In this document: positions 1 to 64,000 of the stretch, piece by piece | How positions within the stretch are numbered: the first letter of the stretch is position 1 | Layout of the letters: the number at the start of each line of letters is the position of its first letter | Assembly (NCBI GenBank): GCA_002704915.1 | Contig: PAIP01000027.1 | Span: 1 to 64,000, forward strand | DNA length: 64,000 nt | Direction of reading: 5' to 3' | Origin: Parvularcula sp. | GTDB lineage: Bacteria; Pseudomonadota; Alphaproteobacteria; Caulobacterales; Parvularculaceae | Position numbers and translations under genes: made by a program | The notes under the pieces: model-generated | What the model was told of the DNA's origin: nothing | Seen by the model: the letters and a program-made list of their open reading frames with translations, nothing else | The model's database searches: none

Positions 1-930
1 GGCCTCGACCTTGCGGCGCCGGTCGACTTCCAATGAGCCGTGATGGAGCGCGATGGGGAGGTTGTCGTCGTTGAGTTTCCACAGCGAGGCGAAAGTGATT
101 TCGGCCTGACTGCGCGTATTGACGAAGACCAGCGTCATCTTCGCGCCTTTGATCTTGTTATAGACTTCCTGAAAGGCGTGCCGCCCGGTGTGCCCGGACC
201 AAGGGATGCGTTCCTCCGACATGAGGACATCCACCTGCGGCGTCGCGCCCGCCTTGCCGCGAATGAGTTTTGCGGATTTGACGCCCTCGCAGTTTTGCGG
301 GGTCAGATAATCGATCAAAGGACGCGCGTCAGGCACGGTCGCCGAAAGCCCGCAAAACCGGACCTCCGGCGCCAGCGCGCGCAGCCTCGCCAAGGCAAGC
401 GACAAGAGATGCCCGCGCTTGTTCGGGATCAGCGCATGAAGTTCGTCGAGGATGACGCGCTTCAACCCCTTGAAATAGTCGCGGGCATCGGGCGCCGCGA
501 TGAGCAAAGACAAACTCTCCGGCGTCGTCATCAGGATGTCGGGCGGAAGATATTTCTGGCGCTGGCGGCGCCCCTGCGGCGTGTCGCCAGTGCGGGTTTC
601 GATCGTAACGCCAAGGCCCATTTCCGCCACTGGCGTTCCCACATTGCGCGCGACATCGACGGCAAGCGCTTTCAGGGGGGAGATGTAAAGCGTGTGCAGG
701 CGCTCTTTTGGGGGCGCCGTCTTTCTTTCAGAGAGGTCAACCAGGCTCGGCAGGAACCCGGCGAGCGTCTTGCCGCCGCCGGTGGGCGCGATCAGGAGCC
801 AGGAGAGCCCCTCCCGGTCAGCAGCAAGGCAATCGAGCTGATGGCCCCGCGCCTTCCAGCCGCGCGAGGCGAACCAGTCCTTGAAGATGGGCGGCAATTG
901 TCTCGCCGGATTGGATGCGCCGTCGGCCAT
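1..930 (-). CDS. Ligase-associated DEXH-box (Lhr-type) helicase, N-terminal part
   Basis: ATP-dependent helicase of the Lhr type that partners DNA ligase and a metallo-beta-lactamase exonuclease in a bacterial DNA repair set. Translating the minus strand from the ATG at 930 gives 310 codons without a stop down to base 1, so the gene runs off the left edge. The Walker A motif PTGGGKT is at residues 49-55 and the DEXH motif reads DELH at 162-165. An LSAT motif III follows, and an LHHGSL stretch typical of Lhr proteins lies near the truncation. It is divergent from the exonuclease gene across 72 bp. Several long plus-strand frames here are its antisense shadows. The family is secure; the length cannot be judged. 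Confidence 0.9.
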   Translation of the reverse strand, partial: MADGASNPARQLPPIFKDWFASRGWKARGHQLDCLAADREGLSWLLIAPTGGGKTLAGFLPSLVDLSERKTAPPKERLHTLYISPLKALAVDVARNVGTPVAEMGLGVTIETRTGDTPQGRRQRQKYLPPDILMTTPESLSLLIAAPDARDYFKGLKRVILDELHALIPNKRGHLLSLALARLRALAPEVRFCGLSATVPDARPLIDYLTPQNCEGVKSAKLIRGKAGATPQVDVLMSEERIPWSGHTGRHAFQEVYNKIKGAKMTLVFVNTRSQAEITFASLWKLNDDNLPIALHHGSLEVDRRRKVEA

Positions 931-1002
931 TGCGGAAATATAGGGCGGCGGCGGCAAAAGGCGAACTTTGTATTCCCCTGACTGTCTGCTTATCTCCCCG
1001 CC

Positions 1003-2016
1003 ATGAGTTTCGACGCCCTTCTCCATCCAACGCCCAAAGGACTATATTGTCCGCCCGGTGATTTTTACGTGGACCCCGTTGCACCGGTTGCCCGCGCCGT
1101 CGTCACTCATGGACATGCCGATCACGCCCGGGCCGGCCATGACGCGGTGCTGGCGACGGCGGAAACCATCGCCATTATGGGCGCGCGTTATGGCGAGGAG
1201 TTCACGGCGAGCCCGCAATCGGTGCACTATCACGACCCTGTGACGATCAACGGCGTCACGGTGACGCTGGTTCCCGCGGGTCATGTGCTGGGCTCGGCGC
1301 AGGCCGTCATCGAACAGGGCGGAACCCGCATTGTCGTTTCCGGCGATTACAAGCGCCGCCGCGACCCCACCTGCGCCCCTTTCGAGGTCGTCTCCTGCGA
1401 CGTTTTCATTTCAGAAGCGACCTTCGCCCTGCCCGTCTTTTGTCATCCGGATACCGGCGAGGAAATAAGAAAGCTCCTCGCCTCCGTCGCGCAGTTTCCC
1501 GAACGTACGCATATCATCGGCGCCTATGCGCTGGGCAAGGCGCAGCGCGTCATCAAACATCTGCGCGAGGAAGGCTATGACGCGCCCATTTATATTCACG
1601 GCGCGCTCAAAAAGCTCTGCGATCTTTACGAAGCCCATGGCGTCGCGCTCGGCCCGCTGGAACCGGCGACAATAGAGAATAAAGGCGCGAAACAGGATTT
1701 CGCCGGCAAGATCGTCATCGCCCCGCCTTCCGCCATTCAGGATTTATGGGCGCGGCGTTTCGCCGATCCGCTGCCGGTTTTCGCAAGCGGGTGGATGCGC
1801 ATCCGCCAGCGCGTGCGCCAGCGCGGTGTGGAGCTGCCGCTGATCATTTCCGATCACGCGGACTGGGAGGAACTCACCGACACGATCCGTGAAATCGGGC
1901 CGAAAGAACTCTGGATCACCCATGGCCGCGAGGATGCGCTGATGCGCTGGGCGGAGCTTGAGGGCGTCGCCGCGCGGCCCCTGCGGCTTGTCGGTTACGA
2001 TGACGAGAATGAGTGA
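1003..2016 (+). CDS. Ligase-associated DNA damage response exonuclease (MBL fold)
   Basis: Predicted metal-dependent DNA nuclease of the metallo-beta-lactamase/beta-CASP superfamily, acting in DNA end processing with the neighbouring ligase. The 337-aa protein has the metal-binding HGHADH at residues 36-41, His94, Asp115 in SGDYKRR, His285 in SDHADW and His307 in THGRE, which together form a complete active site. The 337-residue length fits the family. The next gene, an ATP-dependent ligase, starts within its stop codon (TGATG), so the two are probably translationally coupled. No clear Shine-Dalgarno sequence precedes the ATG. In this family the name follows genome context; the exact substrate is inferred. 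Confidence 0.9.
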   Translation: MSFDALLHPTPKGLYCPPGDFYVDPVAPVARAVVTHGHADHARAGHDAVLATAETIAIMGARYGEEFTASPQSVHYHDPVTINGVTVTLVPAGHVLGSAQAVIEQGGTRIVVSGDYKRRRDPTCAPFEVVSCDVFISEATFALPVFCHPDTGEEIRKLLASVAQFPERTHIIGAYALGKAQRVIKHLREEGYDAPIYIHGALKKLCDLYEAHGVALGPLEPATIENKGAKQDFAGKIVIAPPSAIQDLWARRFADPLPVFASGWMRIRQRVRQRGVELPLIISDHADWEELTDTIREIGPKELWITHGREDALMRWAELEGVAARPLRLVGYDDENE

Positions 2017-3626
2017 TGGAAGCCTTCGCCGCACTTCTTGACCGGCTCGTCGTCACGCCGCAGCGCAACGGCAAGCTGCAACTGATCGCGGATTACTGCG
2101 CCGCCGCGCCGGACCCTGACCGCGGCTACGCGATTGCGGCGATCACCCGGGATCTCGACATACCTTTCGTCAAACCGGCGATGCTGCGCGCGCTTGTGAC
2201 GGAACGCGTCGATCCCGTCTTGTTCGAGCTTTCCTATAATTATGTGGGCGACCTTGCGGAAACGATTTCACTGGTCTGGCCGGGAACGCGCGGCGCCAAT
2301 CGCACGCCGCCCTTGTCGGAAGTGGTTGAAAATCTGCAGGCCGCGAGCCGCCAGGACGCGCCGAAGCTGGTCGCCCATTATCTCGACACGCTCGCGCCGA
2401 ACGAACGATGGGCGCTGATCAAACTCGCCACCGGAGGCCTTCGCATCGGCGTTTCCGCCCGGCTTGCGAAAACCGCGTTGGCGAAATTCGGCGAAGTCGA
2501 CGTCACCGAAATCGAAGAACTCTGGCATGGGCTCGCCCCGCCCTATGAAGACCTCTTCGCCTGGCTCGACGGCGAGGCGGAAAAACCGGTCAGCGCGGCG
2601 CTCGCCCCTTTCCGTCCGGTGATGCTGGCGCACCCCATCGACGAGGAAAAGGACCTCGCCGGGATCGATCCGGACATCTTCGCCGCCGAATGGAAATGGG
2701 ACGGCATCCGCGTGCAGGCGGTGAGCGAAGGCGACGGCGATGTGAGAACTAGACGGCTTTATTCGCGCACGGGCGAGGATATCGGCGCCGCCTTTCCGGA
2801 CATTCTCGCCTCCATGGAGTTCGAGGCGTCGATTGACGGCGAACTTCTGGTGTTCGATCCGGAAGCGGACAATTTTTCGGTCCGCCCCTTCGGCGATCTG
2901 CAACAGCGCCTTAACCGAAAGACTGTTTCCAAGAAACTTCTGGAGTCGCATCCGGCCTTTATCCGCGCTTATGACGTGCTGACCCTCGACGGCGAAGATT
3001 TACGCGCGCTTTCCTTCATGGAGCGGCGCGCGCGGCTCGAGCAATTCATAGAGGATGTGAAACCGGAGCGCTTCGACCTGTCGCCGCTTGTCGACTTTGA
3101 CGATATCGACACCTTGACCGCAGCCCGCGCCGCGCCTCCTTCCGACGCGATCGAGGGCCTGATGCTGAAACGCAAAGCCGCCCCTTATGTGCCGGGCCGG
3201 CCGAAAGGCGAATGGTGGAAATGGAAACGCGATCCGTTTCTCATCGACGCGGTGATGATGTACGCCCAGCGTGGCCATGGCAAACGGTCGAGCTTTTATT
3301 CCGACTACACTTTTGGCGTCTGGCGCGACGATGAGATCGTGCCTGTGGGCAAGGCCTATTTCGGGTTCACCGATGAAGAGCTGAAGCGCCTCGACAAATT
3401 TGTGCGCGACAATACCGTCGACCGTTTCGGCCCGGTGCGGCAGGTCGCGTTCGGCGACGGCGAAGGCCTCGTGCTCGAAGTCGCCTTTGAAGGATTGAAC
3501 CGTTCGACCCGCCACAAGTCCGGCGTCGCCATGCGCTTTCCGCGCATTCACCGCATCCGCTGGGACAAGCCCGCAGCGGAGGCGGACCGGCTCGAAACGC
3601 TCGAGGCCATGCTGCCTGCAAAATAA
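2016..3626 (+). CDS. ATP-dependent DNA ligase (LigB/LigC-like, cisplatin-resistance type)
   Basis: Seals DNA nicks with ATP through an enzyme-AMP intermediate; a repair ligase distinct from the replicative NAD-dependent LigA. About 536 aa. The N-terminal DNA-binding domain covers roughly residues 1-200. The nucleotidyl-transfer motif I reads EWKWDG with the adenylated lysine near residue 227, and the OB-fold part carries the late WWKWKRD and FEGLNRS stretches. I prefer the ATG at 2016, which overlaps the upstream stop as TGATG; a GTG at 2013 is an in-frame alternative. With the exonuclease and the divergent helicase it forms the known ligase-associated repair set. A strong hairpin follows the stop. 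Confidence 0.92.
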   Translation: MEAFAALLDRLVVTPQRNGKLQLIADYCAAAPDPDRGYAIAAITRDLDIPFVKPAMLRALVTERVDPVLFELSYNYVGDLAETISLVWPGTRGANRTPPLSEVVENLQAASRQDAPKLVAHYLDTLAPNERWALIKLATGGLRIGVSARLAKTALAKFGEVDVTEIEELWHGLAPPYEDLFAWLDGEAEKPVSAALAPFRPVMLAHPIDEEKDLAGIDPDIFAAEWKWDGIRVQAVSEGDGDVRTRRLYSRTGEDIGAAFPDILASMEFEASIDGELLVFDPEADNFSVRPFGDLQQRLNRKTVSKKLLESHPAFIRAYDVLTLDGEDLRALSFMERRARLEQFIEDVKPERFDLSPLVDFDDIDTLTAARAAPPSDAIEGLMLKRKAAPYVPGRPKGEWWKWKRDPFLIDAVMMYAQRGHGKRSSFYSDYTFGVWRDDEIVPVGKAYFGFTDEELKRLDKFVRDNTVDRFGPVRQVAFGDGEGLVLEVAFEGLNRSTRHKSGVAMRFPRIHRIRWDKPAAEADRLETLEAMLPAK

Positions 3627-3654
3627 AAACCGGCGCCCAAACAGGCGCCGGTTT
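3627..3654. terminator. Bidirectional terminator between ligase and SulP genes
   Basis: Perfect 11-bp stem (3627-3637 with 3644-3654) around a 6-nt loop, starting right after the ligase stop codon. The stem is GC-rich in the middle with an A-run on one side and a T-run on the other, so it can terminate both the ligase transcript and the convergent SulP transcript that ends at 3679. Confidence 0.8.
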
Positions 3655-3678
3655 CTTCGTTCCCTTGAAACTGCGAGC

Positions 3679-5364
3679 CTAGACGGGCTGCGCGGCTCCA
3701 GTGGGCGCAGGTTCCCCCCCTGCGTCTGCCGACGTGACCTCCGCCACCGCAGCGCGCAGCGCCTCGATGCGGGTCTTATATTGCGTGTCCGAAGGGAGGC
3801 AATGATCTGCATTGAGCCCCGCAAGCACGCTCTTAACTTTCTCACTCATGCCGGTGACGTAAACGGTACGGCCGGATTGGCGAGCGTCGCAGGCAATGGT
3901 CTCGACCGCCCGCGCCGCAGACACATCGAGAAATGGAACGCGCGAAAAGTCAAGCACCACAGCGCCTGTATGTTCCTTCACGCGCTCGCGGACATGATGC
4001 CCGAGGTCGGCGGCGGCGCCGAAGCTTAAAGGTCCGCCGAAATCGAACAGCATGACGCGGTTCTTCGCCCGGGCGAGAAGCTCATGCTCTTCCGGGGTTT
4101 CCAGCTTGGGGTCGCCAACCCGAAAATGGGTGAGCTGGTCGTCCGCCATTTTCTTGACGAAGGCGAGCGCCGCCAGGATGACGCCCACCGCAACGGCGGT
4201 GATGAGGTCCACAAAAACCGTGAGACCGAGCACCAGCACCATCAGACCTAGGTCCCAGCGCGGACCCTTATGGGCGCGTTTCAGGTAGGAGATGTCGAGA
4301 ATGTCGTATCCGACCTTGACAAGAATGCCCGCCAGCACCGCATGAGGGATTTGCGAGGCGAGCGGCGCGAGGCTCACCACCACTGCGAAAAGCAGCACCG
4401 CATGCAGCATGCCGGAGATTCTCGTCTGGCCGCCGGTGCGGATATTGACGACGGTGCGCATGGTCGCACCCGCGCCGGGGATCGCGCCGAAGAAACCGGC
4501 GACCGTGTTGCCGATACCCTGACCGATGAGCTCGCGGTCGGAATTGTGACGGGTGCGGGTCATGTTGTCGGCCACCAGCGACGTCAACAGCGAGTCGATG
4601 GCGCCGAGCACGGCGAGGATGAACGCGGCTTCCAGAACGATCAGGAACGTGTCCTGCGTAAAGCTCGGCACCACGAAAGACGGGAAGCCCGTCGGAATGT
4701 CGCCGAGGATGGGCGCGCCTTTGAAAAAATAGCCGATCAGCGTGCCCACAACGAGCGCGGCCAGCGGGCCCGGAACGAAACGGCCCCAGCTTTTCGGCCA
4801 GGTGAAGACCATGCCGAGCGTAATGAGACCGATAATGAGCGCAGTCCAGTTCGGATCAATGACAGCGCCCGGAATGGCGGTGAGCGCCGGAATAGTGCCG
4901 CCGCCGTCGGGCTCATGACCGAACAGCCTTGAGAGCTGCAAGGCGATGATGATGACGCCGATGCCGCTCATGAACCCGGAAACGACCGGGTACGGAACAA
5001 GCCGGATATATTGCCCCAGCTTGAAAACGCCGAACAGGATTTGCAGAATGCCGGCAAGGACAACCGCCGCAAAAACCAGCGCCGGATTGCCTGTCAGCGA
5101 TGCGAAAACACCCGCGAAGACGACGACCATGGGTCCCGTGGGACCCGAGACTTGCGAGCCTGTGCCGCCAAACAGCGCGGCGAAAAAGCCCACAAAAATA
5201 GCGCCCCAGAGGCCGGCGATGGGGCCGGCGCCGGACGCCTCGCCAAAGGCGAGCGCAAGGGGAAGCGCGACGACGCCGGCGGTCAGACCGCCATAGATGT
5301 CGCCGCGAAGATTAGATGTATCGAAGTAAGGCGCGCGCTTGAGCGCCGCATCGGTGTTAGCCAT
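3679..5364 (-). CDS. SulP-family anion transporter with STAS domain (probable bicarbonate uptake)
   Basis: Inner-membrane anion transporter, 561 aa. The first ~420 residues hold the usual hydrophobic SulP core (GDIYGGLTAGVVALPLALAF near the start, then SGPTGPM). A cytoplasmic STAS domain follows (about 430-540) with the typical LDFSRVPFLDVSAA segment. It lies 26 bp downstream of a beta-carbonic anhydrase on the same strand, preceded by a GGAG ribosome site. From that context I infer a BicA-like role in bicarbonate or CO2 handling rather than sulfate uptake; no sulfate assimilation gene is near. A sulfate or other anion role cannot be excluded. Confidence 0.88.
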   Translation of the reverse strand: MANTDAALKRAPYFDTSNLRGDIYGGLTAGVVALPLALAFGEASGAGPIAGLWGAIFVGFFAALFGGTGSQVSGPTGPMVVVFAGVFASLTGNPALVFAAVVLAGILQILFGVFKLGQYIRLVPYPVVSGFMSGIGVIIIALQLSRLFGHEPDGGGTIPALTAIPGAVIDPNWTALIIGLITLGMVFTWPKSWGRFVPGPLAALVVGTLIGYFFKGAPILGDIPTGFPSFVVPSFTQDTFLIVLEAAFILAVLGAIDSLLTSLVADNMTRTRHNSDRELIGQGIGNTVAGFFGAIPGAGATMRTVVNIRTGGQTRISGMLHAVLLFAVVVSLAPLASQIPHAVLAGILVKVGYDILDISYLKRAHKGPRWDLGLMVLVLGLTVFVDLITAVAVGVILAALAFVKKMADDQLTHFRVGDPKLETPEEHELLARAKNRVMLFDFGGPLSFGAAADLGHHVRERVKEHTGAVVLDFSRVPFLDVSAARAVETIACDARQSGRTVYVTGMSEKVKSVLAGLNADHCLPSDTQYKTRIEALRAAVAEVTSADAGGEPAPTGAAQPV

Positions 5365-5390
5365 GGCTATTCTCCAAAATTGGGTTGGCG

Positions 5391-6074
5391 TTACGCAGCG
5401 CAGCCGCTGGTCGCAAGCTTCGCCATTTCCGACGCATAGCGCACATCGACGGGCTGGAATTTGCCCTGCGCCTCGTCATAGGCGTCGACGCCGCCGGTCT
5501 TGATGTCGTAAACCCAGCCGTGAAGCTGCAGGTCGCCTTTCGCAAGACGCACGGCGACCGCAGGATGGGTTTTCAAATGCTGCAACTGCAGGATCACATT
5601 CTGCTCCAGCAGCATTTTCATTTTCGCTGCTTCGTCGAGGCTGGACCCTGAATCCTTGACGATATCCACCGCCGCTTTCGAATAGCTGAGCCACTCTTTC
5701 ACATGCGGCAGCGTATCGAGGCCTTCCGGGTTCATGGCGCCTTTCATGGCGCCGCACTCGGTGTGGCCGCAAATAACGATATGCGGGACTTTCAGCGCGG
5801 CCGTCGCAAACTCGATGGATGCGGTTGTGCCGCCGGTCTGGATCGTATGCGGCGGCACGATGTTGCCTGCATTACGCACGATAAACAGATCGCCCGGTTC
5901 GGTCTGGGTGATCATCGCGGTTTCAATCCGCGAATCCGAACAGGTGATGAAAAGCGCTTCGGGCGACTGGCCGGTGGCCAGCTTTTCAAAGAGCTCTTTC
6001 TTTTCAGGGTAAACTTCGTTCTGGAAGCGAACGACGCCGGCGGCGAAACGGGGCATCTTGTCTTTCTCCATCAT
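5391..6074 (-). CDS. Beta-class carbonic anhydrase
   Basis: Interconverts CO2 and bicarbonate with a zinc cofactor. From the ATG at 6074 the protein is 227 aa, usual for the family. Zinc ligands are visible as Cys45 (CSDSR), His104 and Cys107 (HTECG), with the catalytic Asp47-Arg49 pair. The longer open frame reaching 6188 lies inside the upstream regulator gene; the ATG at 6074 overlaps that gene's stop as TGATG, so I use it. It is the middle gene of a regulator - carbonic anhydrase - SulP operon, which suggests regulated inorganic carbon supply. Confidence 0.93.
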   Translation of the reverse strand: MMEKDKMPRFAAGVVRFQNEVYPEKKELFEKLATGQSPEALFITCSDSRIETAMITQTEPGDLFIVRNAGNIVPPHTIQTGGTTASIEFATAALKVPHIVICGHTECGAMKGAMNPEGLDTLPHVKEWLSYSKAAVDIVKDSGSSLDEAAKMKMLLEQNVILQLQHLKTHPAVAVRLAKGDLQLHGWVYDIKTGGVDAYDEAQGKFQPVDVRYASEMAKLATSGCAA

Positions 6075-6439
6075 CAATGATTGGCGGTTTTCGACGGCGC
6101 CGACCATTGGCGCCGCGCTTGTGAAATGCTGGACTTGGTGACGGCGTTTAAGCGTCCCTCCACGAAATCCAGACCGTCGACGATCCACCCGGCGATTTCC
6201 GGCTGGATCAGATGATAGAAATGGCGACGGCCGTCCCGTCGATCCTCCACCAGACGGTGGGCGCGCATCAGACTCAAATGTTGCGATACGCGGGCGCCCG
6301 GCAGGTCGAGCGTTTCAGCCAGGGTGTTTACGTCTTTCTCGCCCCTCCGCAATTCTTCGATCATCCGGATACGGTCCGGATGCGCGATCACCTTGAAGAT
6401 TTCGGCGAGCTCTCTCGCGACGACCTGGCGGCCTGGCAT
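6074..6439 (-). CDS. ArsR-type winged-helix regulator of the carbonic anhydrase operon
   Basis: A 121-aa protein with the ArsR/SmtB layout: FKVIAHPDRIRMIEEL at the start of the fold, a helix-turn-helix around LAETLDLPGARVSQHLSLM, and a wing with DGRRHFYHL. The start is taken at 6439 because GGAGAG lies 7 nt upstream; the open frame runs further up but without a site. The metal-binding ELCVCDL motif of classical ArsR members is absent, so the signal is probably not arsenic. It is the first gene of the operon and sits behind a large palindrome, so autoregulation and control of carbonic anhydrase and SulP are inferred. Confidence 0.85.
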   Translation of the reverse strand: MPGRQVVARELAEIFKVIAHPDRIRMIEELRRGEKDVNTLAETLDLPGARVSQHLSLMRAHRLVEDRRDGRRHFYHLIQPEIAGWIVDGLDFVEGRLNAVTKSSISQARRQWSAPSKTANH

Positions 6440-6532
6440 TCCATTTCTCTCCTCAAGCCTCCGAAAAACCCAATACAAGGGAGGCTTCTCGCGCGGCGAC
6501 AGCAGATAATCGCTGTACCATATCGCCTCGCA

Positions 6533-6566
6533 TCTGCATACCTGCAAAGTCTTGCAGATTTGCAGA
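6533..6566. promoter_or_regulatory. 34-bp nested palindrome, probable ArsR-type operator
   Basis: Two inverted repeats share one axis at 6549/6550. The inner arms are CTGCAA (6542-6547) and TTGCAG (6552-6557); the outer arms are TCTGCA (6533-6538) and TGCAGA (6561-6566). Thirteen of 17 base pairs match. It lies immediately downstream of the predicted -10 element and about 100 bp upstream of the regulator start, where a bound dimer or two dimers would block transcription. Confidence 0.65.
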
Positions 6567-6594
6567 CATATAGAACAAGGCCGCCCCCTTTCAA
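6567..6594 (-). promoter_or_regulatory. Predicted promoter of the ArsR - carbonic anhydrase - SulP operon
   Basis: Read on the minus strand: -35 TTGAAA (6589-6594), a 16-bp spacer, and -10 TATATG (6567-6572). The -10 match is modest. The position directly before the palindromic operator and upstream of the regulator gene makes this the best promoter candidate in the gap 6440-6704. Confidence 0.5.
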
Positions 6595-6704
6595 GCCCTG
6601 GACACGCGAAAAAGCGCCGGAATAAGGGGCCCGGCGCTCACATCCGCGTGATGGGTTTTGTCTGAAAAGTTTTCCGAAGCGGCGAGGCCGCCCGGCACGG
6701 CGTA

Positions 6705-7670
6705 TCAATTCTCGCGTCGAACGCCGTTCACATAGACCGCGCCACCCTTGCCGCGCCGGGTCATGCGGCCATTGAGACTGTTCATGCGCACCTCGGAGGA
6801 GCCATACAGGGTGAGCTCCGGCTGGGTGACGGCGCCGCGGAAGAAAATCCCGCCCGAACCGTCGATAAAGGCGCGCAGCCTGTCCGTGCGCCCGGCCTTC
6901 ACGGCGACGGCGCCTGAACCGGCGATCCGCACGGTCATGGGCCCGTCCATGCGCGCCGCGCGCACAAGCCCCGAACCGGCGATTGAAATGTCGAGCATGC
7001 CGTCAATGTCGCCGAGGACGACATCGCCCGGCCCTGCGATATCCACATCGACAATGGAGGCGTCGCCGGTGCGCACATCGGCGTCGCCGGAGACATCGAT
7101 TTCGAGGCCGCCGTCAATATTGCCCGTGACAAGGCGGGATCCGTGAACGACGCCGATCACCGCTTCGCCCAGATCGCTGGTTTCGCCATAGACGTAGCAG
7201 GCGTCGAGATTGAGCGATCCGCCAAGCCGCTCCATGGCGAGCCTGATGCGCGCATCGATGAATTCAACGTCGCCTTTGAACGGCATGAGGATTTCGATCG
7301 TCGGATGGGCCGCGAACAGCTCTTCGTCGACAGGCTCGCCATCGGAGAGCTTGCGCCCTTCGCGCGCCGCGAAAGTCCGGGTGATGCGGCGATTGCAGCA
7401 ATCGTCGCCGTCATCATCTTTCCACTTCTCGCCCGTGATAACGAGAACCCCGTCCTTTTCCTCCAGCTTCAGAGGCGAATAGGTCTTGCCCTGACGGATG
7501 GAGATGTCGAGTTCGTCGCCGCTCGTGGTCTTGATATCAACGGTCCCGGTGAAGTCCCGGAATGAGACATCGCTGAGCTCATAGGTCTCGGCGCCGGCCG
7601 TCGCGCCAAAGGCCGCCAGAAGCGCGCCCGCGCCCGCAAATGCCGATTTCAACTGGATTCCCGCCGTCAT
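6705..7670 (-). CDS. Secreted GIN-domain (DUF2807-like) beta-helix protein
   Basis: About 321 aa with a signal peptide (LKSAFAGAGALLAAFGATAGA) and then many short turns of the form DISIAGSG, VRIAGSG and FIDGSGG. This is the regular pattern of the putative auto-transporter adhesin head GIN domain or related right-handed beta-helices. An arginine-rich, glycine-rich tail closes the protein. The ATG at 7670 has an AGGTGAAG ribosome site; a GTG at 7679 is possible. The function is unknown; it is presumably periplasmic or surface-located. No partner gene is adjacent: the downstream neighbour is the separate carbonic anhydrase operon. Confidence 0.7.
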   Translation of the reverse strand: MTAGIQLKSAFAGAGALLAAFGATAGAETYELSDVSFRDFTGTVDIKTTSGDELDISIRQGKTYSPLKLEEKDGVLVITGEKWKDDDGDDCCNRRITRTFAAREGRKLSDGEPVDEELFAAHPTIEILMPFKGDVEFIDARIRLAMERLGGSLNLDACYVYGETSDLGEAVIGVVHGSRLVTGNIDGGLEIDVSGDADVRTGDASIVDVDIAGPGDVVLGDIDGMLDISIAGSGLVRAARMDGPMTVRIAGSGAVAVKAGRTDRLRAFIDGSGGIFFRGAVTQPELTLYGSSEVRMNSLNGRMTRRGKGGAVYVNGVRREN

Positions 7671-7760
7671 ACGCTTCACCTTCAGGTCCGGCGCCCCGCC
7701 TATATCTTAACCCTGCGCCGTCCCAAAAGCAGCAAAAACCGCGCCGTCATTCCCAAGGGC

Positions 7761-7783
7761 GCCGAGCCTTTGTATAGCTCGGC
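7761..7783. promoter_or_regulatory. Inverted repeat just before hutI
   Basis: GCCGAGC (7761-7767) and GCTCGGC (7777-7783) flank 9 nt and end 2 nt before the hutI ATG. No Shine-Dalgarno sequence is visible there. A TATAGC at 7773-7778 would place a transcription start at or next to the ATG, which would suit a leaderless message with an overlapping operator. The inference is weak. Confidence 0.35.
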
Positions 7784-7785
7784 CC

Positions 7786-8982
7786 ATGCACGATCTCCTC
7801 TTCACCAACGCAACCCTCGCCACGATGGCCGGCCAAAAGCCCTATGGCCTCGTTGAAAACGCCGCCCTCGCCGTGAAAGACGGCCGGATCGCCTATGCGG
7901 GCCCCATGGCGGACCTGCCGGGCGGGGACGCGAAAGAGACAGAGGACCTTAAAGGCGCGCTCGTCACACCGGGGCTCATCGACTGCCACACCCATCTTGT
8001 TTACGCGGGCGACCGCGCCGGCGAATTCGAGGCGCGGCTTCTCGGCAAGAGCTATGAGGAGATCGCCCGCGCCGGCGGCGGCATCCTCTCCACAGTGCGC
8101 GCGGTCCGCGCGGCAAGCGAGGATGAACTGGTGGAAGCCTCCCTTCCCCGCCTCGACGCCCTTATCGGCGAAGGCGTGACGACCGTTGAAATCAAATCCG
8201 GATACGGTCTGACGCCAGGCGATGAAATGAAAATGCTGCGCGCCGCCCGGCGTCTCGGCGAGGAGCGGCCCGTCCGCGTGACGACGACCCTTCTCGCAGC
8301 GCATGCGCTGCCGCCGGAGTTCAAAAACGCCGACGACTATATCGACCATGTCTGCAACGACATCATGCCCGCTGTCGCGAATGAAGGCCTTGCCGACGCG
8401 GTGGACGGCTTTTGCGAAGGCATCGGCTTTTCGCCAGAACAGATTGAAAAGGTTTTTGAAACAGCGCGCGCGCTCAAGCTTAAGGTGAAGCTTCACGCGG
8501 AACAATTGTCGGATCTCGGCGGCGCAAAACTCGCAGCGCGCTATGGCGCGCTTTCCGCCGATCATCTCGAATATTTGAAACCGGAAGACGCGGGCGCGCT
8601 CGCCAGAGCCGGGACCGTCGCCGTCCTTCTACCGGGCGCCTTTTATTATCTGCGCGAAACCAAAGTGCCGCCGGTTAAGGCCCTGCGCGAGGCGGGCGTT
8701 CCCATGGCGCTCGCCACGGACTGCAACCCCGGCACCTCCCCCATGACGTCGCTCCTGCTCGCCATGAATATGGGCTGCACGCTTTTTCGCCTGACGCCGG
8801 AAGAAGCCCTGGCCGGCGCGACCCGCAACGCCGCCCGGGCGCTGGGCTTTGCGGAGGCCGGCGTGCTGGCGGCGGGCATGCGCGCCGATTTATGCATCTG
8901 GCGGGCCCGCCAGCCGGCTGAACTTGCCTACGCCATCGGGGCGAACCCCTTGGTGAAACGGGTGTTTGCAGGCCGTTTCTAG
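7786..8982 (+). CDS. hutI: Imidazolonepropionase
   Basis: Third step of histidine degradation: hydrolyses 4-imidazolone-5-propanoate to N-formimino-L-glutamate in the cytoplasm. 398 aa, the usual length. Amidohydrolase metal ligands His68 and His70 are in [12 protein letters not shown], followed by the family-typical [13 protein letters not shown] and [10 protein letters not shown] stretches, HAEQLSD, and the late TDCNPGTSP motif. No hutH, hutU or hutG is in the window, so this member of the pathway stands alone. The upstream neighbour is divergent and the following lipid operon begins 273 bp later. Confidence 0.95.
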
Positions 8983-9255
8983 CTTCACAAAGCTTTGAAA
9001 ATCAGGGGCTGGCGCGCCCTGCCGAGCGCACCTATTTCCCCGATTGAAAAGCCGCGCCGGTCAGTGGATAAATATGGCCGTTTTGTGACATTATGGGTCA
9101 AAAGCGGACCGGACGAAAAACCGGCGTCAGGGATGGGAGTCTGCCCCCTCTGGCCGCAGACGAAGACTCGAAATGCGGGCGGGGGCCCGGCGCAAATTTG
9201 GAAAATTCCTTGCGGCGAGCATGACGCCGGAAGACGTAACGAGTGTATAAAAATA

Positions 9256-10200
9256 ATGTCGACGGCGTCGATGATCATCAATGCAAAGAGCAGCCGCAAT
9301 GCATCGCTTGCGGATGATTTGCTTTATGTCACGAAGCGTCACGCCGACATCCGTCCTTATGTGCTGGAGCGCATTGAAGATCTCGTCCCCGCCCTTGAAG
9401 ATATCGAAAAAGGCGACTCCAAGACGCTGATCCTCGCCGGCGGCGACGGCACCATGCAGGCGGCGATCACCAACGCCATCAACCGGCGGCGTTTCCAGAC
9501 GCAGCCGGACTATGTCGCCCTGCCTTGCGGCATGACCAATGTCATCGCCAATGATTGCGGCCTGCACGGACCGCCGGCGACCTCACTCGACAATTTCCTG
9601 TGGCGGCGCGGGCGCGGCGAAGTTTCCCGCCTTGAGCGGCCCCTGATCGGCATGCAGCTTTCCGAGCGTCAGGACCCGATTTACGGTTTCTTTCTGGGCG
9701 CCGGGCTTTTTCACACGGCCGTCCAGTTCAGCCGCCAGAATGTTCAGACTATGGGCGCCAAGCGGTCACTGGCGCTGGCGCTGTCCGTCGGCGGTTTCGT
9801 GCTGAAATCCGCCTTCGACAATTTTCAGGGACCGCCGCCGCTCTCGGCCGAGGTCAGGGACAATGGCGGCGCCTTCGAACAGCGCGATCTTTCCTTCATC
9901 GCCATGACGACGCTCAGCAAGCTTTCCGCGGGCATTTTCCCTTTCTGGGGCGACGGCGCCGATCCCATGAGCGTCACCGCCATCGATTACCCCCGGCGCC
10001 GGTTGCTTCAGGCGGCGCTGCCGATCCTGCGCGGTCAATCGAAGCCATGGTTCGCGGAGGCCGGCTATCATAGCTGGAAGAGCCGCGAGATGCGCCTGCG
10101 CTTTGACGGGCCAGTGGTGTTTGACGGAGAGATTTTCCATACGGCGCCGGGCGAAGACCTCATCCTCAAGGTCTCCGAAAAGGCCGCCTTCCTCATCTGA
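9256..10200 (+). CDS. Diacylglycerol kinase-like lipid kinase
   Basis: A 314-aa protein of the DAGK/YegS/sphingosine kinase fold, which phosphorylates a lipid hydroxyl using ATP. The nucleotide-binding motif GGDGT is at residues 62-66, followed by LPCGMTNVIAND, equivalent to the usual GTxND region. The open frame begins at 8995, but the first 87 residues are poor and unlike the family, so I start at the ATG at 9256. It overlaps the next gene by one base (TGATG). Next to a Tam41-like enzyme, diacylglycerol to phosphatidic acid is the natural reading. The substrate could also be another lipid alcohol. Confidence 0.8.
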   Translation: MSTASMIINAKSSRNASLADDLLYVTKRHADIRPYVLERIEDLVPALEDIEKGDSKTLILAGGDGTMQAAITNAINRRRFQTQPDYVALPCGMTNVIANDCGLHGPPATSLDNFLWRRGRGEVSRLERPLIGMQLSERQDPIYGFFLGAGLFHTAVQFSRQNVQTMGAKRSLALALSVGGFVLKSAFDNFQGPPPLSAEVRDNGGAFEQRDLSFIAMTTLSKLSAGIFPFWGDGADPMSVTAIDYPRRRLLQAALPILRGQSKPWFAEAGYHSWKSREMRLRFDGPVVFDGEIFHTAPGEDLILKVSEKAAFLI

Positions 10201-11174
10201 TGGCGTCCCAGCCGACAGACCAAGCCGCGCAAGACGCTGCGCTGAACGCCTTGCGCGGTCATGTTCGCGCCGTGTCGGCGACGCCGCTGAATGAACCGGC
10301 GCAACACCTTCTCGACGCGCTCCTGGCGCAACATCCGGACGCCGCGGCGCTCTTTTACGGGTCAGGCGCAAGCGTCGCGAAAGCAGACGATCCGGCGAGC
10401 ATCATTTATGATTTCTACATTATCGGGGAGAGTTATGACGCGCTTTACCGGTCCGGCGCGATGAAACTCGCCAACAGGCTCATGCCGCCCAATGTCTTTT
10501 ACTTCGAAACGCCGTCGCCTTTCGGGATCTTGCGCGCGAAATATGCGGTTTTGTCTATCGATCATTTCGAAAAACTGGTGAGCGACAAAACCTTTCATTC
10601 CTATTTCTGGGCGCGCTTCGCCCAGCCCTGCCGCATTCATGGGCCCACCGAGATGACCGACCGGCTGGAGATCGCGCTGGCGACGGCGGTCGCAACATTC
10701 TGCAAACGCGCAGCAGGCTTACTGAATGAAACTTTTTCCGTACGGGAATTATGGCTTGCGGGCCTCGGCGCTTCTTACAAGGCGGAGCTGCGCGCGGAAG
10801 ACAAAAGCCGCGCCGGCAAACTTATCGACAGCTATGGCGGCTGGACAGCGCAGGTGACGCCGCCGGCCCTTGCTTACGCCGGGCTTGAAAACACTGTGGA
10901 CGGCGACGTGATCGACTTAAAGGAAAACGCTCCGAAAACCGCTCTCGCCTGGCGGCTGCGCGCGGTGCAGGGCGCTTTTCTGTCCGTCCTTCGCCTCCTG
11001 AAAGGCACGCAGACTTTCAAAGGCGGGATCGACTACATTGCCTGGAAAATCAAACGCCATTCGGGCGTCGATCTTGAAATCACCGACTGGGAGCGCCGCC
11101 ACCCCATGCTCGGCGCGCCCGGCGCCGCGATCCGGTATTACAAACTTCGCGGTCAGATGAAAAAGGGCGCGTGA
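10200..11174 (+). CDS. Tam41-like phosphatidate cytidylyltransferase (putative CDP-DAG synthase)
   Basis: 324 aa. The pattern follows mitochondrial Tam41, which makes CDP-diacylglycerol from phosphatidic acid and CTP. FYGSG sits at residues 52-56 and YDFYII at 70-75, the nucleotidyltransferase GSG and Asp motifs. A central ILRAKYAVLSIDHFEKLV segment lines up with the Tam41 KYGVISTNVLIEDLL region, and later ELWLAGLGASYKAELRAEDK lines up with FIEIAGLSYSGDFRM. These comparisons are from memory, not an alignment program. It is coupled by overlap to a lipid kinase upstream and followed by a hydrolase 1 nt later. This is not the membrane-bound CdsA family. Confidence 0.72.
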   Translation: MASQPTDQAAQDAALNALRGHVRAVSATPLNEPAQHLLDALLAQHPDAAALFYGSGASVAKADDPASIIYDFYIIGESYDALYRSGAMKLANRLMPPNVFYFETPSPFGILRAKYAVLSIDHFEKLVSDKTFHSYFWARFAQPCRIHGPTEMTDRLEIALATAVATFCKRAAGLLNETFSVRELWLAGLGASYKAELRAEDKSRAGKLIDSYGGWTAQVTPPALAYAGLENTVDGDVIDLKENAPKTALAWRLRAVQGAFLSVLRLLKGTQTFKGGIDYIAWKIKRHSGVDLEITDWERRHPMLGAPGAAIRYYKLRGQMKKGA

Positions 11175-11175
11175 T

Positions 11176-11967
11176 ATGCCTCGCTTCCAGTCGAAAAACG
11201 CCGATATTCATTATGAAGTCATGGGCGACGGCCCGCCGCTGATGCTGATCGCGGGGCTTGCGAGCGACAATGCAAGCTGGGGACCGGTCTCGCCCATCCT
11301 TTCCAGGCGCTTCACCCTCATCATGCCGAACAATCGCGGCGCCGGGCGCACAAAGACCGCGGCGGCGCTTTCAATTGAAACAATGGCGGACGACTGCGCC
11401 GCGCTGCTCGATCATTTGAAAATCGACCGCGCCCATGTGCTCGGCCATTCCATGGGCGGCCTCATCGCCATGACCCTCGCGGTCAATGCGCCCGGACGGA
11501 TCGGCAAGCTGGTTCTCGCCGCCTCCTGCGCGACGACGCCGGCCCGCGCCATCTCCGTCATCGACAATCTGCTTTTGCTGCGCGAAGGCGGCGCGAGCGA
11601 CGAGCTCTGGCTGCGGTCGTTTTTTCACTGGCTGTTCAAACCGCAATTTTTCGAAAAGAAAAATGCCGTGGACGCCGCCATCGCTCTTTCCATGGCGTAT
11701 CCTTACGCCCAATCGGTTCAGGATATGCGCCGGCAGGTGGATGCGCTCCGCAATTACGATGCAAGCGCCCTCCCCGCCAGGCTGAGAACCGAAACCCTGC
11801 TCCTTGCAGGCGAAAAAGACCTGATGTTTTCTCCTGACGAGATCGAGGCTGCCTTCGCCGTCGCGCCGGCCGCCCGGCTGCAAATTCTTCCGGACGCGGC
11901 GCATTCCCTACACTGGGACAATCCGGGCGGCTTTGCCGAAAGTGTGATCGCATTTCTGGCGCGTTGA
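11176..11967 (+). CDS. Alpha/beta hydrolase
   Basis: 263 aa of the alpha/beta hydrolase fold. The nucleophile elbow GHSMGG has Ser92, the oxyanion region is LIAGLASDNASW (about 25-36), and the catalytic histidine is in DAAHSLHW (about 243). The acid is probably the Asp in AGEKDLMF. No signal peptide is seen, so it is cytoplasmic. It starts 1 nt after the stop of the Tam41-like gene, making a three-gene operon. A lipase or lysophospholipase-like role is suggested only by context; the substrate is unknown. Confidence 0.82.
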   Translation: MPRFQSKNADIHYEVMGDGPPLMLIAGLASDNASWGPVSPILSRRFTLIMPNNRGAGRTKTAAALSIETMADDCAALLDHLKIDRAHVLGHSMGGLIAMTLAVNAPGRIGKLVLAASCATTPARAISVIDNLLLLREGGASDELWLRSFFHWLFKPQFFEKKNAVDAAIALSMAYPYAQSVQDMRRQVDALRNYDASALPARLRTETLLLAGEKDLMFSPDEIEAAFAVAPAARLQILPDAAHSLHWDNPGGFAESVIAFLAR

Positions 11968-12028
11968 TTGCCGGTCATAAAAGCGTTAAAGAGACCGCCT
12001 CGCGCAACCGCGCATGAACGTCGTCGCC

Positions 12029-12152
12029 GAGTAAAACGGCGCGCCTTTGAAAGGGCGACGTGCAGGCCGGGAGCGTCCGCCAGGCGAGTAAAACGCCGGA
12101 CGGCGAACGCATCGGCGTGAGGCATTGGAGACGGCGGGCCCCGAGTAAAACG
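12029..12152. repeat. Three GAGTAAAACG boxes spaced exactly 57 bp apart
   Basis: The 10-mer GAGTAAAACG begins at 12029, 12086 and 12143, giving two identical 57-bp intervals. Copies 1 and 3 match over 18 bp (CCGAGTAAAACGGCGCGC); copy 2 diverges after the box. Between the boxes only weak similarity remains, so the array looks like an old 57-bp tandem duplication with the boxes conserved. The last box lies 52 bp before the ATG of the TonB receptor. The rest of the gap 11968-12194 holds nothing else I recognise. Confidence 0.6.
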
Positions 12153-12194
12153 GCGCGCGCCGGGCTTCGCCAATGTGAGTTACGGAAACGCCCA

Positions 12195-14411
12195 ATGAAA
12201 AAAATGCTTTTGGCCACCGCCTTGTCCGGCGGCGTCTTCGCGAGCGCGGCCCTCGCACAAACGGCAAACAACACCGCCGAAGCGGACCGCGACGAAATCT
12301 TCGTCACCGCCCAGCGCCGCGAGCAGTCGCCACAGGATGTGGGCGTCGCGCTCAATGTCTTTTCCGGCGCGGACCTCATTGCGCAGGGAACGCGGCAAGT
12401 GAACGCGCTCGAAAATTTCACACCGAACCTCGAAATCGAAAACCAGTTCGGCTCCGCCCAGCCGAGCTTTTCCATTCGCGGCGTCGGCTTTCGCGATTAC
12501 GCCACCAACAATGCGCCGACGGTGGGCGTTTATGTGGATGACGTCGCCTATCCGATCCCGGTGATGACGCAAGGCGTTCTCTTCGATGTCGACCGCGTTG
12601 AAGTCCTGCGCGGACCGCAAGGCACCCTTTACGGGCGCAACACCACCGGCGGCGCCATCAAGATTATCAGCGCCGAGCCGACGGGTAAGCATGCCGCAGG
12701 GCTCGTCATCGAGGGCGGCCGCTTTGGCCGCATCGATGCCGAAGGCTATGTCTCCGGCCCGCTCGCCGACAATGTCCGTGTGCGTCTTTCCGGCGCCACG
12801 GCGCTGGGCGGCGCCTGGCAGGTGAACCGCGAAACCGGCGAAGAGCTTGGCGACGCCGAGCAATATGCGCTGCGCGGGCTTGTCGCCGTGGATATCGCGC
12901 CTGACGTCGAAGCCCTGTTCAATCTGCACGGCTTTATCGACCAGTCCGACGGGCTCGGCCTCCAGCTTTTCAACGATTCCTCCTTCGGCCCCCTCGCCCA
13001 TGACCGGCGCGAGACAAGCTGGGGCTCCTCGCCCGAATTCGCCGCCCTCACCGGCATCGACCGGACGCAGGCGCCGTTTCGCGATAATGAAGGCTGGGGA
13101 ACGAGCCTCACCGTCAATGCGAGGCTCGGCGGCGCGACCCTCACCTATATCGGCGCCTATGAAGTCTTGAACCGCAAAGAGTTCAACGATTTTGACGCGC
13201 TGGAAGTTGGCGCGGCGGGCGTCTTCTTCCAGTCGGACGCCGATGTCATGTCGCATGAGCTTCGTCTTTCCGGCGAAATCGGCGCGCTCAACTGGGTCGG
13301 CGGGCTTTATTATTCCGAAGAGGATCTCGGCGAACTTTACCAGTCGGATTTCGCCGCCAGCTTCGGGCCGGGTTTTGCCGTGTCGACGCCCTATAACCAG
13401 GACGTGCGCACCATGGCGGCCTACGCCCATGGCGAATACGAACTCTCGCCGCTAGTCTCCGTCATCGCCGGGCTGCGCTATGAAGATGAAGAGCGCAAGC
13501 TGCGCGATCTCGGCACCTTTTCGGTGGGCACGGGCCCGCTCAACTTCGCCAATGGAACGACCGACGGGACGCGCGAAAACCGCGATCTCAATTCCGACAA
13601 TGTCTCCGGCAAGATCGGCGTCGAACTGACGCCCGCAGAAGACCTGCTGTTCTATGCGCATGTGAGCCGCGGCGTGAAGTCCGGCGGCTTCACCGCCTAC
13701 AACACGCTGAACCCCAATGCGCTGACGCCGTTCCAGCCGGAGAAACTCAACGCCATCGAAGCCGGGTTCAAGACGTCCTTTGGCGACATGCTGCAACTCA
13801 ACGGCGCGGCGTTCTATTACGACTATAAAGATCAACAGGTGCAGTCGGCGATTTTCGACGCCGGCACCGGCGCTGTGGTCGGCCGCATCGTCAACGCCGA
13901 CAGCGAGATCTACGGCGCGGAACTCGAAGCGGTCGTAAAGCCGTCGCCCTGGTTCACGCTCGGCCAGACCTTCGGCTACAAGACCGGCGAGTTCACCGAC
14001 TTCATGGATCTCGACATCGCCGCCTCAACGGCGGCGAGCATGGAAGTGCTGATCAACCGCTCCGGCGAGGATCTCGGTTTCCCGGAAATAAGCTATCAGG
14101 GCTATGTCGAAGCGAAGACGCCGATTGCCGATGGCTGGTCGGCGCGCGCGCGCTTTGATTACGCCTATCGCGACACGCTTTCCCTGCCGCTCCTCGGCGC
14201 GGCTTATGAGGTTGACGATTACTGGCTCGCCAATGCGCAAATCGCAATCGGGCCCGATGACGGAAGCTGGGAGCTGGCGCTCTGGGGACGGAACATCTTC
14301 GACACGGAGTATGATGAGACCCGCAATTTCTTCATCACCGGCGGGGCGGCGGACATCGCCGCGCCGGGCATGCCGGCGACCTATGGCGGAAGACTGAGCG
14401 TGCGGTATTAG
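12195..14411 (+). CDS. TonB-dependent outer-membrane receptor
   Basis: 738 aa with a signal peptide (MKKMLLATALSGGVFASAALAQ), a TonB-box-like EIFVTAQRR, a plug domain with RVEVLRGPQGTLYGRNTTGGAI, and a beta-barrel ending in an aromatic strand (GRLSVRY). It brings a large or scarce ligand across the outer membrane using TonB energy. The open frame extends to 12060, but the true start is the ATG at 12195 with its classic signal peptide. The ligand is unknown: no siderophore, B12 or heme gene is adjacent. The regularly spaced upstream boxes are its likely control region. Confidence 0.9.
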   Translation: MKKMLLATALSGGVFASAALAQTANNTAEADRDEIFVTAQRREQSPQDVGVALNVFSGADLIAQGTRQVNALENFTPNLEIENQFGSAQPSFSIRGVGFRDYATNNAPTVGVYVDDVAYPIPVMTQGVLFDVDRVEVLRGPQGTLYGRNTTGGAIKIISAEPTGKHAAGLVIEGGRFGRIDAEGYVSGPLADNVRVRLSGATALGGAWQVNRETGEELGDAEQYALRGLVAVDIAPDVEALFNLHGFIDQSDGLGLQLFNDSSFGPLAHDRRETSWGSSPEFAALTGIDRTQAPFRDNEGWGTSLTVNARLGGATLTYIGAYEVLNRKEFNDFDALEVGAAGVFFQSDADVMSHELRLSGEIGALNWVGGLYYSEEDLGELYQSDFAASFGPGFAVSTPYNQDVRTMAAYAHGEYELSPLVSVIAGLRYEDEERKLRDLGTFSVGTGPLNFANGTTDGTRENRDLNSDNVSGKIGVELTPAEDLLFYAHVSRGVKSGGFTAYNTLNPNALTPFQPEKLNAIEAGFKTSFGDMLQLNGAAFYYDYKDQQVQSAIFDAGTGAVVGRIVNADSEIYGAELEAVVKPSPWFTLGQTFGYKTGEFTDFMDLDIAASTAASMEVLINRSGEDLGFPEISYQGYVEAKTPIADGWSARARFDYAYRDTLSLPLLGAAYEVDDYWLANAQIAIGPDDGSWELALWGRNIFDTEYDETRNFFITGGAADIAAPGMPATYGGRLSVRY

Positions 14412-14418
14412 AAGAGGC

Positions 14419-14543
14419 CGTCATCCCGTGCGCGTCGCAGCATCTTGATGATGCGATGCAGACACGGGACCTCTCTCAACATGCTGAACAAGATCCCGTG
14501 TTAGCAGCGCGTCATTTCATACCGCACAGCACACGGGATGACG
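14419..14543. repeat. Intergenic palindromic repeat, family A copy 1
   Basis: A 125-bp element bounded by perfect 12-bp inverted termini (CGTCATCCCGTG at 14419-14430, CACGGGATGACG at 14532-14543). It fills the gap between two convergent genes and can fold as a bidirectional terminator. A second copy is at 40596-40727. The two share an internal 22-bp block (14504-14525 and 40688-40709) with 20 identities. Confidence 0.75.
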
Positions 14544-14545
14544 CA

Positions 14546-15412
14546 TCAATCCAAATACCCCGGCAACCTTGGCAGCGCTTCGTAATCCGCCATCACATGC
14601 TGGATGATGACGCGCGCGCCGGTCTCCGCCGCGATCTCTTCGAACCGATCCATGGAGGCCAGCGTGTCGTCAACATCGGTGTTGAATTTCGGCACGAGGC
14701 GTTTTTCCCGCGACTCCTCCAGATGATAGAGGTCGCCGGAGAGCAGCACTGGCCCTTCATTCTCGAGCTGCAGCATAAGGGATGTATGGCCCGGCATGGC
14801 GAGAATTTTCACGCTCCCGTCGCCGAACACATCGTAGTCGCCGTCGAACTCAATCGTCTCGGCGTCTTCCAGCGCGTTGTAGAGCGGAAAGCTCTGTTCG
14901 TCGGCCCGCGCCTCCTCGCGGAACATATGGGCACGCTCATCTTCGTCGATCAGCAGCGTTGCGCCCGCGAAGCGATTGGCGTCGCCGATATGATCGAAAT
15001 GGGAATGGGACGGCGTAAAATAATCGATATCCTCCACAGTCAATCCGATTTCTGCAAGCTGACCTTCGATTGTCTTCGGCATGGCAAGCCCGAAAGGACC
15101 GGAGGTCACGCCCTCCTCGCCCGCTTCGTTTACGGCGACGGGAAGCCCCGCATCCCACAAAAGATCGCCATCCGGGTGGCGGATCAGAAAACACATGACC
15201 GAGGCGTTATTGGTGCGGCCGTCATACTCGTCGCCCTGTGTGAAGAGGGACAGATCGTTCATCTGAATGCGCCCGCAATCGAACGTGTAAAGCCGTACAC
15301 TCTCAATATCGCTGTTTGCGGCGCCGGCGTCTTCCCCGGCCTGACCGTCGCCCTGCGAACAGGCGCCAAGTATGAGCGCCGCCGCTGCGGCCATCGCTGA
15401 AACTGTCTTCAT
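14546..15412 (-). CDS. N-acyl homoserine lactonase-family MBL lipoprotein
   Basis: 288 aa. A lipoprotein signal ends in LILGAC (Cys18), then a metallo-beta-lactamase fold with the zinc motif HSHFDH at residues 136-141, the GDLYH aspartate, and MPGHT. The arrangement resembles AiiA-type lactonases that open the ring of acyl-homoserine lactones. The start at 15412 is chosen for the ribosome site GAGGG and the intact lipobox. A lipid-anchored periplasmic location is unusual for a lactonase. Other MBL hydrolase activities are possible, and no quorum-sensing gene is nearby. Confidence 0.72.
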   Translation of the reverse strand: MKTVSAMAAAAALILGACSQGDGQAGEDAGAANSDIESVRLYTFDCGRIQMNDLSLFTQGDEYDGRTNNASVMCFLIRHPDGDLLWDAGLPVAVNEAGEEGVTSGPFGLAMPKTIEGQLAEIGLTVEDIDYFTPSHSHFDHIGDANRFAGATLLIDEDERAHMFREEARADEQSFPLYNALEDAETIEFDGDYDVFGDGSVKILAMPGHTSLMLQLENEGPVLLSGDLYHLEESREKRLVPKFNTDVDDTLASMDRFEEIAAETGARVIIQHVMADYEALPRLPGYLD

Positions 15413-15547
15413 ATCGCCCTCCCGTGGATCTGGCCCCTTGCCTATCAAGCTTTACGGGACTTGGGAACATTGGAACGCTGCAGAGGGTTTTGGCGATGCG
15501 TCAATTCACAGTAGGGTGGAGAAAAACAACAATCGCCGGGAGCGACC

Positions 15548-17038
15548 ATGACGGATTTCGAAGCGCCTTACATACTCGCCATCGATCAGGGCACAACCTC
15601 CAGCCGCGCCATCGTTTTCGACCGCAATGGTCGCATCGTCGCGTCGGCACAGCAGGAATTTCCGCAGCATTATCCTCAGGACGGCTGGGTCGAGCACGAC
15701 CCGGAAGATATCTGGAACTCAACGCTGGCGACCGCCCGCGAGGCTTTTGCGGCGGCGGAAAAAACCGGCGGCGAAATCGCCGCCATCGGCATCACCAATC
15801 AGCGTGAAACGACCCTCGTCTGGGACCGCAAGTCCGGCGCGCCGGTTTACAACGCCATAGTCTGGCAGGACCGGCGCACGACGGATCAATGCGCAGGCTT
15901 GCGCGAGAACGGCGTTGAAACCCATGTGACGGCGCGCACCGGGCTCCTGCTCGATCCCTATTTCTCTGCGACCAAGGCGGCATGGATTCTGGATCATGTA
16001 GAGGGCGCGCGAGCCCGCGCTGAAAATGGCGAGCTCGCCTTCGGCACCGTGGATTCATTTTTGATCTGGCGGCTCACCGGCGGCGAACGTCATGTCACTG
16101 ACGCCACAAACGCCAGCCGCACGCTTCTTTATAATATTCACGACAATCACTGGGACGATGCGCTTCTGGAAAAATTCCGCGTCCCGAAAGAAATGTTGCC
16201 GACTGTGCTTAATTGCGCCGATGATTTCGGCAGGACCGACCCGGAATTGTTTGGACGCGCCCTGCCCATTTGCGGCGTCGCCGGCGACCAGCAGGCGGCG
16301 GCCTTCGGCCAGGCCTGTTTCACGCCCGGCGATATCAAGAGCACCTATGGCACCGGCTGTTTCGTTGTCATCAATACCGGCGACAAGCCCCTCGCCTCGC
16401 ACAACAAGCTCCTTTCCACCATCGCCTGGCGCATGGATGGAAAAACGACTTACGCGCTCGAAGGCTCGATCTTCATCGCCGGGGCCGCGATCCAGTGGCT
16501 GCGCGATGAATTGCAGATCATCAAGGACGCGAGCGAAACCGCGGCCCTCGCGGAAAGCATCGAGACCAATAACGGCGTTTATCTGGTGCCCGCCTTTACA
16601 GGACTTGGCGCGCCGCACTGGGCGCCGAAAGCGCGCGGCCTCATCTCCGGCCTCACGCGCGGCGCCGGCCGTGCGGAGATCGCCCGCGCTGCGCTTGAAA
16701 GCGTCGTTTATCAGACCGCCGATTTGATGACCGCCATCGGACGCGACGGGGCGGTGACGAAAACCCTGCGCGTCGATGGCGGCATGGTGGCCAATGACTG
16801 GCTGATGCAGTTTCTCGCCGACATTCTCGGCCTTCCCGTGGAGCGTCCGAAAACCCTCGAAACGACGGCGCTGGGCGCGGCCTATCTCGCCGGACTCAAA
16901 GCCGGTATTTTTCAGGATACGGATGAAATCGCAGACCGCTGGCGCCTCGACGCCCGATTTCAGCCCGCCATGGCGCCGGAAGACCGGCGGCGCAACCTCG
17001 CCGGCTGGTCAGAAGCGCTGCGCCGCACGCTTGCCTGA
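15548..17038 (+). CDS. glpK: Glycerol kinase
   Basis: Phosphorylates glycerol to sn-glycerol 3-phosphate with ATP. 496 aa, the standard length. The FGGY-kinase start [18 protein letters not shown] binds phosphate, [22 protein letters not shown] follows as in GlpK, and the C-terminal [14 protein letters not shown] and [10 protein letters not shown] segments are present. A GGGAG ribosome site precedes the ATG. No glpF or glpD is in the window. It converges with selD with only 5 bp between the stops and no visible terminator. Confidence 0.96.
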
Positions 17039-17043
17039 TTTTT

Positions 17044-18087
17044 CTAACCGATGCGGATTTTCGGCGCGCCTTCAGTGACGGCGCCGATCACCGTCGCCGC
17101 GCCATGCCCATGTTGTCGGAACGCCGTGAGCACGGCGTCGGCGGCCTCCGGCGCGCAAGAGACCAAAAGCCCGCCTGATGTCTGCGGATCGGTGAGCATG
17201 TCGCGAGACATTTCCGGCCAGTCCGCCGGCGCCTCCACCCATTGTTTGACGCTGTTCCAGTTGCGCCCGCTGGCGCCGGTTTTTATCCCTTCCTGTAACA
17301 AATTGCGTGCGAGATCGAACACAGGCACGGCGCTTTCCTCCACCGCCGCCGCGACGCCGCTGCCGCGGCAGATTTCAGCGAGATGGCCAAGGAGGCCGAA
17401 ACCTGTGACGTCGGTCATGGCGTGGACGCCATCAATCTCTGCGATATCCGCGCCCGGCCGATTCAGGAGCGTCGTCGACCCGATCATCATCTCATAGCCT
17501 TCCGGGGAGAGTTGCTCCTGTTTCAAGGCGGCGCTGAAGACGCCGACCCCGAGCGGCTTGCCCAGAATCAAAACGTCGCCTGCCCGTGCGCCGTCATTGC
17601 GGATCAGCCGGTCCGGATGAACGAGGCCCAGCGCCACCAGCCCGTAAATCGGCTCGGCAGAATCGATGGAGTGCCCGCCCGCCACCGGCGCGCCCGCCGC
17701 CTCGCTCGCCATGCGCCCGCCATCGAGAATGCGCCGGATCGTTTCCGTCGACATCTTGCCCACGGGCATCCCTGTAATGGCGAGGGAGAAAATCGGCCGG
17801 CCGCCCATGGCGTAGACATCGGAAAGCGCGTTGGTCGCCGCGATGCGTCCGAAATCGAAGGGATCGTCGACAATAGGCATGAAGAAATCCGTCGTGGCGA
17901 TCACAGCCGCCTCGTCGGAAATCCGGTACACCGCAGCATCGTCGCTCTTCGCCGCATCCACCAGAAGCCCCACATGGGTCGCGGCGGCGGGCATGGAGCT
18001 TAAAATCTCCGTCAACACGTCCGGGGCGATCTTGCAGCCGCAGCCGCCTCCATGGGCGAGCGAAGTAAGACGCGGTTCGGATGACAT
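17044..18087 (-). CDS. selD: Selenide, water dikinase (selenophosphate synthase)
   Basis: Makes selenophosphate, the selenium donor, from selenide and ATP. 347 aa. The catalytic segment HGGGCGCK has Cys16 where the E. coli enzyme has Cys17; it is cysteine, not selenocysteine. VDDPFDFGRIAATNALSDVYAMGG and the late DPQTSGGLL are family signatures. A GAGGGAG ribosome site precedes the ATG. It is divergent from mnmH, which uses selenophosphate, across 91 bp. Confidence 0.95.
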   Translation of the reverse strand: MSSEPRLTSLAHGGGCGCKIAPDVLTEILSSMPAAATHVGLLVDAAKSDDAAVYRISDEAAVIATTDFFMPIVDDPFDFGRIAATNALSDVYAMGGRPIFSLAITGMPVGKMSTETIRRILDGGRMASEAAGAPVAGGHSIDSAEPIYGLVALGLVHPDRLIRNDGARAGDVLILGKPLGVGVFSAALKQEQLSPEGYEMMIGSTTLLNRPGADIAEIDGVHAMTDVTGFGLLGHLAEICRGSGVAAAVEESAVPVFDLARNLLQEGIKTGASGRNWNSVKQWVEAPADWPEMSRDMLTDPQTSGGLLVSCAPEAADAVLTAFRQHGHGAATVIGAVTEGAPKIRIG

Positions 18088-18178
18088 CGAAGCTCCCTCA
18101 CGGCCGGCTGCTTGCGGCCTGTGGCGGAAAGTCTAGAACACCCCCGGCGGGGCGCAAGCATTTTGGACGAAAACTCAT

Positions 18179-19261
18179 ATGATAGAGGCGGTGAGCAATA
18201 TCGGAGCGGATAGCCTCTCGCGCTTTGACGAGATCATCGATGTGCGCTCGCCTTCGGAATTCGCGACGGACCGCCTGCCCGGCGCCATCAACCTGCCCGT
18301 GCTCGATGACAGCGAACGAGCCGAGGTCGGAACCATTTATAAGCAGGAATCGCGTTTCAAGGCCCGGCGGATCGGCGCGGCCTATGTGGCGCGCAATGTC
18401 GCCCGGCATCTTGAAACTGCGCTCAGCGACCGGCCCAATGATTTTCATCCGCTGCTCTATTGCTGGCGCGGCGGCATGCGCTCCAACGCCATGGCCACCA
18501 TTTTCTCGCAAGTGGGATGGCGCTGCGGCGTTCTCGAAGGCGGCTACAAGACATGGCGACGCGCGGCGACGGCGGCGTTGCGCAACAGCGAAGACCCGTT
18601 GCCGGTCGTTCTTCTCGACGGCCAAACAGGCGTTGCAAAATCGGATATCCTGCGCGCCGCAAAAAAAGAAGGCGTCCAGATCCTCGATCTCGAAGCCCTC
18701 GCCCGTCATCGCGGCTCGGTCTTTGGCGGCTATGACAATGATCCGCAGCCGGAGCAAAAATATTTCGAAACGCTGCTTTTCGACAGGCTGCGCCAGCTTG
18801 ATTTAACGAAGCCGATCCTGGTAGAAGCAGAATCGAACCGCATCGGCCGCTGCGAGGTTCCGCAGCGCCTGTGGACTGCGATGCGCGATGCGCCGCGGAT
18901 CACGATCACGGCGCCGCTTGAGGCCCGCGCCGACTATCTGCTCACCGCCTATCCGGACATCACCGGCGACAAGGCCGCCGCGCTCGCCGCCGTCGAGCGC
19001 CTGAAACCATTTCATTCGAAAGAGACGATCGCCGAATGGTCGGCTCTTGCGGAAAACGCGCAATGGCGCGCACTCGCCGCCGATCTCATGCGCGCCCATT
19101 ACGACCCTGCCTATGAACGCAGCCGCCAGCGCGGACGCTGCGGCGCGCCGCTCGCCGCTTTCAGCCTCGATGCGCTTGACGGCGCGACATTTGAACGGGT
19201 TGCGAAGGAGATCGCATCCGCCCTATTGAGCCCGCAACCGCAAGGAAACCGCACTCTATGA
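18179..19261 (+). CDS. mnmH: tRNA 2-selenouridine synthase
   Basis: Converts 2-thiouridine at the tRNA wobble position to 2-selenouridine with selenophosphate. 360 aa. The N-terminal rhodanese domain has IIDVRSPSEF and the active-site YCWRGGMRS with Cys95; the C-terminal P-loop domain begins near residue 145. The P-loop reads GQTGVAKS (148-155), with Ala153 where Walker A normally has Gly. It is divergent from selD, so the selenium donor and its user are paired. It overlaps the downstream SDR gene by 4 bp (ATGA). Some lineages call the gene selU or ybbB. Confidence 0.93.
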   Translation: MIEAVSNIGADSLSRFDEIIDVRSPSEFATDRLPGAINLPVLDDSERAEVGTIYKQESRFKARRIGAAYVARNVARHLETALSDRPNDFHPLLYCWRGGMRSNAMATIFSQVGWRCGVLEGGYKTWRRAATAALRNSEDPLPVVLLDGQTGVAKSDILRAAKKEGVQILDLEALARHRGSVFGGYDNDPQPEQKYFETLLFDRLRQLDLTKPILVEAESNRIGRCEVPQRLWTAMRDAPRITITAPLEARADYLLTAYPDITGDKAAALAAVERLKPFHSKETIAEWSALAENAQWRALAADLMRAHYDPAYERSRQRGRCGAPLAAFSLDALDGATFERVAKEIASALLSPQPQGNRTL

Positions 19262-19986
19262 CCCAGCCCGACCTTTCCGGCAAAACCGCGCTCGTCACCG
19301 GCGCCTCCCGCGGCATCGGCCGGTCCATCGCTCTCGGACTGGCGAAATCGGGCGCGCATGTGCTGGCGCTGGCGCGCACGGCCGGCGCGCTTGAGGAGCT
19401 CGACGACGAAATCAAGGCGGCGGGCGGTAAGGCGTCGCTGATCCCTATGGATCTCGTCGAGGGAGACGGCATCGAGCGCCTTGCCGGCGCGTTGACCGAA
19501 CGTTTTCCGGCGCTCGATATTCTGGTGCTCAACGCCGGGTCGTTGGGCGAGCTGGCGCCATTGCCCGATATCGATCCGAAAGTCTGGAAGCATACGCTGG
19601 ATCTTAATGTTACGGCCAACTGGCGGCTCATCCGCGCGCTCGATCCGCTGCTCAGAAAATCTGCCGATGCACGGGTGATCGGCCTGTCGTCCCGTGTCGG
19701 CGGCGAAGCCGCGAAAGCCTTCTGGGGAACCTACGCCGTCACCAAGGCGGCGTTCGACATAGTGCTGAAGACCTATGCGGAGGAAATGGAAAAGACGCCG
19801 GTGCAGGTGTCGATCATCAGCCCGGGTCCCATGCGCACGGACATGCGCAAGCTCGCCATGCCCGGGGAAGATCCGGCGACCCTGCCGCATCCGGACAAAT
19901 TGCTGCCGCTTGTCTATCACTTGCTGACGCGCGAAGAGCGAGAGCCTTTGCGCATTTCCTTCAAGGAGTGGAACGGCGGAGCGTAA
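19258..19986 (+). CDS. SDR-family oxidoreductase
   Basis: 242-aa classical short-chain dehydrogenase/reductase. NAD(P) binding at TGASRGIG (14-21), NAG at 92-94, and catalytic Ser145, Tyr159 and Lys163 (YAVTK). Translation is coupled to mnmH by an ATGA overlap, so it is cotranscribed with a tRNA modification gene without an obvious functional link. Parts resemble the YciK type of SDR that often sits among housekeeping genes. The substrate is unknown. Confidence 0.85.
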   Translation: MTQPDLSGKTALVTGASRGIGRSIALGLAKSGAHVLALARTAGALEELDDEIKAAGGKASLIPMDLVEGDGIERLAGALTERFPALDILVLNAGSLGELAPLPDIDPKVWKHTLDLNVTANWRLIRALDPLLRKSADARVIGLSSRVGGEAAKAFWGTYAVTKAAFDIVLKTYAEEMEKTPVQVSIISPGPMRTDMRKLAMPGEDPATLPHPDKLLPLVYHLLTREEREPLRISFKEWNGGA

Positions 19987-19990
19987 ATAA

Positions 19991-20091
19991 CGCCTTCAAT
20001 CCTTCTAGACGCAAAAAATTTCTTCATCCTGAGGGACGCCGAGGCGTCGTCTCAAAGGGCTAAGAAATTTTTGCTCCTCAGGATGAAGGCG
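19991..20091. repeat. Intergenic palindromic repeat, family B copy 1
   Basis: About 100 bp between convergent genes. The ends pair (CGCCTTCA... with ...GATGAAGGCG), and an internal perfect 11-bp stem forms from AAAAATTTCTT and AAGAAATTTTT. CTTCATCCTGAGG-like segments repeat inside. It probably serves as a terminator for both genes. A related copy is at 52143-52238. Confidence 0.7.
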
Positions 20092-20093
20092 GC

Positions 20094-21473
20094 CTAATGG
20101 CGCTTCTTTTCCTTCGCGTAAGGATTATCCGGCTTTTTCAGGATCAGCCGGATCGGCACAGCCTTGATGTCGAAGGCGTCGCGAATGCCGTTTACGAGAT
20201 AACGCTTATAGGAAGTGGGCAAATCTTCAGCTCGCGTGCATTGCGCCACGAAGGTCGGCGGCCGTGTTTTCGTCTGGGCGATATAGCGCAGCTTGATGCG
20301 CTGGCCGGAAACCGCAGGCGGCGCGTGGCGATGCACCGCTTCCTGCAGCCAGTCATTGAGCTCTGACGTTTTCACGCGCGCATTCCAGTCAATATAGACC
20401 TTCACCACCGCCGGCATGAGGCGATTGACGCCGGCGCCGGTTAGCGCGGAAAAGGGCGTAATCGGAATGCCCGGCGCCTGGGGCAGAAGCCGCTCCGCCA
20501 TTTCGCGGATTTCGCCCATCTTCTCGTCCTTGTCCTCGATCAGGTCCCACTTGTTGACGGCGATGACGAGCGCGCGGCCTTCGCGCAGGGCGAGATCGGC
20601 GATCTGCAGGTCCTGTTTATCGAAGGGATGCTCCGCATCGAGCAGCAACACCGCCACCTCGGCGAATTTGATGGCGCGCAATGCGTCGGCGACGGAAAGC
20701 TTTTCGAGCTTCGACTGGACTTTCGCCTTTTTGCGCATCCCTGCAGTGTCAAAGAGCTTCACCGGCCAGTCGCGTTCCTTGCCGCGCCACGTCCATTCAA
20801 CGGAAATGGAGTCGCGTGTGATGCCGGCCTCAGGTCCGGTCAGCAGCCGGTTGTCGCCGATGAGTTTGTTGACGAGCGTCGACTTGCCGGCATTCGGCCG
20901 CCCGATAATTGCAACGCGCAACGGCTTTAAGGGATTGTCCCACTCTGTCTCTTCGTCGAGCTCTTCCTCATCCTGCATTTCGGCAAGAAACGGCTCGAGC
21001 GCATTGTAAAGCTCGCCCATGCCCTCGCCATGTTCGGCGGAGATCGCGATGGGCTCGCCGACGCCGAGTTCATAGGCGTCATAATACCCCGCCTCGCCTG
21101 CGTTTCCCTCGGCCTTGTTGGCGAGCAGGATCACCGGCTTGCCGCTGGCGCGCAAAAGTGAGGCGAAGGTGCGGTCGAGCGGCGTCACGCCCGCGCGCGC
21201 GTCGACAAGAAAGAGGCAGGCTGCGGCTTCGGCGACCGCGGCGTCGGTCTGTTTGCGCATCCGGCCTTCGAGCGCGGCCTCCGGCGCTTCTTCAAGGCCA
21301 GGCGTATCGACAACGGTGAAGGACAAGTCGCCGAGCTTTGCTTCGCCCTCGCGACGGTCGCGCGTCACGCCCGGCGTGTCGTCAACGAGCGCGAGGCGCT
21401 TGCCGACGAGCCGGTTGAACAAGGTGGACTTGCCTACATTGGGACGGCCGACAAGAGCGATTTTTACCGGCAT
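20094..21473 (-). CDS. der: Ribosome-associated GTPase Der (EngA)
   Basis: Essential GTPase for assembly of the 50S subunit. 459 aa with two tandem GTPase domains: the first P-loop GRPNVGKS at residues 8-15 with DTPG, and a second GRPNAGKS near residue 195 with DTAG and NKWD. A KH-like C-terminal domain and a basic tail (KEKKRH) follow. It is the last gene of yfgM-bamB-der, 27 bp after bamB, an order seen in many proteobacteria. Confidence 0.97.
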
Positions 21474-21500
21474 GTCCTTTCGCCAAGCCGCGCAGGCGCC

Positions 21501-22892
21501 TTAGCGCATGGCGATCAGCTTGCCCTCTTCGGTCAGAATAAAGATGCGCTCTCCCGCGACCACAGGCGACACGACCGAGCTGCCGTCAATGTCCTCGGTG
21601 AGTTGCACTTCGCCGGTTTCCGGCGCCACCTTGACGATCTCGCCTTCGCTGGAAACGAGCAGCAAGCTGCCACCCGCGAGAACGGGCCCCGCCCAGGTGA
21701 TGCGGCCCTTTTTCTTCTTCTCGTTTTTATAACGGCGGAGCTGCGTCACCCACACAATAGCTCCGTCATTGCGCGAGACGCAGACGAGTTCGCCGTCGAC
21801 GGAGACGAGATAAATGTAGTCGCCTGCAACCCATGGCATTTGCAGGGAAGCGATGGACGCCTCCCAGACCGGACGGCCAGTGCGAATATCCACCGCCGAG
21901 AAGCGCCCGCCATGGCTCACAACATAGACAAGCCCGCGGTCGATGACCGGGCTGCCGGCGATATCGTTCAAGGTCGCTAGCGATGTCAGCCGCGACTGGC
22001 GCGCCAGAGTCATGTCCCAGACCGAGCGGCCTGAATCAGCCAGAAACGCCACAAGCTCCCCGGAGGAAAACGGCGCCACCACAAGGTCTCCGGCCGCCGC
22101 CGGGCTCGATGAGGAAAGAAAACGCGCGGCTTCCTCAAATGACTGGAAGGTCCAGTCCTTTTCGCCGGTTTCCTGATTGAGCGCGAGAAATTCATTGGTG
22201 TTGGTCGAAAGATAAACCCGCCCGCGATAGGCTGTCGGCGGAGTGCGCGCCGGCGCGTCCGTTTGCACACGCCACAACTCATCGCCCGATTGCGCATCGA
22301 GCGCCGCGACAAATCCGAAACCGGACGTCACAAACAGGCGTCCGTTTTCGAAAGCGACGCCGCCGCCAAAACCGATTTCCGCCGGATCCGGACCGCGGAA
22401 AAGCTCGCGAATACGGAAACGCTCGTCGATTTCGGGCGCCAGTTCCTTGCGCCAGATCAGCTCGCCCGTCTCCGCGTCGAAAGAGGACACTTTGGTTTCC
22501 GCATCCAGAACGAAAACCCGGTTGTCTATGACAATCGGCGGCGAGGTCAGTCGCGCGCGGCGCGCGGACGCATCGCCCACATCGGCTTTCCAGAGTGTTT
22601 CGAATTCAAGGGGCACGCTCAAATGGTGCAGCGTGTGGTCCGCTTCTCCGCCCGGCTGAGTCCAGGAGGCGTTCACATAGGATGGCGGGATGTCGATGGT
22701 CGAGCCCGCATATCGCGGATCGGCTTTGAGCTCCTGGTCCAGCGCCAGAATGGAGATGCGCTCGTCTTCGTCTTCCGCTGTCTCGTCATCGTCGTCGCCG
22801 CCGCCAATGCCGAGCGTGCCGCAGGCGGAAATCAGCGCAAAGCCCGACGCCAGAAGCAGCGTGCGCCAGAAAGAAAGCGTGGGAAAATTCAT
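21501..22892 (-). CDS. bamB: Outer-membrane assembly lipoprotein BamB
   Basis: Beta-propeller subunit of the BAM complex that inserts outer-membrane proteins. 463 aa. A lipoprotein signal ends at LISAC, followed by an acidic linker (GGGDDDDETAEDEDE) and repeated PQQ-like blades such as VFVLDAETKVSSFDAETGELIWR and LFVTSGFGFVAALDAQSGDELWR. It lies 3 bp after the yfgM-like gene and before der. The family call is secure from blades, lipobox and gene order. Confidence 0.92.
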   Translation of the reverse strand: MNFPTLSFWRTLLLASGFALISACGTLGIGGGDDDDETAEDEDERISILALDQELKADPRYAGSTIDIPPSYVNASWTQPGGEADHTLHHLSVPLEFETLWKADVGDASARRARLTSPPIVIDNRVFVLDAETKVSSFDAETGELIWRKELAPEIDERFRIRELFRGPDPAEIGFGGGVAFENGRLFVTSGFGFVAALDAQSGDELWRVQTDAPARTPPTAYRGRVYLSTNTNEFLALNQETGEKDWTFQSFEEAARFLSSSSPAAAGDLVVAPFSSGELVAFLADSGRSVWDMTLARQSRLTSLATLNDIAGSPVIDRGLVYVVSHGGRFSAVDIRTGRPVWEASIASLQMPWVAGDYIYLVSVDGELVCVSRNDGAIVWVTQLRRYKNEKKKKGRITWAGPVLAGGSLLLVSSEGEIVKVAPETGEVQLTEDIDGSSVVSPVVAGERIFILTEEGKLIAMR

Positions 22893-22895
22893 GTT

Positions 22896-23786
22896 TTACT
22901 CTTCGTGATCGTGGCCGTCATGGCCGTCTTCAGCGCTTGCATCCCCAATCATTTCGTCAGAAGGCATCTCTTCAGAGGGCGTCTCATCGGAAGGCGCATT
23001 GTCTTCCGTGGCCGCTTCTTCCCCGTTTCCGGCGCCCTCGCCCGTCTCCTCCGCCGGTCCGGCGTCCTGCGCGGCGTCGAGCCCCAGGGACCGAACCACA
23101 TCATCCACTTTAAGTTCGCCGGAAATATTGACGCCAGCGCGGCCGGCTTCGGCGAGAGCTGCGAATTCCTCGGCGCGGTCACGCACGCCCGAAGGCGTTT
23201 CCAGGTCCATCGACAAGGCGTTGAATGTCGCAAAGGCGCTTTCGTAATCCTTGGCGCTCAACGAGGCGACGCCGAGCATCTCCCGTGCATAAAAACTGAA
23301 CGGACCTCCTGACTCGGCAATGTCGCTGACATCGCCCATCACCGCGTCGCGTCCGTCAGCAAGCGCAAGATAGCCCGCACGAAGGCTCGCCAGTTCGCGG
23401 ATGCGTTTAGGCGCATTGCCGGAAGCGACACCGCGATAAATCTCCAGGGCTTTCAGACGCTCTCCGCCCGCCGCATAGGAACTCGCTTCCTGCAGGGATG
23501 CGAGCGCCGCATAGCCGCCGCTTTCTTCCGCGACGGCCTCAAGCGCGGCGCGTCCGGCCTCCCGATCCTCTTCCAGAAGCTCGAGCGCATTGCGATATTC
23601 GAGCGCCTGCTCCATCGCCTGTTCAGTTCGCATGTGGTTCCAGAGCTGCCAGCCGGCGACGCCGGCGACAATGACCACTGCTGCGCCGATAAGAGCGGGC
23701 CCGTGCTGGCGGAAGAAGTTCCAGGTGCGATCTTCTTCAAGCGCCTGATCGACTTCTTTCAGGATTACGCTGTCTTCGTTGGCCAC
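22896..23786 (-). CDS. YfgM-like tetratricopeptide membrane protein
   Basis: 296 aa. A short cytoplasmic N-terminus (EVDQALEEDRTWNFFRQHG), one membrane helix at about 33-52 (ALIGAAVVIVAGVAGWQLW), then a periplasmic helical repeat domain. YfgM is an ancillary SecYEG partner linked to periplasmic chaperones, and here it precedes bamB as in other proteobacteria. Unusual is a strongly acidic C-terminal extension of about 60 residues ending in DGHDGHDHEE, which could bind divalent metal. Upstream, 285 bp (23787-24071) hold its promoter region and one small hairpin. Confidence 0.82.
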   Translation of the reverse strand: MANEDSVILKEVDQALEEDRTWNFFRQHGPALIGAAVVIVAGVAGWQLWNHMRTEQAMEQALEYRNALELLEEDREAGRAALEAVAEESGGYAALASLQEASSYAAGGERLKALEIYRGVASGNAPKRIRELASLRAGYLALADGRDAVMGDVSDIAESGGPFSFYAREMLGVASLSAKDYESAFATFNALSMDLETPSGVRDRAEEFAALAEAGRAGVNISGELKVDDVVRSLGLDAAQDAGPAEETGEGAGNGEEAATEDNAPSDETPSEEMPSDEMIGDASAEDGHDGHDHEE

Positions 23787-24014
23787 TTTCGATTTCCTGC
23801 CCTTGTCAGCCCCTTGTCCCGCGCCAAAGCCGCAAAAAGGCCGCGCAGTTCCCGCCGGGCGGGCCTGCCGCCCCCGGAGAGAGCGCCGGTTCTAACGGCC
23901 TTTGAAGCCAGTGGCAACGCGGGCGAGGCAAGGCGTTCAAGGCCTGCGCCAGAAAACCCTCAGGACGCTTTTGACAGGGTGAATATGGCCCTTTTAGGTT
24001 TCAGGCCAATCCCC

Positions 24015-24030
24015 CTCCCGCTGGCGGGAG
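24015..24030. repeat. Short GC hairpin (family C)
   Basis: CTCCCGC and GCGGGAG around a 2-nt loop. The same CTCCCGC/GCGGGAG core recurs in the larger palindrome at 45253-45278. It stands in the gap between the yfgM-like gene and the aminotransferase gene. Confidence 0.6.
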
Positions 24031-24071
24031 AAGGAGAATTTTGTTCCAGGTAAAAAAATGCTACAGGCCTT

Positions 24072-25418
24072 TTAAGCTACGGCCCGCAATCCCTTTCTGA
24101 AGGCCTCGACCGTCTCATCGATTTCCGCGCGGCCCATGGTCAGAATCGGCGCGATGGCGAGATGGTCGCCATTGGCGCGGATGGCGACGCCATTCTCATA
24201 GGTCTTCAAAAAGACCTCGCCGCCACGCGCGCCGGACGCCCCGTCGCGGGAGGCCACGGTCACGCCCGCCGCCAGCCCCACATTGCGGATGTCGGTCACG
24301 TTGGGCTCGCCTTTCAGGGAATGAACCGCCTCCTCGAAATAAGGCGCGAGCTCCCTCGCCCGGTCATAGACGTCCTCCTCCGCAATTGCCTGTTGCGTCG
24401 CAAGCGCCGCCGCCGCGGCCAGCGGATGGCCGGAATAGGTGTAGCCGTGAAAGAATTCGACGCCGGTCGGCATCTCGTCCATGAACGTGTCGTAAATTTC
24501 TTTACGCACGATGGCGGCCCCCATAGGGACCGCGCCGTTATTGATGCCCTTGGCCATGGTGACAATGTCTGGCTCGACACCGTAATGGGTCACCGCATTC
24601 GCCGCGCCCATCCGCCCGAAGCCGGAGATCACTTCATCGACAATGAGAAGGATGCCGTGCTTCTTCGTCACTTCGCGCAGGCGTTTCAGATATTTTTTCG
24701 GCGGAACGAAGACGCCGCCGGACCCTGCGAAAGGTTCGACAATGACGGCGGCGATAGTCGATGCATCGTGAAGCGCGATGATCCCTTCAAGCTCCTTCAT
24801 GAAGGGTTCCACATCGATATCCGGCTCGCCGCGACTGAAAGCCTGCGTCGCCATATCGTAGGGAAAGGTCAGATGATCGACGCCCGGCAGAAGGCTGCCG
24901 AAAAATTTCCGGTTGTTGACCATGCCGCCGACAGAAATGCCGCCAAAGCCGACGCCGTGATAGCCATTGACCCGGCCGATCAGACGCGTGCGCGTCCCCT
25001 CGCCCTTGAGGCGATGATAGGCGATGGCGATTTTAAGCGCGGTGTCCGCCGCTTCCGACCCGGAATTGACGAAAAACACATTGTCGAGATCGCCGGGAAA
25101 CTGTGCGGAGATGACATTCGCCAGTTCAAAAATTTTCGGATGTCCGAAATTAAACGCGCTGGAATAATCGAGCTCGTCGATCTGCGCCTTCATGGCGTCG
25201 ACTATTTTCGGATGGCGATGACCGAGATTGCAGCACCACAGCCCCGAAAAGGCGTCGAGTATCTTCCGCCCGTCGCTGGTGTGGTAATGAAAGCCGTCCG
25301 CCCGCTCATAAAGACGCGGGGCCGCCTTGAACGCCTTGTTGGGCGTAAAGGGCATCCAGTAGGATTTCAGCCAGTCATTCTCAATCGTGCTTTGGCCGGG
25401 TTGCGTATCGCTTGCCAT
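24072..25418 (-). CDS. Class III aminotransferase (beta-alanine:pyruvate type, BauA-like)
   Basis: PLP enzyme of 448 aa that transfers an omega-amino group to an oxoacid. The start region (YWMPFTPNKAFKAAPRLYERADGFHYHTSDGRKILD, residues about 19-54) resembles BauA/omega-amino acid:pyruvate transaminases. The PLP lysine is in TMAKGINNGAVPMGA, and IVDEVISGFGRMG holds the cofactor Asp. It is the last of three genes (membrane protein, aldehyde dehydrogenase, this), 2 bp after the dehydrogenase. In a polyamine pathway it would handle beta-alanine. Other omega-amino acids are possible. Confidence 0.85.
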   Translation of the reverse strand: MASDTQPGQSTIENDWLKSYWMPFTPNKAFKAAPRLYERADGFHYHTSDGRKILDAFSGLWCCNLGHRHPKIVDAMKAQIDELDYSSAFNFGHPKIFELANVISAQFPGDLDNVFFVNSGSEAADTALKIAIAYHRLKGEGTRTRLIGRVNGYHGVGFGGISVGGMVNNRKFFGSLLPGVDHLTFPYDMATQAFSRGEPDIDVEPFMKELEGIIALHDASTIAAVIVEPFAGSGGVFVPPKKYLKRLREVTKKHGILLIVDEVISGFGRMGAANAVTHYGVEPDIVTMAKGINNGAVPMGAAIVRKEIYDTFMDEMPTGVEFFHGYTYSGHPLAAAAALATQQAIAEEDVYDRARELAPYFEEAVHSLKGEPNVTDIRNVGLAAGVTVASRDGASGARGGEVFLKTYENGVAIRANGDHLAIAPILTMGRAEIDETVEAFRKGLRAVA

Positions 25419-25420
25419 TT

Positions 25421-26914
25421 CTATTTCCGCAGTTCGATCCAGATGGTCTTGAGTTCGGTGTATTTATCGAGCGCATGAAGGGAACGGTCGCGGCCGAATC
25501 CCGATTGTTTGAACCCGCCAAAGGGCGTGGTGATGTCGCTGCCGTCCCAGCAATTGACCCAAACATTGCCGGCGCGAAGGGTTCGCGCGGCGCGGTGCGC
25601 CTTGTCGATGTCGGCGGTCCAGATGCCGGCGGCCAATCCGTAAATCGTGTCATTGCCGATCCGCATCGCCTCGTCGAAATCGTCGAAACCGATGGCGGAA
25701 ATGACCGGCCCGAAGATTTCCTCCCGGGCGATGGTCATCGTGTTGTCGACGCCGTCGAAGATCGTCGGGGCGACATAAAAGCCACCGCTTTGGCCGAGCG
25801 CGCGCTCGCCGCCGCAGACGAGTTTTGCGCCTTCGGCCTCGCCCTTGTTTATATAGGAGAGGACGGAGTTCATCTGCGTCTCGTCAACAAGCGCGCCGAA
25901 CGCCGTCTCGGGATCGAGCGGATCGCCGGGCTTTAAATCCTTTGCAATCGCCGCGACTTTTTCGAGGAAATCTTTCTTGATGGAGTTCTGCACGAGAAGC
26001 CGCGTCCCCGCCGTGCAGACCTGGCCCTGATCGTAAAAGACGGCCCACGCCGCGGCCTGCGCCGCGGCATCGAAATCGGGGCAGTCCTCCATCACGATCT
26101 GCGGGCTCTTGCCGCCGCACTCCAAGGCGACGCGTTTCAGATTGCTCTGCGCGGCGTAACCCATGATGAGCTTGCCCACCGCGGTCGAGCCGGTGAACAC
26201 GATCGCATCCACATCCATATGCAGCGCAAGCGCCTTGCCGGCTTTTTCGCCAAGCCCCGGAACCACGTTGAGCACGCCTTCGGGAAGTCCCGCTTCGAGG
26301 GCAAGCTCCGCAGTCCGCAGCATGGTGAGGCTCGCCTGCTCCGCCGGTTTGACGACCAGACTGTTGCCGGTTGCGAGCGCCGGGGCGAATTTCCACGACG
26401 CCATCAGGAGCGGGAAGTTCCAGGGCACGACAGCGCCGACCACGCCCATGGGTTCGCGCACGATCATGGAGACGGCGTTCTCCGGACTGGGGCCCAGCTC
26501 GTCATTCACCTTGTCGATGGCTTCGGCGTAATAGCGGATCGCCTGCGCAACGAGCGGAATATCCGCAGCTTTCGTATGCGACAGAGGCTTGCCCATATCG
26601 AGGGTTTCAAGCAGCGCCAGCTCTTCGGCGTTGTCTTCAATTTTCTGCGCGAAGCGAAGCATGACATCGCGCTTTTGCCGCGGCGCCAGCTTGCGCCAAT
26701 GCCCAGCCTCAAAACTGGCGCGCGCCGCAGCGACAGCGTCATCGATATCGTTTTCGTCGCAGGCGCTGATCTGCGCCAGCTCGCTGCCGTCGATGGGCGT
26801 CACGCAAGGCATTGTCGCGCCGCTTATCGCCGGACGGAACGCGCCATTAATAAAGGCGCCGGTTCGAATGGCGACGCGCTCCCTCGCTCGGGCCACGTTA
26901 TCTGAAAATGACAT
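25421..26914 (-). CDS. Aldehyde dehydrogenase (PuuC/PauC-like)
   Basis: 497 aa, NAD(P)-dependent. Motifs: VPWNFPLLMASWKFAPALATGN, the general base in ALECGGKSPQ, and the catalytic cysteine in YDQGQVCTAGTRL. The sequence is of the gamma-glutamyl-gamma-aminobutyraldehyde/aminoaldehyde type (PuuC or PauC), which oxidises aldehydes released from polyamines. It lies 9 bp after an unknown membrane protein and 2 bp before a beta-alanine-type aminotransferase, so it is cotranscribed with both. The substrate is inferred from family and island context. Confidence 0.87.
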   Translation of the reverse strand: MSFSDNVARARERVAIRTGAFINGAFRPAISGATMPCVTPIDGSELAQISACDENDIDDAVAAARASFEAGHWRKLAPRQKRDVMLRFAQKIEDNAEELALLETLDMGKPLSHTKAADIPLVAQAIRYYAEAIDKVNDELGPSPENAVSMIVREPMGVVGAVVPWNFPLLMASWKFAPALATGNSLVVKPAEQASLTMLRTAELALEAGLPEGVLNVVPGLGEKAGKALALHMDVDAIVFTGSTAVGKLIMGYAAQSNLKRVALECGGKSPQIVMEDCPDFDAAAQAAAWAVFYDQGQVCTAGTRLLVQNSIKKDFLEKVAAIAKDLKPGDPLDPETAFGALVDETQMNSVLSYINKGEAEGAKLVCGGERALGQSGGFYVAPTIFDGVDNTMTIAREEIFGPVISAIGFDDFDEAMRIGNDTIYGLAAGIWTADIDKAHRAARTLRAGNVWVNCWDGSDITTPFGGFKQSGFGRDRSLHALDKYTELKTIWIELRK

Positions 26915-26923
26915 AAAAGCTCT

Positions 26924-27754
26924 CTATTTAACTGCGCCGACGGCGCGCTGATCGGCGTTTTCTTCCTGCCATGTGAGCATGTTCATTTCGATAAAGAAGA
27001 ACGCCACAATCCACAAGAAGGCGTCCCATGCGTCCCAGGGCTCGCCCAGCATCCACCAGTAAAAAGCGCACACAAAGAGGATCGCATAAAGCAGCAGCTT
27101 TGCAGATTTGTAGGCGAGGAAGAATTTCGTGCCGAATAGTTTTGAGGAATGCAGATAAACTTCGGCCTCCAAGACAGCGACGATCACGACCCAAACGGTC
27201 GCATTCAGGACATCGGTCCAGGTAAGCCTGTTCAAGAGGCTTAGTTTTTCGGGCGTCGCCATGAGATTGGCTTTGACATTGATATAGGCCTCGCCCGCCA
27301 GGCTGGCGCAGTTTTGCGCGTCCAGCGGCGCGAATTCGTCAAGGTCGAGCACATAATTGAGGTCGCCGCCAATCAATGTGCAGGGATCGGGGCCGGAATA
27401 GAGCTCAAAGCCCAAGGGAATCCACAAGGTCGCCCAGTAGCCATAAAGCGCGTAAAGAATAATCCCGCCGCAAAGCACGGTCAGGATATTTATCGTCCAT
27501 TCAATCCCTGCCTTGATGCGGTCGTCGGGCAGAATGAAAGTCTCAAGCTCCAGAAGCAGGAGAAGGATCAGCCACGCGGCAGTGTCGATGGAATCCGTAT
27601 AGGCGACGATGATGTCGCCGATCGCAACGCCATCTTCATAGGTAATCGCGCTGCTGGTGAAATTTTCCATGAAAAAGTGGCCGGTATTGACGGCCAGCGC
27701 GAAATAAACAGCGTATTTGAAAGTCTGGTAGAGTCTGCCGGTTTTAACGATCAT
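26924..27754 (-). CDS. Unrecognised six-helix membrane protein with threefold internal repeat
   Basis: 276 aa; I do not recognise the family. Six membrane helices are likely near 12-29, 57-75, 85-111, 182-202, 213-235 and 242-261, with a loop carrying Cys125 and Cys149. Helices 2, 4 and 6 share one pattern with identical spacing: Asp/Asn, three residues, Trp, seven residues, Glu, one residue, Glu/Asn (D57-W61-E69-E71; N184-W188-E196-E198; D244-W248-E256-N258). This suggests three copies of a two-helix unit with acidic residues inside the membrane. It is the first gene of an operon with an aldehyde dehydrogenase and an aminotransferase. A cation or amine transport role is a guess. Confidence 0.7.
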   Translation of the reverse strand: MIVKTGRLYQTFKYAVYFALAVNTGHFFMENFTSSAITYEDGVAIGDIIVAYTDSIDTAAWLILLLLLELETFILPDDRIKAGIEWTINILTVLCGGIILYALYGYWATLWIPLGFELYSGPDPCTLIGGDLNYVLDLDEFAPLDAQNCASLAGEAYINVKANLMATPEKLSLLNRLTWTDVLNATVWVVIVAVLEAEVYLHSSKLFGTKFFLAYKSAKLLLYAILFVCAFYWWMLGEPWDAWDAFLWIVAFFFIEMNMLTWQEENADQRAVGAVK

Positions 27755-27771
27755 CAGGCGCTCAAAAAGTT

Positions 27772-27794
27772 GCGCCGGTCATGATGACCGGCGC
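27772..27794 (-). terminator. Terminator after the TonB receptor gene
   Basis: Perfect 10-bp GC-rich stem (GCGCCGGTCA 27772-27781 with TGACCGGCGC 27785-27794), loop TGA. Read on the minus strand it is followed by AACTTTTTG. It separates the receptor gene from the downstream membrane protein operon. Confidence 0.7.
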
Positions 27795-27830
27795 TATTTG
27801 TTCTCTCACCAAGCCGTCACGCAAGCTTCC

Positions 27831-30149
27831 TCAGCGGCCGAACTCATAGGTCATGAGCACGCCGAAGGTCCGCGGCCGGCTCGGGCCGAAATAATGGGCG
27901 GGGATGAAATTGCCCCCTTCGGAAACGCCGTCGTAATAGAGCTCGTTGGTGACGTTCTCCACATAGCCGATCACGCTCCAGCCCGCATCCGATGCGTATC
28001 CGGCGCGCAAGGCCAGGTCCATATAGGCGTCGTTGACTGCATAATCCGGCTTTAACAAACCGCCATAGGTCTTGGTCTGGCCGAAAGCCTGCGCCGAGGC
28101 CTTGATCGCGCCCGGACCGACCGGATAGCTGAAGTTCAGCGACGCCGACGCAGAGAATTTCGGCACATAGCCGAGCGACGATCCCTCGCAATCGAGCGTG
28201 CCGTCGCATAGCGGCTGCGCATCGGTAACGTCGGTGTCCGCATAGGCGCCGGCGAAATAAAGATCGAAATACTCGCCGAGATCGGTAGTGGTGGACGCCT
28301 CGAAGCCCCAGCCCTTCACGTCGCCCACATTGTCGACGAGAATGCCGCCGCCCGTACCGGGCACGTTCACCTGAAGGTCTTTATACTGATAATAATAGAC
28401 GTTTGCGTCGAGGCGAGTGGCGCCGCCGAACAGGGTCCCTTTAACGCCCGCCTCGTAGGACCATACTTTTTCCGGGTCGAAGAAATTCGGCGAGGCGTCG
28501 GCGTTGGTCAGCCCGAGACAACTGTCGTCGAACGGGCCGCAATAAGTGACGCTCGAAGGCGAAATAAAGAAGCTGCCGAAACCGCCGGATTTAAAGCCGC
28601 GCGTGGCGCTGGCGAAGACCATCCAGTCATCGGTCGGATAATAGCGCGCAATAAAGCGCGGCGTGAACGCATCCCAGCTCCGCTTGTCTTCCAGCGGCTC
28701 GGCCGTAGTGAAGCCGACCCCGAAATACGGACCGAGATCGCTTGTCACCGGGGGCGCGCTGATGGCGAATTTCTTGACATCTTTCGAATAACGAATGCCG
28801 ACGCCGATATCGAATTTCTCCGACAACGCCAGCGTCGCGTCCACATAGGCCGCCCAGCCGTGATAACGCCCGCGCACGGCGTTGCTTTCCACGAGCCCCT
28901 CAGGGGTCGGCGTGAAGGCGTAATAATAATAGGCGAAATATTCCGAGCAGCTATTGATGCCGTAATAGCTCCAGTAGAACTGGCACATCACCTCTTCGTC
29001 GGCGGCCTGGGTGAAGAGAACGTCGATCTCTTCCTTGTAGTAAGAGGCGCCCGCATACCAGGAAAGCGGGCCGTCGGTGTCGGAAACGACACGCACTTCC
29101 TGTTCGAAATAGTTGCCTTCCTGATCTTGGGCGTAGGCGTTGATGCCGAGCGGCGTGCCGTCGAAATCTTCCGCGTAAATATATTCATGATCCTTGAAGC
29201 CCGTAAGCGATGTCAGCACGGCGCCGCCGAGATCATAGGAAAGCTGAAGGCCGAAGCTCAAAATCTCCGAATCGTCCGCCTCGCCAAGCTGCAAATCGCT
29301 GTCGATATCGCGGCCGTTTCCGCCGAGCGACACGCCGAAAATGTCGACGAGATTGTCCCAGCCGGGTCCGCCTTCAGTCGCCCGATAGACCGATCCTGAC
29401 TGCTTGCGGTCTTCATATTCAGCGGTGAAGAACGCCTCGAAGGGACCGTCGCTGTAAAGCGCCGAAAAACGGCCGGCGTATTTTTCCGGCTCGATCAACG
29501 GATCGTTGTTCGGGAAATAGGCGTTGTCCACATAGCCGTCTTCGTGACCGCCATAGAGGGCGAAACGAACGGCGAAGACATCGGACAGCGGAACGTTGAG
29601 CGCAGCTTCGCCGAACAGGCGGTCGCGCTCGGCGACATCGGCCTCCACATAGCCGCTGACGCCGTCGAAATTCGGACGCGCGGTATGAACGGAGATGGCG
29701 CCGCCAATAGCGTTGCGGCCGAACAGGAAACCCTGCGGCCCGCGCAACACCTCGGCGCGCTCCATATCGTAAAGGCTCGTCACCACCGCGCCGTTGCGGC
29801 CCTGATAGAGACCGTTTTTGAACAGGCCGATAGACGGGTCGCCGCCGGCGCCGAAATCGTTGGTCAGAATGCCGCGCATGGACAAAGTGTCGATGAAGCT
29901 GTCCGCGGAATTGCCGGTGACGCCCGGCGTGAACTTCACGAGGTCCTTGACGTCATCGAGATTGACCTCGCGCGTGAAGTCGCCGCTGAGCGCCGTGATC
30001 GCCAAAGGCACATCCTGAATGGACTCATCGCGTTTCTGGGCGGTGACGATGATCTCATCGCCTTGCGCCAGGGCGGTTCCTGCGAACATGGCCGCGGCCG
30101 AACAGCCGGTGAGGAGAACCCGTTTGTGGAGAGAGAGGCGTTTCATCAT
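27831..30149 (-). CDS. TonB-dependent outer-membrane receptor
   Basis: 772 aa from the ATG at 30149, which has AAGGG 7 nt upstream; the longer frame to 30230 adds a poor leader. Signal peptide (LLTGCSAAAMFAGTALAQ), TonB-box-like EIIVTAQKR, a plug with RAEVLRGPQGFLFGRNAIGGAI, and a barrel ending LMTYEFGR. Tyrosine-rich loops occur around EYFAYYYYAF. Uptake across the outer membrane is secure, the ligand is not. It sits inside an apparent amine-catabolism island, so an organic substrate is as likely as iron. The 280 bp upstream (30150-30429) must hold its promoter; I see no clear -35/-10 pair. Confidence 0.88.
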   Translation of the reverse strand: MMKRLSLHKRVLLTGCSAAAMFAGTALAQGDEIIVTAQKRDESIQDVPLAITALSGDFTREVNLDDVKDLVKFTPGVTGNSADSFIDTLSMRGILTNDFGAGGDPSIGLFKNGLYQGRNGAVVTSLYDMERAEVLRGPQGFLFGRNAIGGAISVHTARPNFDGVSGYVEADVAERDRLFGEAALNVPLSDVFAVRFALYGGHEDGYVDNAYFPNNDPLIEPEKYAGRFSALYSDGPFEAFFTAEYEDRKQSGSVYRATEGGPGWDNLVDIFGVSLGGNGRDIDSDLQLGEADDSEILSFGLQLSYDLGGAVLTSLTGFKDHEYIYAEDFDGTPLGINAYAQDQEGNYFEQEVRVVSDTDGPLSWYAGASYYKEEIDVLFTQAADEEVMCQFYWSYYGINSCSEYFAYYYYAFTPTPEGLVESNAVRGRYHGWAAYVDATLALSEKFDIGVGIRYSKDVKKFAISAPPVTSDLGPYFGVGFTTAEPLEDKRSWDAFTPRFIARYYPTDDWMVFASATRGFKSGGFGSFFISPSSVTYCGPFDDSCLGLTNADASPNFFDPEKVWSYEAGVKGTLFGGATRLDANVYYYQYKDLQVNVPGTGGGILVDNVGDVKGWGFEASTTTDLGEYFDLYFAGAYADTDVTDAQPLCDGTLDCEGSSLGYVPKFSASASLNFSYPVGPGAIKASAQAFGQTKTYGGLLKPDYAVNDAYMDLALRAGYASDAGWSVIGYVENVTNELYYDGVSEGGNFIPAHYFGPSRPRTFGVLMTYEFGR

Positions 30150-30429
30150 TAGGCCCTTTCGTTGAGCGCCGGGAATGGCGCTAAAAGGCGCGGACGCGCG
30201 AATAAGTGACTTGTGACAGATTCGTATCAATAAAGGGTATCATGAACAACGACGCAGACCGTTTTGCGATCTCATTCCGGAGGATTTCCGCCGCAGCGCG
30301 GCGAAAATATCACGGCCCACAGTACGGAATAGCCTTTTCTGACGCCAAAACAGCAGATTAGGCCAAAATTGCGCCCTCCCCGCCACCTGGTTTCAGCAGC
30401 CGGTCAGGCAGCCCGAAGGCAATACGTGA

Positions 30430-32019
30430 TCACATCTTGCCGGAGGATTCGAGGGAAAAGCCCGCATTTTTGAGGGCGGCGGCCATGGGATCGAGGGCCG
30501 TCCCGTAGCGCCGCCAACGCCCCACCGACCGGGTGTGAGTCTTTTCACGCACCTGAACCGCGCTCGCCGTCGCCACAGCCGCCTTCTGCTCATGGAAGGC
30601 GAGACATCGATCCTCCCAGGGCACTCCCAGATAGTCGATCAGGGCGCGGGCATGGGGTTCGAGATCGGCCACGGTCGCCTCATAGGACACGTCGAAAACC
30701 CGGCCGGGGAACATTTCCCGCCAGTGCGCCATGAGTTTCAGATAGCGCGCATGATGACGCGCCATCTCCTCCTGATCGTAGGAATGGTAGTAGGCCTCGG
30801 CGAAGAGCTGCTTGTAACTGGCGAAACAGGAATCCATCGGGTCCCGGGTCAAATGGACGATCTTCGCATTCGGCAATGCTGCGAGGATGAGCGGTATATG
30901 TAGATAGTTGCCCGGCAACTTGTCGACGAAACGAGGAGCGCCTTTGCGCATGGGAGCCGAGGCGCGCAGATATTCCTTGCCGAGGGCGCCCGTATCCACA
31001 TGGGCCGAGGCCCTGATCGTCTCTGGGGCCCAGCGATCGGGATTTTCGCTTTTTGTCAGTCTGCGGACGGACAGGCCGAATTGCTGCAACTCTCCCGCCG
31101 ATTCCACCATGGAGTGGCTGGCGATAATGCGTTCGATCAGCGTCGTGCCCGTGCGCGGCTGCCCCACGACAAAGATCGGCGACGGATCGTCATGGCCGTC
31201 GCGGGATTTCGCCGCCCAATCGGCGTCAAAGCTTTCCTGCAAGGCGGCGAACCGCGCCTCGTCCGCCGTTTCGTCATAGGCAATCGTGCGGCGTTTCGCC
31301 TGCGCGCCCGTTTCGAAAGCCGCGAACGCCTTTTCCCAAGCCTCGACATCTTCATATTCCTTGCCGGCGGCATAGGCGAGAAAAGCGCGGGCGTGATCGT
31401 CTCCTGCTTTGTCGGCTTTTTGCATGAGCCTGTCCGCGCGCGCCGGGTTTTCGGCTTTCTTGAGCGACGACAGGAGCCACTCGCCCTGTGCGACATCGTG
31501 TTCGGCGAGAAGGCCTGTCAGGGTGCGTTCCGCAGCCTCCGTTTCGCCCAGAAAGATTTCGGCGCTCGCCAGATTGACCTGATAGGCTGGGCGGTCCGGC
31601 GCCAGACTGACAGCGCGGACGTACCAGTCCTTCGCCTGTTGCTGATCGCCGAGCGATGACGACACGATGCCGATCAGATCCGCCGCCGCCGCATCGCCGG
31701 GATTAGCCGCAACGGCTTTTTCCAGCGCCTGTTCGGCGCGCCCCGGCTGGCCCAGACGTATGAAAATGCGCGCCAGCTGCGCCCAGCCGGCGCCATGGCC
31801 GGGCGCAAGTTTCACGACCGAGCCGAAGGCGCTGGCCGCCGTTTTCAGATCGTTCATTTCAAGCGCCGTGAGGCCCACCAGAAAATGCGTTTCCGGATAG
31901 GCGCGGTCGATCATCATCGCCGCCTTGCAGCACTCGGCCGCCTTGACGGAATCGCCGCGATTGAGGGCTGCAAACCCATCGCGCAGGAGGCCTGCAATGC
32001 GCTGTTTGCCGTCGGTCAT
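30430..32019 (-). CDS. TPR-repeat sulfotransferase
   Basis: 529 aa. Residues 1-240 form about six tetratricopeptide repeats (for example YPETHFLVGLTALEMNDLKTAA). Residues 280-520 form a PAPS-dependent sulfotransferase with the 5'-phosphosulfate loop VGQPRTGTTLIERI (PRTGTT at 288-293) and the 3'-phosphate motif RDPMDSCFASYK. No signal peptide is seen. Such TPR fusions are common in alphaproteobacteria with unknown acceptors. It is divergent from an amidohydrolase lipoprotein over an 82-bp gap that contains an 18-bp palindrome. Confidence 0.85.
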   Translation of the reverse strand: MTDGKQRIAGLLRDGFAALNRGDSVKAAECCKAAMMIDRAYPETHFLVGLTALEMNDLKTAASAFGSVVKLAPGHGAGWAQLARIFIRLGQPGRAEQALEKAVAANPGDAAAADLIGIVSSSLGDQQQAKDWYVRAVSLAPDRPAYQVNLASAEIFLGETEAAERTLTGLLAEHDVAQGEWLLSSLKKAENPARADRLMQKADKAGDDHARAFLAYAAGKEYEDVEAWEKAFAAFETGAQAKRRTIAYDETADEARFAALQESFDADWAAKSRDGHDDPSPIFVVGQPRTGTTLIERIIASHSMVESAGELQQFGLSVRRLTKSENPDRWAPETIRASAHVDTGALGKEYLRASAPMRKGAPRFVDKLPGNYLHIPLILAALPNAKIVHLTRDPMDSCFASYKQLFAEAYYHSYDQEEMARHHARYLKLMAHWREMFPGRVFDVSYEATVADLEPHARALIDYLGVPWEDRCLAFHEQKAAVATASAVQVREKTHTRSVGRWRRYGTALDPMAAALKNAGFSLESSGKM

Positions 32020-32067
32020 TCACTCACCCTGCTTGCGCGCCCTCTTGTTTAATGGAGCGGCCCGTGA

Positions 32068-32085
32068 TCATCATGGCCATGATGA
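32068..32085. promoter_or_regulatory. 18-bp perfect palindrome in a divergent promoter region
   Basis: TCATCATGGCCATGATGA reads identically on both strands and lies in the 82-bp gap between the divergent sulfotransferase and amidohydrolase genes. A dimeric regulator could control both. An immediately adjoining GTGATCA (32064-32070) overlaps its left arm. There is no evidence for a particular regulator. Confidence 0.45.
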
Positions 32086-32101
32086 AAGAATTCGTCAGGT
32101 G

Positions 32102-34141
32102 ATGAAAGAGACCCTTGAGATGCTGGCACGACCCTTTTCGATTGTATGTTTGTTGTTCATTTTCGCCGCCGCCTGCAGCGACCCCGGAAGCGCCGGCAGC
32201 CCCGATGCGAATGCGGAAAAAGTCTTTATCAATGGCCGAATTTACACCGCAGACGAAGAAAACAGCTTCGTTTCAGCAATAGCGATCGCCGGCGACGAGA
32301 TTGTCGGCGTGGGCGGCGATGATGAAATGCGCGCCCGGGCAGCGGAAGGCGCAGAGATTGTCGATCTTCAAGGCCGTCTCGTTCTGCCGGGACTTCACGA
32401 CGCGCATATCCACCCGATCAGCGCCATGCCGGTCGAGGTGTGCAGCCTTGAAAACGCGCCCACAACCCTTGCCGACATCGCCGCTTACGCCAGCAACTGC
32501 ACCACCCGTCCTGGCATGGCCGAAGGCGAGTGGCGGGTGATCATCGGCTGGAACTTCGCCGCCGGCAACCAGCCCGGAGACGACTATCAGACCATTCGCG
32601 AAGCGCTCGACGCCGTTTCAACGGATGAGCCGGTGATCCTGCGCGGCAGCGACGGCCATCATTATGCGGTGAATTCTGTCGCGCTTTCCCGCGCTGTCAA
32701 TGCGGAGGGGGAAACGGTCGGACTGACGAAAGAAACCCTGGCGACCGATTTCGCCGAACTCGCGCCTTATGTGGGCGTCGATGAAACCGGCAAGCCCAAT
32801 GGACGCCTGACGGAAGCTTACGCGCTCGAAGCCATTGGCGCCGGCAGCCTGCTGGAATCGGGTCTTGCGAAATCGCGCGAGAATCCGGAGCTCTTGATGG
32901 AGGTCACCCTGCCCCGCGGCATCACCTCCTTTCTTGACGCCGCCGCCGACCCGGCGACGCTCGATATTTATGACGCTCTGCTCGCTGACGACGAATTTCA
33001 CGCACGGGCCCATCTCGCGCTTTATTTCGATCCCGGCGCCTATGCGGACGAAACGGGCGACGTGAATTACGATGCGCTTCTCGCCGAGGCGCAGGCGATC
33101 CGCGCCAAATATCAGGACGACCCGTTGATCGAGGCGGATTTTCTTAAACTCTTCGCGGACGGGGTGATGGAGGGCGATCCCCTTTCCGACCCGCCGACCC
33201 TGCCCAATGCCGCCTATTCCGGTGTTTACCTGCAACCGATCTACGAATGGGACGAAGAAACCCAATGGGTGCGCGTTACGGGTTATGTGGATACGCAAAG
33301 CGATCTGTGCGGCCAGACCCGCGCCAGCATTGAAGCCGGAAACATGCCGGAAGCGGCCGCGTTCAAAGCCGAGCACGGCTATCACCCCATGCAATGCATG
33401 CGCGAATCCGGCGTTCTTCAGCACCCTGAAGGTATGATCATGGACTATGTGCGCAAGGGCGACGAGGCCGGATTTACCTGGCACATCCACGCCATCGGCG
33501 ATCGCGCCATCAAGGTCTCGCTCGACGCCATCGAGGCCGCGCGCGCCGCGAATGGCGATGAGAACAAACACATTCTCACCCATTTGCAGCTTGTCCGCCC
33601 GGAAGATCACGAACGCTTCGCGGCGAATGACGTTTATGCATCTTTCACCTTCGCCTGGGCCTCGCGGGATACGCAATATGACGCCACCGTCATTCCCTTT
33701 ATGGATCGCGTCGACGGCCCCGACGGCATGTATAACCCGGACGGATATTATTACAGCAACGCCTATCCGGCAGCGTCCCTGCAGGAAGCAGGCGCCATTG
33801 TCATCGCCGGCTCCGACGCGCCGGTGGACACGAAAGATCCGCGTCCCTTCGTCAATATCGAGGCGGCTGTCTCGCGTGCAATCTTCGGCCTGCCGCCGCT
33901 CAACGAAGCCGAGGCGATTTCCATCTATGACGCCGTCGACGCTTACACGATCAACGCAGCCAAGGCGTTGAAACAGGATCGCATCGCCGGGTCGCTGGAG
34001 ACCGGCAAAAAGGCGGATTTCATTATCCTGGACCGGGATATTTTCGCTCTCGCCGAGAGCGGCGAAGCGGCGGATATCAGCGAAACGAAAGTGCTCGAAA
34101 CTTGGTTCGCCGGCGAAAAAGTCTATTCGTCTACGGAATAG
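32102..34141 (+). CDS. YtcJ-like amidohydrolase lipoprotein
   Basis: 679 aa of the amidohydrolase superfamily (type 3). The N-terminal lipoprotein signal ends FAAAC (Cys25), so it is exported and lipid-anchored. The metal-binding HDAHIHP gives His102 and His104; later metal ligands are in WHIHAIGDRA and GSDAPV. YtcJ-type enzymes hydrolyse amides or cyclic amides, and the substrate here is unknown. The ATG at 32102 is used; one at 32120 is possible and would shorten the leader. Its last 19 bp overlap the 3' end of the convergent GntR gene. Confidence 0.82.
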   Translation: MKETLEMLARPFSIVCLLFIFAAACSDPGSAGSPDANAEKVFINGRIYTADEENSFVSAIAIAGDEIVGVGGDDEMRARAAEGAEIVDLQGRLVLPGLHDAHIHPISAMPVEVCSLENAPTTLADIAAYASNCTTRPGMAEGEWRVIIGWNFAAGNQPGDDYQTIREALDAVSTDEPVILRGSDGHHYAVNSVALSRAVNAEGETVGLTKETLATDFAELAPYVGVDETGKPNGRLTEAYALEAIGAGSLLESGLAKSRENPELLMEVTLPRGITSFLDAAADPATLDIYDALLADDEFHARAHLALYFDPGAYADETGDVNYDALLAEAQAIRAKYQDDPLIEADFLKLFADGVMEGDPLSDPPTLPNAAYSGVYLQPIYEWDEETQWVRVTGYVDTQSDLCGQTRASIEAGNMPEAAAFKAEHGYHPMQCMRESGVLQHPEGMIMDYVRKGDEAGFTWHIHAIGDRAIKVSLDAIEAARAANGDENKHILTHLQLVRPEDHERFAANDVYASFTFAWASRDTQYDATVIPFMDRVDGPDGMYNPDGYYYSNAYPAASLQEAGAIVIAGSDAPVDTKDPRPFVNIEAAVSRAIFGLPPLNEAEAISIYDAVDAYTINAAKALKQDRIAGSLETGKKADFIILDRDIFALAESGEAADISETKVLETWFAGEKVYSSTE

Positions 34142-34848
34142 CCGCGAACAATATTGCTCATGCCCTGCATGATGTCTTCGCGGATGACGGTTTCCAGCTT
34201 GTCCGCGTCGCCTTCGCGCAGGGCGGCAACGATTTCCTTGTGTTTGTCGTCGTCGAGCGCTGCGGTGCCGAGCCGTCCGATCACCACCCGCATGAACGGG
34301 CCCGTCTGAAGCCACAGACTTTCCACGAGCCCCAGATAAACCGGCGCCTTGGCGGTTTCATATAGCGTGAAATGAAACTCGCTGTTAAGGCGCGCATAGG
34401 CGGCGCTGTCGCCCTGCCCAATCGCTTTGTCCAGCGTTTCATCGATCGCCAGCAACGTGTCGGCAAGCTTTTCCCGGGCGCCTGCATCATCGCCGATCGC
34501 CCCTAAAGCCCGCGCTGCGAGTACCGGCTCAAGGGCGAGGCGCGCGTCGCAAAGCTCTTGAAGTTTTTCCGGGCTCATGCGCGCCACGGCGACGCGCCGC
34601 GTCGGCGTAAATTCGAGCGCGCCCTGCGCGGCGAGCTGGCGTATGGCCTCCCGCGCCGGCATGGCACTGACGCCAAATTCCGCCGCGAGCCCGCGCACGG
34701 ACAGCGCCCGGCCCGGTTCGAGCTGGCCGGAAATGATCGCCCGGCGAAGCCGCTGATAAACCTCTTCATGAATGGCGGCCGGCCGGGCCGCCGGCCCGCC
34801 TGTTTCCCCGTTGGATTTTTCCGGCTTCACCGACGCCATCGCCGTCAT
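34123..34848 (-). CDS. GntR-family regulator, FCD (FadR-like) subfamily
   Basis: 241 aa. The N-terminal winged helix (about 28-90) has EEVYQRLRRAIISGQLEPGRALSVRGLAAEFGVSAMPAREAIRQL. The C-terminal FCD ligand domain has helices with NSEFHFTLYETA and the late DDDKHKEIVAALREGD, giving the His/Asp metal or ligand site. It is divergent from the gamma-glutamyl ligase operon across 353 bp and overlaps the amidohydrolase 3' end. By position it most likely controls the divergent operon, with a small amine or acid as effector; this is inference. Confidence 0.85.
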   Translation of the reverse strand: MTAMASVKPEKSNGETGGPAARPAAIHEEVYQRLRRAIISGQLEPGRALSVRGLAAEFGVSAMPAREAIRQLAAQGALEFTPTRRVAVARMSPEKLQELCDARLALEPVLAARALGAIGDDAGAREKLADTLLAIDETLDKAIGQGDSAAYARLNSEFHFTLYETAKAPVYLGLVESLWLQTGPFMRVVIGRLGTAALDDDKHKEIVAALREGDADKLETVIREDIMQGMSNIVRGYSVDE

Positions 34849-35201
34849 ACCTGCCTAACCTCGCCTGCCGGGCCGGCGATCTTCCCCGACCGCAGGCGCA
34901 TTTGGCGAGACCTTAGGGCCTCGGGAACCAAAAGAAAGAGCGTCGGCCTCAAAAAGCGGTTACGATCAGGGCCTTGCGCGCCGCTTCCGGGCGGCGTAAA
35001 CGTGATCACATTCGGGCGGGGGTTGTGCAGTTCGGCTTTCGTTAGGCTTCCCGCTGTTAGATTTTTCGGGCCATGAGGCCGTATCCGGCGACCTCCAGAG
35101 CGGGCCTCCGGCCAGGACAAACAACGCCGTCCGGATGCGAAACGACTTCAACGGGCGCTTCTCGCGCCGTCATAAAGACGCGCGATCGCTCAAGGTGATT
35201 T
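34849..35201. promoter_or_regulatory. 353-bp divergent control region between gntR and the ligase operon
   Basis: No gene is visible here. It contains the palindrome GTGATCAC (35002-35009) within ACGTGATCACAT (35000-35011); the same 12-mer occurs at 30424-30435, about 275 bp upstream of the TonB receptor start. AAGGTGA just before 35202 is the ribosome site of the first ligase gene. I could not assign a convincing -35/-10 pair on either strand. Confidence 0.45.
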
Positions 35202-36551
35202 ATGGATTTGAACGAACTTAAGGATTGGATGCGTGAACGCCGCATCGGCGACGTGTCTTGCCTGACGCCCGATATGGGCGGCGCCGCGCGCGGCAAGAAC
35301 ATGACGCCGGGCCTGTTTCTGTCGAGCCTTGAAAACAAAAGCCTGCGCATCCCCGAAGGCACCTACACCATCTCGGTGCATGGCGAGATGATTTACAACG
35401 AGTATGTCTCCGGCACGGAACGCGACCTCGTTCTCGCCCCCGATCTCGACACGATCCATCTTGCGCCGTGGAATACGGATGCAACCGCCGCCGTGATTTG
35501 CGACGCCTTCACCGATCAGGGCGCGCCTTTCAATCTCGCGCCGCGCCAGGTCTTGCGCAATGTAGTGGAGCTTTATCGCCAAAAGGGCTGGACGCCGATT
35601 GTCGGCCCGGAAGTCGAATTTTATCTGATTGCGCGCTTTGACGACGTCGTGCTCGAACCGCGCGCGCCGGACGGCGCCTCAGGACTGCGTGAATTCGGCC
35701 AGCATGTTTACTCCCTCGACGCCATCGACGAGTTCGACAAGCTGTTTGAAGAGCTTTACCAGTTCTGCGATATTCAGCATATCGACCTTGAAACGCTGAT
35801 CCATGAAGACGGGCCCTGCCAGTTCGAGGTGAATATCCGCCATGGCGAAGCGATGAGCGTCGCGGACCAGCTTTTCCTGTTCAAACGTCTCGCAAGACAA
35901 GTCGCCAAACGTCACGGCATGTTTGTCACTTTCATGGCGAAGCCTTACGCCGACGAAAGCGGCTCCTCGATCCACCTTCATCAGAGCGTGGTCGACGCGA
36001 AAACAGGTAAGAATATTTTCGCCGACGCCGCTGGCGAGGACACGGAAAAATTCCGTCATTATATTGGCGGGCTTCAGGCGCATCTCCCCGCCGCGATGCC
36101 GCTCTTTGCGCCCTACACCAACTCCTATAACCGCTTCGAGGCGTTTATGAGCGCGCCGACAAACACCCATTGGGGCCGCGAAAACCGCACGGTCGGCCTG
36201 CGCGTGCCGGCAAGCGGACATGCGGCGCGGCGTATCGAGAACCGGATTTCCGGGGCCGATATCAATCCTTATCTGACCATCGCCGCCTCGCTGGTCTGCG
36301 GTTATGTGGGCATGATCGACAAAATCGAACCGCGCGCGGAATATGTTGGCGAAGGCTATGAAGACCGCGAACGCCCGCTGCCCATGACGCTCACGGAAAG
36401 CGTGGAGATTTTTGCGAAGTCCGCTGCGCTCAAGAAATATCTCGGCGAGGGCTTTGTCGAGACTTACGCCGCAATCAAACGATCCGAATACGAACACCGC
36501 TCCAGCGTCCTCTCACCCTGGGACGTGCGCTATCTTATGGTCAATGTGTAA
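35202..36551 (+). CDS. Glutamine synthetase-like gamma-glutamylpolyamine synthetase, paralog 1
   Basis: 449 aa of the glutamine synthetase fold. ATP-grasp residues lie in GPEVEFYL and QFEVNIRHGEA, and GSSIHLHQS, NSYNRFEAF, ENRTVGLRVP and RIENRISGADINPYL complete the site. It belongs to the PuuA/PauA-type relatives that join glutamate to amines, not to GlnA: it is shorter, and the adenylylation-site region and subunit latch of GlnA are not recognisable. It is the first gene of an operon with a transaminase, a second such ligase and a PuuB-like oxidase, divergent from a GntR gene. The amine specificity is unknown. Confidence 0.85.
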   Translation: MDLNELKDWMRERRIGDVSCLTPDMGGAARGKNMTPGLFLSSLENKSLRIPEGTYTISVHGEMIYNEYVSGTERDLVLAPDLDTIHLAPWNTDATAAVICDAFTDQGAPFNLAPRQVLRNVVELYRQKGWTPIVGPEVEFYLIARFDDVVLEPRAPDGASGLREFGQHVYSLDAIDEFDKLFEELYQFCDIQHIDLETLIHEDGPCQFEVNIRHGEAMSVADQLFLFKRLARQVAKRHGMFVTFMAKPYADESGSSIHLHQSVVDAKTGKNIFADAAGEDTEKFRHYIGGLQAHLPAAMPLFAPYTNSYNRFEAFMSAPTNTHWGRENRTVGLRVPASGHAARRIENRISGADINPYLTIAASLVCGYVGMIDKIEPRAEYVGEGYEDRERPLPMTLTESVEIFAKSAALKKYLGEGFVETYAAIKRSEYEHRSSVLSPWDVRYLMVNV

Positions 36552-36553
36552 TC

Positions 36554-37918
36554 ATGAAACCGAATGTCGACATCAAGGCGCTGGACAACGCCCATCACCT
36601 TCACCCCTTCACCACGCATCATGAATTGCGCGAAACGGGCCCGCGCGTCATCACGCATGCGGAAGGCGTCTATATCTATGACGAGGATGGAAACCGCATT
36701 CTCGACGGCATGGCGGGCTTGTGGTGCGTGCAGCTTGGCTATGGACGCCAGGAGCTGGTCGATGTCGCCGCCGAGGCGATGAAGAATTTGAGCTATTACA
36801 ATCTCTTTTTCCAGACGACGACGCCTTACGCGGCGAAACTCGCCGACCTCATTTCGCAGAAAACACCCGAAGGCCTCGACCAGATCACCTTCGCCTCTTC
36901 GGGGTCGGAAGCGGTCGACAGCGCTATCAAGCTGATCTGGTATTACTGGAACCTCAAGGGCAAACCGGAAAAGAAAGCCATCATCGCGCGTGAGCGCGCC
37001 TATCATGGATCGACCGCGGCGGCGGCGAGCCTTTCGGGCCTGCCCTTCATGCAGGGCATTTTCGATTTGCCCCTCCCGCGTTTTCATCATGTGGCGCCGA
37101 CGCCCCATTATTACGAATACGCCGAACCGGGCGAGAGCGAGCGCGACTTCGCCATGCGCTGCGCCAAGGCGCTGGAAGACAAGATCCTTGAACTCGGCCC
37201 CGAAAATGTCGCCGCCTTCGCCGGCGAACCGGTGATGGGCGCCGGGGGCCTGATGCTGCCGCCCGAAGGCTACTGGGCGGAGGTCGAACGCATCTGCCGG
37301 AAATACGACATCCTTCTGTGGTCGGATGAAGTGATCTGCGGGTTCGGGCGCACGGGCGAATGGTTTGGCTGCCAGAAATACGGCTTCACGCCGGACATCA
37401 TGACCATGGCGAAAGGCATCACCAGCGGTTACATTCCCCTTTCCGCCGTGGCGCTCAGCAACACTATGGCCGAGCCGATCATCAACGCCGATACGGAAAT
37501 GGCGCATGGCTTCACCTATTCCGGCCACCCGGTCGCGGCGGCGGTCGCGCTCCGCAATATCGAACTCCTTGACGAGCTGGACCTTGTCGGTGAGCACGGC
37601 GCCAGAACAGCCCGCTATTTTCAGGCGAAACTGAAAACCCTCGACGACCACCCACTGGTGGGCGAAACACGCGGCGTGGGCCTGCTCGGCGCCATGGAAC
37701 TCGTCAAAGACAAACATAAGAAAGAACGGTTTTCTCCAGACGGCCGCGCCGGCACGCTCTGCCGCAACAATTGCTTCAACACCGGCGTCGTGATGCGCGC
37801 CGTGGGCGACACCATGTTTTTGTGTCCGCCCCTCGTCATCACCGAAGATGAAATCGATGCGCTGTTCGATCTGGTGCGCAAGGCGCTGGATAAGACGGCG
37901 ATTGAATTAGGCGTTTGA
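36554..37918 (+). CDS. Putrescine/spermidine:pyruvate-type aminotransferase (SpuC-like)
   Basis: 454-aa class III PLP aminotransferase. The start HHLHPFTTHHELRETG (about 15-30) and RILDGMAGLWCVQLGYGRQEL closely resemble SpuC. The PLP lysine is in MTMAKGITSGYIPL, and the cofactor Asp is in WSDEVICGFGRTG. It would remove a terminal amino group of putrescine or cadaverine with pyruvate as acceptor. It starts 2 bp after the first ligase gene, and its stop is 8 nt before the second, so it is within the operon. It is a distant paralog of the enzyme at 24072. Confidence 0.87.
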   Translation: MKPNVDIKALDNAHHLHPFTTHHELRETGPRVITHAEGVYIYDEDGNRILDGMAGLWCVQLGYGRQELVDVAAEAMKNLSYYNLFFQTTTPYAAKLADLISQKTPEGLDQITFASSGSEAVDSAIKLIWYYWNLKGKPEKKAIIARERAYHGSTAAAASLSGLPFMQGIFDLPLPRFHHVAPTPHYYEYAEPGESERDFAMRCAKALEDKILELGPENVAAFAGEPVMGAGGLMLPPEGYWAEVERICRKYDILLWSDEVICGFGRTGEWFGCQKYGFTPDIMTMAKGITSGYIPLSAVALSNTMAEPIINADTEMAHGFTYSGHPVAAAVALRNIELLDELDLVGEHGARTARYFQAKLKTLDDHPLVGETRGVGLLGAMELVKDKHKKERFSPDGRAGTLCRNNCFNTGVVMRAVGDTMFLCPPLVITEDEIDALFDLVRKALDKTAIELGV

Positions 37919-37926
37919 CGCATATC

Positions 37927-39303
37927 ATGCCGGCATCGCAGCAAGACCTGAAGAAGAAAGCGAAGACATTTCTGGACGCTCATCCGGACGTGAAGTTCGT
38001 CGATGCGTTTCTTTCCGATCTCAACGGCGTGTTGCGCGGCAAGCGATTGCCCGCAAAACAGGCGCTCAAGATCTTCGATAACGGATTGCGCCTGCCGCGC
38101 TCGCTCATCGGCGTCGACATCTGGGGTTACGATGTCATGGCCAACGGTCTTGTGCTTGAAACCGGCGATGTGGATGGCTTGTGTTATCCGGCTAGCGCCG
38201 GGCTTCTCCCCGCGCCATGGAGTGGCGGCGACGCGGCGCAAATCATGCTGATGATGGGCGATGAGGACGGCGGCCCCTTTCATGCAGATCCGCGACAATT
38301 GCTGATCGACATGCAGGCGCGCCTCGCCGGGGCGGGCCTTCACCCGGTCGCGGCCATGGAGCTCGAATTCTATCTTCTTTCTCGCAAGACGGACGAGCTC
38401 GGGCGCCCGCTCCTGCCCGCACGCAACGCGACCCGGCGTCGAATCGGCGATGCGCGCATGTATGCGATCAGCGAACTCGACAATTTCGGCGGGTTTTTCG
38501 CCGATCTTTACGCCGCCTGCGAAGCGCAGGGCCTGCCGCTCGGCGCCGCGATTGTCGAGGGAGGCGCCGGACAGTTCGAAGTCAACCTCATGCACCAGCC
38601 GGATGCGGTCGCCGCCGCCGATCAGGCCGTCCTCTTCCGGCGCACGGTCAAAGGCGTCGCCGACAAACATCAGCTTATCGCCAGCTTCATGGCGAAACCG
38701 TTTGGCGATCTTGCGGGGAACGGCCTTCACGTTCACATGAGCATGCTGAACGACAAGGGGGAGAATGTTTTTGCGGGCGACGATGACAGCGGGTCAGAAA
38801 TGCTGCATCAGGCGGTCGCCGGACTTCTTGCCGCTGCGCCGGAGGCCATGATTTTCCTGGCCCCGCATTTGAATTCTTATCGCCGGTTTCAGGACGCCAG
38901 CCACGCGCCGACCTCTCTCACCTGGGGCTATGAAAACCGGACCGCTTCGATCCGTATTCCCAATGACGGGCCCGCGAACCGCCGCTTCGAATTCCGCATC
39001 GCCGGCGCCGACGCCAATCCCTATTTGCTGATGGCCTCGCTCCTCGCCGGCGCGCTTCACGGCGTTCAAAACAAGCTGACGCCGCCAGCAGCGACGGAAG
39101 GCAACGCCTATGAAGCGGACGCGCCAAAAGTTCCAACGGCGTGGAACGACGCGATAGACGCGTTCGCACAAGGAAAAATTCTGGCGCCGCTCTTTGGCGA
39201 TCTTTTCACGCGCGTCTATACTGCGCTTAAACAGCAGGAATTGCAGAAAGCGAATGAACGCGTGACCGATTTTGAATATGACACCTATCTGCAGGCTTTC
39301 TAA
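37927..39303 (+). CDS. Gamma-glutamylputrescine synthetase, paralog 2 (PuuA-like)
   Basis: 458 aa. Runs close to E. coli PuuA along its length: FVDAFLSDLNGVLRGKRLP near the start, then VAAMELEFYLLSRK, GQFEVNLMHQPD, FMAKPFGDLAGNGLHVHMS, NSYRRFQ, NRTASIRIP and RFEFRIAGADANPYL. It ligates glutamate to putrescine in the Puu route. I prefer the ATG at 37927; a TTG at 37915 overlapping the upstream stop is possible. It overlaps the oxidase gene by one base (TAATG). Having two such ligases flank a transaminase suggests two amine substrates or two steps. Confidence 0.88.
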   Translation: MPASQQDLKKKAKTFLDAHPDVKFVDAFLSDLNGVLRGKRLPAKQALKIFDNGLRLPRSLIGVDIWGYDVMANGLVLETGDVDGLCYPASAGLLPAPWSGGDAAQIMLMMGDEDGGPFHADPRQLLIDMQARLAGAGLHPVAAMELEFYLLSRKTDELGRPLLPARNATRRRIGDARMYAISELDNFGGFFADLYAACEAQGLPLGAAIVEGGAGQFEVNLMHQPDAVAAADQAVLFRRTVKGVADKHQLIASFMAKPFGDLAGNGLHVHMSMLNDKGENVFAGDDDSGSEMLHQAVAGLLAAAPEAMIFLAPHLNSYRRFQDASHAPTSLTWGYENRTASIRIPNDGPANRRFEFRIAGADANPYLLMASLLAGALHGVQNKLTPPAATEGNAYEADAPKVPTAWNDAIDAFAQGKILAPLFGDLFTRVYTALKQQELQKANERVTDFEYDTYLQAF

Positions 39304-40589
39304 TGCAGGCGAGAGAACCCCATACATCTTCCTATTACGCCGCAAGCGCGCATTCAGGGCCGGAGCGTCCGGCGCTGAGCGAAACCGTGGAGGCCGATGT
39401 CGCCATTGTCGGCGGCGGCTTTACGGGCGTGTGTTCCGCGCTGTCCCTTGCTGAGCGCGGTCATTCGGTTGTCTTACTCGAAGCGAACCGCATCGGCTGG
39501 GGCGCCTCGGGCCGCAATGGCGGACAGGTGTTGGGCGGTTGGTCAGGCGAGAGCGAACTCGCCAAGCAGGCGGGCCCGAAAGCGGAAGAGTTTTTGTGGA
39601 AGACGCGCTATCTCGGCAATGAAATCGTCGAGGCGCGCATCCAGAAATACGACATCAAATGCGATTATGTGCATGGCGCGGCGACCGTGGCCTTTAATGC
39701 AAAACAGATGAAGGGCCTTGAAGAAGAATACGCCGACAGCGTCGAACACGGGTTCGGCGACTATATGGAGCTTGTGGACGGGCCGCAGCTTCGCCGACAC
39801 GCCGCCACCGACGCTTATATCGGCGGGCTCATCGACCGGCGCGGCGCCCATTGCCATCCGCTCAATCTCCTGTTGGGCGAAGCCGCCGGGGCCGAGAAGA
39901 ATGGCGTTCGCATTTACGAAGGAACGCCCGTCACGAAAATCGATCACGGCCCTTCGCCGGCGGTTCACACGGAAAACGGCCGGGTCAATGCCAAACAGGT
40001 CATTCTTGCAGGCAACGCCTATCACACGCTTGAGAAGAAGACGCTGCACGGGCTGATGCTGCCCGCCAAGACCTATGTCATCGCGACGGCGCCGCTTGGC
40101 GACGAACTCGCTGACGAATTATTGCCCGATAATCTGGCGATCTGCGATTCCAACTGGGTGCTCGATTATTTCCGTCTGACCGGCGACAAGCGCCTGCTCT
40201 TCGGCGGGCGCTGCACCTATTCCAATCGCGACATTGATGACATCGAGGGCGAACTCGCGCCGCGCATGCGCCGCATATTTCCGCAGCTTGAAAACACGAA
40301 GGTGGACTTCGCCTGGGGCGGCGTCATCGGCATTCCGTTAAACCGCGTGCCATTGATCGGCAAAGCGAGCGAGAACGTGTTTTATGCGCAAGGCTATGCC
40401 GGCCATGGCGTCAATTGCGGCCATATTGTCGGCGAGATGTTTGCGGATGCGATCCGCGGCAAGGAGAGCGGCGTCGATCTCTTCGATAAGGTGAGCCATT
40501 TCCGCATTCCCGCCGCCGATACGATTGGCGGGCCCATGCTGGCGCTCGGCATGACCTGGTACCGGATGCGCGACGCGCTTGGCGTTTAA
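39303..40589 (+). CDS. FAD-dependent gamma-glutamylputrescine oxidase (PuuB-like)
   Basis: 428 aa, DAO-type flavoprotein. Dinucleotide fold at AIVGGGFTGVCSALSLAERGHSVVLLEA (GGGFTG about 37-42), then WGASGRNGGQVLGGWSGE typical of PuuB/PauB, and a C-terminal FAD segment YAQGYAGHGVNCGHIVGEM. It oxidises the gamma-glutamylated amine to an aldehyde, ammonia and H2O2, feeding an aldehyde dehydrogenase. It is the last gene of the operon, overlapping the ligase stop. A PuuD/PauD-type amidase to release the product is not in the window. Confidence 0.88.
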   Translation: MQAREPHTSSYYAASAHSGPERPALSETVEADVAIVGGGFTGVCSALSLAERGHSVVLLEANRIGWGASGRNGGQVLGGWSGESELAKQAGPKAEEFLWKTRYLGNEIVEARIQKYDIKCDYVHGAATVAFNAKQMKGLEEEYADSVEHGFGDYMELVDGPQLRRHAATDAYIGGLIDRRGAHCHPLNLLLGEAAGAEKNGVRIYEGTPVTKIDHGPSPAVHTENGRVNAKQVILAGNAYHTLEKKTLHGLMLPAKTYVIATAPLGDELADELLPDNLAICDSNWVLDYFRLTGDKRLLFGGRCTYSNRDIDDIEGELAPRMRRIFPQLENTKVDFAWGGVIGIPLNRVPLIGKASENVFYAQGYAGHGVNCGHIVGEMFADAIRGKESGVDLFDKVSHFRIPAADTIGGPMLALGMTWYRMRDALGV

Positions 40590-40595
40590 CTCTCC

Positions 40596-40727
40596 CGTCA
40601 TCCCGGACGCGCTGCGGCATGACATGCTGCTGCGCAGATCCGGGATCTATAACCGCTGGAGATCCGCTCCGACTATCGTCGAATCCTGCAGCGCGTCATT
40701 ACATGCCGCGCTGCGCACGGGATGACG
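40596..40727. repeat. Intergenic palindromic repeat, family A copy 2
   Basis: 132-bp element with terminal inverted repeats CGTCATCCCG (40596-40605) and CGGGATGACG (40718-40727). It lies between the convergent oxidase and ccoS genes and could terminate both. It matches copy 1 at 14419-14543 at both ends and in an internal 22-bp block. Confidence 0.75.
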
Positions 40728-40733
40728 AAGCCA

Positions 40734-40892
40734 CTACTCATGTTCTTCTTCCAAATCGTCATCCAGAAGGATGCGCTCGGCGGCGCCGTCGAGATCTTCA
40801 TATTGGCCGGACTTCACCGACCAGATGAACAGCGCAAGGCCCGCCCCGCCCATCAATAGCGCAATGGGGATGAGATAGAGCAGCGCGCTCAT
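40734..40892 (-). CDS. ccoS: cbb3 oxidase assembly protein CcoS
   Basis: 52-aa small membrane protein needed to mature the cbb3 oxidase. Translating from the ATG at 40892 gives one membrane helix (LLYLIPIALLMGGAGLALFIW, about 4-24), then SVKSGQYEDLDGAAERIL, the typical CcoS juncture, and an acidic tail. The start overlaps the ccoI stop (ATGA), fixing it as the last gene of ccoGHIS. It ends 6 bp before the palindromic repeat that separates it from the oxidase gene. Confidence 0.92.
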   Translation of the reverse strand: MSALLYLIPIALLMGGAGLALFIWSVKSGQYEDLDGAAERILLDDDLEEEHE

Positions 40893-43129
40893 GCGTCAGT
40901 CTTCTTCGTTTTCATGCGCAGCGCGTTGAGCGTCACGATCACCGAAGAGCCTGACATGGCGATGGCGGCGATCAGCGGCGTCACGAAACCGAACACTGCA
41001 AGCGGAATGGCGCAGGCATTGTAAAGCGCGGCGAAACCGAAATTTTCAAGCACGCGTCGGCGCGCCTGTTTCGCAACGTCAAAAGCGGTGAGCACCGGAG
41101 CGAGGCTATCTCCCTGAAACACGAAATCCGCCGCGGCCTGGCTGGCGTCCGCGGCCGTGCCCGGCGAGAGCGAGGCGTGCGCGGCGGCGAGCGCCGGCGC
41201 GTCATTGAGGCCATCGCCCACCATGGCGGTTTTCACGCCCTTGTCGCTCAGTTCTTTCAGGCGCGCGATTTTGTCCGTAGGCGTCAGTTCCGAGCGCCAG
41301 GCGGACAAGCCCGCGGCCTCGGCGATGCGCGCCGCCGGCGCCTTGCGGTCACCGGTGAGCATTTCCGAGGCGACCCCGCGCTGATCGAGGGCCCTGATGG
41401 TTTCCGCCGCTTCCGCTCGTAGAGAGTCCTCGAAAAGGAACCGCACGGGCGCATGATCGCCGAGTTTGAACCAGGCGTCGCTGATCGCGTTGTCCGCGTC
41501 TGTCTGCGCGCCCACCCAGTCAGCGCGGCCGAAACGCGCCTTTTCACCCTTGATGACGCCTTCGACGCCATAGCCGGGCATGTCGTGAACATCCTCAGCG
41601 AGCTTGCCGGCGCCCGCCGCCATAACAACGGCGCGGGCGAGCGGATGACGGCTGGCTCGCGCAAGGCTGGCCGCTTGCATCAGCGTTTCGTCGGATATCT
41701 CGTCGCGATTCGAGAGGCGCATGCGCCCAAGGGTCAGCGTGCCAGTCTTGTCGAAAACGAAGGCGTCGACTTCCGCCAGACGCTCCAGCGCGTCGCCGGA
41801 TTTGACGAGCACGCCTTCCTTGAAGAGGCGCCCGGTCGCAACAACCTGCACCGCCGGCGCGGCAAGCCCCAGCGCGCAAGGACAGGTGATAATGAGGACA
41901 GCGATGGCGTTCATGGCGGCGACGCGCAAAGACGCATCGCCAATGACCAGCCAGCCGACAAAGGTCGCGAGCGCCAGCGTATGCACCACCGGCACGTAAA
42001 GCGCGGCCGCACGGTCGGCGAGCCGCACATATTTGCTCTTGCCCTGTTCGCCCGCTTCAATGAGGCGCGTGAGATCGGCGATCAGGGAGTCTTCCGCGCT
42101 CGCCGTCGCGCGCATGATCAGCCGCGACGACATGTTGAGGACGCCGGAATAAAGCGTGTCGCCGGTTTTCATATGCGCGGGCGCGCTTTCGCCGGTGACA
42201 AGCGAGACATCTACGTCCGACGCGCCTTCCTCGACAACGCCGTTCACCGGCGCACGGTCGCCCGGCGACAACAGAATGCGGTCTTCCGGATTGATGTCGC
42301 GGGCGGAGACCGCTTCGAGCGTTCCATCCGGTTTAAAGCGGCTTGCGGTTGTCGCCTGTAACGCAAGCAGGCTTTGCGCTGCTTCGCGCGCGCGCGCCCT
42401 TAGCCGATGATCGAGGAAACGCCCGATCAACAGGAAAAAGAGCAGCATGACCGCCGCGTCGAAATAGGCGTCCTGCCCATGGTTCAGCGTTTCATAAATC
42501 GAGATGCCGAGCGACAGGATGACGGCGAGCGATATGGGCACATCCATATTCGCCTGCCCCTTCTTCAGGGCGCCCCAGGCGGATCGGAAAAACGGCCGGC
42601 CCGCGAACATCGCCGCGGGAATCGCAATCATGCCGGATATCCAGTGCATCATCAGCCGCGTCGCATCGCCCATCTCGCCGCCCGCCCCCGCCCACACGGC
42701 GACGGACAAGAGCATGATGTTCGCCATGGCGAAGCCGGCGACAGCAAGACAACGGAGAAGGAATTTTCCTTCAGCGTCGTTTTCCTGAACCGCAGCCGCC
42801 GGATCGAACGGCGCGGCGCGATAGCCGAGATCGGAAATCTTTTGCGTAATCGCGCGCGGAGGAAAGGCGTCGCCGCGCCAGGAGACGGCGAGCTTGCCGG
42901 TCGAGAGATTGAGCCGCGCATTCTCGACTCCCGGAAGCGCGTTCAACCCGCCTTCGATTTTGGAAATACAGCCGCCGCATTTTGCGCCGTAGACGGAAAG
43001 CTCCAGCGCCCTGGCGCCGTCCTTGGTCCGGCGCGCGAATGGCGCAGGATCTATCACCCCGGCGTCGGCGGCCGGTTCAAGACCGCTTGGACATCCGGGC
43101 GCCTGATCCAGGGGCTGGGTAACGCTCAC
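40889..43129 (-). CDS. ccoI: Copper-translocating P-type ATPase CcoI (FixI)
   Basis: 746 aa, inner membrane. Supplies copper for the CcoN active site. The N-terminal heavy-metal domain has GAKCGGC (Cys51, Cys54). Eight membrane helices surround the TCPCALGLAAP transport motif, the phosphorylation site is DKTGTLT, and GDGLNDAPAL is the hinge. The start overlaps the ccoH stop by 4 bp and its stop overlaps ccoS, so translation is coupled in ccoGHIS. CPC and Cys-x2-Cys motifs support copper rather than other metals. Confidence 0.95.
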   Translation of the reverse strand: MSVTQPLDQAPGCPSGLEPAADAGVIDPAPFARRTKDGARALELSVYGAKCGGCISKIEGGLNALPGVENARLNLSTGKLAVSWRGDAFPPRAITQKISDLGYRAAPFDPAAAVQENDAEGKFLLRCLAVAGFAMANIMLLSVAVWAGAGGEMGDATRLMMHWISGMIAIPAAMFAGRPFFRSAWGALKKGQANMDVPISLAVILSLGISIYETLNHGQDAYFDAAVMLLFFLLIGRFLDHRLRARAREAAQSLLALQATTASRFKPDGTLEAVSARDINPEDRILLSPGDRAPVNGVVEEGASDVDVSLVTGESAPAHMKTGDTLYSGVLNMSSRLIMRATASAEDSLIADLTRLIEAGEQGKSKYVRLADRAAALYVPVVHTLALATFVGWLVIGDASLRVAAMNAIAVLIITCPCALGLAAPAVQVVATGRLFKEGVLVKSGDALERLAEVDAFVFDKTGTLTLGRMRLSNRDEISDETLMQAASLARASRHPLARAVVMAAGAGKLAEDVHDMPGYGVEGVIKGEKARFGRADWVGAQTDADNAISDAWFKLGDHAPVRFLFEDSLRAEAAETIRALDQRGVASEMLTGDRKAPAARIAEAAGLSAWRSELTPTDKIARLKELSDKGVKTAMVGDGLNDAPALAAAHASLSPGTAADASQAAADFVFQGDSLAPVLTAFDVAKQARRRVLENFGFAALYNACAIPLAVFGFVTPLIAAIAMSGSSVIVTLNALRMKTKKTDA

Positions 43130-43626
43130 GGCGCGATGATCCTCGCTTCCACGTCAAGAGTCTCGCCAAGGCTGTTCTCCGCGCGCAGGGCCATGTCCCA
43201 GGCGCCGGGTGCAAAGACGACGACATCCGCCTCATATAATCCTTCGCCGAGGGCTTTAAAGGCAAGAGGCTGATCGGCGTCCGCGCTGGCGGGCCGTTTC
43301 AGGACGCCGTCGACAGCAAGGCTCGACAGCGCCGTCTCGTCCTTCGCAAAGCGCACGACAATGCGGCCTTCCTCGCCCTCGCGCGCGACCTCCGCGACTT
43401 CCGCGGTCCAGCCAAGCTCGGCCTGCGCCGCCCGTTCGGCGAGGGTGTCGTTATATTTCAAACCCTCAAGATAGGATTTGTCTTCGGCAACCCCCGGAAA
43501 ACTCTCCACCGCCGCGCGGATGAAGATCACATTGGCGGCGATCATGACGCCGAAAAAGGCGAGCACCATGATCAGCACATGGCGGCCGGTCAGCTTGCCT
43601 TTCTCTTCAGAGCGCTCGGGCATCAC
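43126..43626 (-). CDS. ccoH: FixH/CcoH family protein
   Basis: 166 aa. One N-terminal membrane helix (HVLIMVLAFFGVMIAANVIFIRAA, about 20-43) followed by a periplasmic domain with AERAAQAELGWTAEV, typical of FixH, and an immunoglobulin-like C-terminal part. It assists cbb3 assembly with CcoI. It overlaps ccoG and ccoI by 4 bp on both sides. The motif content is low, so the call leans on gene order and the helix-then-LGW pattern. Confidence 0.88.
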   Translation of the reverse strand: MMPERSEEKGKLTGRHVLIMVLAFFGVMIAANVIFIRAAVESFPGVAEDKSYLEGLKYNDTLAERAAQAELGWTAEVAEVAREGEEGRIVVRFAKDETALSSLAVDGVLKRPASADADQPLAFKALGEGLYEADVVVFAPGAWDMALRAENSLGETLDVEARIIAP

Positions 43627-45095
43627 TCCCTCCCCGCCATGAAGACGGTCGGGTTGACCACTTCCTCGCCGGTTTCCGGATCGGTGACGCGGATGATCAC
43701 CGGGATCGAGTTGCCATACGCTTCATCCGGCGTCAGCGTCGCGAAGATGCGAACCGAGCGCACTGTGTCGCCCGGCGCATCGAGCGTGACGGTGGAGCCC
43801 TCCGCCTCTTCGCCCACGGCGCCGACTGTCATGCCTTCCGGCCCTTCGAGCGTGATCTTCATTTCGCGCTCATAATTCTCGCGATTGACGATCTTCACCG
43901 TATAGGCGTTGCGGATGGAGCCGTCGGACATGAGAATGAAAGGCGGCGTGCGGTCGCGAAGGACATTGACCACCATGGTCGCCTGAGAGGTGAGGCCGAT
44001 CACCATCAGGGCGCAGACAAGGGCGAGCACGCCCCCATAAAGAATAGTGCGCGGTCGCACGAGCTTTGTCTGGGGTTTTTCGCCCGCCTGACGCCGCGCA
44101 ATATTGGCGTCGGTGTCGTAACCGATCAGCCCCGTGGGCCGGTCGACTTTTTTCATGATGTCGTCGCAGGCGTCGATGCAGAGCGCGCAATTGATGCATT
44201 CAAGCTGCGGGCCTTCGCGAATGTCGATGCCCATGGGACAGGCGATGACGCAGGCCTTGCAGGAAACGCAGTCTCCGCGCCCTTCCCATGTGTCGCCTTT
44301 TTTGTGCGGCCCTCGCGGTTCGCCCCGGTCGTATTTATAGGTGACTTGAAGCGTTTCCTCGTCGGTGAGCGCCGCCTGGATGCGCGGCCAGGGACACATA
44401 TAGGTGCAGACCTGCTCGCGCATGGAGCCGGCGAAAATGTAGGTCGTCAGCGTCAGAAGCGCGAAAAAGAAATAGGCCGTGAACGGCGCCTCGCCTATGA
44501 AGAAATCGCGCGCGATAGTGGGCGCGTCGTGGAAATACAGCATCCACGCGCCGCCCGTCGCCATGCCGATGAAAATCCAGATCGCATGTTTGGTGACGCG
44601 CTTCCTGATCTTGTCGAACGTCCAGGGCGCTCTTGCGAGTTTGATGCGCGCATTTCGATCGCCCTCGATCTTGCGCTCCACCCAGATAAAGAGATCGGTC
44701 CACACCGTCTGCGGACAGCTATAGCCGCACCAAACCCGCCCGAAGAGCGCCGTCGCCAGAAACAGCGCCAAGGCCGCAATGATCAAAAGGCCGGTGAGAA
44801 AATAAAGCTGGTCCGGCCAGATCTCGATGAAGAAGAAATAAAAGCGCCGGCCCGCGAAATCGACGAGCACCGCCTGATCGGGCTCGCCGGGCCCACGCGG
44901 CCAGCGAATCCACGGCACGAGGTAATAGACGCCGAGAGTCAGCGCCATGATCACCCATTTCAGGTTGCGGAACGTGCCCTTGACGCGTTTCGGATAGATC
45001 GGCTCGCGGGCCTTATAAAACTTGCGACGGGTTGCGGCGTTGACCGGTTCAACCTCGTGACGCTGGATATCTCCGCTGAGTTCGGTGTTGGACAT
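43623..45095 (-). CDS. ccoG: Polyferredoxin CcoG (FixG/RdxA)
   Basis: 490 aa, inner membrane. Several helices precede CGYSCPQTVWTDLF, followed by two 4Fe-4S clusters (CVSCKACVIACPMGID and CINCALCIDACDD) and a C-terminal immunoglobulin-like FixG domain. It is linked to copper reduction during cbb3 assembly. It is the first gene of ccoGHIS, separated from ccoNOQP by 194 bp of hairpin-rich sequence. Whether it has its own promoter is unclear; I found no FNR box in the gap. Confidence 0.95.
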   Translation of the reverse strand: MSNTELSGDIQRHEVEPVNAATRRKFYKAREPIYPKRVKGTFRNLKWVIMALTLGVYYLVPWIRWPRGPGEPDQAVLVDFAGRRFYFFFIEIWPDQLYFLTGLLIIAALALFLATALFGRVWCGYSCPQTVWTDLFIWVERKIEGDRNARIKLARAPWTFDKIRKRVTKHAIWIFIGMATGGAWMLYFHDAPTIARDFFIGEAPFTAYFFFALLTLTTYIFAGSMREQVCTYMCPWPRIQAALTDEETLQVTYKYDRGEPRGPHKKGDTWEGRGDCVSCKACVIACPMGIDIREGPQLECINCALCIDACDDIMKKVDRPTGLIGYDTDANIARRQAGEKPQTKLVRPRTILYGGVLALVCALMVIGLTSQATMVVNVLRDRTPPFILMSDGSIRNAYTVKIVNRENYEREMKITLEGPEGMTVGAVGEEAEGSTVTLDAPGDTVRSVRIFATLTPDEAYGNSIPVIIRVTDPETGEEVVNPTVFMAGRE

Positions 45096-45141
45096 TGGTA
45101 ACTCTTACCTGTGTGCGCTTATCAATCCAAAGCGCGGAAAG

Positions 45142-45169
45142 CCCCTCTCCCCCTACAGGGGGAGAGGGG
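45142..45169. repeat. 12-bp-stem hairpin between ccoP and ccoG
   Basis: Perfect 12-bp stem (CCCCTCTCCCCC with GGGGGAGAGGGG) around TACA. It belongs to the family C intergenic hairpins also seen near 24015 and 61058-61185. On the transcript it could slow RNA decay or reduce read-through from ccoNOQP into ccoGHIS. Confidence 0.65.
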
Positions 45170-45252
45170 TTGGAGTGAGGGGTTAAAACCAAATAGCTTT
45201 ATCCATTCTTCCATCCTCACACGGCAAGCGCAGCCTGCTGGCTTTGCTCGCC

Positions 45253-45278
45253 ACCTTCTCCCGCTAGCGGGAGAAGGT
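45253..45278. repeat. 26-bp perfect palindrome just after ccoP
   Basis: Perfect palindrome centred on CTAG, with 13-bp arms that include CTTCTCCCGC. It lies 12 bp after the end of ccoP on the minus strand. It is a likely transcript 3' end or processing block; no T-run follows it, so simple termination is uncertain. Confidence 0.65.
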
Positions 45279-45289
45279 GAAAATAAACG

Positions 45290-46168
45290 CTATTCCCCCC
45301 CGCCAAGGGAGTGAACGTAAACGGCGAGCGCAAGGATCTCCTCTTCGCTGAGGCGTTCCTCCCAGGCCGGCATCACGCCGCCGCGCCCGTTCCAGAGGGT
45401 TTCGCGGATCGTCATCGCGTCGCCGCCATAAAGCCATATGGGGTCGGTGAGGTTCGGCGCCCCCTGCGACTGATCGCCCTTGCCGTCGGAACCATGACAT
45501 TGCGCGCATTGCGCCTGGAATACCGGCGCGGCGCGCTCCGCCGCGGTCCCGTCATGCTCCTGACCAGACAGGCCGCGCACATAGTGAACGAGGTCGTCCA
45601 CCGTCTCGCGCGGCAAGAGACCGTCCGAGCCGAAGGCCTGCATGATCGACAGATGCGCATTTTCGTGGCCGGAGCGGATGCCGTAGCGCAGGGTCTGGCG
45701 GATTTCCTCGAGTTGGCCGCCCCAGAGCCAGGAGTCGTCATTAAGGTTCGGGTAGCCCTTAAAGCCCTGCCCGCCGGCGCCGTGACAGGTGGCGCAATTA
45801 TCCCCGAACAGCGACTCCCCTGCGGCCAGCGCAAAGGCCTGAAGGTCGGGATCGTTCTCGATGGCCTGCATGTCCGGCGCGGCCAGCAGCCGCCGCGTAT
45901 CGTCGGCGCGCTGGGCGTCGAGCGCAGCGACGGCTTCGGTCACATTGGCGCGCTCGGAATGATCGCGAACGCCCTTCGTATAGCCGCCGATTCCCGGCAG
46001 GCCCGGCCAAGCCGGCATGAGGACCCAATAGCCGATGGACCACACCACCGTCACCCAGAAGACAATCAGCCACCAGCGCGGGAGCGGATTGTTCAATTCC
46101 TTGATGCCGTCCCAGGCGTGGCCTGTCGTTTCCGTGCCGGTCGGTTCGTCGATCTCTTTTTCCGCCAC
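45290..46168 (-). CDS. ccoP: cbb3 oxidase diheme subunit CcoP
   Basis: 292 aa. N-terminal membrane anchor (WWLIVFWVTVVWSIGYWVLMPAW, about 32-54) and two c-type hemes: CATCH at 125-129 and CAQCH at 221-225. It passes electrons from cytochrome c to CcoO/CcoN. I start at the GTG at 46168 (protein beginning MAEKEIDEPTGTE), 1 nt after the ccoQ stop with AGG upstream; an ATG at 46198 inside ccoQ is less likely. Length and sequence start fit the family. Confidence 0.95.
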   Translation of the reverse strand: MAEKEIDEPTGTETTGHAWDGIKELNNPLPRWWLIVFWVTVVWSIGYWVLMPAWPGLPGIGGYTKGVRDHSERANVTEAVAALDAQRADDTRRLLAAPDMQAIENDPDLQAFALAAGESLFGDNCATCHGAGGQGFKGYPNLNDDSWLWGGQLEEIRQTLRYGIRSGHENAHLSIMQAFGSDGLLPRETVDDLVHYVRGLSGQEHDGTAAERAAPVFQAQCAQCHGSDGKGDQSQGAPNLTDPIWLYGGDAMTIRETLWNGRGGVMPAWEERLSEEEILALAVYVHSLGGGE

Positions 46169-46169
46169 T

Positions 46170-46337
46170 TTACCTGTCCTCTTCCTCGGGCTCGTCATCC
46201 TCAAGGGGAATGCGTTTCGCCTCGTCGAATTTCTTCTTGTTGCCCGGCGCCAGCGCGTAAATCAGCACCAAGACAAACGCCAGGATGAAAAGCAAAAGCC
46301 CCCAGGTCTGCGCAAAGGATGCAAGCTTTTCATACAT
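46170..46337 (-). CDS. ccoQ: cbb3 oxidase small subunit CcoQ
   Basis: 55-aa protein found by translation between ccoO and ccoP. One membrane helix (TWGLLLFILAFVLVLIYAL, about 11-29), then APGNKKKFDEAKRIPLEDDEPEEEDR, the typical CcoQ charged tail. It stabilises CcoP in the complex. The order ccoN-O-Q-P is the standard one. It starts 9 bp after ccoO and ends one base before the CcoP start. Confidence 0.93.
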   Translation of the reverse strand: MYEKLASFAQTWGLLLFILAFVLVLIYALAPGNKKKFDEAKRIPLEDDEPEEEDR

Positions 46338-46346
46338 GAGCGGGCC

Positions 46347-47075
46347 TTACCTGTAGTTCTCTTCGGCCTGATAGGTCTCGAAATCCACCAGCGTGCCGAG
46401 CATCTGCATATAGGCGATCAGCGCATCCATCTCGGTCACTTTGCGCGGCTCGCCGTCGAAATCGCGCACCTGCGCCTTCGGGTATCGCGCGAGGAACGCA
46501 TCGTAGTCGTCGGCGAAGGGATCGAGCTGGGTCGTGATGTCCGACTTCGCATTTTCGATCATCTCGTCCGTATAGGGAACGCCGACCGCACGCAGGGCTT
46601 TGAGGTCCGCCTCGATATGTTCGTAATCGAGCTGGTTCTCCAAAAGAAACTTGTAGGGCGGCATGACGGACTCCGGCACCAGGCTGCGCGGGTCGATCAT
46701 GTGCTGGCGGTGCCATTCGTCGGAATATTTGCCGCCGACGCGGGCAAGGTCCGGCCCCGTTCGTTTCGAGCCCCACTGGAACGGGTGATCGTACATGCTC
46801 TCCGCTGCCAGCGAGTAATGCCCGTAGCGCTCCACCTCGTCGCGCAAGGGGCGCACCTGTTGCGAATGGCAGACATAGCAGCCCTCGCGGATATAGATGT
46901 TGCGCCCTTTGAGCTCCAGCGGCGAATAGGGCCTGACGCCTTCCACCTTTTCGATGGTGGATTCGAGATAGAAGAGCGGCGCAATCTCCACGACGCCGCC
47001 AATGGCGACCACGACGAGGATGGCGACGGAGAGCAGCCAGCCATGCTTTTCGAGAAGTTCGTGACGGTTCAGCAT
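46347..47075 (-). CDS. ccoO: cbb3 oxidase monoheme subunit CcoO
   Basis: 242 aa. N-terminal membrane helix ([20 protein letters not shown], about 12-31) and one c-type heme at CYVCH (66-70), followed by [14 protein letters not shown], a CcoO signature. It transfers electrons from CcoP to the heme-copper site of CcoN. It is 14 bp after ccoN and 9 bp before ccoQ in one operon. Confidence 0.96.
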
Positions 47076-47089
47076 CTTTCAAAACCTCC

Positions 47090-48736
47090 CTATTCCGCCA
47101 GCGCCGGCTGCGGCGCCATGACGGGTCGTTTTTCACCGGCGCGCAAATCGCCGCGCGCCGTCCGCCACAGATTATAAGCCATGATGAAGGACCCGATCAG
47201 GAACAGCGACCCGCCTAGAGCCCGGATGATGTAATAGGGGTGCATCGCTTCCACAGTTTCCACGAAGGAGAATTCGAGGAAGCCGAAGTCGTTGTAAGCG
47301 CGCCACATCAGGCCCTGCATGATGCCCGACACCCACATGGAGGTGATGTAGAGCAGGATGCCCAGCGTCGAAATCCAGAAATGCCATTCGACAAGCGCGC
47401 GGGAATAAAGGTCCTTGCGCTTCCACAGCCACGGCACGAGGCAGTAAAGCGCGCCGAAGGAGATGTAGCCGACCCAGCCGAGGGCGCCGGAGTGAACATG
47501 GCCGATCGTCCAGTCGGTGTAGTGCGACAGGGAGTTCACCGCGCGCACCGACATCACCGGTCCTTCGAAGGTGGACATGCCGTAAAAGGCGACGGACACG
47601 ACGAGCATGCGGAGCACGGGGTCCGTGCGCAACTTGTCCCAGGCGCCGGACAGGGTCATGAGACCGTTGATCATCCCGCCCCAGCTTGGCATCCACAACA
47701 TGATCGAGAAGGTCATGCCAAGCGTCTGCGCCCATTCGGGCAGCGCCGTGTAGTGAAGATGGTGCGGCCCCGCCCAGATATAGATGAAGATCAACGACCA
47801 GAAGTGAACGATCGACAGCCGGTAGGAATAGACCGGCCGCTCCGCCCGCTTCGGAATGAAATAATACATGATCGCGAGGAAGCCCGTGGTGAGGAAGAAA
47901 CCCACGGCGTTATGCCCGTACCACCACTGGGTCAGCGCGTCCTGCACCCCGGCGAAGAGCGAATAACTCTTCGAGCCCGTCAACGACACCGGCAAGGCGA
48001 GATTGTTGACGATATGCAGCATCGCAATCGTGACGATAAAGGAGAGATAGAACCAATTCGCCACATAGATATGCGGCTCCTTCCGTTTCCAGATCGTGCC
48101 GAGAAAGACGAGAAGATAGACGACCCAGACAATGGTCAGCCAGAGATCTGCGTACCATTCAGGTTCGGCGTATTCTTTCGATTGCGTGACGCCCGCGAGG
48201 TAACCCGTCGCGGCGACGACGATGAAAAGATTGTAACCCCAGAACACGAACCACGGCGCGAGACCGCCGGCGAGCCGTGCGCGGGATGTGCGCTGCACCA
48301 CATAAAAGGACGTCGCGATAAGAACGTTGCCGCCGAAGGCGAAGATCACCGCCGAGGTGTGCAACGGCCTCAGGCGTCCGAAATTCGTCCAGCCGAGCGC
48401 GTCGAAATAAAGCAGGTTCGGAAAAGCGAGCTGCAGGGCGATGATGACGCCCACAAGGAAACCGGCGATCCCCCAGAAGGTGGAGGCGAAAACGCCCGCC
48501 TTCACCACCGCCGTCTGATAGCCCGTCTCTTCTGCCGGCGGCGTCGTTGCATACATAACGAGGCCGAACAGCCCGGCCGTGAAGCCGATGATAAAGACAT
48601 AGGCGTGAAACGACATCAGCGGATCGACGGCGCGGGCCGCGACGAAGAGCCAGTAGAAAACGCCAATGCCGAGCGCGAGCGCGATCAGCATGCCGTCTGT
48701 GCCGAGGCCGCGTTGGGCGACGCGAGTATTTGCCAT
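47090..48736 (-). CDS. ccoN: cbb3 cytochrome c oxidase catalytic subunit CcoN
   Basis: 548 aa from the ATG at 48736 ([11 protein letters not shown]); the upstream extension to 48916 crosses the promoter and is not coding. About 12 membrane helices with the heme-copper histidines, for example [13 protein letters not shown] and [23 protein letters not shown]. It reduces O2 with high affinity and pumps protons. A perfect FNR/FixK box lies about 130 bp upstream, so low-oxygen induction is expected. Confidence 0.96.
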
Positions 48737-48862
48737 CTTGTTCCCCGTCGGTATGCGCCTGAACCGGCGCGAAAGATGTGAGCGGGCCAAGAGACGCAAC
48801 GCGCCCTTTACGAATATCCCGCATGCCGTGAATCTAGATGGAGTTTCAACCATGTTTCGGGC

Positions 48863-48876
48863 TTGATCGAAATCAA
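48863..48876. promoter_or_regulatory. FNR/FixK binding site (anaerobox)
   Basis: TTGATCGAAATCAA, an exact TTGAT-N4-ATCAA match, in the gap between divergent ccoN and fixL. Read toward ccoN, a TAGATT at 48831-48836 could be the -10, putting the box near -45, the usual activator position. A candidate -10 toward fixL exists but is weaker. Confidence 0.85.
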
Positions 48877-49000
48877 GGGGAGCTGCTTTTCTTCGCATCT
48901 GCGACAAAATGAGCAAGCACGGCCCGGCCCGGCCCCGTTATTCTGAGGCCATGGCCGCCTCGCGCGCCAATTCGTTAACGATTGCTCCGCGGAAGGGCCC

Positions 49001-50125
49001 ATGGCGGCAACTGGCGTCAATAATATGGAGAACGAGCGCTTCCTGCGCTCGGTCATCAATGCTTCTCCCAACGCCGTTATCACCATCAATGAAGCCGGGG
49101 AGATTCTGGTTTTCAGCCGGGCAGCCCAGGCCATGTTCGGTTTCGGCGAGGCGGAGGTACTCGGCAAAAACGTCAGCATGTTGATGCCGGAGCCCGATCA
49201 TTCACTGCATGATGGTTATATTCGGCGATATATCGAAACCGGCAAAGCGCAGATCATCGGCCGCGCGCGGCCCGTTATGGCGCGGCGCAAAAACGGCGAG
49301 ACGTTTCCCGCCGTCCTGCATGTCAGCGAATTCGACGAAGGCGCGCGTATTTTCGTCGGTTTCGTCGAAGATATCACCCGGCAGAAAGCCACGGAACGCC
49401 GGCTTGAGGACACGCAGCTTCAACTTCAGCACGCAGGGCGCATTGGCGCCATGGGCGAGATCGCCACCTCAATCGCGCATGAGCTGAACCAGCCCCTCAC
49501 CGCGGCGGCCTCGATGGCGGGCGCCGTCGCGCTCACGCTGAAAAAGACAACCTTTGACGGCAAGGATGATGCGCTGGCTCTGATCGACGACGCCGTCGCG
49601 GAAATCCGCCGGGCCAGCGGCGTCATTCGCCAGATGCGCGACTTCCTGCGCAACCGCGAAACCGAGCGCGCAGCGCACCCCATCAACCGCATCATCGAGG
49701 AAAGCTGCCTCATTGCGTTGATCGGCGCCGAAACAGAGGGCGTCATGGTGACAAGCGCGCTCGATGATTATGCCGGCGCCGTGATGGTCGACCGCATCCA
49801 GATGCAACAGGTGATCGTCAATCTTATCCGCAACGCCGTCGACGCCATGCAGGAAACCCGGAACAAACACCTTACCATTGCAACCGCAAAAAAAGACGAC
49901 ACGGTTGAGATTCGCATCGCCGATACGGGGACGGGCATCACGGATGAAATGAAGAAGCGTCTGTTCGAGCCTTTCGCCACCAGCAAGGAAGACGGCATGG
50001 GGATAGGCCTTTCCCTTTCCAAATCCATCGTCGAAGCGCATAAAGGCGAGATTTACGCCAAAGACAATCACCCGGCGGGAACCGTTTTTTTGGTGGCGCT
50101 TCCGGCGGCGAAGGACGATGCGTAA
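49001..50125 (+). CDS. fixL: Oxygen-sensing heme PAS histidine kinase FixL
   Basis: 374 aa, no membrane helix. The PAS domain (about 10-130) contains LHDGYIRRYIETG, whose His70 matches the heme-ligand histidine of Bradyrhizobium FixL, and IIGRAR, whose Arg90 matches the O2-contacting arginine. The kinase has the phospho-acceptor His160 in SIAHELNQPL, and ATP-binding NLIRNAVDAM, DTGTGI and GMGIGLSLSKSI. When O2 leaves the heme it phosphorylates FixJ, encoded 2 bp downstream. The ATG at 49001 has GGAAGG upstream; one at 49025 is possible. Confidence 0.92.
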   Translation: MAATGVNNMENERFLRSVINASPNAVITINEAGEILVFSRAAQAMFGFGEAEVLGKNVSMLMPEPDHSLHDGYIRRYIETGKAQIIGRARPVMARRKNGETFPAVLHVSEFDEGARIFVGFVEDITRQKATERRLEDTQLQLQHAGRIGAMGEIATSIAHELNQPLTAAASMAGAVALTLKKTTFDGKDDALALIDDAVAEIRRASGVIRQMRDFLRNRETERAAHPINRIIEESCLIALIGAETEGVMVTSALDDYAGAVMVDRIQMQQVIVNLIRNAVDAMQETRNKHLTIATAKKDDTVEIRIADTGTGITDEMKKRLFEPFATSKEDGMGIGLSLSKSIVEAHKGEIYAKDNHPAGTVFLVALPAAKDDA

Positions 50126-50127
50126 CC

Positions 50128-50739
50128 ATGGCGGCGAAAGCGAAAATCTTTCTGGTGGACGACGACCCGTCGGTGCAGCGCGGCGTCAGCGCGCTGTTGA
50201 AAGCGGCCGATTATGACGTGACGGTGTTTCCTTCCGGCGACGCGTTTCTCGGTGAACTGTCAAAACTCGATCTTGGCGGCGCGGCGTTGCTGGTCGATGT
50301 CAGGATGCCCGGCATTCAGGGACTTGAACTCCAGGAAAAATTGCGCAGCGACGGCGTCGCCCTTCCTGTCGTTGTCATGACCGCGCATGGCGACATTCCC
50401 ATGGCGGTGAAAGCCATGCAGAACGGCGCCGCGAGCTTTCTTGAAAAACCGTTCACTGTGGAAGAGGTTACCGATGCGCTGGACCGGGCGCTTGCGGGCG
50501 GCGGCAAGGCGGCGCCCGCTCCGGCTGCGCTGACCGCGAAATACGATACTCTCACCCCGCGCGAGCGCGAAGTCATGCTTGAGATCATCAAGGGCGGCGC
50601 CAATAAGGAGATCGCCCGCATTCTCGACGTCAGCCCGCGCACGGTTGAGGTCCATCGCCAGAAGGTGATGACCAAAATGGAGGCCGGCTCCGTCGCCGAG
50701 CTCGTCCGCATGGGACTGTCGCTTGGATTGGCGGTCTAA
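50128..50739 (+). CDS. fixJ: Response regulator FixJ
   Basis: 203 aa. The receiver domain has acidic DDD (11-13), phospho-acceptor Asp57 in LLVDVRMPG, TAHGD, and Lys in LEKPF. The C-terminal LuxR/NarL-type helix-turn-helix reads LTPREREVMLEIIKGGANKEIARILDVSPRTVEVHRQKVMTKM. It is coupled to fixL (2-bp gap). Phosphorylated FixJ activates fixK, which follows after 129 bp carrying a candidate site. Confidence 0.94.
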   Translation: MAAKAKIFLVDDDPSVQRGVSALLKAADYDVTVFPSGDAFLGELSKLDLGGAALLVDVRMPGIQGLELQEKLRSDGVALPVVVMTAHGDIPMAVKAMQNGAASFLEKPFTVEEVTDALDRALAGGGKAAPAPAALTAKYDTLTPREREVMLEIIKGGANKEIARILDVSPRTVEVHRQKVMTKMEAGSVAELVRMGLSLGLAV

Positions 50740-50750
50740 AGCCTGCTGCC

Positions 50751-50768
50751 TACGTAGAACCACGTAGA
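50751..50768. promoter_or_regulatory. Candidate FixJ binding site upstream of fixK
   Basis: Two direct copies of ACGTAGA, at 50752-50758 and 50762-50768, spaced 10 bp or one helical turn, about 100-117 bp before the fixK start. The first lies within TACGTAGA. Tandem half-sites on one DNA face suit a NarL/FixJ-class dimer. The identity of the binder is inferred from gene order. Confidence 0.5.
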
Positions 50769-50868
50769 CGCCGCCTTCGCCCCGCTACCGCTTACGCATT
50801 CCCCCCGATTTTCCAGCGTCGCATTCCGCGCTTTATTCCGTTCCGCAACGAGAACAAGGACACCGGCG

Positions 50869-51549
50869 ATGGACAAGCGTGAAGGCAACGGCATTGAGAC
50901 CCCCATGGTTTTTGCAGCGGCGCTGGCCGACGGCATGGGCGCAAATGTCTGCATTCGGCGCCTGAAAGCCGGCGAGACGCTCTATGTGGAAGGCGAAAGC
51001 GCTGACTATTGCTATGAAATCGTGTCCGGCGTGATCAAGGAATACAATACGCTGGAAGACGGCCGCCGCCAGGTCGCCGAATTCTACAGCGCGGTCGAGA
51101 TGTTCGGTTTTTCCGAAAGCGAAGACCAGCTCCACACGGCCGAAGCCATCACCCCTTGCACCGTTCGCTGCTATCCGCGCGAAGCGTTCATGAAAACCGT
51201 CGCCGCCTCTCCGGCTCTTTCGGCCAGTTTCCTTAAAACCCTCATGACCCGCCTTCACCGCGCCCGCGAGCGCATGGTGATGATCGGGCGCATGAGCGCC
51301 ATTCAACGGGTCGCAACTTTCCTTCTTCGTCTCGCTGACGATCAGGAGGCGCGCGCCAATGTGCATCTCGCCATGAGCCGTCAGGATATCGCCGACCATC
51401 TCGGTCTGACCATCGAAACGGTCTGCCGCACGCTCACTGAACTCAAAAAACAGCAAATCATTGTTATGGAATCGGCGCGCATCTTTACGATTGCTGACGA
51501 GGCGAGCCTCGAAGCCGTCGCCATGGGATCGCGCGCGCGCCTCCACTAG
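50869..51549 (+). CDS. fixK: CRP/FNR-family regulator FixK
   Basis: 226 aa. An N-terminal cyclic-nucleotide-binding-like barrel (about 25-120) lacks the clustered cysteines of FNR, so it does not sense O2 through an iron-sulfur cluster. The helix-turn-helix SRQDIADHLGLTIETVCRTLTELK (170-193) has Glu183 and Arg187, which read TTGAT half-sites, and Cys186 where FNR has serine. Placed after fixLJ, it is expected to be induced by FixJ and to bind the box before ccoN. Confidence 0.88.
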   Translation: MDKREGNGIETPMVFAAALADGMGANVCIRRLKAGETLYVEGESADYCYEIVSGVIKEYNTLEDGRRQVAEFYSAVEMFGFSESEDQLHTAEAITPCTVRCYPREAFMKTVAASPALSASFLKTLMTRLHRARERMVMIGRMSAIQRVATFLLRLADDQEARANVHLAMSRQDIADHLGLTIETVCRTLTELKKQQIIVMESARIFTIADEASLEAVAMGSRARLH

Positions 51550-51557
51550 GCGGATTT

Positions 51558-52139
51558 ATGGGCGAGACGATCTGCATTATCGACGGCCATCCCCATCGCG
51601 GGAAAGGCCATCTGTGTCACGGACTGGCAGAGGCTTACAAGGCGGGCGCGAAAGAAGCCGGTCACAAGGTCACGACGCTGACGCTGGCGGACATGGATAT
51701 CAATTTCCTGCGCAACCCGGCGGATTTTGAAACACCCGCCTCCGGCGACATTGCAAAAGCGCAAAAAGCGGTGAGCGCCGCCAGTCATATCGTTGTCGTC
51801 TATCCTCTGTGGCTTGGAACAATGCCCGCGCTTGTAAAAGCGTTCTTCGAACAATTCCCGCGCGGGGGCTTCGCCATTCAGCAAAAAGGGGAAGGCTGGC
51901 CCGCAAAAATGCTGAAGGGCAAATCGGCGCGCGTGATCGTCACCATGGGGATGCCGGCCGCCGCCTATAAAGTCTTTTTCGGCGCCCATGGCGTGAAAGG
52001 CTTCGAAAGCGGGATACTGGGCATGGCGGGTTTCAAACCCGTGCGCGAAACGCTCATCGGCGGCGTCGGCGCGCTCAGCGACAAGCGCGCGGCGAGCCTG
52101 TTTGGCCGCATGCGCGCGCTTGGCGCCAAGGCGTCATAG
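51558..52139 (+). CDS. NAD(P)H-dependent flavodoxin-fold oxidoreductase
   Basis: 193 aa of the NQO/KefF/MdaB-type flavodoxin-like fold. It begins with a beta strand and phosphate-binding loop (CIIDGHPHRGKGHL), has HIVVVYPLWLGTMPALVKAFFEQFPRGGFAI typical of quinone reductases, and ends with VKGFESGILGMAGFKPVRETLIGGV. It binds FMN or FAD and reduces quinones or related electrophiles. It lies 8 bp after fixK on the same strand and may be cotranscribed. The substrate is unknown. Confidence 0.82.
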   Translation: MGETICIIDGHPHRGKGHLCHGLAEAYKAGAKEAGHKVTTLTLADMDINFLRNPADFETPASGDIAKAQKAVSAASHIVVVYPLWLGTMPALVKAFFEQFPRGGFAIQQKGEGWPAKMLKGKSARVIVTMGMPAAAYKVFFGAHGVKGFESGILGMAGFKPVRETLIGGVGALSDKRAASLFGRMRALGAKAS

Positions 52140-52142
52140 TCG

Positions 52143-52238
52143 CGCCTTCATCCTTCGAGACGAAAAATCTCTTTATCCTGAGGATGGTCGAAGACCGCGT
52201 CTCGAAGGACGAAGCGATTTTTCTCTTCAGGATGAAAG
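52143..52238. repeat. Intergenic palindromic repeat, family B copy 2
   Basis: About 96 bp between convergent genes. It shares the order CGCCTTCATCCTTC, AGACG, AAAAA, ATCCTGAGG and TCAGGATGAA with copy 1 at 19991-20091. The ends pair to make a long hairpin that could terminate both transcripts. Confidence 0.7.
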
Positions 52239-52243
52239 CTGGA

Positions 52244-53944
52244 TCATTCAGCCGCAGCGCGCTGCTCGTCGCGCAGCGCCCGGAATTCATTGCCCTCATA
52301 CCAGTTCGGCCAATCGTCCGAATACGCCATGGCGGCGCCGGTTTCCATGAGGATGTTCATGGACCGGGTCATGCCCGTCAGGTCCCAGTCGGGCGAGTAA
52401 TTGTCCGCCGGCTTGTGATAGCGGTTTGCTGTGTAGTCCTCGGCGAGCGCCCTGCCCACCTCCTCGCCGCCCTCGACAAGATCGAGCCCGGCATCGGCGT
52501 AAAGCATGGGAACGCCTTTCTTGGCGAGCGAGATATGGTCCGAACGATAGAAATAGCCCTTTTCCGGCTCGGCGTCGGGGCGCAGATATATATCTTGTTT
52601 ATCCGCCGCCAGTTTCAGCAGGTCTTCAAGCTGCGACGCGCCATAACCGACCACTATCATGTCTTTCGCCGGCGGCATGGGCAGAACGCCATCGATATTA
52701 ATGCCGCCGACAATATCGGCGAGCGGCACGACCGGATCTTCGGCGAAATAGGCCGAGCCCAGAAGCCCTGACTCTTCCGCCGTCACAGCGACGACCATGA
52801 TGGAGCGTTTCGGTTTCGGCGTCGATTTGGAAAAGGCTTCGGCGATGGACAGGATCGCCGCCGTTCCGGTGGCGTTATCGACGGCGCCGTTCGAGATCGT
52901 ATCCCCGTTTTCGTCCGCCGGCCCGACGCCAAGATGGTCCCAGTGGCCCATGTAGAGGACATATTCGTCGGGTTGATTCGTTCCCGGAAGAACGCCGACC
53001 ACGTTGGCGGATTCGCTGCGGCGGATGGTGTTTTTCAGGGTTCCAGAGGCCTTTAGCCCTTCCATGGGGATCGCCTTGAAGCCGCGCTTCTGCGCTGACG
53101 CGGTGACCTCATCGAAATCGAGACCGGCTTTATCGAAAAGGTCCTTGGCGACTTCTTCCTGAATCCAGCCCTCCATCGCAACCCGTCCCGCGCCGCCATC
53201 CGGGCGTTCCAGATCGAGCTGAGGGCCCGACCAGCTTCCCTCGACAACGCCCCAGCCATAGGCCGCCGGCGCCGTCTGGTGAATGACAAGCGCCCCCGCC
53301 GCGCCCTGACGCGCCGCCTCTTCATATTTATAGGTCCAGCGGCCGTAATAGGTCATGGCGCGTCCGTTGAAGAGTTCTTCATCGCCGGTCGCGTAACCTG
53401 GATCGTTGACGAGCATGACGACGGTTTTGCCTTCGACATCGACGCCTTCGTAATCGTTCCAGCCATATTCCGGCGCGACGACGCCATAGCCGACGAAAAC
53501 AAGATCGCTGTCGTCGAAGGAAATGTCTTCCTCGACACGCTTCGTCCAGTAAACCGTCTCCGGCCCAAGCTCCAGGGTCTCGCCATTAATGGCGAGGTTC
53601 GATTCATCGAGCTGCACGGTGAGTTCAACAAGCGGCACAGCCTGTTCATAGGAGTCGCCATTGCCCGGTTCGAGACCGATCGACTTCATCTCTTCAATGA
53701 GCCATTCGCGGGTCTTCATGCCGCCGGGCGTCGCCGGCGCACGGCCCTCGAAATCATCCGATGACAGCGTCGCAATACGCGCGCGCATTTTATCTTCGTT
53801 CACCGGCGCAAGCCTGACTTCTTGCACTTCGGGCGCAGAGTCCGAAGACGTCTGGGAAGAAGACGCGTCAGTCCCCTCCCCGTTTTGTCCGCAGGCCGAA
53901 AGAAGAACGAAAGCCGCGAGCGCGGCCGGGAGACGCAAAGTCAT
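52244..53944 (-). CDS. M28-family metallopeptidase lipoprotein
   Basis: 566 aa from the ATG at 53944. Lipoprotein signal ending LLSAC, then a PA-like insert (about 130-280) and the M28 zinc peptidase domain: MGHWDHLGV, SNGAVDNATGTAAIL with the bridging Asp, VTAEESGLLGS with the catalytic Glu, and the late YRSDHISLAKKGVP. Such enzymes are exported amino- or carboxypeptidases. The ATG at 53944 is preferred over 53971 because it gives a clean signal peptide. The substrate is unknown. It converges with the oxidoreductase gene through a family B repeat. Confidence 0.88.
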   Translation of the reverse strand: MTLRLPAALAAFVLLSACGQNGEGTDASSSQTSSDSAPEVQEVRLAPVNEDKMRARIATLSSDDFEGRAPATPGGMKTREWLIEEMKSIGLEPGNGDSYEQAVPLVELTVQLDESNLAINGETLELGPETVYWTKRVEEDISFDDSDLVFVGYGVVAPEYGWNDYEGVDVEGKTVVMLVNDPGYATGDEELFNGRAMTYYGRWTYKYEEAARQGAAGALVIHQTAPAAYGWGVVEGSWSGPQLDLERPDGGAGRVAMEGWIQEEVAKDLFDKAGLDFDEVTASAQKRGFKAIPMEGLKASGTLKNTIRRSESANVVGVLPGTNQPDEYVLYMGHWDHLGVGPADENGDTISNGAVDNATGTAAILSIAEAFSKSTPKPKRSIMVVAVTAEESGLLGSAYFAEDPVVPLADIVGGINIDGVLPMPPAKDMIVVGYGASQLEDLLKLAADKQDIYLRPDAEPEKGYFYRSDHISLAKKGVPMLYADAGLDLVEGGEEVGRALAEDYTANRYHKPADNYSPDWDLTGMTRSMNILMETGAAMAYSDDWPNWYEGNEFRALRDEQRAAAE

Positions 53945-54028
53945 GGGATTGTCCTCTGAATGCAGAATCATTGGGCCGGACTTTGCCCGCCGGGAAAGCC
54001 CCAGTCAAACGCCAGCCGGAACAGAGGA

Positions 54029-54925
54029 TCAATAGGCTACGGACTTGATTCTCAACGCTCTTGCGCCGTCGCGATTGCCGAGCGCGGCGTCAATGGACAG
54101 CTTCGATTCCGTCGGAAGCGCGGAATAGACCTTGATTTCATCGATGGTCGCCGTGGAAAGGTCGATCACCTGTCCCGGCGCCAGATCCATGAGCATGCCG
54201 AGCGTGATGTCTTCTTCGGTCAGATCGGCGCGCAGGGCGACCGAAGACATCGCCGCAAGCTTCATGAGATCGCGCTTCCATTTCTCTTCGGCGAGCGGGA
54301 CGGCCTTTTCGTAATAGTCGCGCATGGCGACCGTGACCCGTTCCGGCGCGATGATGCGGATCGTCCCCAGAACTTCCTCATCCAGCGTCTTCACCGAATA
54401 GGTGGCGCAAACCACCCGTTGCTTGTCATCGGTGAAGTCGAACCGCCGCGGATCGTCCCCGCTGGCCATCAGCTCCACGCCGCCGCGAGCGACGCCCGCT
54501 TTATCTGCGTTGGAAAAAATGAGTTCGGCGGAGCGCACCGCCAGTTTTTTGGCAAGACGCCGGTCGATGGCGCTCACCGACTCCGGCAAGGGATCAGGCA
54601 GCTCTTTCGACCCGCCAAGCGACCAGCCGGCCGCGCGCATGGCGGTTTCAAGATCGAGGACGACGATGAAGTCTTTGTCGATATTGTAGCGGAAATGATA
54701 GATGCCGCTTTTGCCGGCATAGTCCGCCAGAACCTCATTCAGATTGGCGAAATATGCCGGCTCGGTTTCGGCGAGCTGGCATTTTTCGTCATAGAATTCC
54801 GTAAAAGAGGCCGCCGCTTCCGCGCCCATACGCCCGGGAAGATCGGCGATGAGGTGCAAGGGCCCGGGATCTTTGCCCGCAGCCGCCATTTTCTTCTTGA
54901 TGATTTTCGCGGTAGCGCCGCCCAT
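54029..54925 (-). CDS. FliM-like flagellar motor switch protein
   Basis: 298 aa. The middle part matches the FliM core loosely (SAIDRRLAKKLAVRSAELIF), and the C-terminal SpoA domain is clear (EEDITLGMLMDLAPGQVIDLSTATIDEIKVY, then SIDAALGNRDGARALRIKSVAY). The N-terminal CheY-binding peptide of FliM (an EIDALL-type motif) is not present at this start. It is divergent from motB across 140 bp and next to hook genes, so a C-ring role is likely. It could be a second, divergent FliM or a FliM/FliN relative. Confidence 0.75.
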   Translation of the reverse strand: MGGATAKIIKKKMAAAGKDPGPLHLIADLPGRMGAEAAASFTEFYDEKCQLAETEPAYFANLNEVLADYAGKSGIYHFRYNIDKDFIVVLDLETAMRAAGWSLGGSKELPDPLPESVSAIDRRLAKKLAVRSAELIFSNADKAGVARGGVELMASGDDPRRFDFTDDKQRVVCATYSVKTLDEEVLGTIRIIAPERVTVAMRDYYEKAVPLAEEKWKRDLMKLAAMSSVALRADLTEEDITLGMLMDLAPGQVIDLSTATIDEIKVYSALPTESKLSIDAALGNRDGARALRIKSVAY

Positions 54926-55065
54926 ATGCCCAATGTCCCCGGAACGCGTATTTACATTCGAGAAACCATATCAAACAGCAATAGTTGTAAATTGCGTAAA
55001 CGCGTAAAACTCGCCGTAAGGACTTTAGGTTAACCCGTTCCTTCGATTGCAATCAGGTGGAATGG

Positions 55066-56013
55066 ATGGCGGGCCGGGGCAAAGGCGAAGCGCCGATCAT
55101 CATCAAGAAGAAAAAGGTGATCGCCGGTGGCGGCCATCATGGCGGCGCGTGGAAAGTCGCCTATGCCGACTTCGTGACCGCGATGATGGCGTTCTTTCTG
55201 CTGATGTGGCTCCTCAACGCCACCACGGAAGACCAGCGCAAGGGCCTTGCGGACTATTTCAACCCCTCCATTCCCGTCAGCCGCGTCTCCGGTGGCGGCA
55301 ATGGCGCGCTGAACGGTGAGTCCGTTTTCTCCGAGGACAGCGCCGTCTCCAACCGCGCCGGGTCGGACAGTGAATTTCCGAAGTCCAAGGTCCAGGAAAA
55401 TGACGGCGACAGCGACGAGTTCGACCTTGAGGGCCCCAGCGAAGGCCGCGGCATGGACGACGCGCTAGGCGCCGGAGACGGCCAAGACGAAGGCGTGGGC
55501 CAGACCGAACAGGAGGCGCTGCAACAGGGCCGGCTTGAAAACGCCGCAGAAAACAGCCTCGAAGACGTGCAGGACCGGATCGACGCGGAGTCGATACAAG
55601 CGCTCGAAGGCGGCATGTCCGAGCATATTTTCACGCGCATGACGCCCGACGGCCTTGTCATCGAACTCGTCGACGCTGACGGCCAGCCCCTCTTCAATCT
55701 CGGCTCCTCGACGCCGTCGCAATTGCTGCACAACCTTCTCGAAGTCATCGGTCCCGTTCTCGCCACGGTTTCCAACGACATGGCGATTGTCGGCCACACC
55801 GACGCGCGCGCCTTTTCAGTTAACGCAAATTACACCAATTGGGAGCTTTCGACGGATCGTGCGCTCTCCGCGCGTCGCGAACTCATCAAAAACGGCATCT
55901 CTGCTGAGCAAATCGTTCAGGTTACAGGCAAAGCCGCAACCGAACCCTTCTCCGACGATCCCCTCGCGCCGCAGAACCGGCGCATTGCAATTACGCTGTT
56001 GACCCAAAAATAA
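55066..56013 (+). CDS. motB: Flagellar stator protein MotB
   Basis: 315 aa from the ATG at 55066, which has AGGTGG upstream (a GTG at 55057 adds three residues). A basic N-terminus, then one membrane helix with the proton-binding aspartate in AYADFVTAMMAFFLLMWLL (Asp35). A long acidic linker (about 75-175) and a C-terminal OmpA-like peptidoglycan domain (GHTDARAFSVN ... LSTDRALSARRELI) follow. MotA, its obligate partner, is not adjacent. Three genes of hook and ring parts follow on the same strand. Confidence 0.93.
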   Translation: MAGRGKGEAPIIIKKKKVIAGGGHHGGAWKVAYADFVTAMMAFFLLMWLLNATTEDQRKGLADYFNPSIPVSRVSGGGNGALNGESVFSEDSAVSNRAGSDSEFPKSKVQENDGDSDEFDLEGPSEGRGMDDALGAGDGQDEGVGQTEQEALQQGRLENAAENSLEDVQDRIDAESIQALEGGMSEHIFTRMTPDGLVIELVDADGQPLFNLGSSTPSQLLHNLLEVIGPVLATVSNDMAIVGHTDARAFSVNANYTNWELSTDRALSARRELIKNGISAEQIVQVTGKAATEPFSDDPLAPQNRRIAITLLTQK

Positions 56014-56108
56014 CTCTCAAAACCCGCTTGTTCATTAGGGCTTCCTTAAACCAAGCGGCGATAAAACTAACGACAGCAGTAAAATTTATTTCTCAATTGG
56101 AGAGTGAC

Positions 56109-57422
56109 ATGGGGATTTCGTCTGCGCTGAACGCCGGGGTTATGGGGCTTGCGGTTAACGCGGTAAAGCTCAGCACCATTTCGGACAACATCGCGAACTC
56201 GCAAACTTACGGCTACAAGCGCGCCGACACGGAATTCGCCGACATGGTTCTGGCGCAGACAAATGGCGATTATAACGCCGGCGGCGTGCGCGCCCTCACC
56301 TATCGCGACGCGGGTGCGCAAGGCTCTCTCGTCACCACCTCGAATGCAACGGATATCTCAATCTCCGGCCGCGGCATGCTGGCCGTTACCGACGGCGCCA
56401 GCCTTAACGAGGCCGCCAGCGACCGGTCGCTGATGCTCACATCGACGGGTTCTTTCTACACGGATGAATCCGGCTATCTGCGCACGCAAAGCGGTCTTTA
56501 CCTTTTGGGCTGGCCCGCTGACGTCAACGGTGTTGTCAACGCTCCGGTGCGCGACTCCATCGCCGGTCTTGAGCCGGTGCGCACGAACCTCAACCAGAAC
56601 GCGGTCTCGCCGACCCAGAACATCACCCTGGGCGTCAACCTGCCTGCGACCGAAACGGAAGACGGCGCGCCGGCGAACACCTACGATCTGCCGATCGAAT
56701 ATTACGACACGCTCGGCCGTTCGCAGACGCTTGACTTCGAATTCATCCCGACCGCCCCGGCGAATCCGGGCGATCCGGCGACGAATGAATGGACCGTGAA
56801 TATCTATGACCAGGCCGGCAACCCGGCGGCGGTCATTGCGACCTTCACGGTAGTCTTCGACGACACGGTTGCGGCGGGCGGCTCCATCGCCTCAGTTACC
56901 GCCGGCGCGGGCGCCACCTACGACCCGGCCACTGGCGATATTTCCATCACGACAGCGAGCCAGGACGTCGACATTTTTGTCGGCACGGCATCCGGCACAT
57001 CCGCCCTCACCCAGCTTTCCGCGAGCTTCTCGCCGCTGACCGTGACCAAGGACGGCGCCCCCATCGGCAATCTGAACTCCATCGAAATTGACGACAAAGG
57101 CATTTTGCAAGCCGTTTACGATACCGGTTTCCGCCGCACCATCTTCCAGATTCCGGTTGCGGATGTGCCAAACTTCGCCGGCCTTGACGCCGTAGGCAAC
57201 TCCGCCTTCGCCATTTCGCAAAATTCCGGCGACGTTTATTTCTGGGATGCAGGCGACGGCCCCACCGGCACCACGGAAGGCTATTCGCTGACGGAATCGA
57301 CAACCGACATCGCCTCGGAATTGACGGACCTCATTCAGACGCAACGCGCCTATTCATCGAACGCCAAGATCATCCAGACGGTTGATGAGATGCTGCAGGA
57401 AACCACTGACATCATCCGCTAG
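56109..57422 (+). CDS. flgE: Flagellar hook protein FlgE
   Basis: 437 aa from the ATG at 56109 with GGAGAG just upstream. The rod/hook N-terminal motif is GISSALNAGVMGLAVNAVKLSTISDNIANSQTYGYKR, and the C-terminal helix is SNAKIIQTVDEMLQETTDIIR. FlgE monomers build the flexible hook. The protein is modest in length for FlgE. The 95-bp gap after motB likely holds a promoter, but no clear sigma-54 element is seen. flgK follows after 36 bp. Confidence 0.9.
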   Translation: MGISSALNAGVMGLAVNAVKLSTISDNIANSQTYGYKRADTEFADMVLAQTNGDYNAGGVRALTYRDAGAQGSLVTTSNATDISISGRGMLAVTDGASLNEAASDRSLMLTSTGSFYTDESGYLRTQSGLYLLGWPADVNGVVNAPVRDSIAGLEPVRTNLNQNAVSPTQNITLGVNLPATETEDGAPANTYDLPIEYYDTLGRSQTLDFEFIPTAPANPGDPATNEWTVNIYDQAGNPAAVIATFTVVFDDTVAAGGSIASVTAGAGATYDPATGDISITTASQDVDIFVGTASGTSALTQLSASFSPLTVTKDGAPIGNLNSIEIDDKGILQAVYDTGFRRTIFQIPVADVPNFAGLDAVGNSAFAISQNSGDVYFWDAGDGPTGTTEGYSLTESTTDIASELTDLIQTQRAYSSNAKIIQTVDEMLQETTDIIR

Positions 57423-57458
57423 GCGCGTCAGTAAAGAGTAGAAACAGGAGGCGTCGCC

Positions 57459-58928
57459 ATGACAATCTCACAGGCGCTAAACAATGCAGCTTCCGGCCTG
57501 ACCGTGACATCACGGCGGGCCGGCGTCGCCTCCAACAATATCGCCAACGCCCTCACCGAAGGATACAGCCGCCGCGATGTGTCCCTTATAGAGCGCGTGA
57601 CAGCCGGCGCCGGCGCAGGCGTCAGCGTCGGCGGCATCACCCGGGCCAGCGACCCGGCCATCACGGCTGAGCGCCGCATCGCCGACGCCAGCTTCGCCTT
57701 CGACAGCGCCAATGCCGACGCAATGACGCGTATTTCCAATTTTCTCGGCGGACCGGAAGACCCCACATCGCTGTTCCAGAAATACGCCAATCTGGAATCG
57801 GCCATGCGCGCCCTCGCCGAAACGCCGAACTCGACGCCGCTTCAGCAGAAAGTCGTCAATACGGCAAAAGACCTGGCGGCGACCTTCAACCGGATCGCCT
57901 CAAGCTATCAGCAGGTTCGCACCGACGCCGACAAAGCCATCGGACAGCGCGTCGATGAAGTGAACGATGCGCTCAAGAAAATCGAAGAACTGAACGGAAC
58001 GATTGGCCGCGGTTCCGCCGCCGGCGCGGATGTGACCGCGCTCATGGATCAGCGCCAGCAGCTTATCAACAAAGTCAATGAATCGATCCCGGTGCGCGAA
58101 CTCGTGCGCGAGGGCGGCCGCATCGATCTGATGACGCCGGAAGGCGTTTTCCTTTTGTCCGGCACGGCGCGCACCGTAGAGTTCTCGCCGGCGTCGCTTG
58201 TGACCGCCGGTCAGGAATATCTTGGCGGCGCGGGATCGCTTTCCGGTCTTTCTGTGGAAGGCAAGGACATCACGCCCGGCGGCCCGGGCTCGCTCCAGAT
58301 TTCAAGCGGCGCCATCGCCGGTCTCTTTAATGTGCGCGACAACTCGGTTCCGGAAATGTCTTCGGCGCTGGACGCGCTCGCCTTCGACCTTCTCGGCCGC
58401 TTTGAAGATCCGGCGGTGGACCCGACCCTCAACCCCGGCGATCCGGGCCTCTTCACGGATAACGGCGCGGCCTCTGACGTTTTGAACCTGAACGGTCTTG
58501 CCGGCCGCATCGAAGTCAATATCGCAGTCGATCCGTCCCAGGGCGGCGAAGTCTGGCGTGTGCGCGACGGCGTTCAGGCGGTTGCGCCTGGCCCCGCCGG
58601 CTCCGATGCTTTTGTGCGCGCCATGATTACGGCCATGACCGATACCCGTCCCACGCACGCCTCGCTGCAGTCGCCAGGCGATCTCAACGCCAGCGAAGGC
58701 GCCGCGCATATCGCAGCGCTCGCCGGCGGCGCGCGCGCCAGCGCCACGGAACAAATGGAGTCTTCCTCCGCCCTGGCCCAGAGCCTTTACGAAGCGGAAA
58801 AGCTGGAAACAGGCGTCGACACCGACCGCGAGTTACAAAATCTGATCATCATCGAACAGGCCTTTGCCGCGAATACCCGCGTCATCCAAACCGTCGATGA
58901 AATGATCCGCCGTTTGATGGATATCTGA
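57459..58928 (+). CDS. flgK: Hook-filament junction protein FlgK
   Basis: 489 aa with AGGAGG upstream of the ATG. The N-terminus has ISQALNNAASGLTVTSRRAGVASNNIANALTEGYSRRDV, and the C-terminus has LQNLIIIEQAFAANTRVIQTVDEMIRRLMDI, as in FlgK. It caps the hook and joins the first filament subunits together with FlgL, whose gene starts 1 bp later. Confidence 0.92.
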   Translation: MTISQALNNAASGLTVTSRRAGVASNNIANALTEGYSRRDVSLIERVTAGAGAGVSVGGITRASDPAITAERRIADASFAFDSANADAMTRISNFLGGPEDPTSLFQKYANLESAMRALAETPNSTPLQQKVVNTAKDLAATFNRIASSYQQVRTDADKAIGQRVDEVNDALKKIEELNGTIGRGSAAGADVTALMDQRQQLINKVNESIPVRELVREGGRIDLMTPEGVFLLSGTARTVEFSPASLVTAGQEYLGGAGSLSGLSVEGKDITPGGPGSLQISSGAIAGLFNVRDNSVPEMSSALDALAFDLLGRFEDPAVDPTLNPGDPGLFTDNGAASDVLNLNGLAGRIEVNIAVDPSQGGEVWRVRDGVQAVAPGPAGSDAFVRAMITAMTDTRPTHASLQSPGDLNASEGAAHIAALAGGARASATEQMESSSALAQSLYEAEKLETGVDTDRELQNLIIIEQAFAANTRVIQTVDEMIRRLMDI

Positions 58929-58929
58929 T

Positions 58930-59931
58930 ATGTCTGGATACGGTTTTCCCACACTCCTTCAATATAGCCGTCTGACAACGGCCGCCGCCGATCTTAAATC
59001 GCGGGCGGAACAGGCGCGCACGGAAATGGTGACGGGCCGCGTCGCCGATCTGAAATCGGAACTCAGCTCGTCCATCGGCGACGTGCATCTGTTACGCAAG
59101 GCGATCGACGATGTGCGGGCGCGTCAGGATTCGGCGACCCGCGCTCTTGGCCGCACGCAATCGTCTCAGACGGCGTTGACGCTCGCCAGCGACGGCATCG
59201 TCACCCTCGGCGCGGATCTCATGTCAGCCGTCGGTCAGAACAACGAACCGAGCATCGATATTTCAGCAACGAAGGCCAAACTGCAGCTCGACGCCGCGAT
59301 GTCAGCCTTCAACACCCGCTATGAAGGCCGCAGCCTGTTTGCCGGCGACGCCGCAGATGCGCCCGCGCTCGCCGATGTGGACACGCTGCTCGACGACATC
59401 CGGACTATTTTTGCCGGCGCCGCCGATAATGCGCAGCTCCAGACCGATCTCGATTTCTATTTCAACGATCCGGCGGGCGGTTTCGCCACGACCATCTATA
59501 CGGGCGGTTCAGGCAACGCCGCGCGCACGGAAATCGCCGACGGCGAGCTGGTGGATTACAGCGCCAAGGCCGACGAACAGCCGGTTCGCGATCTGTTGCG
59601 CCATCTCTCGACCATTGTGGTCGCCGATGAACAATCAAGTTTCGCTGACCGCAATATCGCCCTGACAACGGCGGCGGGCGGTCTGATCCAGGCTGACAGC
59701 GACATCGTTTCCATTCGCTCGCGCATCGGCGCCGCGGAAGAGCGCATTGCAGCCGCCGATACGCGTCTCAATGCGGAAGCCACAGCCTACAGCCTCACCT
59801 ATAACGAACACACAGCGCGCGACCCTTATGAAGCGGCGACGCGCCTGCAGCAGATCGAATCGCAGTTGCAGGCCTCCTATCTCGTCACGTCGCGGATATC
59901 CCTCCTCTCGCTCGCCAATTACCTGAGATAA
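58930..59931 (+). CDS. flgL: Hook-filament junction protein FlgL
   Basis: 333 aa of the flagellin family. It starts 1 bp after flgK, which identifies it as FlgL rather than filament flagellin. The N-terminal coil contains RLTTAAADLKSRAEQARTEMVTGR, and the C-terminal coil ends QLQASYLVTSRISLLSLANYLR. The central part is short and variable. It is followed by flgI after 2 bp. Confidence 0.88.
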   Translation: MSGYGFPTLLQYSRLTTAAADLKSRAEQARTEMVTGRVADLKSELSSSIGDVHLLRKAIDDVRARQDSATRALGRTQSSQTALTLASDGIVTLGADLMSAVGQNNEPSIDISATKAKLQLDAAMSAFNTRYEGRSLFAGDAADAPALADVDTLLDDIRTIFAGAADNAQLQTDLDFYFNDPAGGFATTIYTGGSGNAARTEIADGELVDYSAKADEQPVRDLLRHLSTIVVADEQSSFADRNIALTTAAGGLIQADSDIVSIRSRIGAAEERIAAADTRLNAEATAYSLTYNEHTARDPYEAATRLQQIESQLQASYLVTSRISLLSLANYLR

Positions 59932-59933
59932 GA

Positions 59934-61046
59934 ATGTTTGAACGCCTGAAAGTATTTCTCGCCGCGTCACTCGCCGGATTCGTTTTCGTCGCGGACGCAT
60001 CCGCCGATGTGCGCCTGAAAGACATCGTCAATATCGAGGGTGTCAGAGGCAACGACCTTGTGGGCTATGGCCTTGTCGTCGGCCTTGACGGCACGGGCGA
60101 CGGCGTTCGCAATTCGCCCTATACGGAAGAAGCGCTGTCGAGTCTCCTCGAGCGTCTCGGCGTCAACGTCCAGGGCGAGGATTTCCGCCCGCGCAACGTC
60201 GCGGCCGTGGTCGTCACCGGCACCCTGCCGCCATTCTCTCGCGCCGGCTCGCAAATCGATGTCACCGTTTCCGCTATCGGCGACGCTTCGAACCTCCTCG
60301 GCGGCACGCTCATCATGACGCCGCTCCATGCGGGCGACGGGCAGATTTACGCTGTCGCGCAAGGCCCCGTGCTCGCCAGCGGATTTTCCGCGGAAGGCGA
60401 CGGCGCCTCCGTGACCTTCGGCGCGCCGACCACGGGCTCGATCCCGCAAGGCGCCCGCGTCGAACGCGAGATCGACTTCAATTTCGAAGAGATGCAGACC
60501 CTGCGCCTCGCCCTGCGCTCACCCGACTTTACAACGGCGGCGCGTATCGAGACCGCCATTAACAACGCCTTCGGTCTGCCGGTTGCGAAAATTCTCGATC
60601 CCGGCACCATCGAAATCGCCACCGCGACCGCGCCCATGAGCCCTGTGCATCTGATCGGACGGATCGAAAACATTCGCATCACGCCTGAGCAGAAAGCGCG
60701 CATCGTCATCGACCAGAAATCGGGCACGGTCGTGCTCGGCGCCGATGTGAAGATTTCCCGCTTTGCAGTGACCCAAGGCAATCTCACCATCACCGTGCGC
60801 GAAACGCCCTTCGTGTCGCAGCCCAATCCCTTCTCGCGCAATGGCGAAACCATCGTGCTGCCGGATACGACCATTTCGGTCGAGACCAATCCGGAAAAGC
60901 GCATCGCGGAAGTCGACGAGAATGTCTCCCTTTCCGATCTGATTGAAGGCCTCAATGCGCTGGGCGTCGGCCCGCGCGAGCTCATCGACATTCTGAAATC
61001 GGTGAAAGCCGCCGGCGCGCTCCACGCCGAACTGGTGTTGATGTAA
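59934..61046 (+). CDS. flgI: Flagellar P-ring protein FlgI
   Basis: 370 aa with a signal peptide (VFLAASLAGFVFVADASA). RLKDIVNIEGVRGNDLVGYGLVVGLDGTGDG is the FlgI hallmark; NVAAVVVTGTLPPFSRAGSQIDVTVSAIGDASNLLGGTL follows. It forms the periplasmic bushing around the rod. Closing the flgE-flgK-flgL block with flgI is an arrangement found in some alphaproteobacteria; flgH and flgJ are not in the window. It is followed by a hairpin-rich intergenic mosaic. Confidence 0.94.
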   Translation: MFERLKVFLAASLAGFVFVADASADVRLKDIVNIEGVRGNDLVGYGLVVGLDGTGDGVRNSPYTEEALSSLLERLGVNVQGEDFRPRNVAAVVVTGTLPPFSRAGSQIDVTVSAIGDASNLLGGTLIMTPLHAGDGQIYAVAQGPVLASGFSAEGDGASVTFGAPTTGSIPQGARVEREIDFNFEEMQTLRLALRSPDFTTAARIETAINNAFGLPVAKILDPGTIEIATATAPMSPVHLIGRIENIRITPEQKARIVIDQKSGTVVLGADVKISRFAVTQGNLTITVRETPFVSQPNPFSRNGETIVLPDTTISVETNPEKRIAEVDENVSLSDLIEGLNALGVGPRELIDILKSVKAAGALHAELVLM

Positions 61047-61057
61047 TTGTTCCCTCT

Positions 61058-61185
61058 CTTCCCCCATTTATGGGGGAAGTGGTCGCGCAGCGACCGATGG
61101 GGGCTTACAGCCTCGCAACAAGAACTACCCCCTCCGTCACCCCGAACCAAGTCCGGGGCGACACCTCCCCCGCAAGCGGGGGAGG
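61058..61185. repeat. Hairpin mosaic between flgI and recO
   Basis: Three perfect hairpins in a row: CTTCCCCCAT/ATGGGGGAAG (61058-61079), GGTCGC-gca-GCGACC just after it, and CCTCCCCCGC/GCGGGGGAGG (61164-61185). CCCCG...CGGGG arms lie between. This is the third site of family C and probably ends both convergent transcripts. Confidence 0.65.
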
Positions 61186-61194
61186 AGAAGAGGA

Positions 61195-61920
61195 TCACAA
61201 TTTCGAGTTCAACAGCTCCACCACCCGCAACCGCGCCTCGGGCAATTGCTTGTCCGAGAGATGCAGAATGCGGGTTTCCAGAAAAAAGCCGGTGGTTTTG
61301 AGGGCGTCCACCGCTTCCTGCAACGTCGCCTCGCTTGATGCGCCGCGCAGGAACGCCGGCAGGGGCAGCATCTTGTCCTTGTAAGGTTCGCCCGCTTCCG
61401 CCGAAACGGCGCAGGCCGAGCGCGGCGATACATAAATGAGGTTCTCGCGCGCGCCCGTCGCCGCGCAACGATCGAGCGTCAGGCCGAAGCCGAGCTCCGC
61501 CAGCAATCCCAACTCCCAACGCGCCATCAGCGCCGGCCAGACATCGATATCGTCGAGATTGGCGAGCAGCACCGACATGGCGGTGTAAGCCCGGCTGTGC
61601 GACTCCCGTTCGGGCAGCGTCGCCAGCGCCACGGCGCAGGCGGCGGACAGCGCCGCGAGCGACAAACGCTCGCCCATGGCCTCGCCGGCGCGAGCGTGAG
61701 ACATTTCCAGCGCAAAATGCCCGAGAGAATCTTCGCCGCGGCCTTTCCACTCCACCGTCACTTCATTGCCGGGCTGTAGGAGCGGGCGCATCTTGCGCCC
61801 CTGCCCGCCATAGACGAGCCCCGCCCAGCGCCCGTGGCGTTCGGTAAAAACGTCGACCACCGCATGGGTCTCCCCATGGGCGCGCGCGTCAAGAACGATG
61901 CCGATATCGGTGAAGTTCAT
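61195..61920 (-). CDS. recO: DNA repair protein RecO
   Basis: 241 aa. The N-terminal OB fold begins FTDIGIVLDARAHGETHAVVDVFTERHGRWAGLVYGG; the helical part has LLAELGFGLTLDRCAATG, and the region with CAATGARENLIYVSPRSACAV gives cysteines of the family's weak zinc site. It loads RecA on SSB-coated DNA with RecR. It lies downstream of era on the same strand, as is common, but a radical SAM gene stands between. Confidence 0.93.
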   Translation of the reverse strand: MNFTDIGIVLDARAHGETHAVVDVFTERHGRWAGLVYGGQGRKMRPLLQPGNEVTVEWKGRGEDSLGHFALEMSHARAGEAMGERLSLAALSAACAVALATLPERESHSRAYTAMSVLLANLDDIDVWPALMARWELGLLAELGFGLTLDRCAATGARENLIYVSPRSACAVSAEAGEPYKDKMLPLPAFLRGASSEATLQEAVDALKTTGFFLETRILHLSDKQLPEARLRVVELLNSKL

Positions 61921-61957
61921 GACCGCGGTTTACGCCCCGCAGCCAGCCAGGACAACG

Positions 61958-63388
61958 TCAATTCGAGCTCTCAAAATCGAAAGCGCCCGCTCGCAAGACC
62001 GCCTTGTCTGTCTTCCCGGGGCCTTGCGCCGTCACCTTTGACAACACCCCTTCCAGCAAGGGCGTCATCATGTGCAGGCGACGCAGGCGAATGACCGCAT
62101 CCCAGAGCGGCTCGAACTTCTTCCACCCCACCGCATAGCCGAAATGTTTCAGGCGATGCTTGAGGGTTTCGTGGCTCATGGCACCCTGCGCAATGGTGCG
62201 CCAGTTGTAGAAGTCCCGGTAGGCGCGGTCGTAGCCTTCCTTGAGCGCCTGTGCATCCATGGACTTCGGACGATAGACGACGTGACGCGTATCATAGAGG
62301 TCCCAATTGTCAGTCGTCAGCCGCCCTGCGGCCTTCATCTGCTGATAGAGCCGCGTGCCGGGATAAGGCGTCTGGATGTGAAAGGTCGCGGTCGTAATGC
62401 CGTTTTTCACCGCCCAGTCGACAGTACGTTCGAAAACGTCGGGGCCGTCATTATCCATCCCGAAAACAAAAGAGCCGTTTATCATTATCCCGAGGTCGGA
62501 AAGGCGCTTTGCAACCGCCTCATAGTCGCGCGCAAGATTTTGTTTCTTGTTGCAGGCCGTAAGGTTTTCCGGACTGAAGGTTTCAAACCCGACAAACAGA
62601 CTGCGCAATCCCGCTTCGGCGGCGCGTTCCACAAGATCGCCCCGAAGAACGGAGTCGACTGTCGCGGCGCCTTGAAACAACCGCCCCATCCCTTTCATAC
62701 CGTCAAACAGCGCACGCGCGAAACGGCGATTGCCTAACAAATGGTCGTCGAGAAAATAAAGGTGCCTGCCGGGAAGCCTTTCGATCTCCGCGAGCGCTTG
62801 ATCGACCTGTTGCGTGTAAAAGCCCCGGCCGCCTTCGAAAAAGGCGTCCTTGTAACAAAAATCGCAGTGTTGCGGACATCCGCGCGTAACTACGATGGAA
62901 TTCGGCACAAGATAGCGTTCGCGTTTGATCAAATCCCGGCGAATGGGCGGAATATTGGCGATGGTGCGCCCTTTAAGCGAAACATATCGCGGTTTCGGGT
63001 TTTTATTGCGAAAATCGGTCAGGAATTCGGGAAAAGTCTGTTCTCCCGGCCCGAGGAAGATTGTGTCCGCATGCGCTGCGGCCTCGTCCGGCAATGACGT
63101 GACGTGAAGACCGCCAAGCGCAACATGACAGCCTTTGGCGCGGTAATGGTCAGCAAGCGCATAGGCGCGGTAAGCATTGGTGATATAGACCTGTATGACC
63201 ACGAGATCGGGCCGGTCATCGGTTGTGAGCCGTTCAACATGATCGTCGACGATCTCGGCATCGTCATCGTCGGCAAGAAACGCCGCCAGCGTGGCCAAAC
63301 CGAGCGGCGGGAACAGCGAATATTTGATGGGCCTGAAAAAAGGGCTTTTGGCTTCCGTCAGCGCCGGCAATATAAATTTGACCTTCAC
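61958..63388 (-). CDS. B12-binding-type radical SAM protein
   Basis: 476 aa from a GTG at 63388 with GGAG upstream; the frame extends to a TTG at 63496 without support. The N-terminal half resembles a cobalamin-binding Rossmann domain (FFRPIKYSLFPPLGLATLAAFLADD, then HVALGGLHVTSLPDEA), but the DxHxxG motif is not evident. The radical SAM cluster is Cys171-x3-Cys175-x2-Cys178 in TRGCPQHCDFCYK. A C-terminal helical part follows. The substrate is unknown. It lies between era and recO, 37 bp before recO. Confidence 0.82.
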   Translation of the reverse strand: MKVKFILPALTEAKSPFFRPIKYSLFPPLGLATLAAFLADDDDAEIVDDHVERLTTDDRPDLVVIQVYITNAYRAYALADHYRAKGCHVALGGLHVTSLPDEAAAHADTIFLGPGEQTFPEFLTDFRNKNPKPRYVSLKGRTIANIPPIRRDLIKRERYLVPNSIVVTRGCPQHCDFCYKDAFFEGGRGFYTQQVDQALAEIERLPGRHLYFLDDHLLGNRRFARALFDGMKGMGRLFQGAATVDSVLRGDLVERAAEAGLRSLFVGFETFSPENLTACNKKQNLARDYEAVAKRLSDLGIMINGSFVFGMDNDGPDVFERTVDWAVKNGITTATFHIQTPYPGTRLYQQMKAAGRLTTDNWDLYDTRHVVYRPKSMDAQALKEGYDRAYRDFYNWRTIAQGAMSHETLKHRLKHFGYAVGWKKFEPLWDAVIRLRRLHMMTPLLEGVLSKVTAQGPGKTDKAVLRAGAFDFESSN

Positions 63389-63492
63389 CCGCTCACTCCC
63401 GATCCGTTTTCTGAGAGGCGAATGTACGTCGCCAAATGAGGTGGATTTAAGAACGTTCAAAGGCGGGCCCGGCTCCTTTTTGGGGCCGGCTG

Positions 63493-64000
63493 TCAATCCA
63501 CACTATCGAGCCCGATGCTCCTAAGCCTTGCCCCCTCCTCGTCCCAGCCTTCGCGGACTTTGACGTGAAGGAAAAGGTGGACAGGGACGCCGAGAATGTC
63601 GGTCAACTCCTCGCGCGCCGCCTGGCCGATCGCTTTCAGGGTCTGGCCCGATTTGCCGAGCACGATGGGTTTCTGGCTGTCGCGCGCCACGTAAATCGTC
63701 TGGTCGATGCGAATGCCCGATTTCGTTTCTTTCCAACTGTCCGTTTCGACCGTGGAGTCGTATGGCAATTCCTGATGCAGGCGCAGGAAGAGTTTCTCGC
63801 GGGTCACCTCCGCCGCCATCAAGCGGTCGGTGATGTCTGAAAGCTGGTCCTCCGGGTAGAGCCACGGCCCCGCCGGCGCTTTCTCCAACAGAAAGGTTCG
63901 GAGATCGCCGAGGCCGTCGCCATTCTTCGCGGAGATCATGAAGACATCGGTGAAAACGCCTTCTTCGTTTAACCCTTGCGCCAGCGCCAGGAGTTTCGGG
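63493..64000 (-). CDS. era: GTPase Era, C-terminal part (truncated at window edge)
   Basis: Minus-strand frame open from 64000 to the stop at 63493, so the 5' part is outside. The visible part includes the end of the GTPase domain (FMISAKNGDGLGDL), the LYPEDQLSDITDRLMAAEVTREKLFLRLHQELPY linker typical of Era, and the KH domain (ARDSQKPIVLGKSGQTLKAIGQAAREELTDILG). It acts in 16S rRNA maturation. The recO/era neighbourhood supports the call. Confidence 0.93.
   Translation of the reverse strand, partial: PKLLALAQGLNEEGVFTDVFMISAKNGDGLGDLRTFLLEKAPAGPWLYPEDQLSDITDRLMAAEVTREKLFLRLHQELPYDSTVETDSWKETKSGIRIDQTIYVARDSQKPIVLGKSGQTLKAIGQAAREELTDILGVPVHLFLHVKVREGWDEEGARLRSIGLDSVD

Follow-up and report, generated by a model that had tools for sequence, protein, structure and literature searches.

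A family of triplicated six-helix membrane proteins encoded with Puu-type genes as candidate polyamine importers

The window analysed here, a stretch of 64,000 nucleotides from Parvularcula sp. (contig PAIP01000027.1), encodes on its minus strand (26924..27754) a six-helix inner-membrane protein of 276 amino acids with a triplicated two-helix unit, a member of an unnamed family that is proposed to import polyamines. Because the family is encoded among polyamine-breakdown genes and its hosts mostly lack known uptake systems, it probably takes polyamines in. Judged from gene context and alignments, there is a good chance that its members are inner-membrane importers that feed the catabolic gamma-glutamylation (Puu) pathway and stand in for PotFGHI or PuuP, their substrates then being putrescine, spermidine or close relatives. 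This would make it likely that a known pathway is served here by a new importer family. We infer transport itself, and with it direction, substrate, energy source and site geometry.

Co-occurrence with PuuB and replacement of PotF

Co-occurrence was followed in a panel of 80 genomes, comprising 58 carriers of the family and 22 chosen non-carriers and leaving out one genome with a single weak partial match (G1306). PuuB (E≤1e-60) is present in 52 of the 58 carriers versus 3 of the 22 non-carriers (as a guide, Fisher p=2e-10), and within the window's genus in 3/4 carriers versus 0/11 non-carriers. A PotF-type protein (E≤1e-10) was found in 4/58 carriers and in 1/22 non-carriers; since the non-carriers of this first panel are thus mostly without PotF themselves, its absence alone is uninformative and only the contrast among PuuB-positive genomes counts. 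All four carriers with a PotF-type protein are PuuB-positive, which corresponds to 4 of the 52 PuuB-positive carriers.

For comparison, 212 genomes of the class were drawn, with a completeness of at least 90% and a PuuB cut-off of E≤1e-80, and 43 of them proved PuuB-positive, namely the window genome and 42 others. The family gene was found in none of these 42 (0/42) in a search run without an internal positive control, the 42 presumably being part of the class sample that gave three matches. At E≤1e-10, a PotF-type protein occurs in 41/42 PuuB-positive non-carriers versus 4/52 PuuB-positive carriers (Fisher p=8e-21) and at E≤1e-40 in 36/42 versus 3/52 (p=3e-16), where the p-values, like the one given above for PuuB, serve only as a guide because the genomes are related, the carriers come from few lineages and the counts are not independent. 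In the samples searched, the family and PotF replace each other, as is expected of an importer.

The same exchange can be seen in gene order. In the non-carrier G1210 the genes are arranged as puuD-glnA-aminotransferase-potF-potG-[567-aa ORF]-puuB-aldehyde dehydrogenase-puuA, while in six loci of carriers the family gene comes immediately after the puuD-glnA-aminotransferase series, in the place taken by potF-potG in G1210. A close PuuP was not found in the 80-genome panel (best match 27% identity), to which the PuuP search was confined. At E≤1e-10, 32 of the 80 genomes contain APC-type proteins matching PuuP at 21-29% identity, which counts against the importer reading. Of the 52 PuuB-positive carriers, 48 lack a PotF-type protein and not one possesses a close PuuP, and for their polyamine import the family offers a testable candidate gene.

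Gene context in the window and in relatives

In the window, the family gene is followed at a distance of 9 bp by an aldehyde dehydrogenase gene (25421..26914, minus strand), whose product is 51% identical to E. coli PuuC, and then by an omega-aminotransferase gene (24072..25418, minus), whose product matches the NCBIfam AptA equivalog with 646 bits at a cut-off of 500. These neighbours are those described in an earlier note on this DNA, which had not given the strand of the family gene. The same note had taken the family gene for the leader of the operon, and this has to be corrected, because the co-directional gene of a TonB-dependent receptor (27831..30230, minus; true start not fixed) precedes it with a gap of 76 bp. 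Also upstream lie genes for a TPR-sulfotransferase (30430..32019, minus), an amidohydrolase-type protein (31925..34141, plus) and a GntR-type regulator (34123..34848, minus), the NCBIfam matches of the latter two all being under cut-off. They are followed on the plus strand by genes for a glutamine-synthetase-like ligase with 31% identity to PuuA (35202..36551), a class-III aminotransferase of the PRK07480 subfamily (36554..37918), a second glutamine-synthetase-like ligase with 39% identity to PuuA (37915..39303) and an FAD oxidase with 44% identity to the gamma-glutamylputrescine oxidase PuuB (39303..40589). Among the ORFs examined between 24072 and 40589, no further inner-membrane transporter is encoded.

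The context in relatives was compiled from 53 loci of 49 other genomes with a reach of 10 kb, some genomes contributing two or three loci and some loci ending at contig ends. Neighbours were labelled by BLAST to chosen references, the aminotransferase and aldehyde dehydrogenase labels being valid at superfamily level. Among the 53 loci, puuA-like genes are present in 39, puuB in 36, puuD in 25, puuC in 21 and puuR in 7, another class-I GATase gene in 9 and a spermidine dehydrogenase gene in 4. Rather than being unrelated in most genomes, an outcome that the earlier note had listed as refuting its interpretation, the neighbours include at least one of puuA, puuB, puuD, GATase and spermidine dehydrogenase in 46/53 loci, and puuA or puuB in 45/53. 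Identities to the E. coli Puu proteins, measured for a selection of proteins encoded in the window and in loci L031-L033, are 51% for PuuC, 43-58% for PuuB, 30-39% for PuuA, 35-45% for PuuD and 41% for PuuR. Within 250 bp, 49 of the 54 family genes of full length have a neighbour in the same orientation whose product matches one of the reference proteins (not only of the Puu set), and in 14 of the 54 the puuD ORF, whose start was assigned mechanically, overlaps the end of the family gene by 4 bp. The most divergent member, L009, adjoins a spermidine dehydrogenase gene on the opposite strand at 108 bp (PDB 7d9i, E=4e-144). The family gene behaves as a component of Puu loci, being encoded with puu-type genes across lineages, and its link to polyamines is well supported by gene context.

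TonB-dependent receptor genes are found in 37 of the 53 loci, TPR-sulfotransferase genes in 33 and amidohydrolase genes in 14. As a speculation, the receptor and the sulfotransferase might belong to a dedicated outer-membrane step, maybe for a larger or rarer amine. In three loci (L033:9746-10972, L077:10457-11677 and L078), a protein of 406-408 amino acids with one weak NCBIfam match is encoded by an ORF that overlaps the end of the family gene, by 4 bp in two of them and by 1 bp in the third.

Transporter genes of other kinds occur near some members, and this is counted against the importer reading. Within the reference types chosen, to which the counts apply, NhaC-like genes were found in 7/53 loci, SSF and SMR genes in 3 each, and MFS and potG-like ATPase genes in 2 each, and a further SSF-type cluster (one member checked) is present in 4 loci. 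The window genome itself has, on another contig (C1, loci L120-L121), a second amine-type cluster for PuuB-like (47%) and GlnA-like proteins, which also encodes two TonB-dependent receptors along with an APC permease and an MFS protein; the APC permease and the MFS protein in this glnA/puuB-like cluster weigh against the importer reading as well. The NhaC-like and SSF genes, the further SSF-type cluster, the APC permease of the second cluster and the distantly PuuP-like APC-type proteins in 32/80 genomes would suit a family that has an accessory role in the membrane during polyamine catabolism, such as that of a sensor, a regulator or an oxidase partner, with uptake left to another permease. 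Such a role is nevertheless unlikely, given that none of the transporter types sought lies near the family gene in more than 7/53 loci, that the predicted model consists of six helices and one cap with no signalling domain, that histidine exceeds 23/53 in no alignment column, which speaks against a heme-b electron carrier, and that the replacement between PotF and the family is the pattern an importer would give.

The SMR efflux gene that follows the family gene in 3 loci could also be read as a sign of export, with the family expelling toxic amines or exchanging a polyamine for a product such as GABA, and amine antiport is known from PotE and CadB, as described in the polyamine-transport account of PMC11998418. 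This reading is distinctly improbable, as the family is tied to catabolic genes, as the gene pair that follows the same three genes (puuD-glnA-aminotransferase) in the non-carrier G1210 belongs to an ABC importer, and as a swap for a product would still amount to polyamine import.

Polyamine import, the preferred reading, meets further counter-evidence in the 7/53 loci in which the core genes are missing (L021, which is truncated and has PuuC, and L077, L082, L085, L086, L109 and L115), together with a homolog on an IMG/VR contig that lies beside a SAM-synthetase gene. In L077, L085 and L086, FAD-oxidase and aminomethyltransferase genes are present. In L085 and L086, the family gene is accompanied by two genes of the flavin amine-oxidase type and one aminomethyltransferase gene, types that Pfam assigns in L085. 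The members of these two loci perhaps serve a different amine, and it could be asked whether the family as a whole imports mainly amines other than polyamines, for instance methylated or aromatic amines processed by ligases and oxidases of a similar kind. Other amines can also serve as substrates of such GlnA-like ligases, and the divergent members L041 and L045, encoded in L085 and L086, have the neighbours just described. With PuuD, PuuR and spermidine dehydrogenase among the neighbours, which indicate polyamines, such an extension to the whole family has only a slim chance of being right.

A repeated tryptophan/acid motif and a triplicated hairpin

The earlier note had pointed out a spaced pattern of tryptophan and acidic residues in helices 2, 4 and 6, and all twelve residues (D57/W61/E69/E71, N184/W188/E196/E198 and D244/W248/E256/N258) are where it placed them. 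The helix-2 motif D-x3-W-x7-E-x-E (residues 57-71) is encoded at 27542..27586, the helix-4 motif N-x3-W-x7-E-x-E (residues 184-198) at 27161..27205 and the helix-6 motif D-x3-W-x7-E-x-N (residues 244-258) at 26981..27025, all on the minus strand. The pattern [DN]x3Wx7Ex[EN] occurs exactly three times in the window protein; in 200,000 shuffles of its sequence, three matches arose 0 times and two matches 4 times. On an ideal helix, the motif positions span one arc of 160 degrees.

Conservation was counted in alignment A3 of 53 members, from which fragments and duplicates were removed along with the G516 copy and every match lacking a locus. The three 15-column motifs are free of gaps in every row, and W61, W188 and W248 are each invariant (53/53). 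In helix 2, D57 is kept in 52/53 rows (1 E), E69 in 53/53 and E71 in 50/53 (3 Q); in helix 6, D244 and N258 are kept in 53/53 and E256 in 50/53. Helix 4 is more variable: N184 is conserved in 49/53 rows and replaced by E in four, position 198 is acidic (D or E) in 49/53, and at position 196, that of the first helix-4 acid, 37 rows have E, 11 have W, 4 have Q and 1 has A. Homologs lacking the W/E pattern, named in the earlier note as a refutation, do not occur among the 53 as regards the tryptophans and E69, and only the first helix-4 acid is often replaced (16/53); this acid, part of one of the intramembrane acidic pairs of the earlier note, is not universal. Under a loose definition, all three copies are complete in 37/53 members, and the variable helix-4 acid is a weak point of the motif that counts against the importer reading. 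Further columns conserved in 53/53 rows are K13, T72, C125 and C149. The rows with E at position 184 are the four most divergent ones, L009, L041, L045 and L046, the last three coming from loci L084-L086.

Whether the repeated motif reflects a repeated unit was addressed by comparing helix profiles of the 53 members with one another. The even helices align in register over 21-24 columns (TM2-TM4 E=3e-6, TM2-TM6 E=3e-3, TM4-TM6 E=2e-3), and in a control in which the columns of the second helix were shuffled, so that helical periodicity is not kept, none of 200 shuffles scored as high as the real profiles for any of these pairs. Among the odd helices, TM1 and TM5 match over 20 columns (E=2e-4) and share the signature K-x3-Y-x2-(L/I/M), found in 51/53 rows in each of them; in the window protein it reads K13-x3-Y17-x2-L20 in helix 1 (27695..27718, minus) and K219-x3-Y223-x2-L226 in its repeat partner, helix 5 (27077..27100, minus). 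Helix 3 is a weak member of the repeat (TM3-TM5 E=0.013, TM1-TM3 E=0.1) and carries the signature in degenerate form. A match between TM5 and TM6 arises because their windows overlap and hold common sequence, and the remaining even/odd pairs align over 1-6 columns at E≥0.03. As whole hairpins, the first matches the second with E=2e-5 (54 columns) and the third with E=5e-4 (44 columns), and the second matches the third only weakly, with E=0.017. At the profile level of these alignments, the triplication of a two-helix unit claimed in the earlier note is real.

Predicted structure and proposed mechanism

An AlphaFold2 model of the window protein, predicted from A3, reached a mean pLDDT of 89.2 and a pTM of 0.86, with helices at residues 7-38, 53-74, 82-108, 168-203, 209-235 and 239-271, the third and fourth of which are separated by a small mixed cap. 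The most divergent member, modelled from an alignment with 42 others (A4), shows an identical layout (pLDDT 90.8, pTM 0.84). The structure prediction suggested in the earlier note has thus yielded two confident models of six-helix proteins, repeat symmetry being seen at the profile level. In Foldseek searches against the PDB, neither model found anything at E≤0.001 (best E 0.39 and 0.22), although the absence of a PDB match to predicted models does not prove a new fold.

The cap is predicted to comprise residues 111-167 (27254..27424, minus), is acidic and includes the two invariant cysteines C125 and C149; across members, the helix 3-4 loop has a mean net charge of -5.5 (range -13 to +2). The other loops assigned to the outside average -1.1 and -1.2, and those assigned to the inside +1.9, -0.1 and +2.0. 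This would fit a topology with both termini inside, to which the charge of the C-terminus (-2.0) lends no help, and with it the cap would be periplasmic, where C125 and C149 could form a disulfide. By the helix limits of the window protein's model, D57 would lie near the periplasmic end of helix 2 and E69 and E71 near its cytoplasmic end, and for that reason the acids would appear to be arranged as a ladder and not gathered in a single central site.

Tryptophan together with carboxylates suits the recognition of amines and ammonium groups, and PotD-like proteins also use tryptophan and acids. In the mechanism proposed here, the protein would be built from three tandem two-helix hairpins, with helices 3 and 4 flanking the acidic periplasmic cap, and every even helix would line one of its faces with an Asp or Asn, a Trp and one or two carboxylates. 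The cap would attract the polycation, a layer of Asp/Asn and Trp on the periplasmic side would recognise ammonium groups through their charge and through cation-pi contacts, and a layer formed by E69/E71-(E196/D198)-E256/N258 would hand the polyamine on to the cytoplasm. The inside-negative membrane potential could serve as the driving force for uniporter- or channel-like passage, with proton coupling via Glu as a possibility, and PuuA-like ligases would trap the imported amine as its glutamyl derivative. The full combination, in which a new fold absent from the PDB, a hairpin triplication like that of the mitochondrial carriers though unrelated to it, a pseudo-threefold Trp/carboxylate path, potential-driven polyamine import and the substitution of PotFGHI/PuuP by a non-homologous protein in several lineages of proteobacteria come together, perhaps behind a dedicated TonB-dependent receptor, is put forward tentatively, as it would be less surprising for one of its parts to fail than for all of them to hold.

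Relation to known families and transport systems

The earlier note did not recognise the family, and the searches agree with it. The window protein has 0 Pfam and 0 NCBIfam matches at E≤1, and its single match among PDB sequences has E=0.89; a 9-row family profile found no match in the PDB. NCBIfam was scanned with the window protein and Pfam with the 53 members, where matches to 9 families appeared, all weak and limited to single members (best E=0.0029), which were dismissed as chance.

Among known importers, PotFGHI and PotABCD are the closest in the proposed job, a PotF-type protein being the counterpart found in nearly all PuuB-positive non-carriers, but the family consists of one 276-aa membrane protein without a match to an ABC family. 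An ABC polyamine importer was accordingly rejected as an identity, neither the window protein (at E≤1) nor any of the 53 members matching such a family. PuuP is a putrescine:H+ symporter of the APC type. It resembles the family in being a single-component importer of the Puu pathway, the role proposed here, and differs from it in size, with 461 against 276 amino acids and six helices in the family protein. Membership in the APC superfamily was likewise rejected, the window protein having no family match and 1/53 members matching Aa_trans with E=0.0029 only. The polyamine-transport account of PMC11998418 gives PuuP as the importer of the Puu pathway.

The mitochondrial carriers of the SLC25 type are likewise made of three two-helix units in tandem, in which charged residues recur on corresponding helices, and carry the signature P-x-[DE]-x2-[KR] in each repeat; the likeness is a lead on the mode of action only. 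The family shares the three tandem two-helix repeats, clear in the even helices and weaker in helix 3 and between hairpins 2 and 3. The SLC25 signature is found once only, at residues 76-81 after helix 2, and there is no Pfam or PDB fold match, so that this candidate was set aside. SMR exporters such as EmrE and MdtJI are small proteins that handle organic cations with membrane carboxylates; the family protein differs in having no SMR match, and the SMR gene that adjoins it in three loci is a separate one. Cytochrome b561 and other heme-b membrane proteins, which have conserved histidine heme ligands, were rejected as well, histidine exceeding 23/53 in no column and one member's Pfam match reaching E=0.035 only.

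The polyamine transporters named in the transport accounts of two reviews comprise PotABCD, PotFGHI, PuuP, PlaP, PotE, CadB, MdtJI and a few others, and nothing in these accounts resembles the family protein (PMC11998418; PMC9397018). In the open-access literature, no title among the matches listed deals with the family, and no paper was found that joins gamma-glutamylation, putrescine and a TonB-dependent receptor. If the proposal is right, the polyamine transporter families gain one, counts of polyamine users that are based on pot genes need correcting, and a compact triplicated membrane protein becomes available for the study of repeat evolution and polycation recognition.

Distribution of homologs

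Genomes were counted as carriers at a match of E≤0.001, with the window genome included in the counts for its order (9/299 genomes), class (3/385) and phylum (3/398). In the family of G957, which belongs to another class, 8/196 genomes carry the gene, and in the order centred on G965, of the same class, 40/147 do, fragments and one weak partial match included. The spread is patchy even within the window's genus, where the gene is present in 4 genomes, the window's included, and 20 others are listed without it. A scan of genome contigs with the single sequence found 5 loci, the near relatives being Marinicaulis flavus, whose homolog is 74% identical, and MAGs of Parvularculaceae and Alphaproteobacteria, and the most divergent member, L009, is 22% identical in A3.

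Plasmid searches with two family members gave no match. Among viral contigs, one homolog was found on a contig of IMG/VR (L119:4971-5777), as the second examined ORF after the SAM-synthetase gene; this contig of 10.7 kb has no BLAST match to the Puu reference proteins and is possibly host DNA in a viral collection. In G1222 the family gene occurs a second time as a broken copy (L090:2378-2701), which encodes a piece of 107 amino acids and has a gene for spermidine dehydrogenase in its vicinity (L090:5231-7129; PDB 7d9i, E=2e-151).
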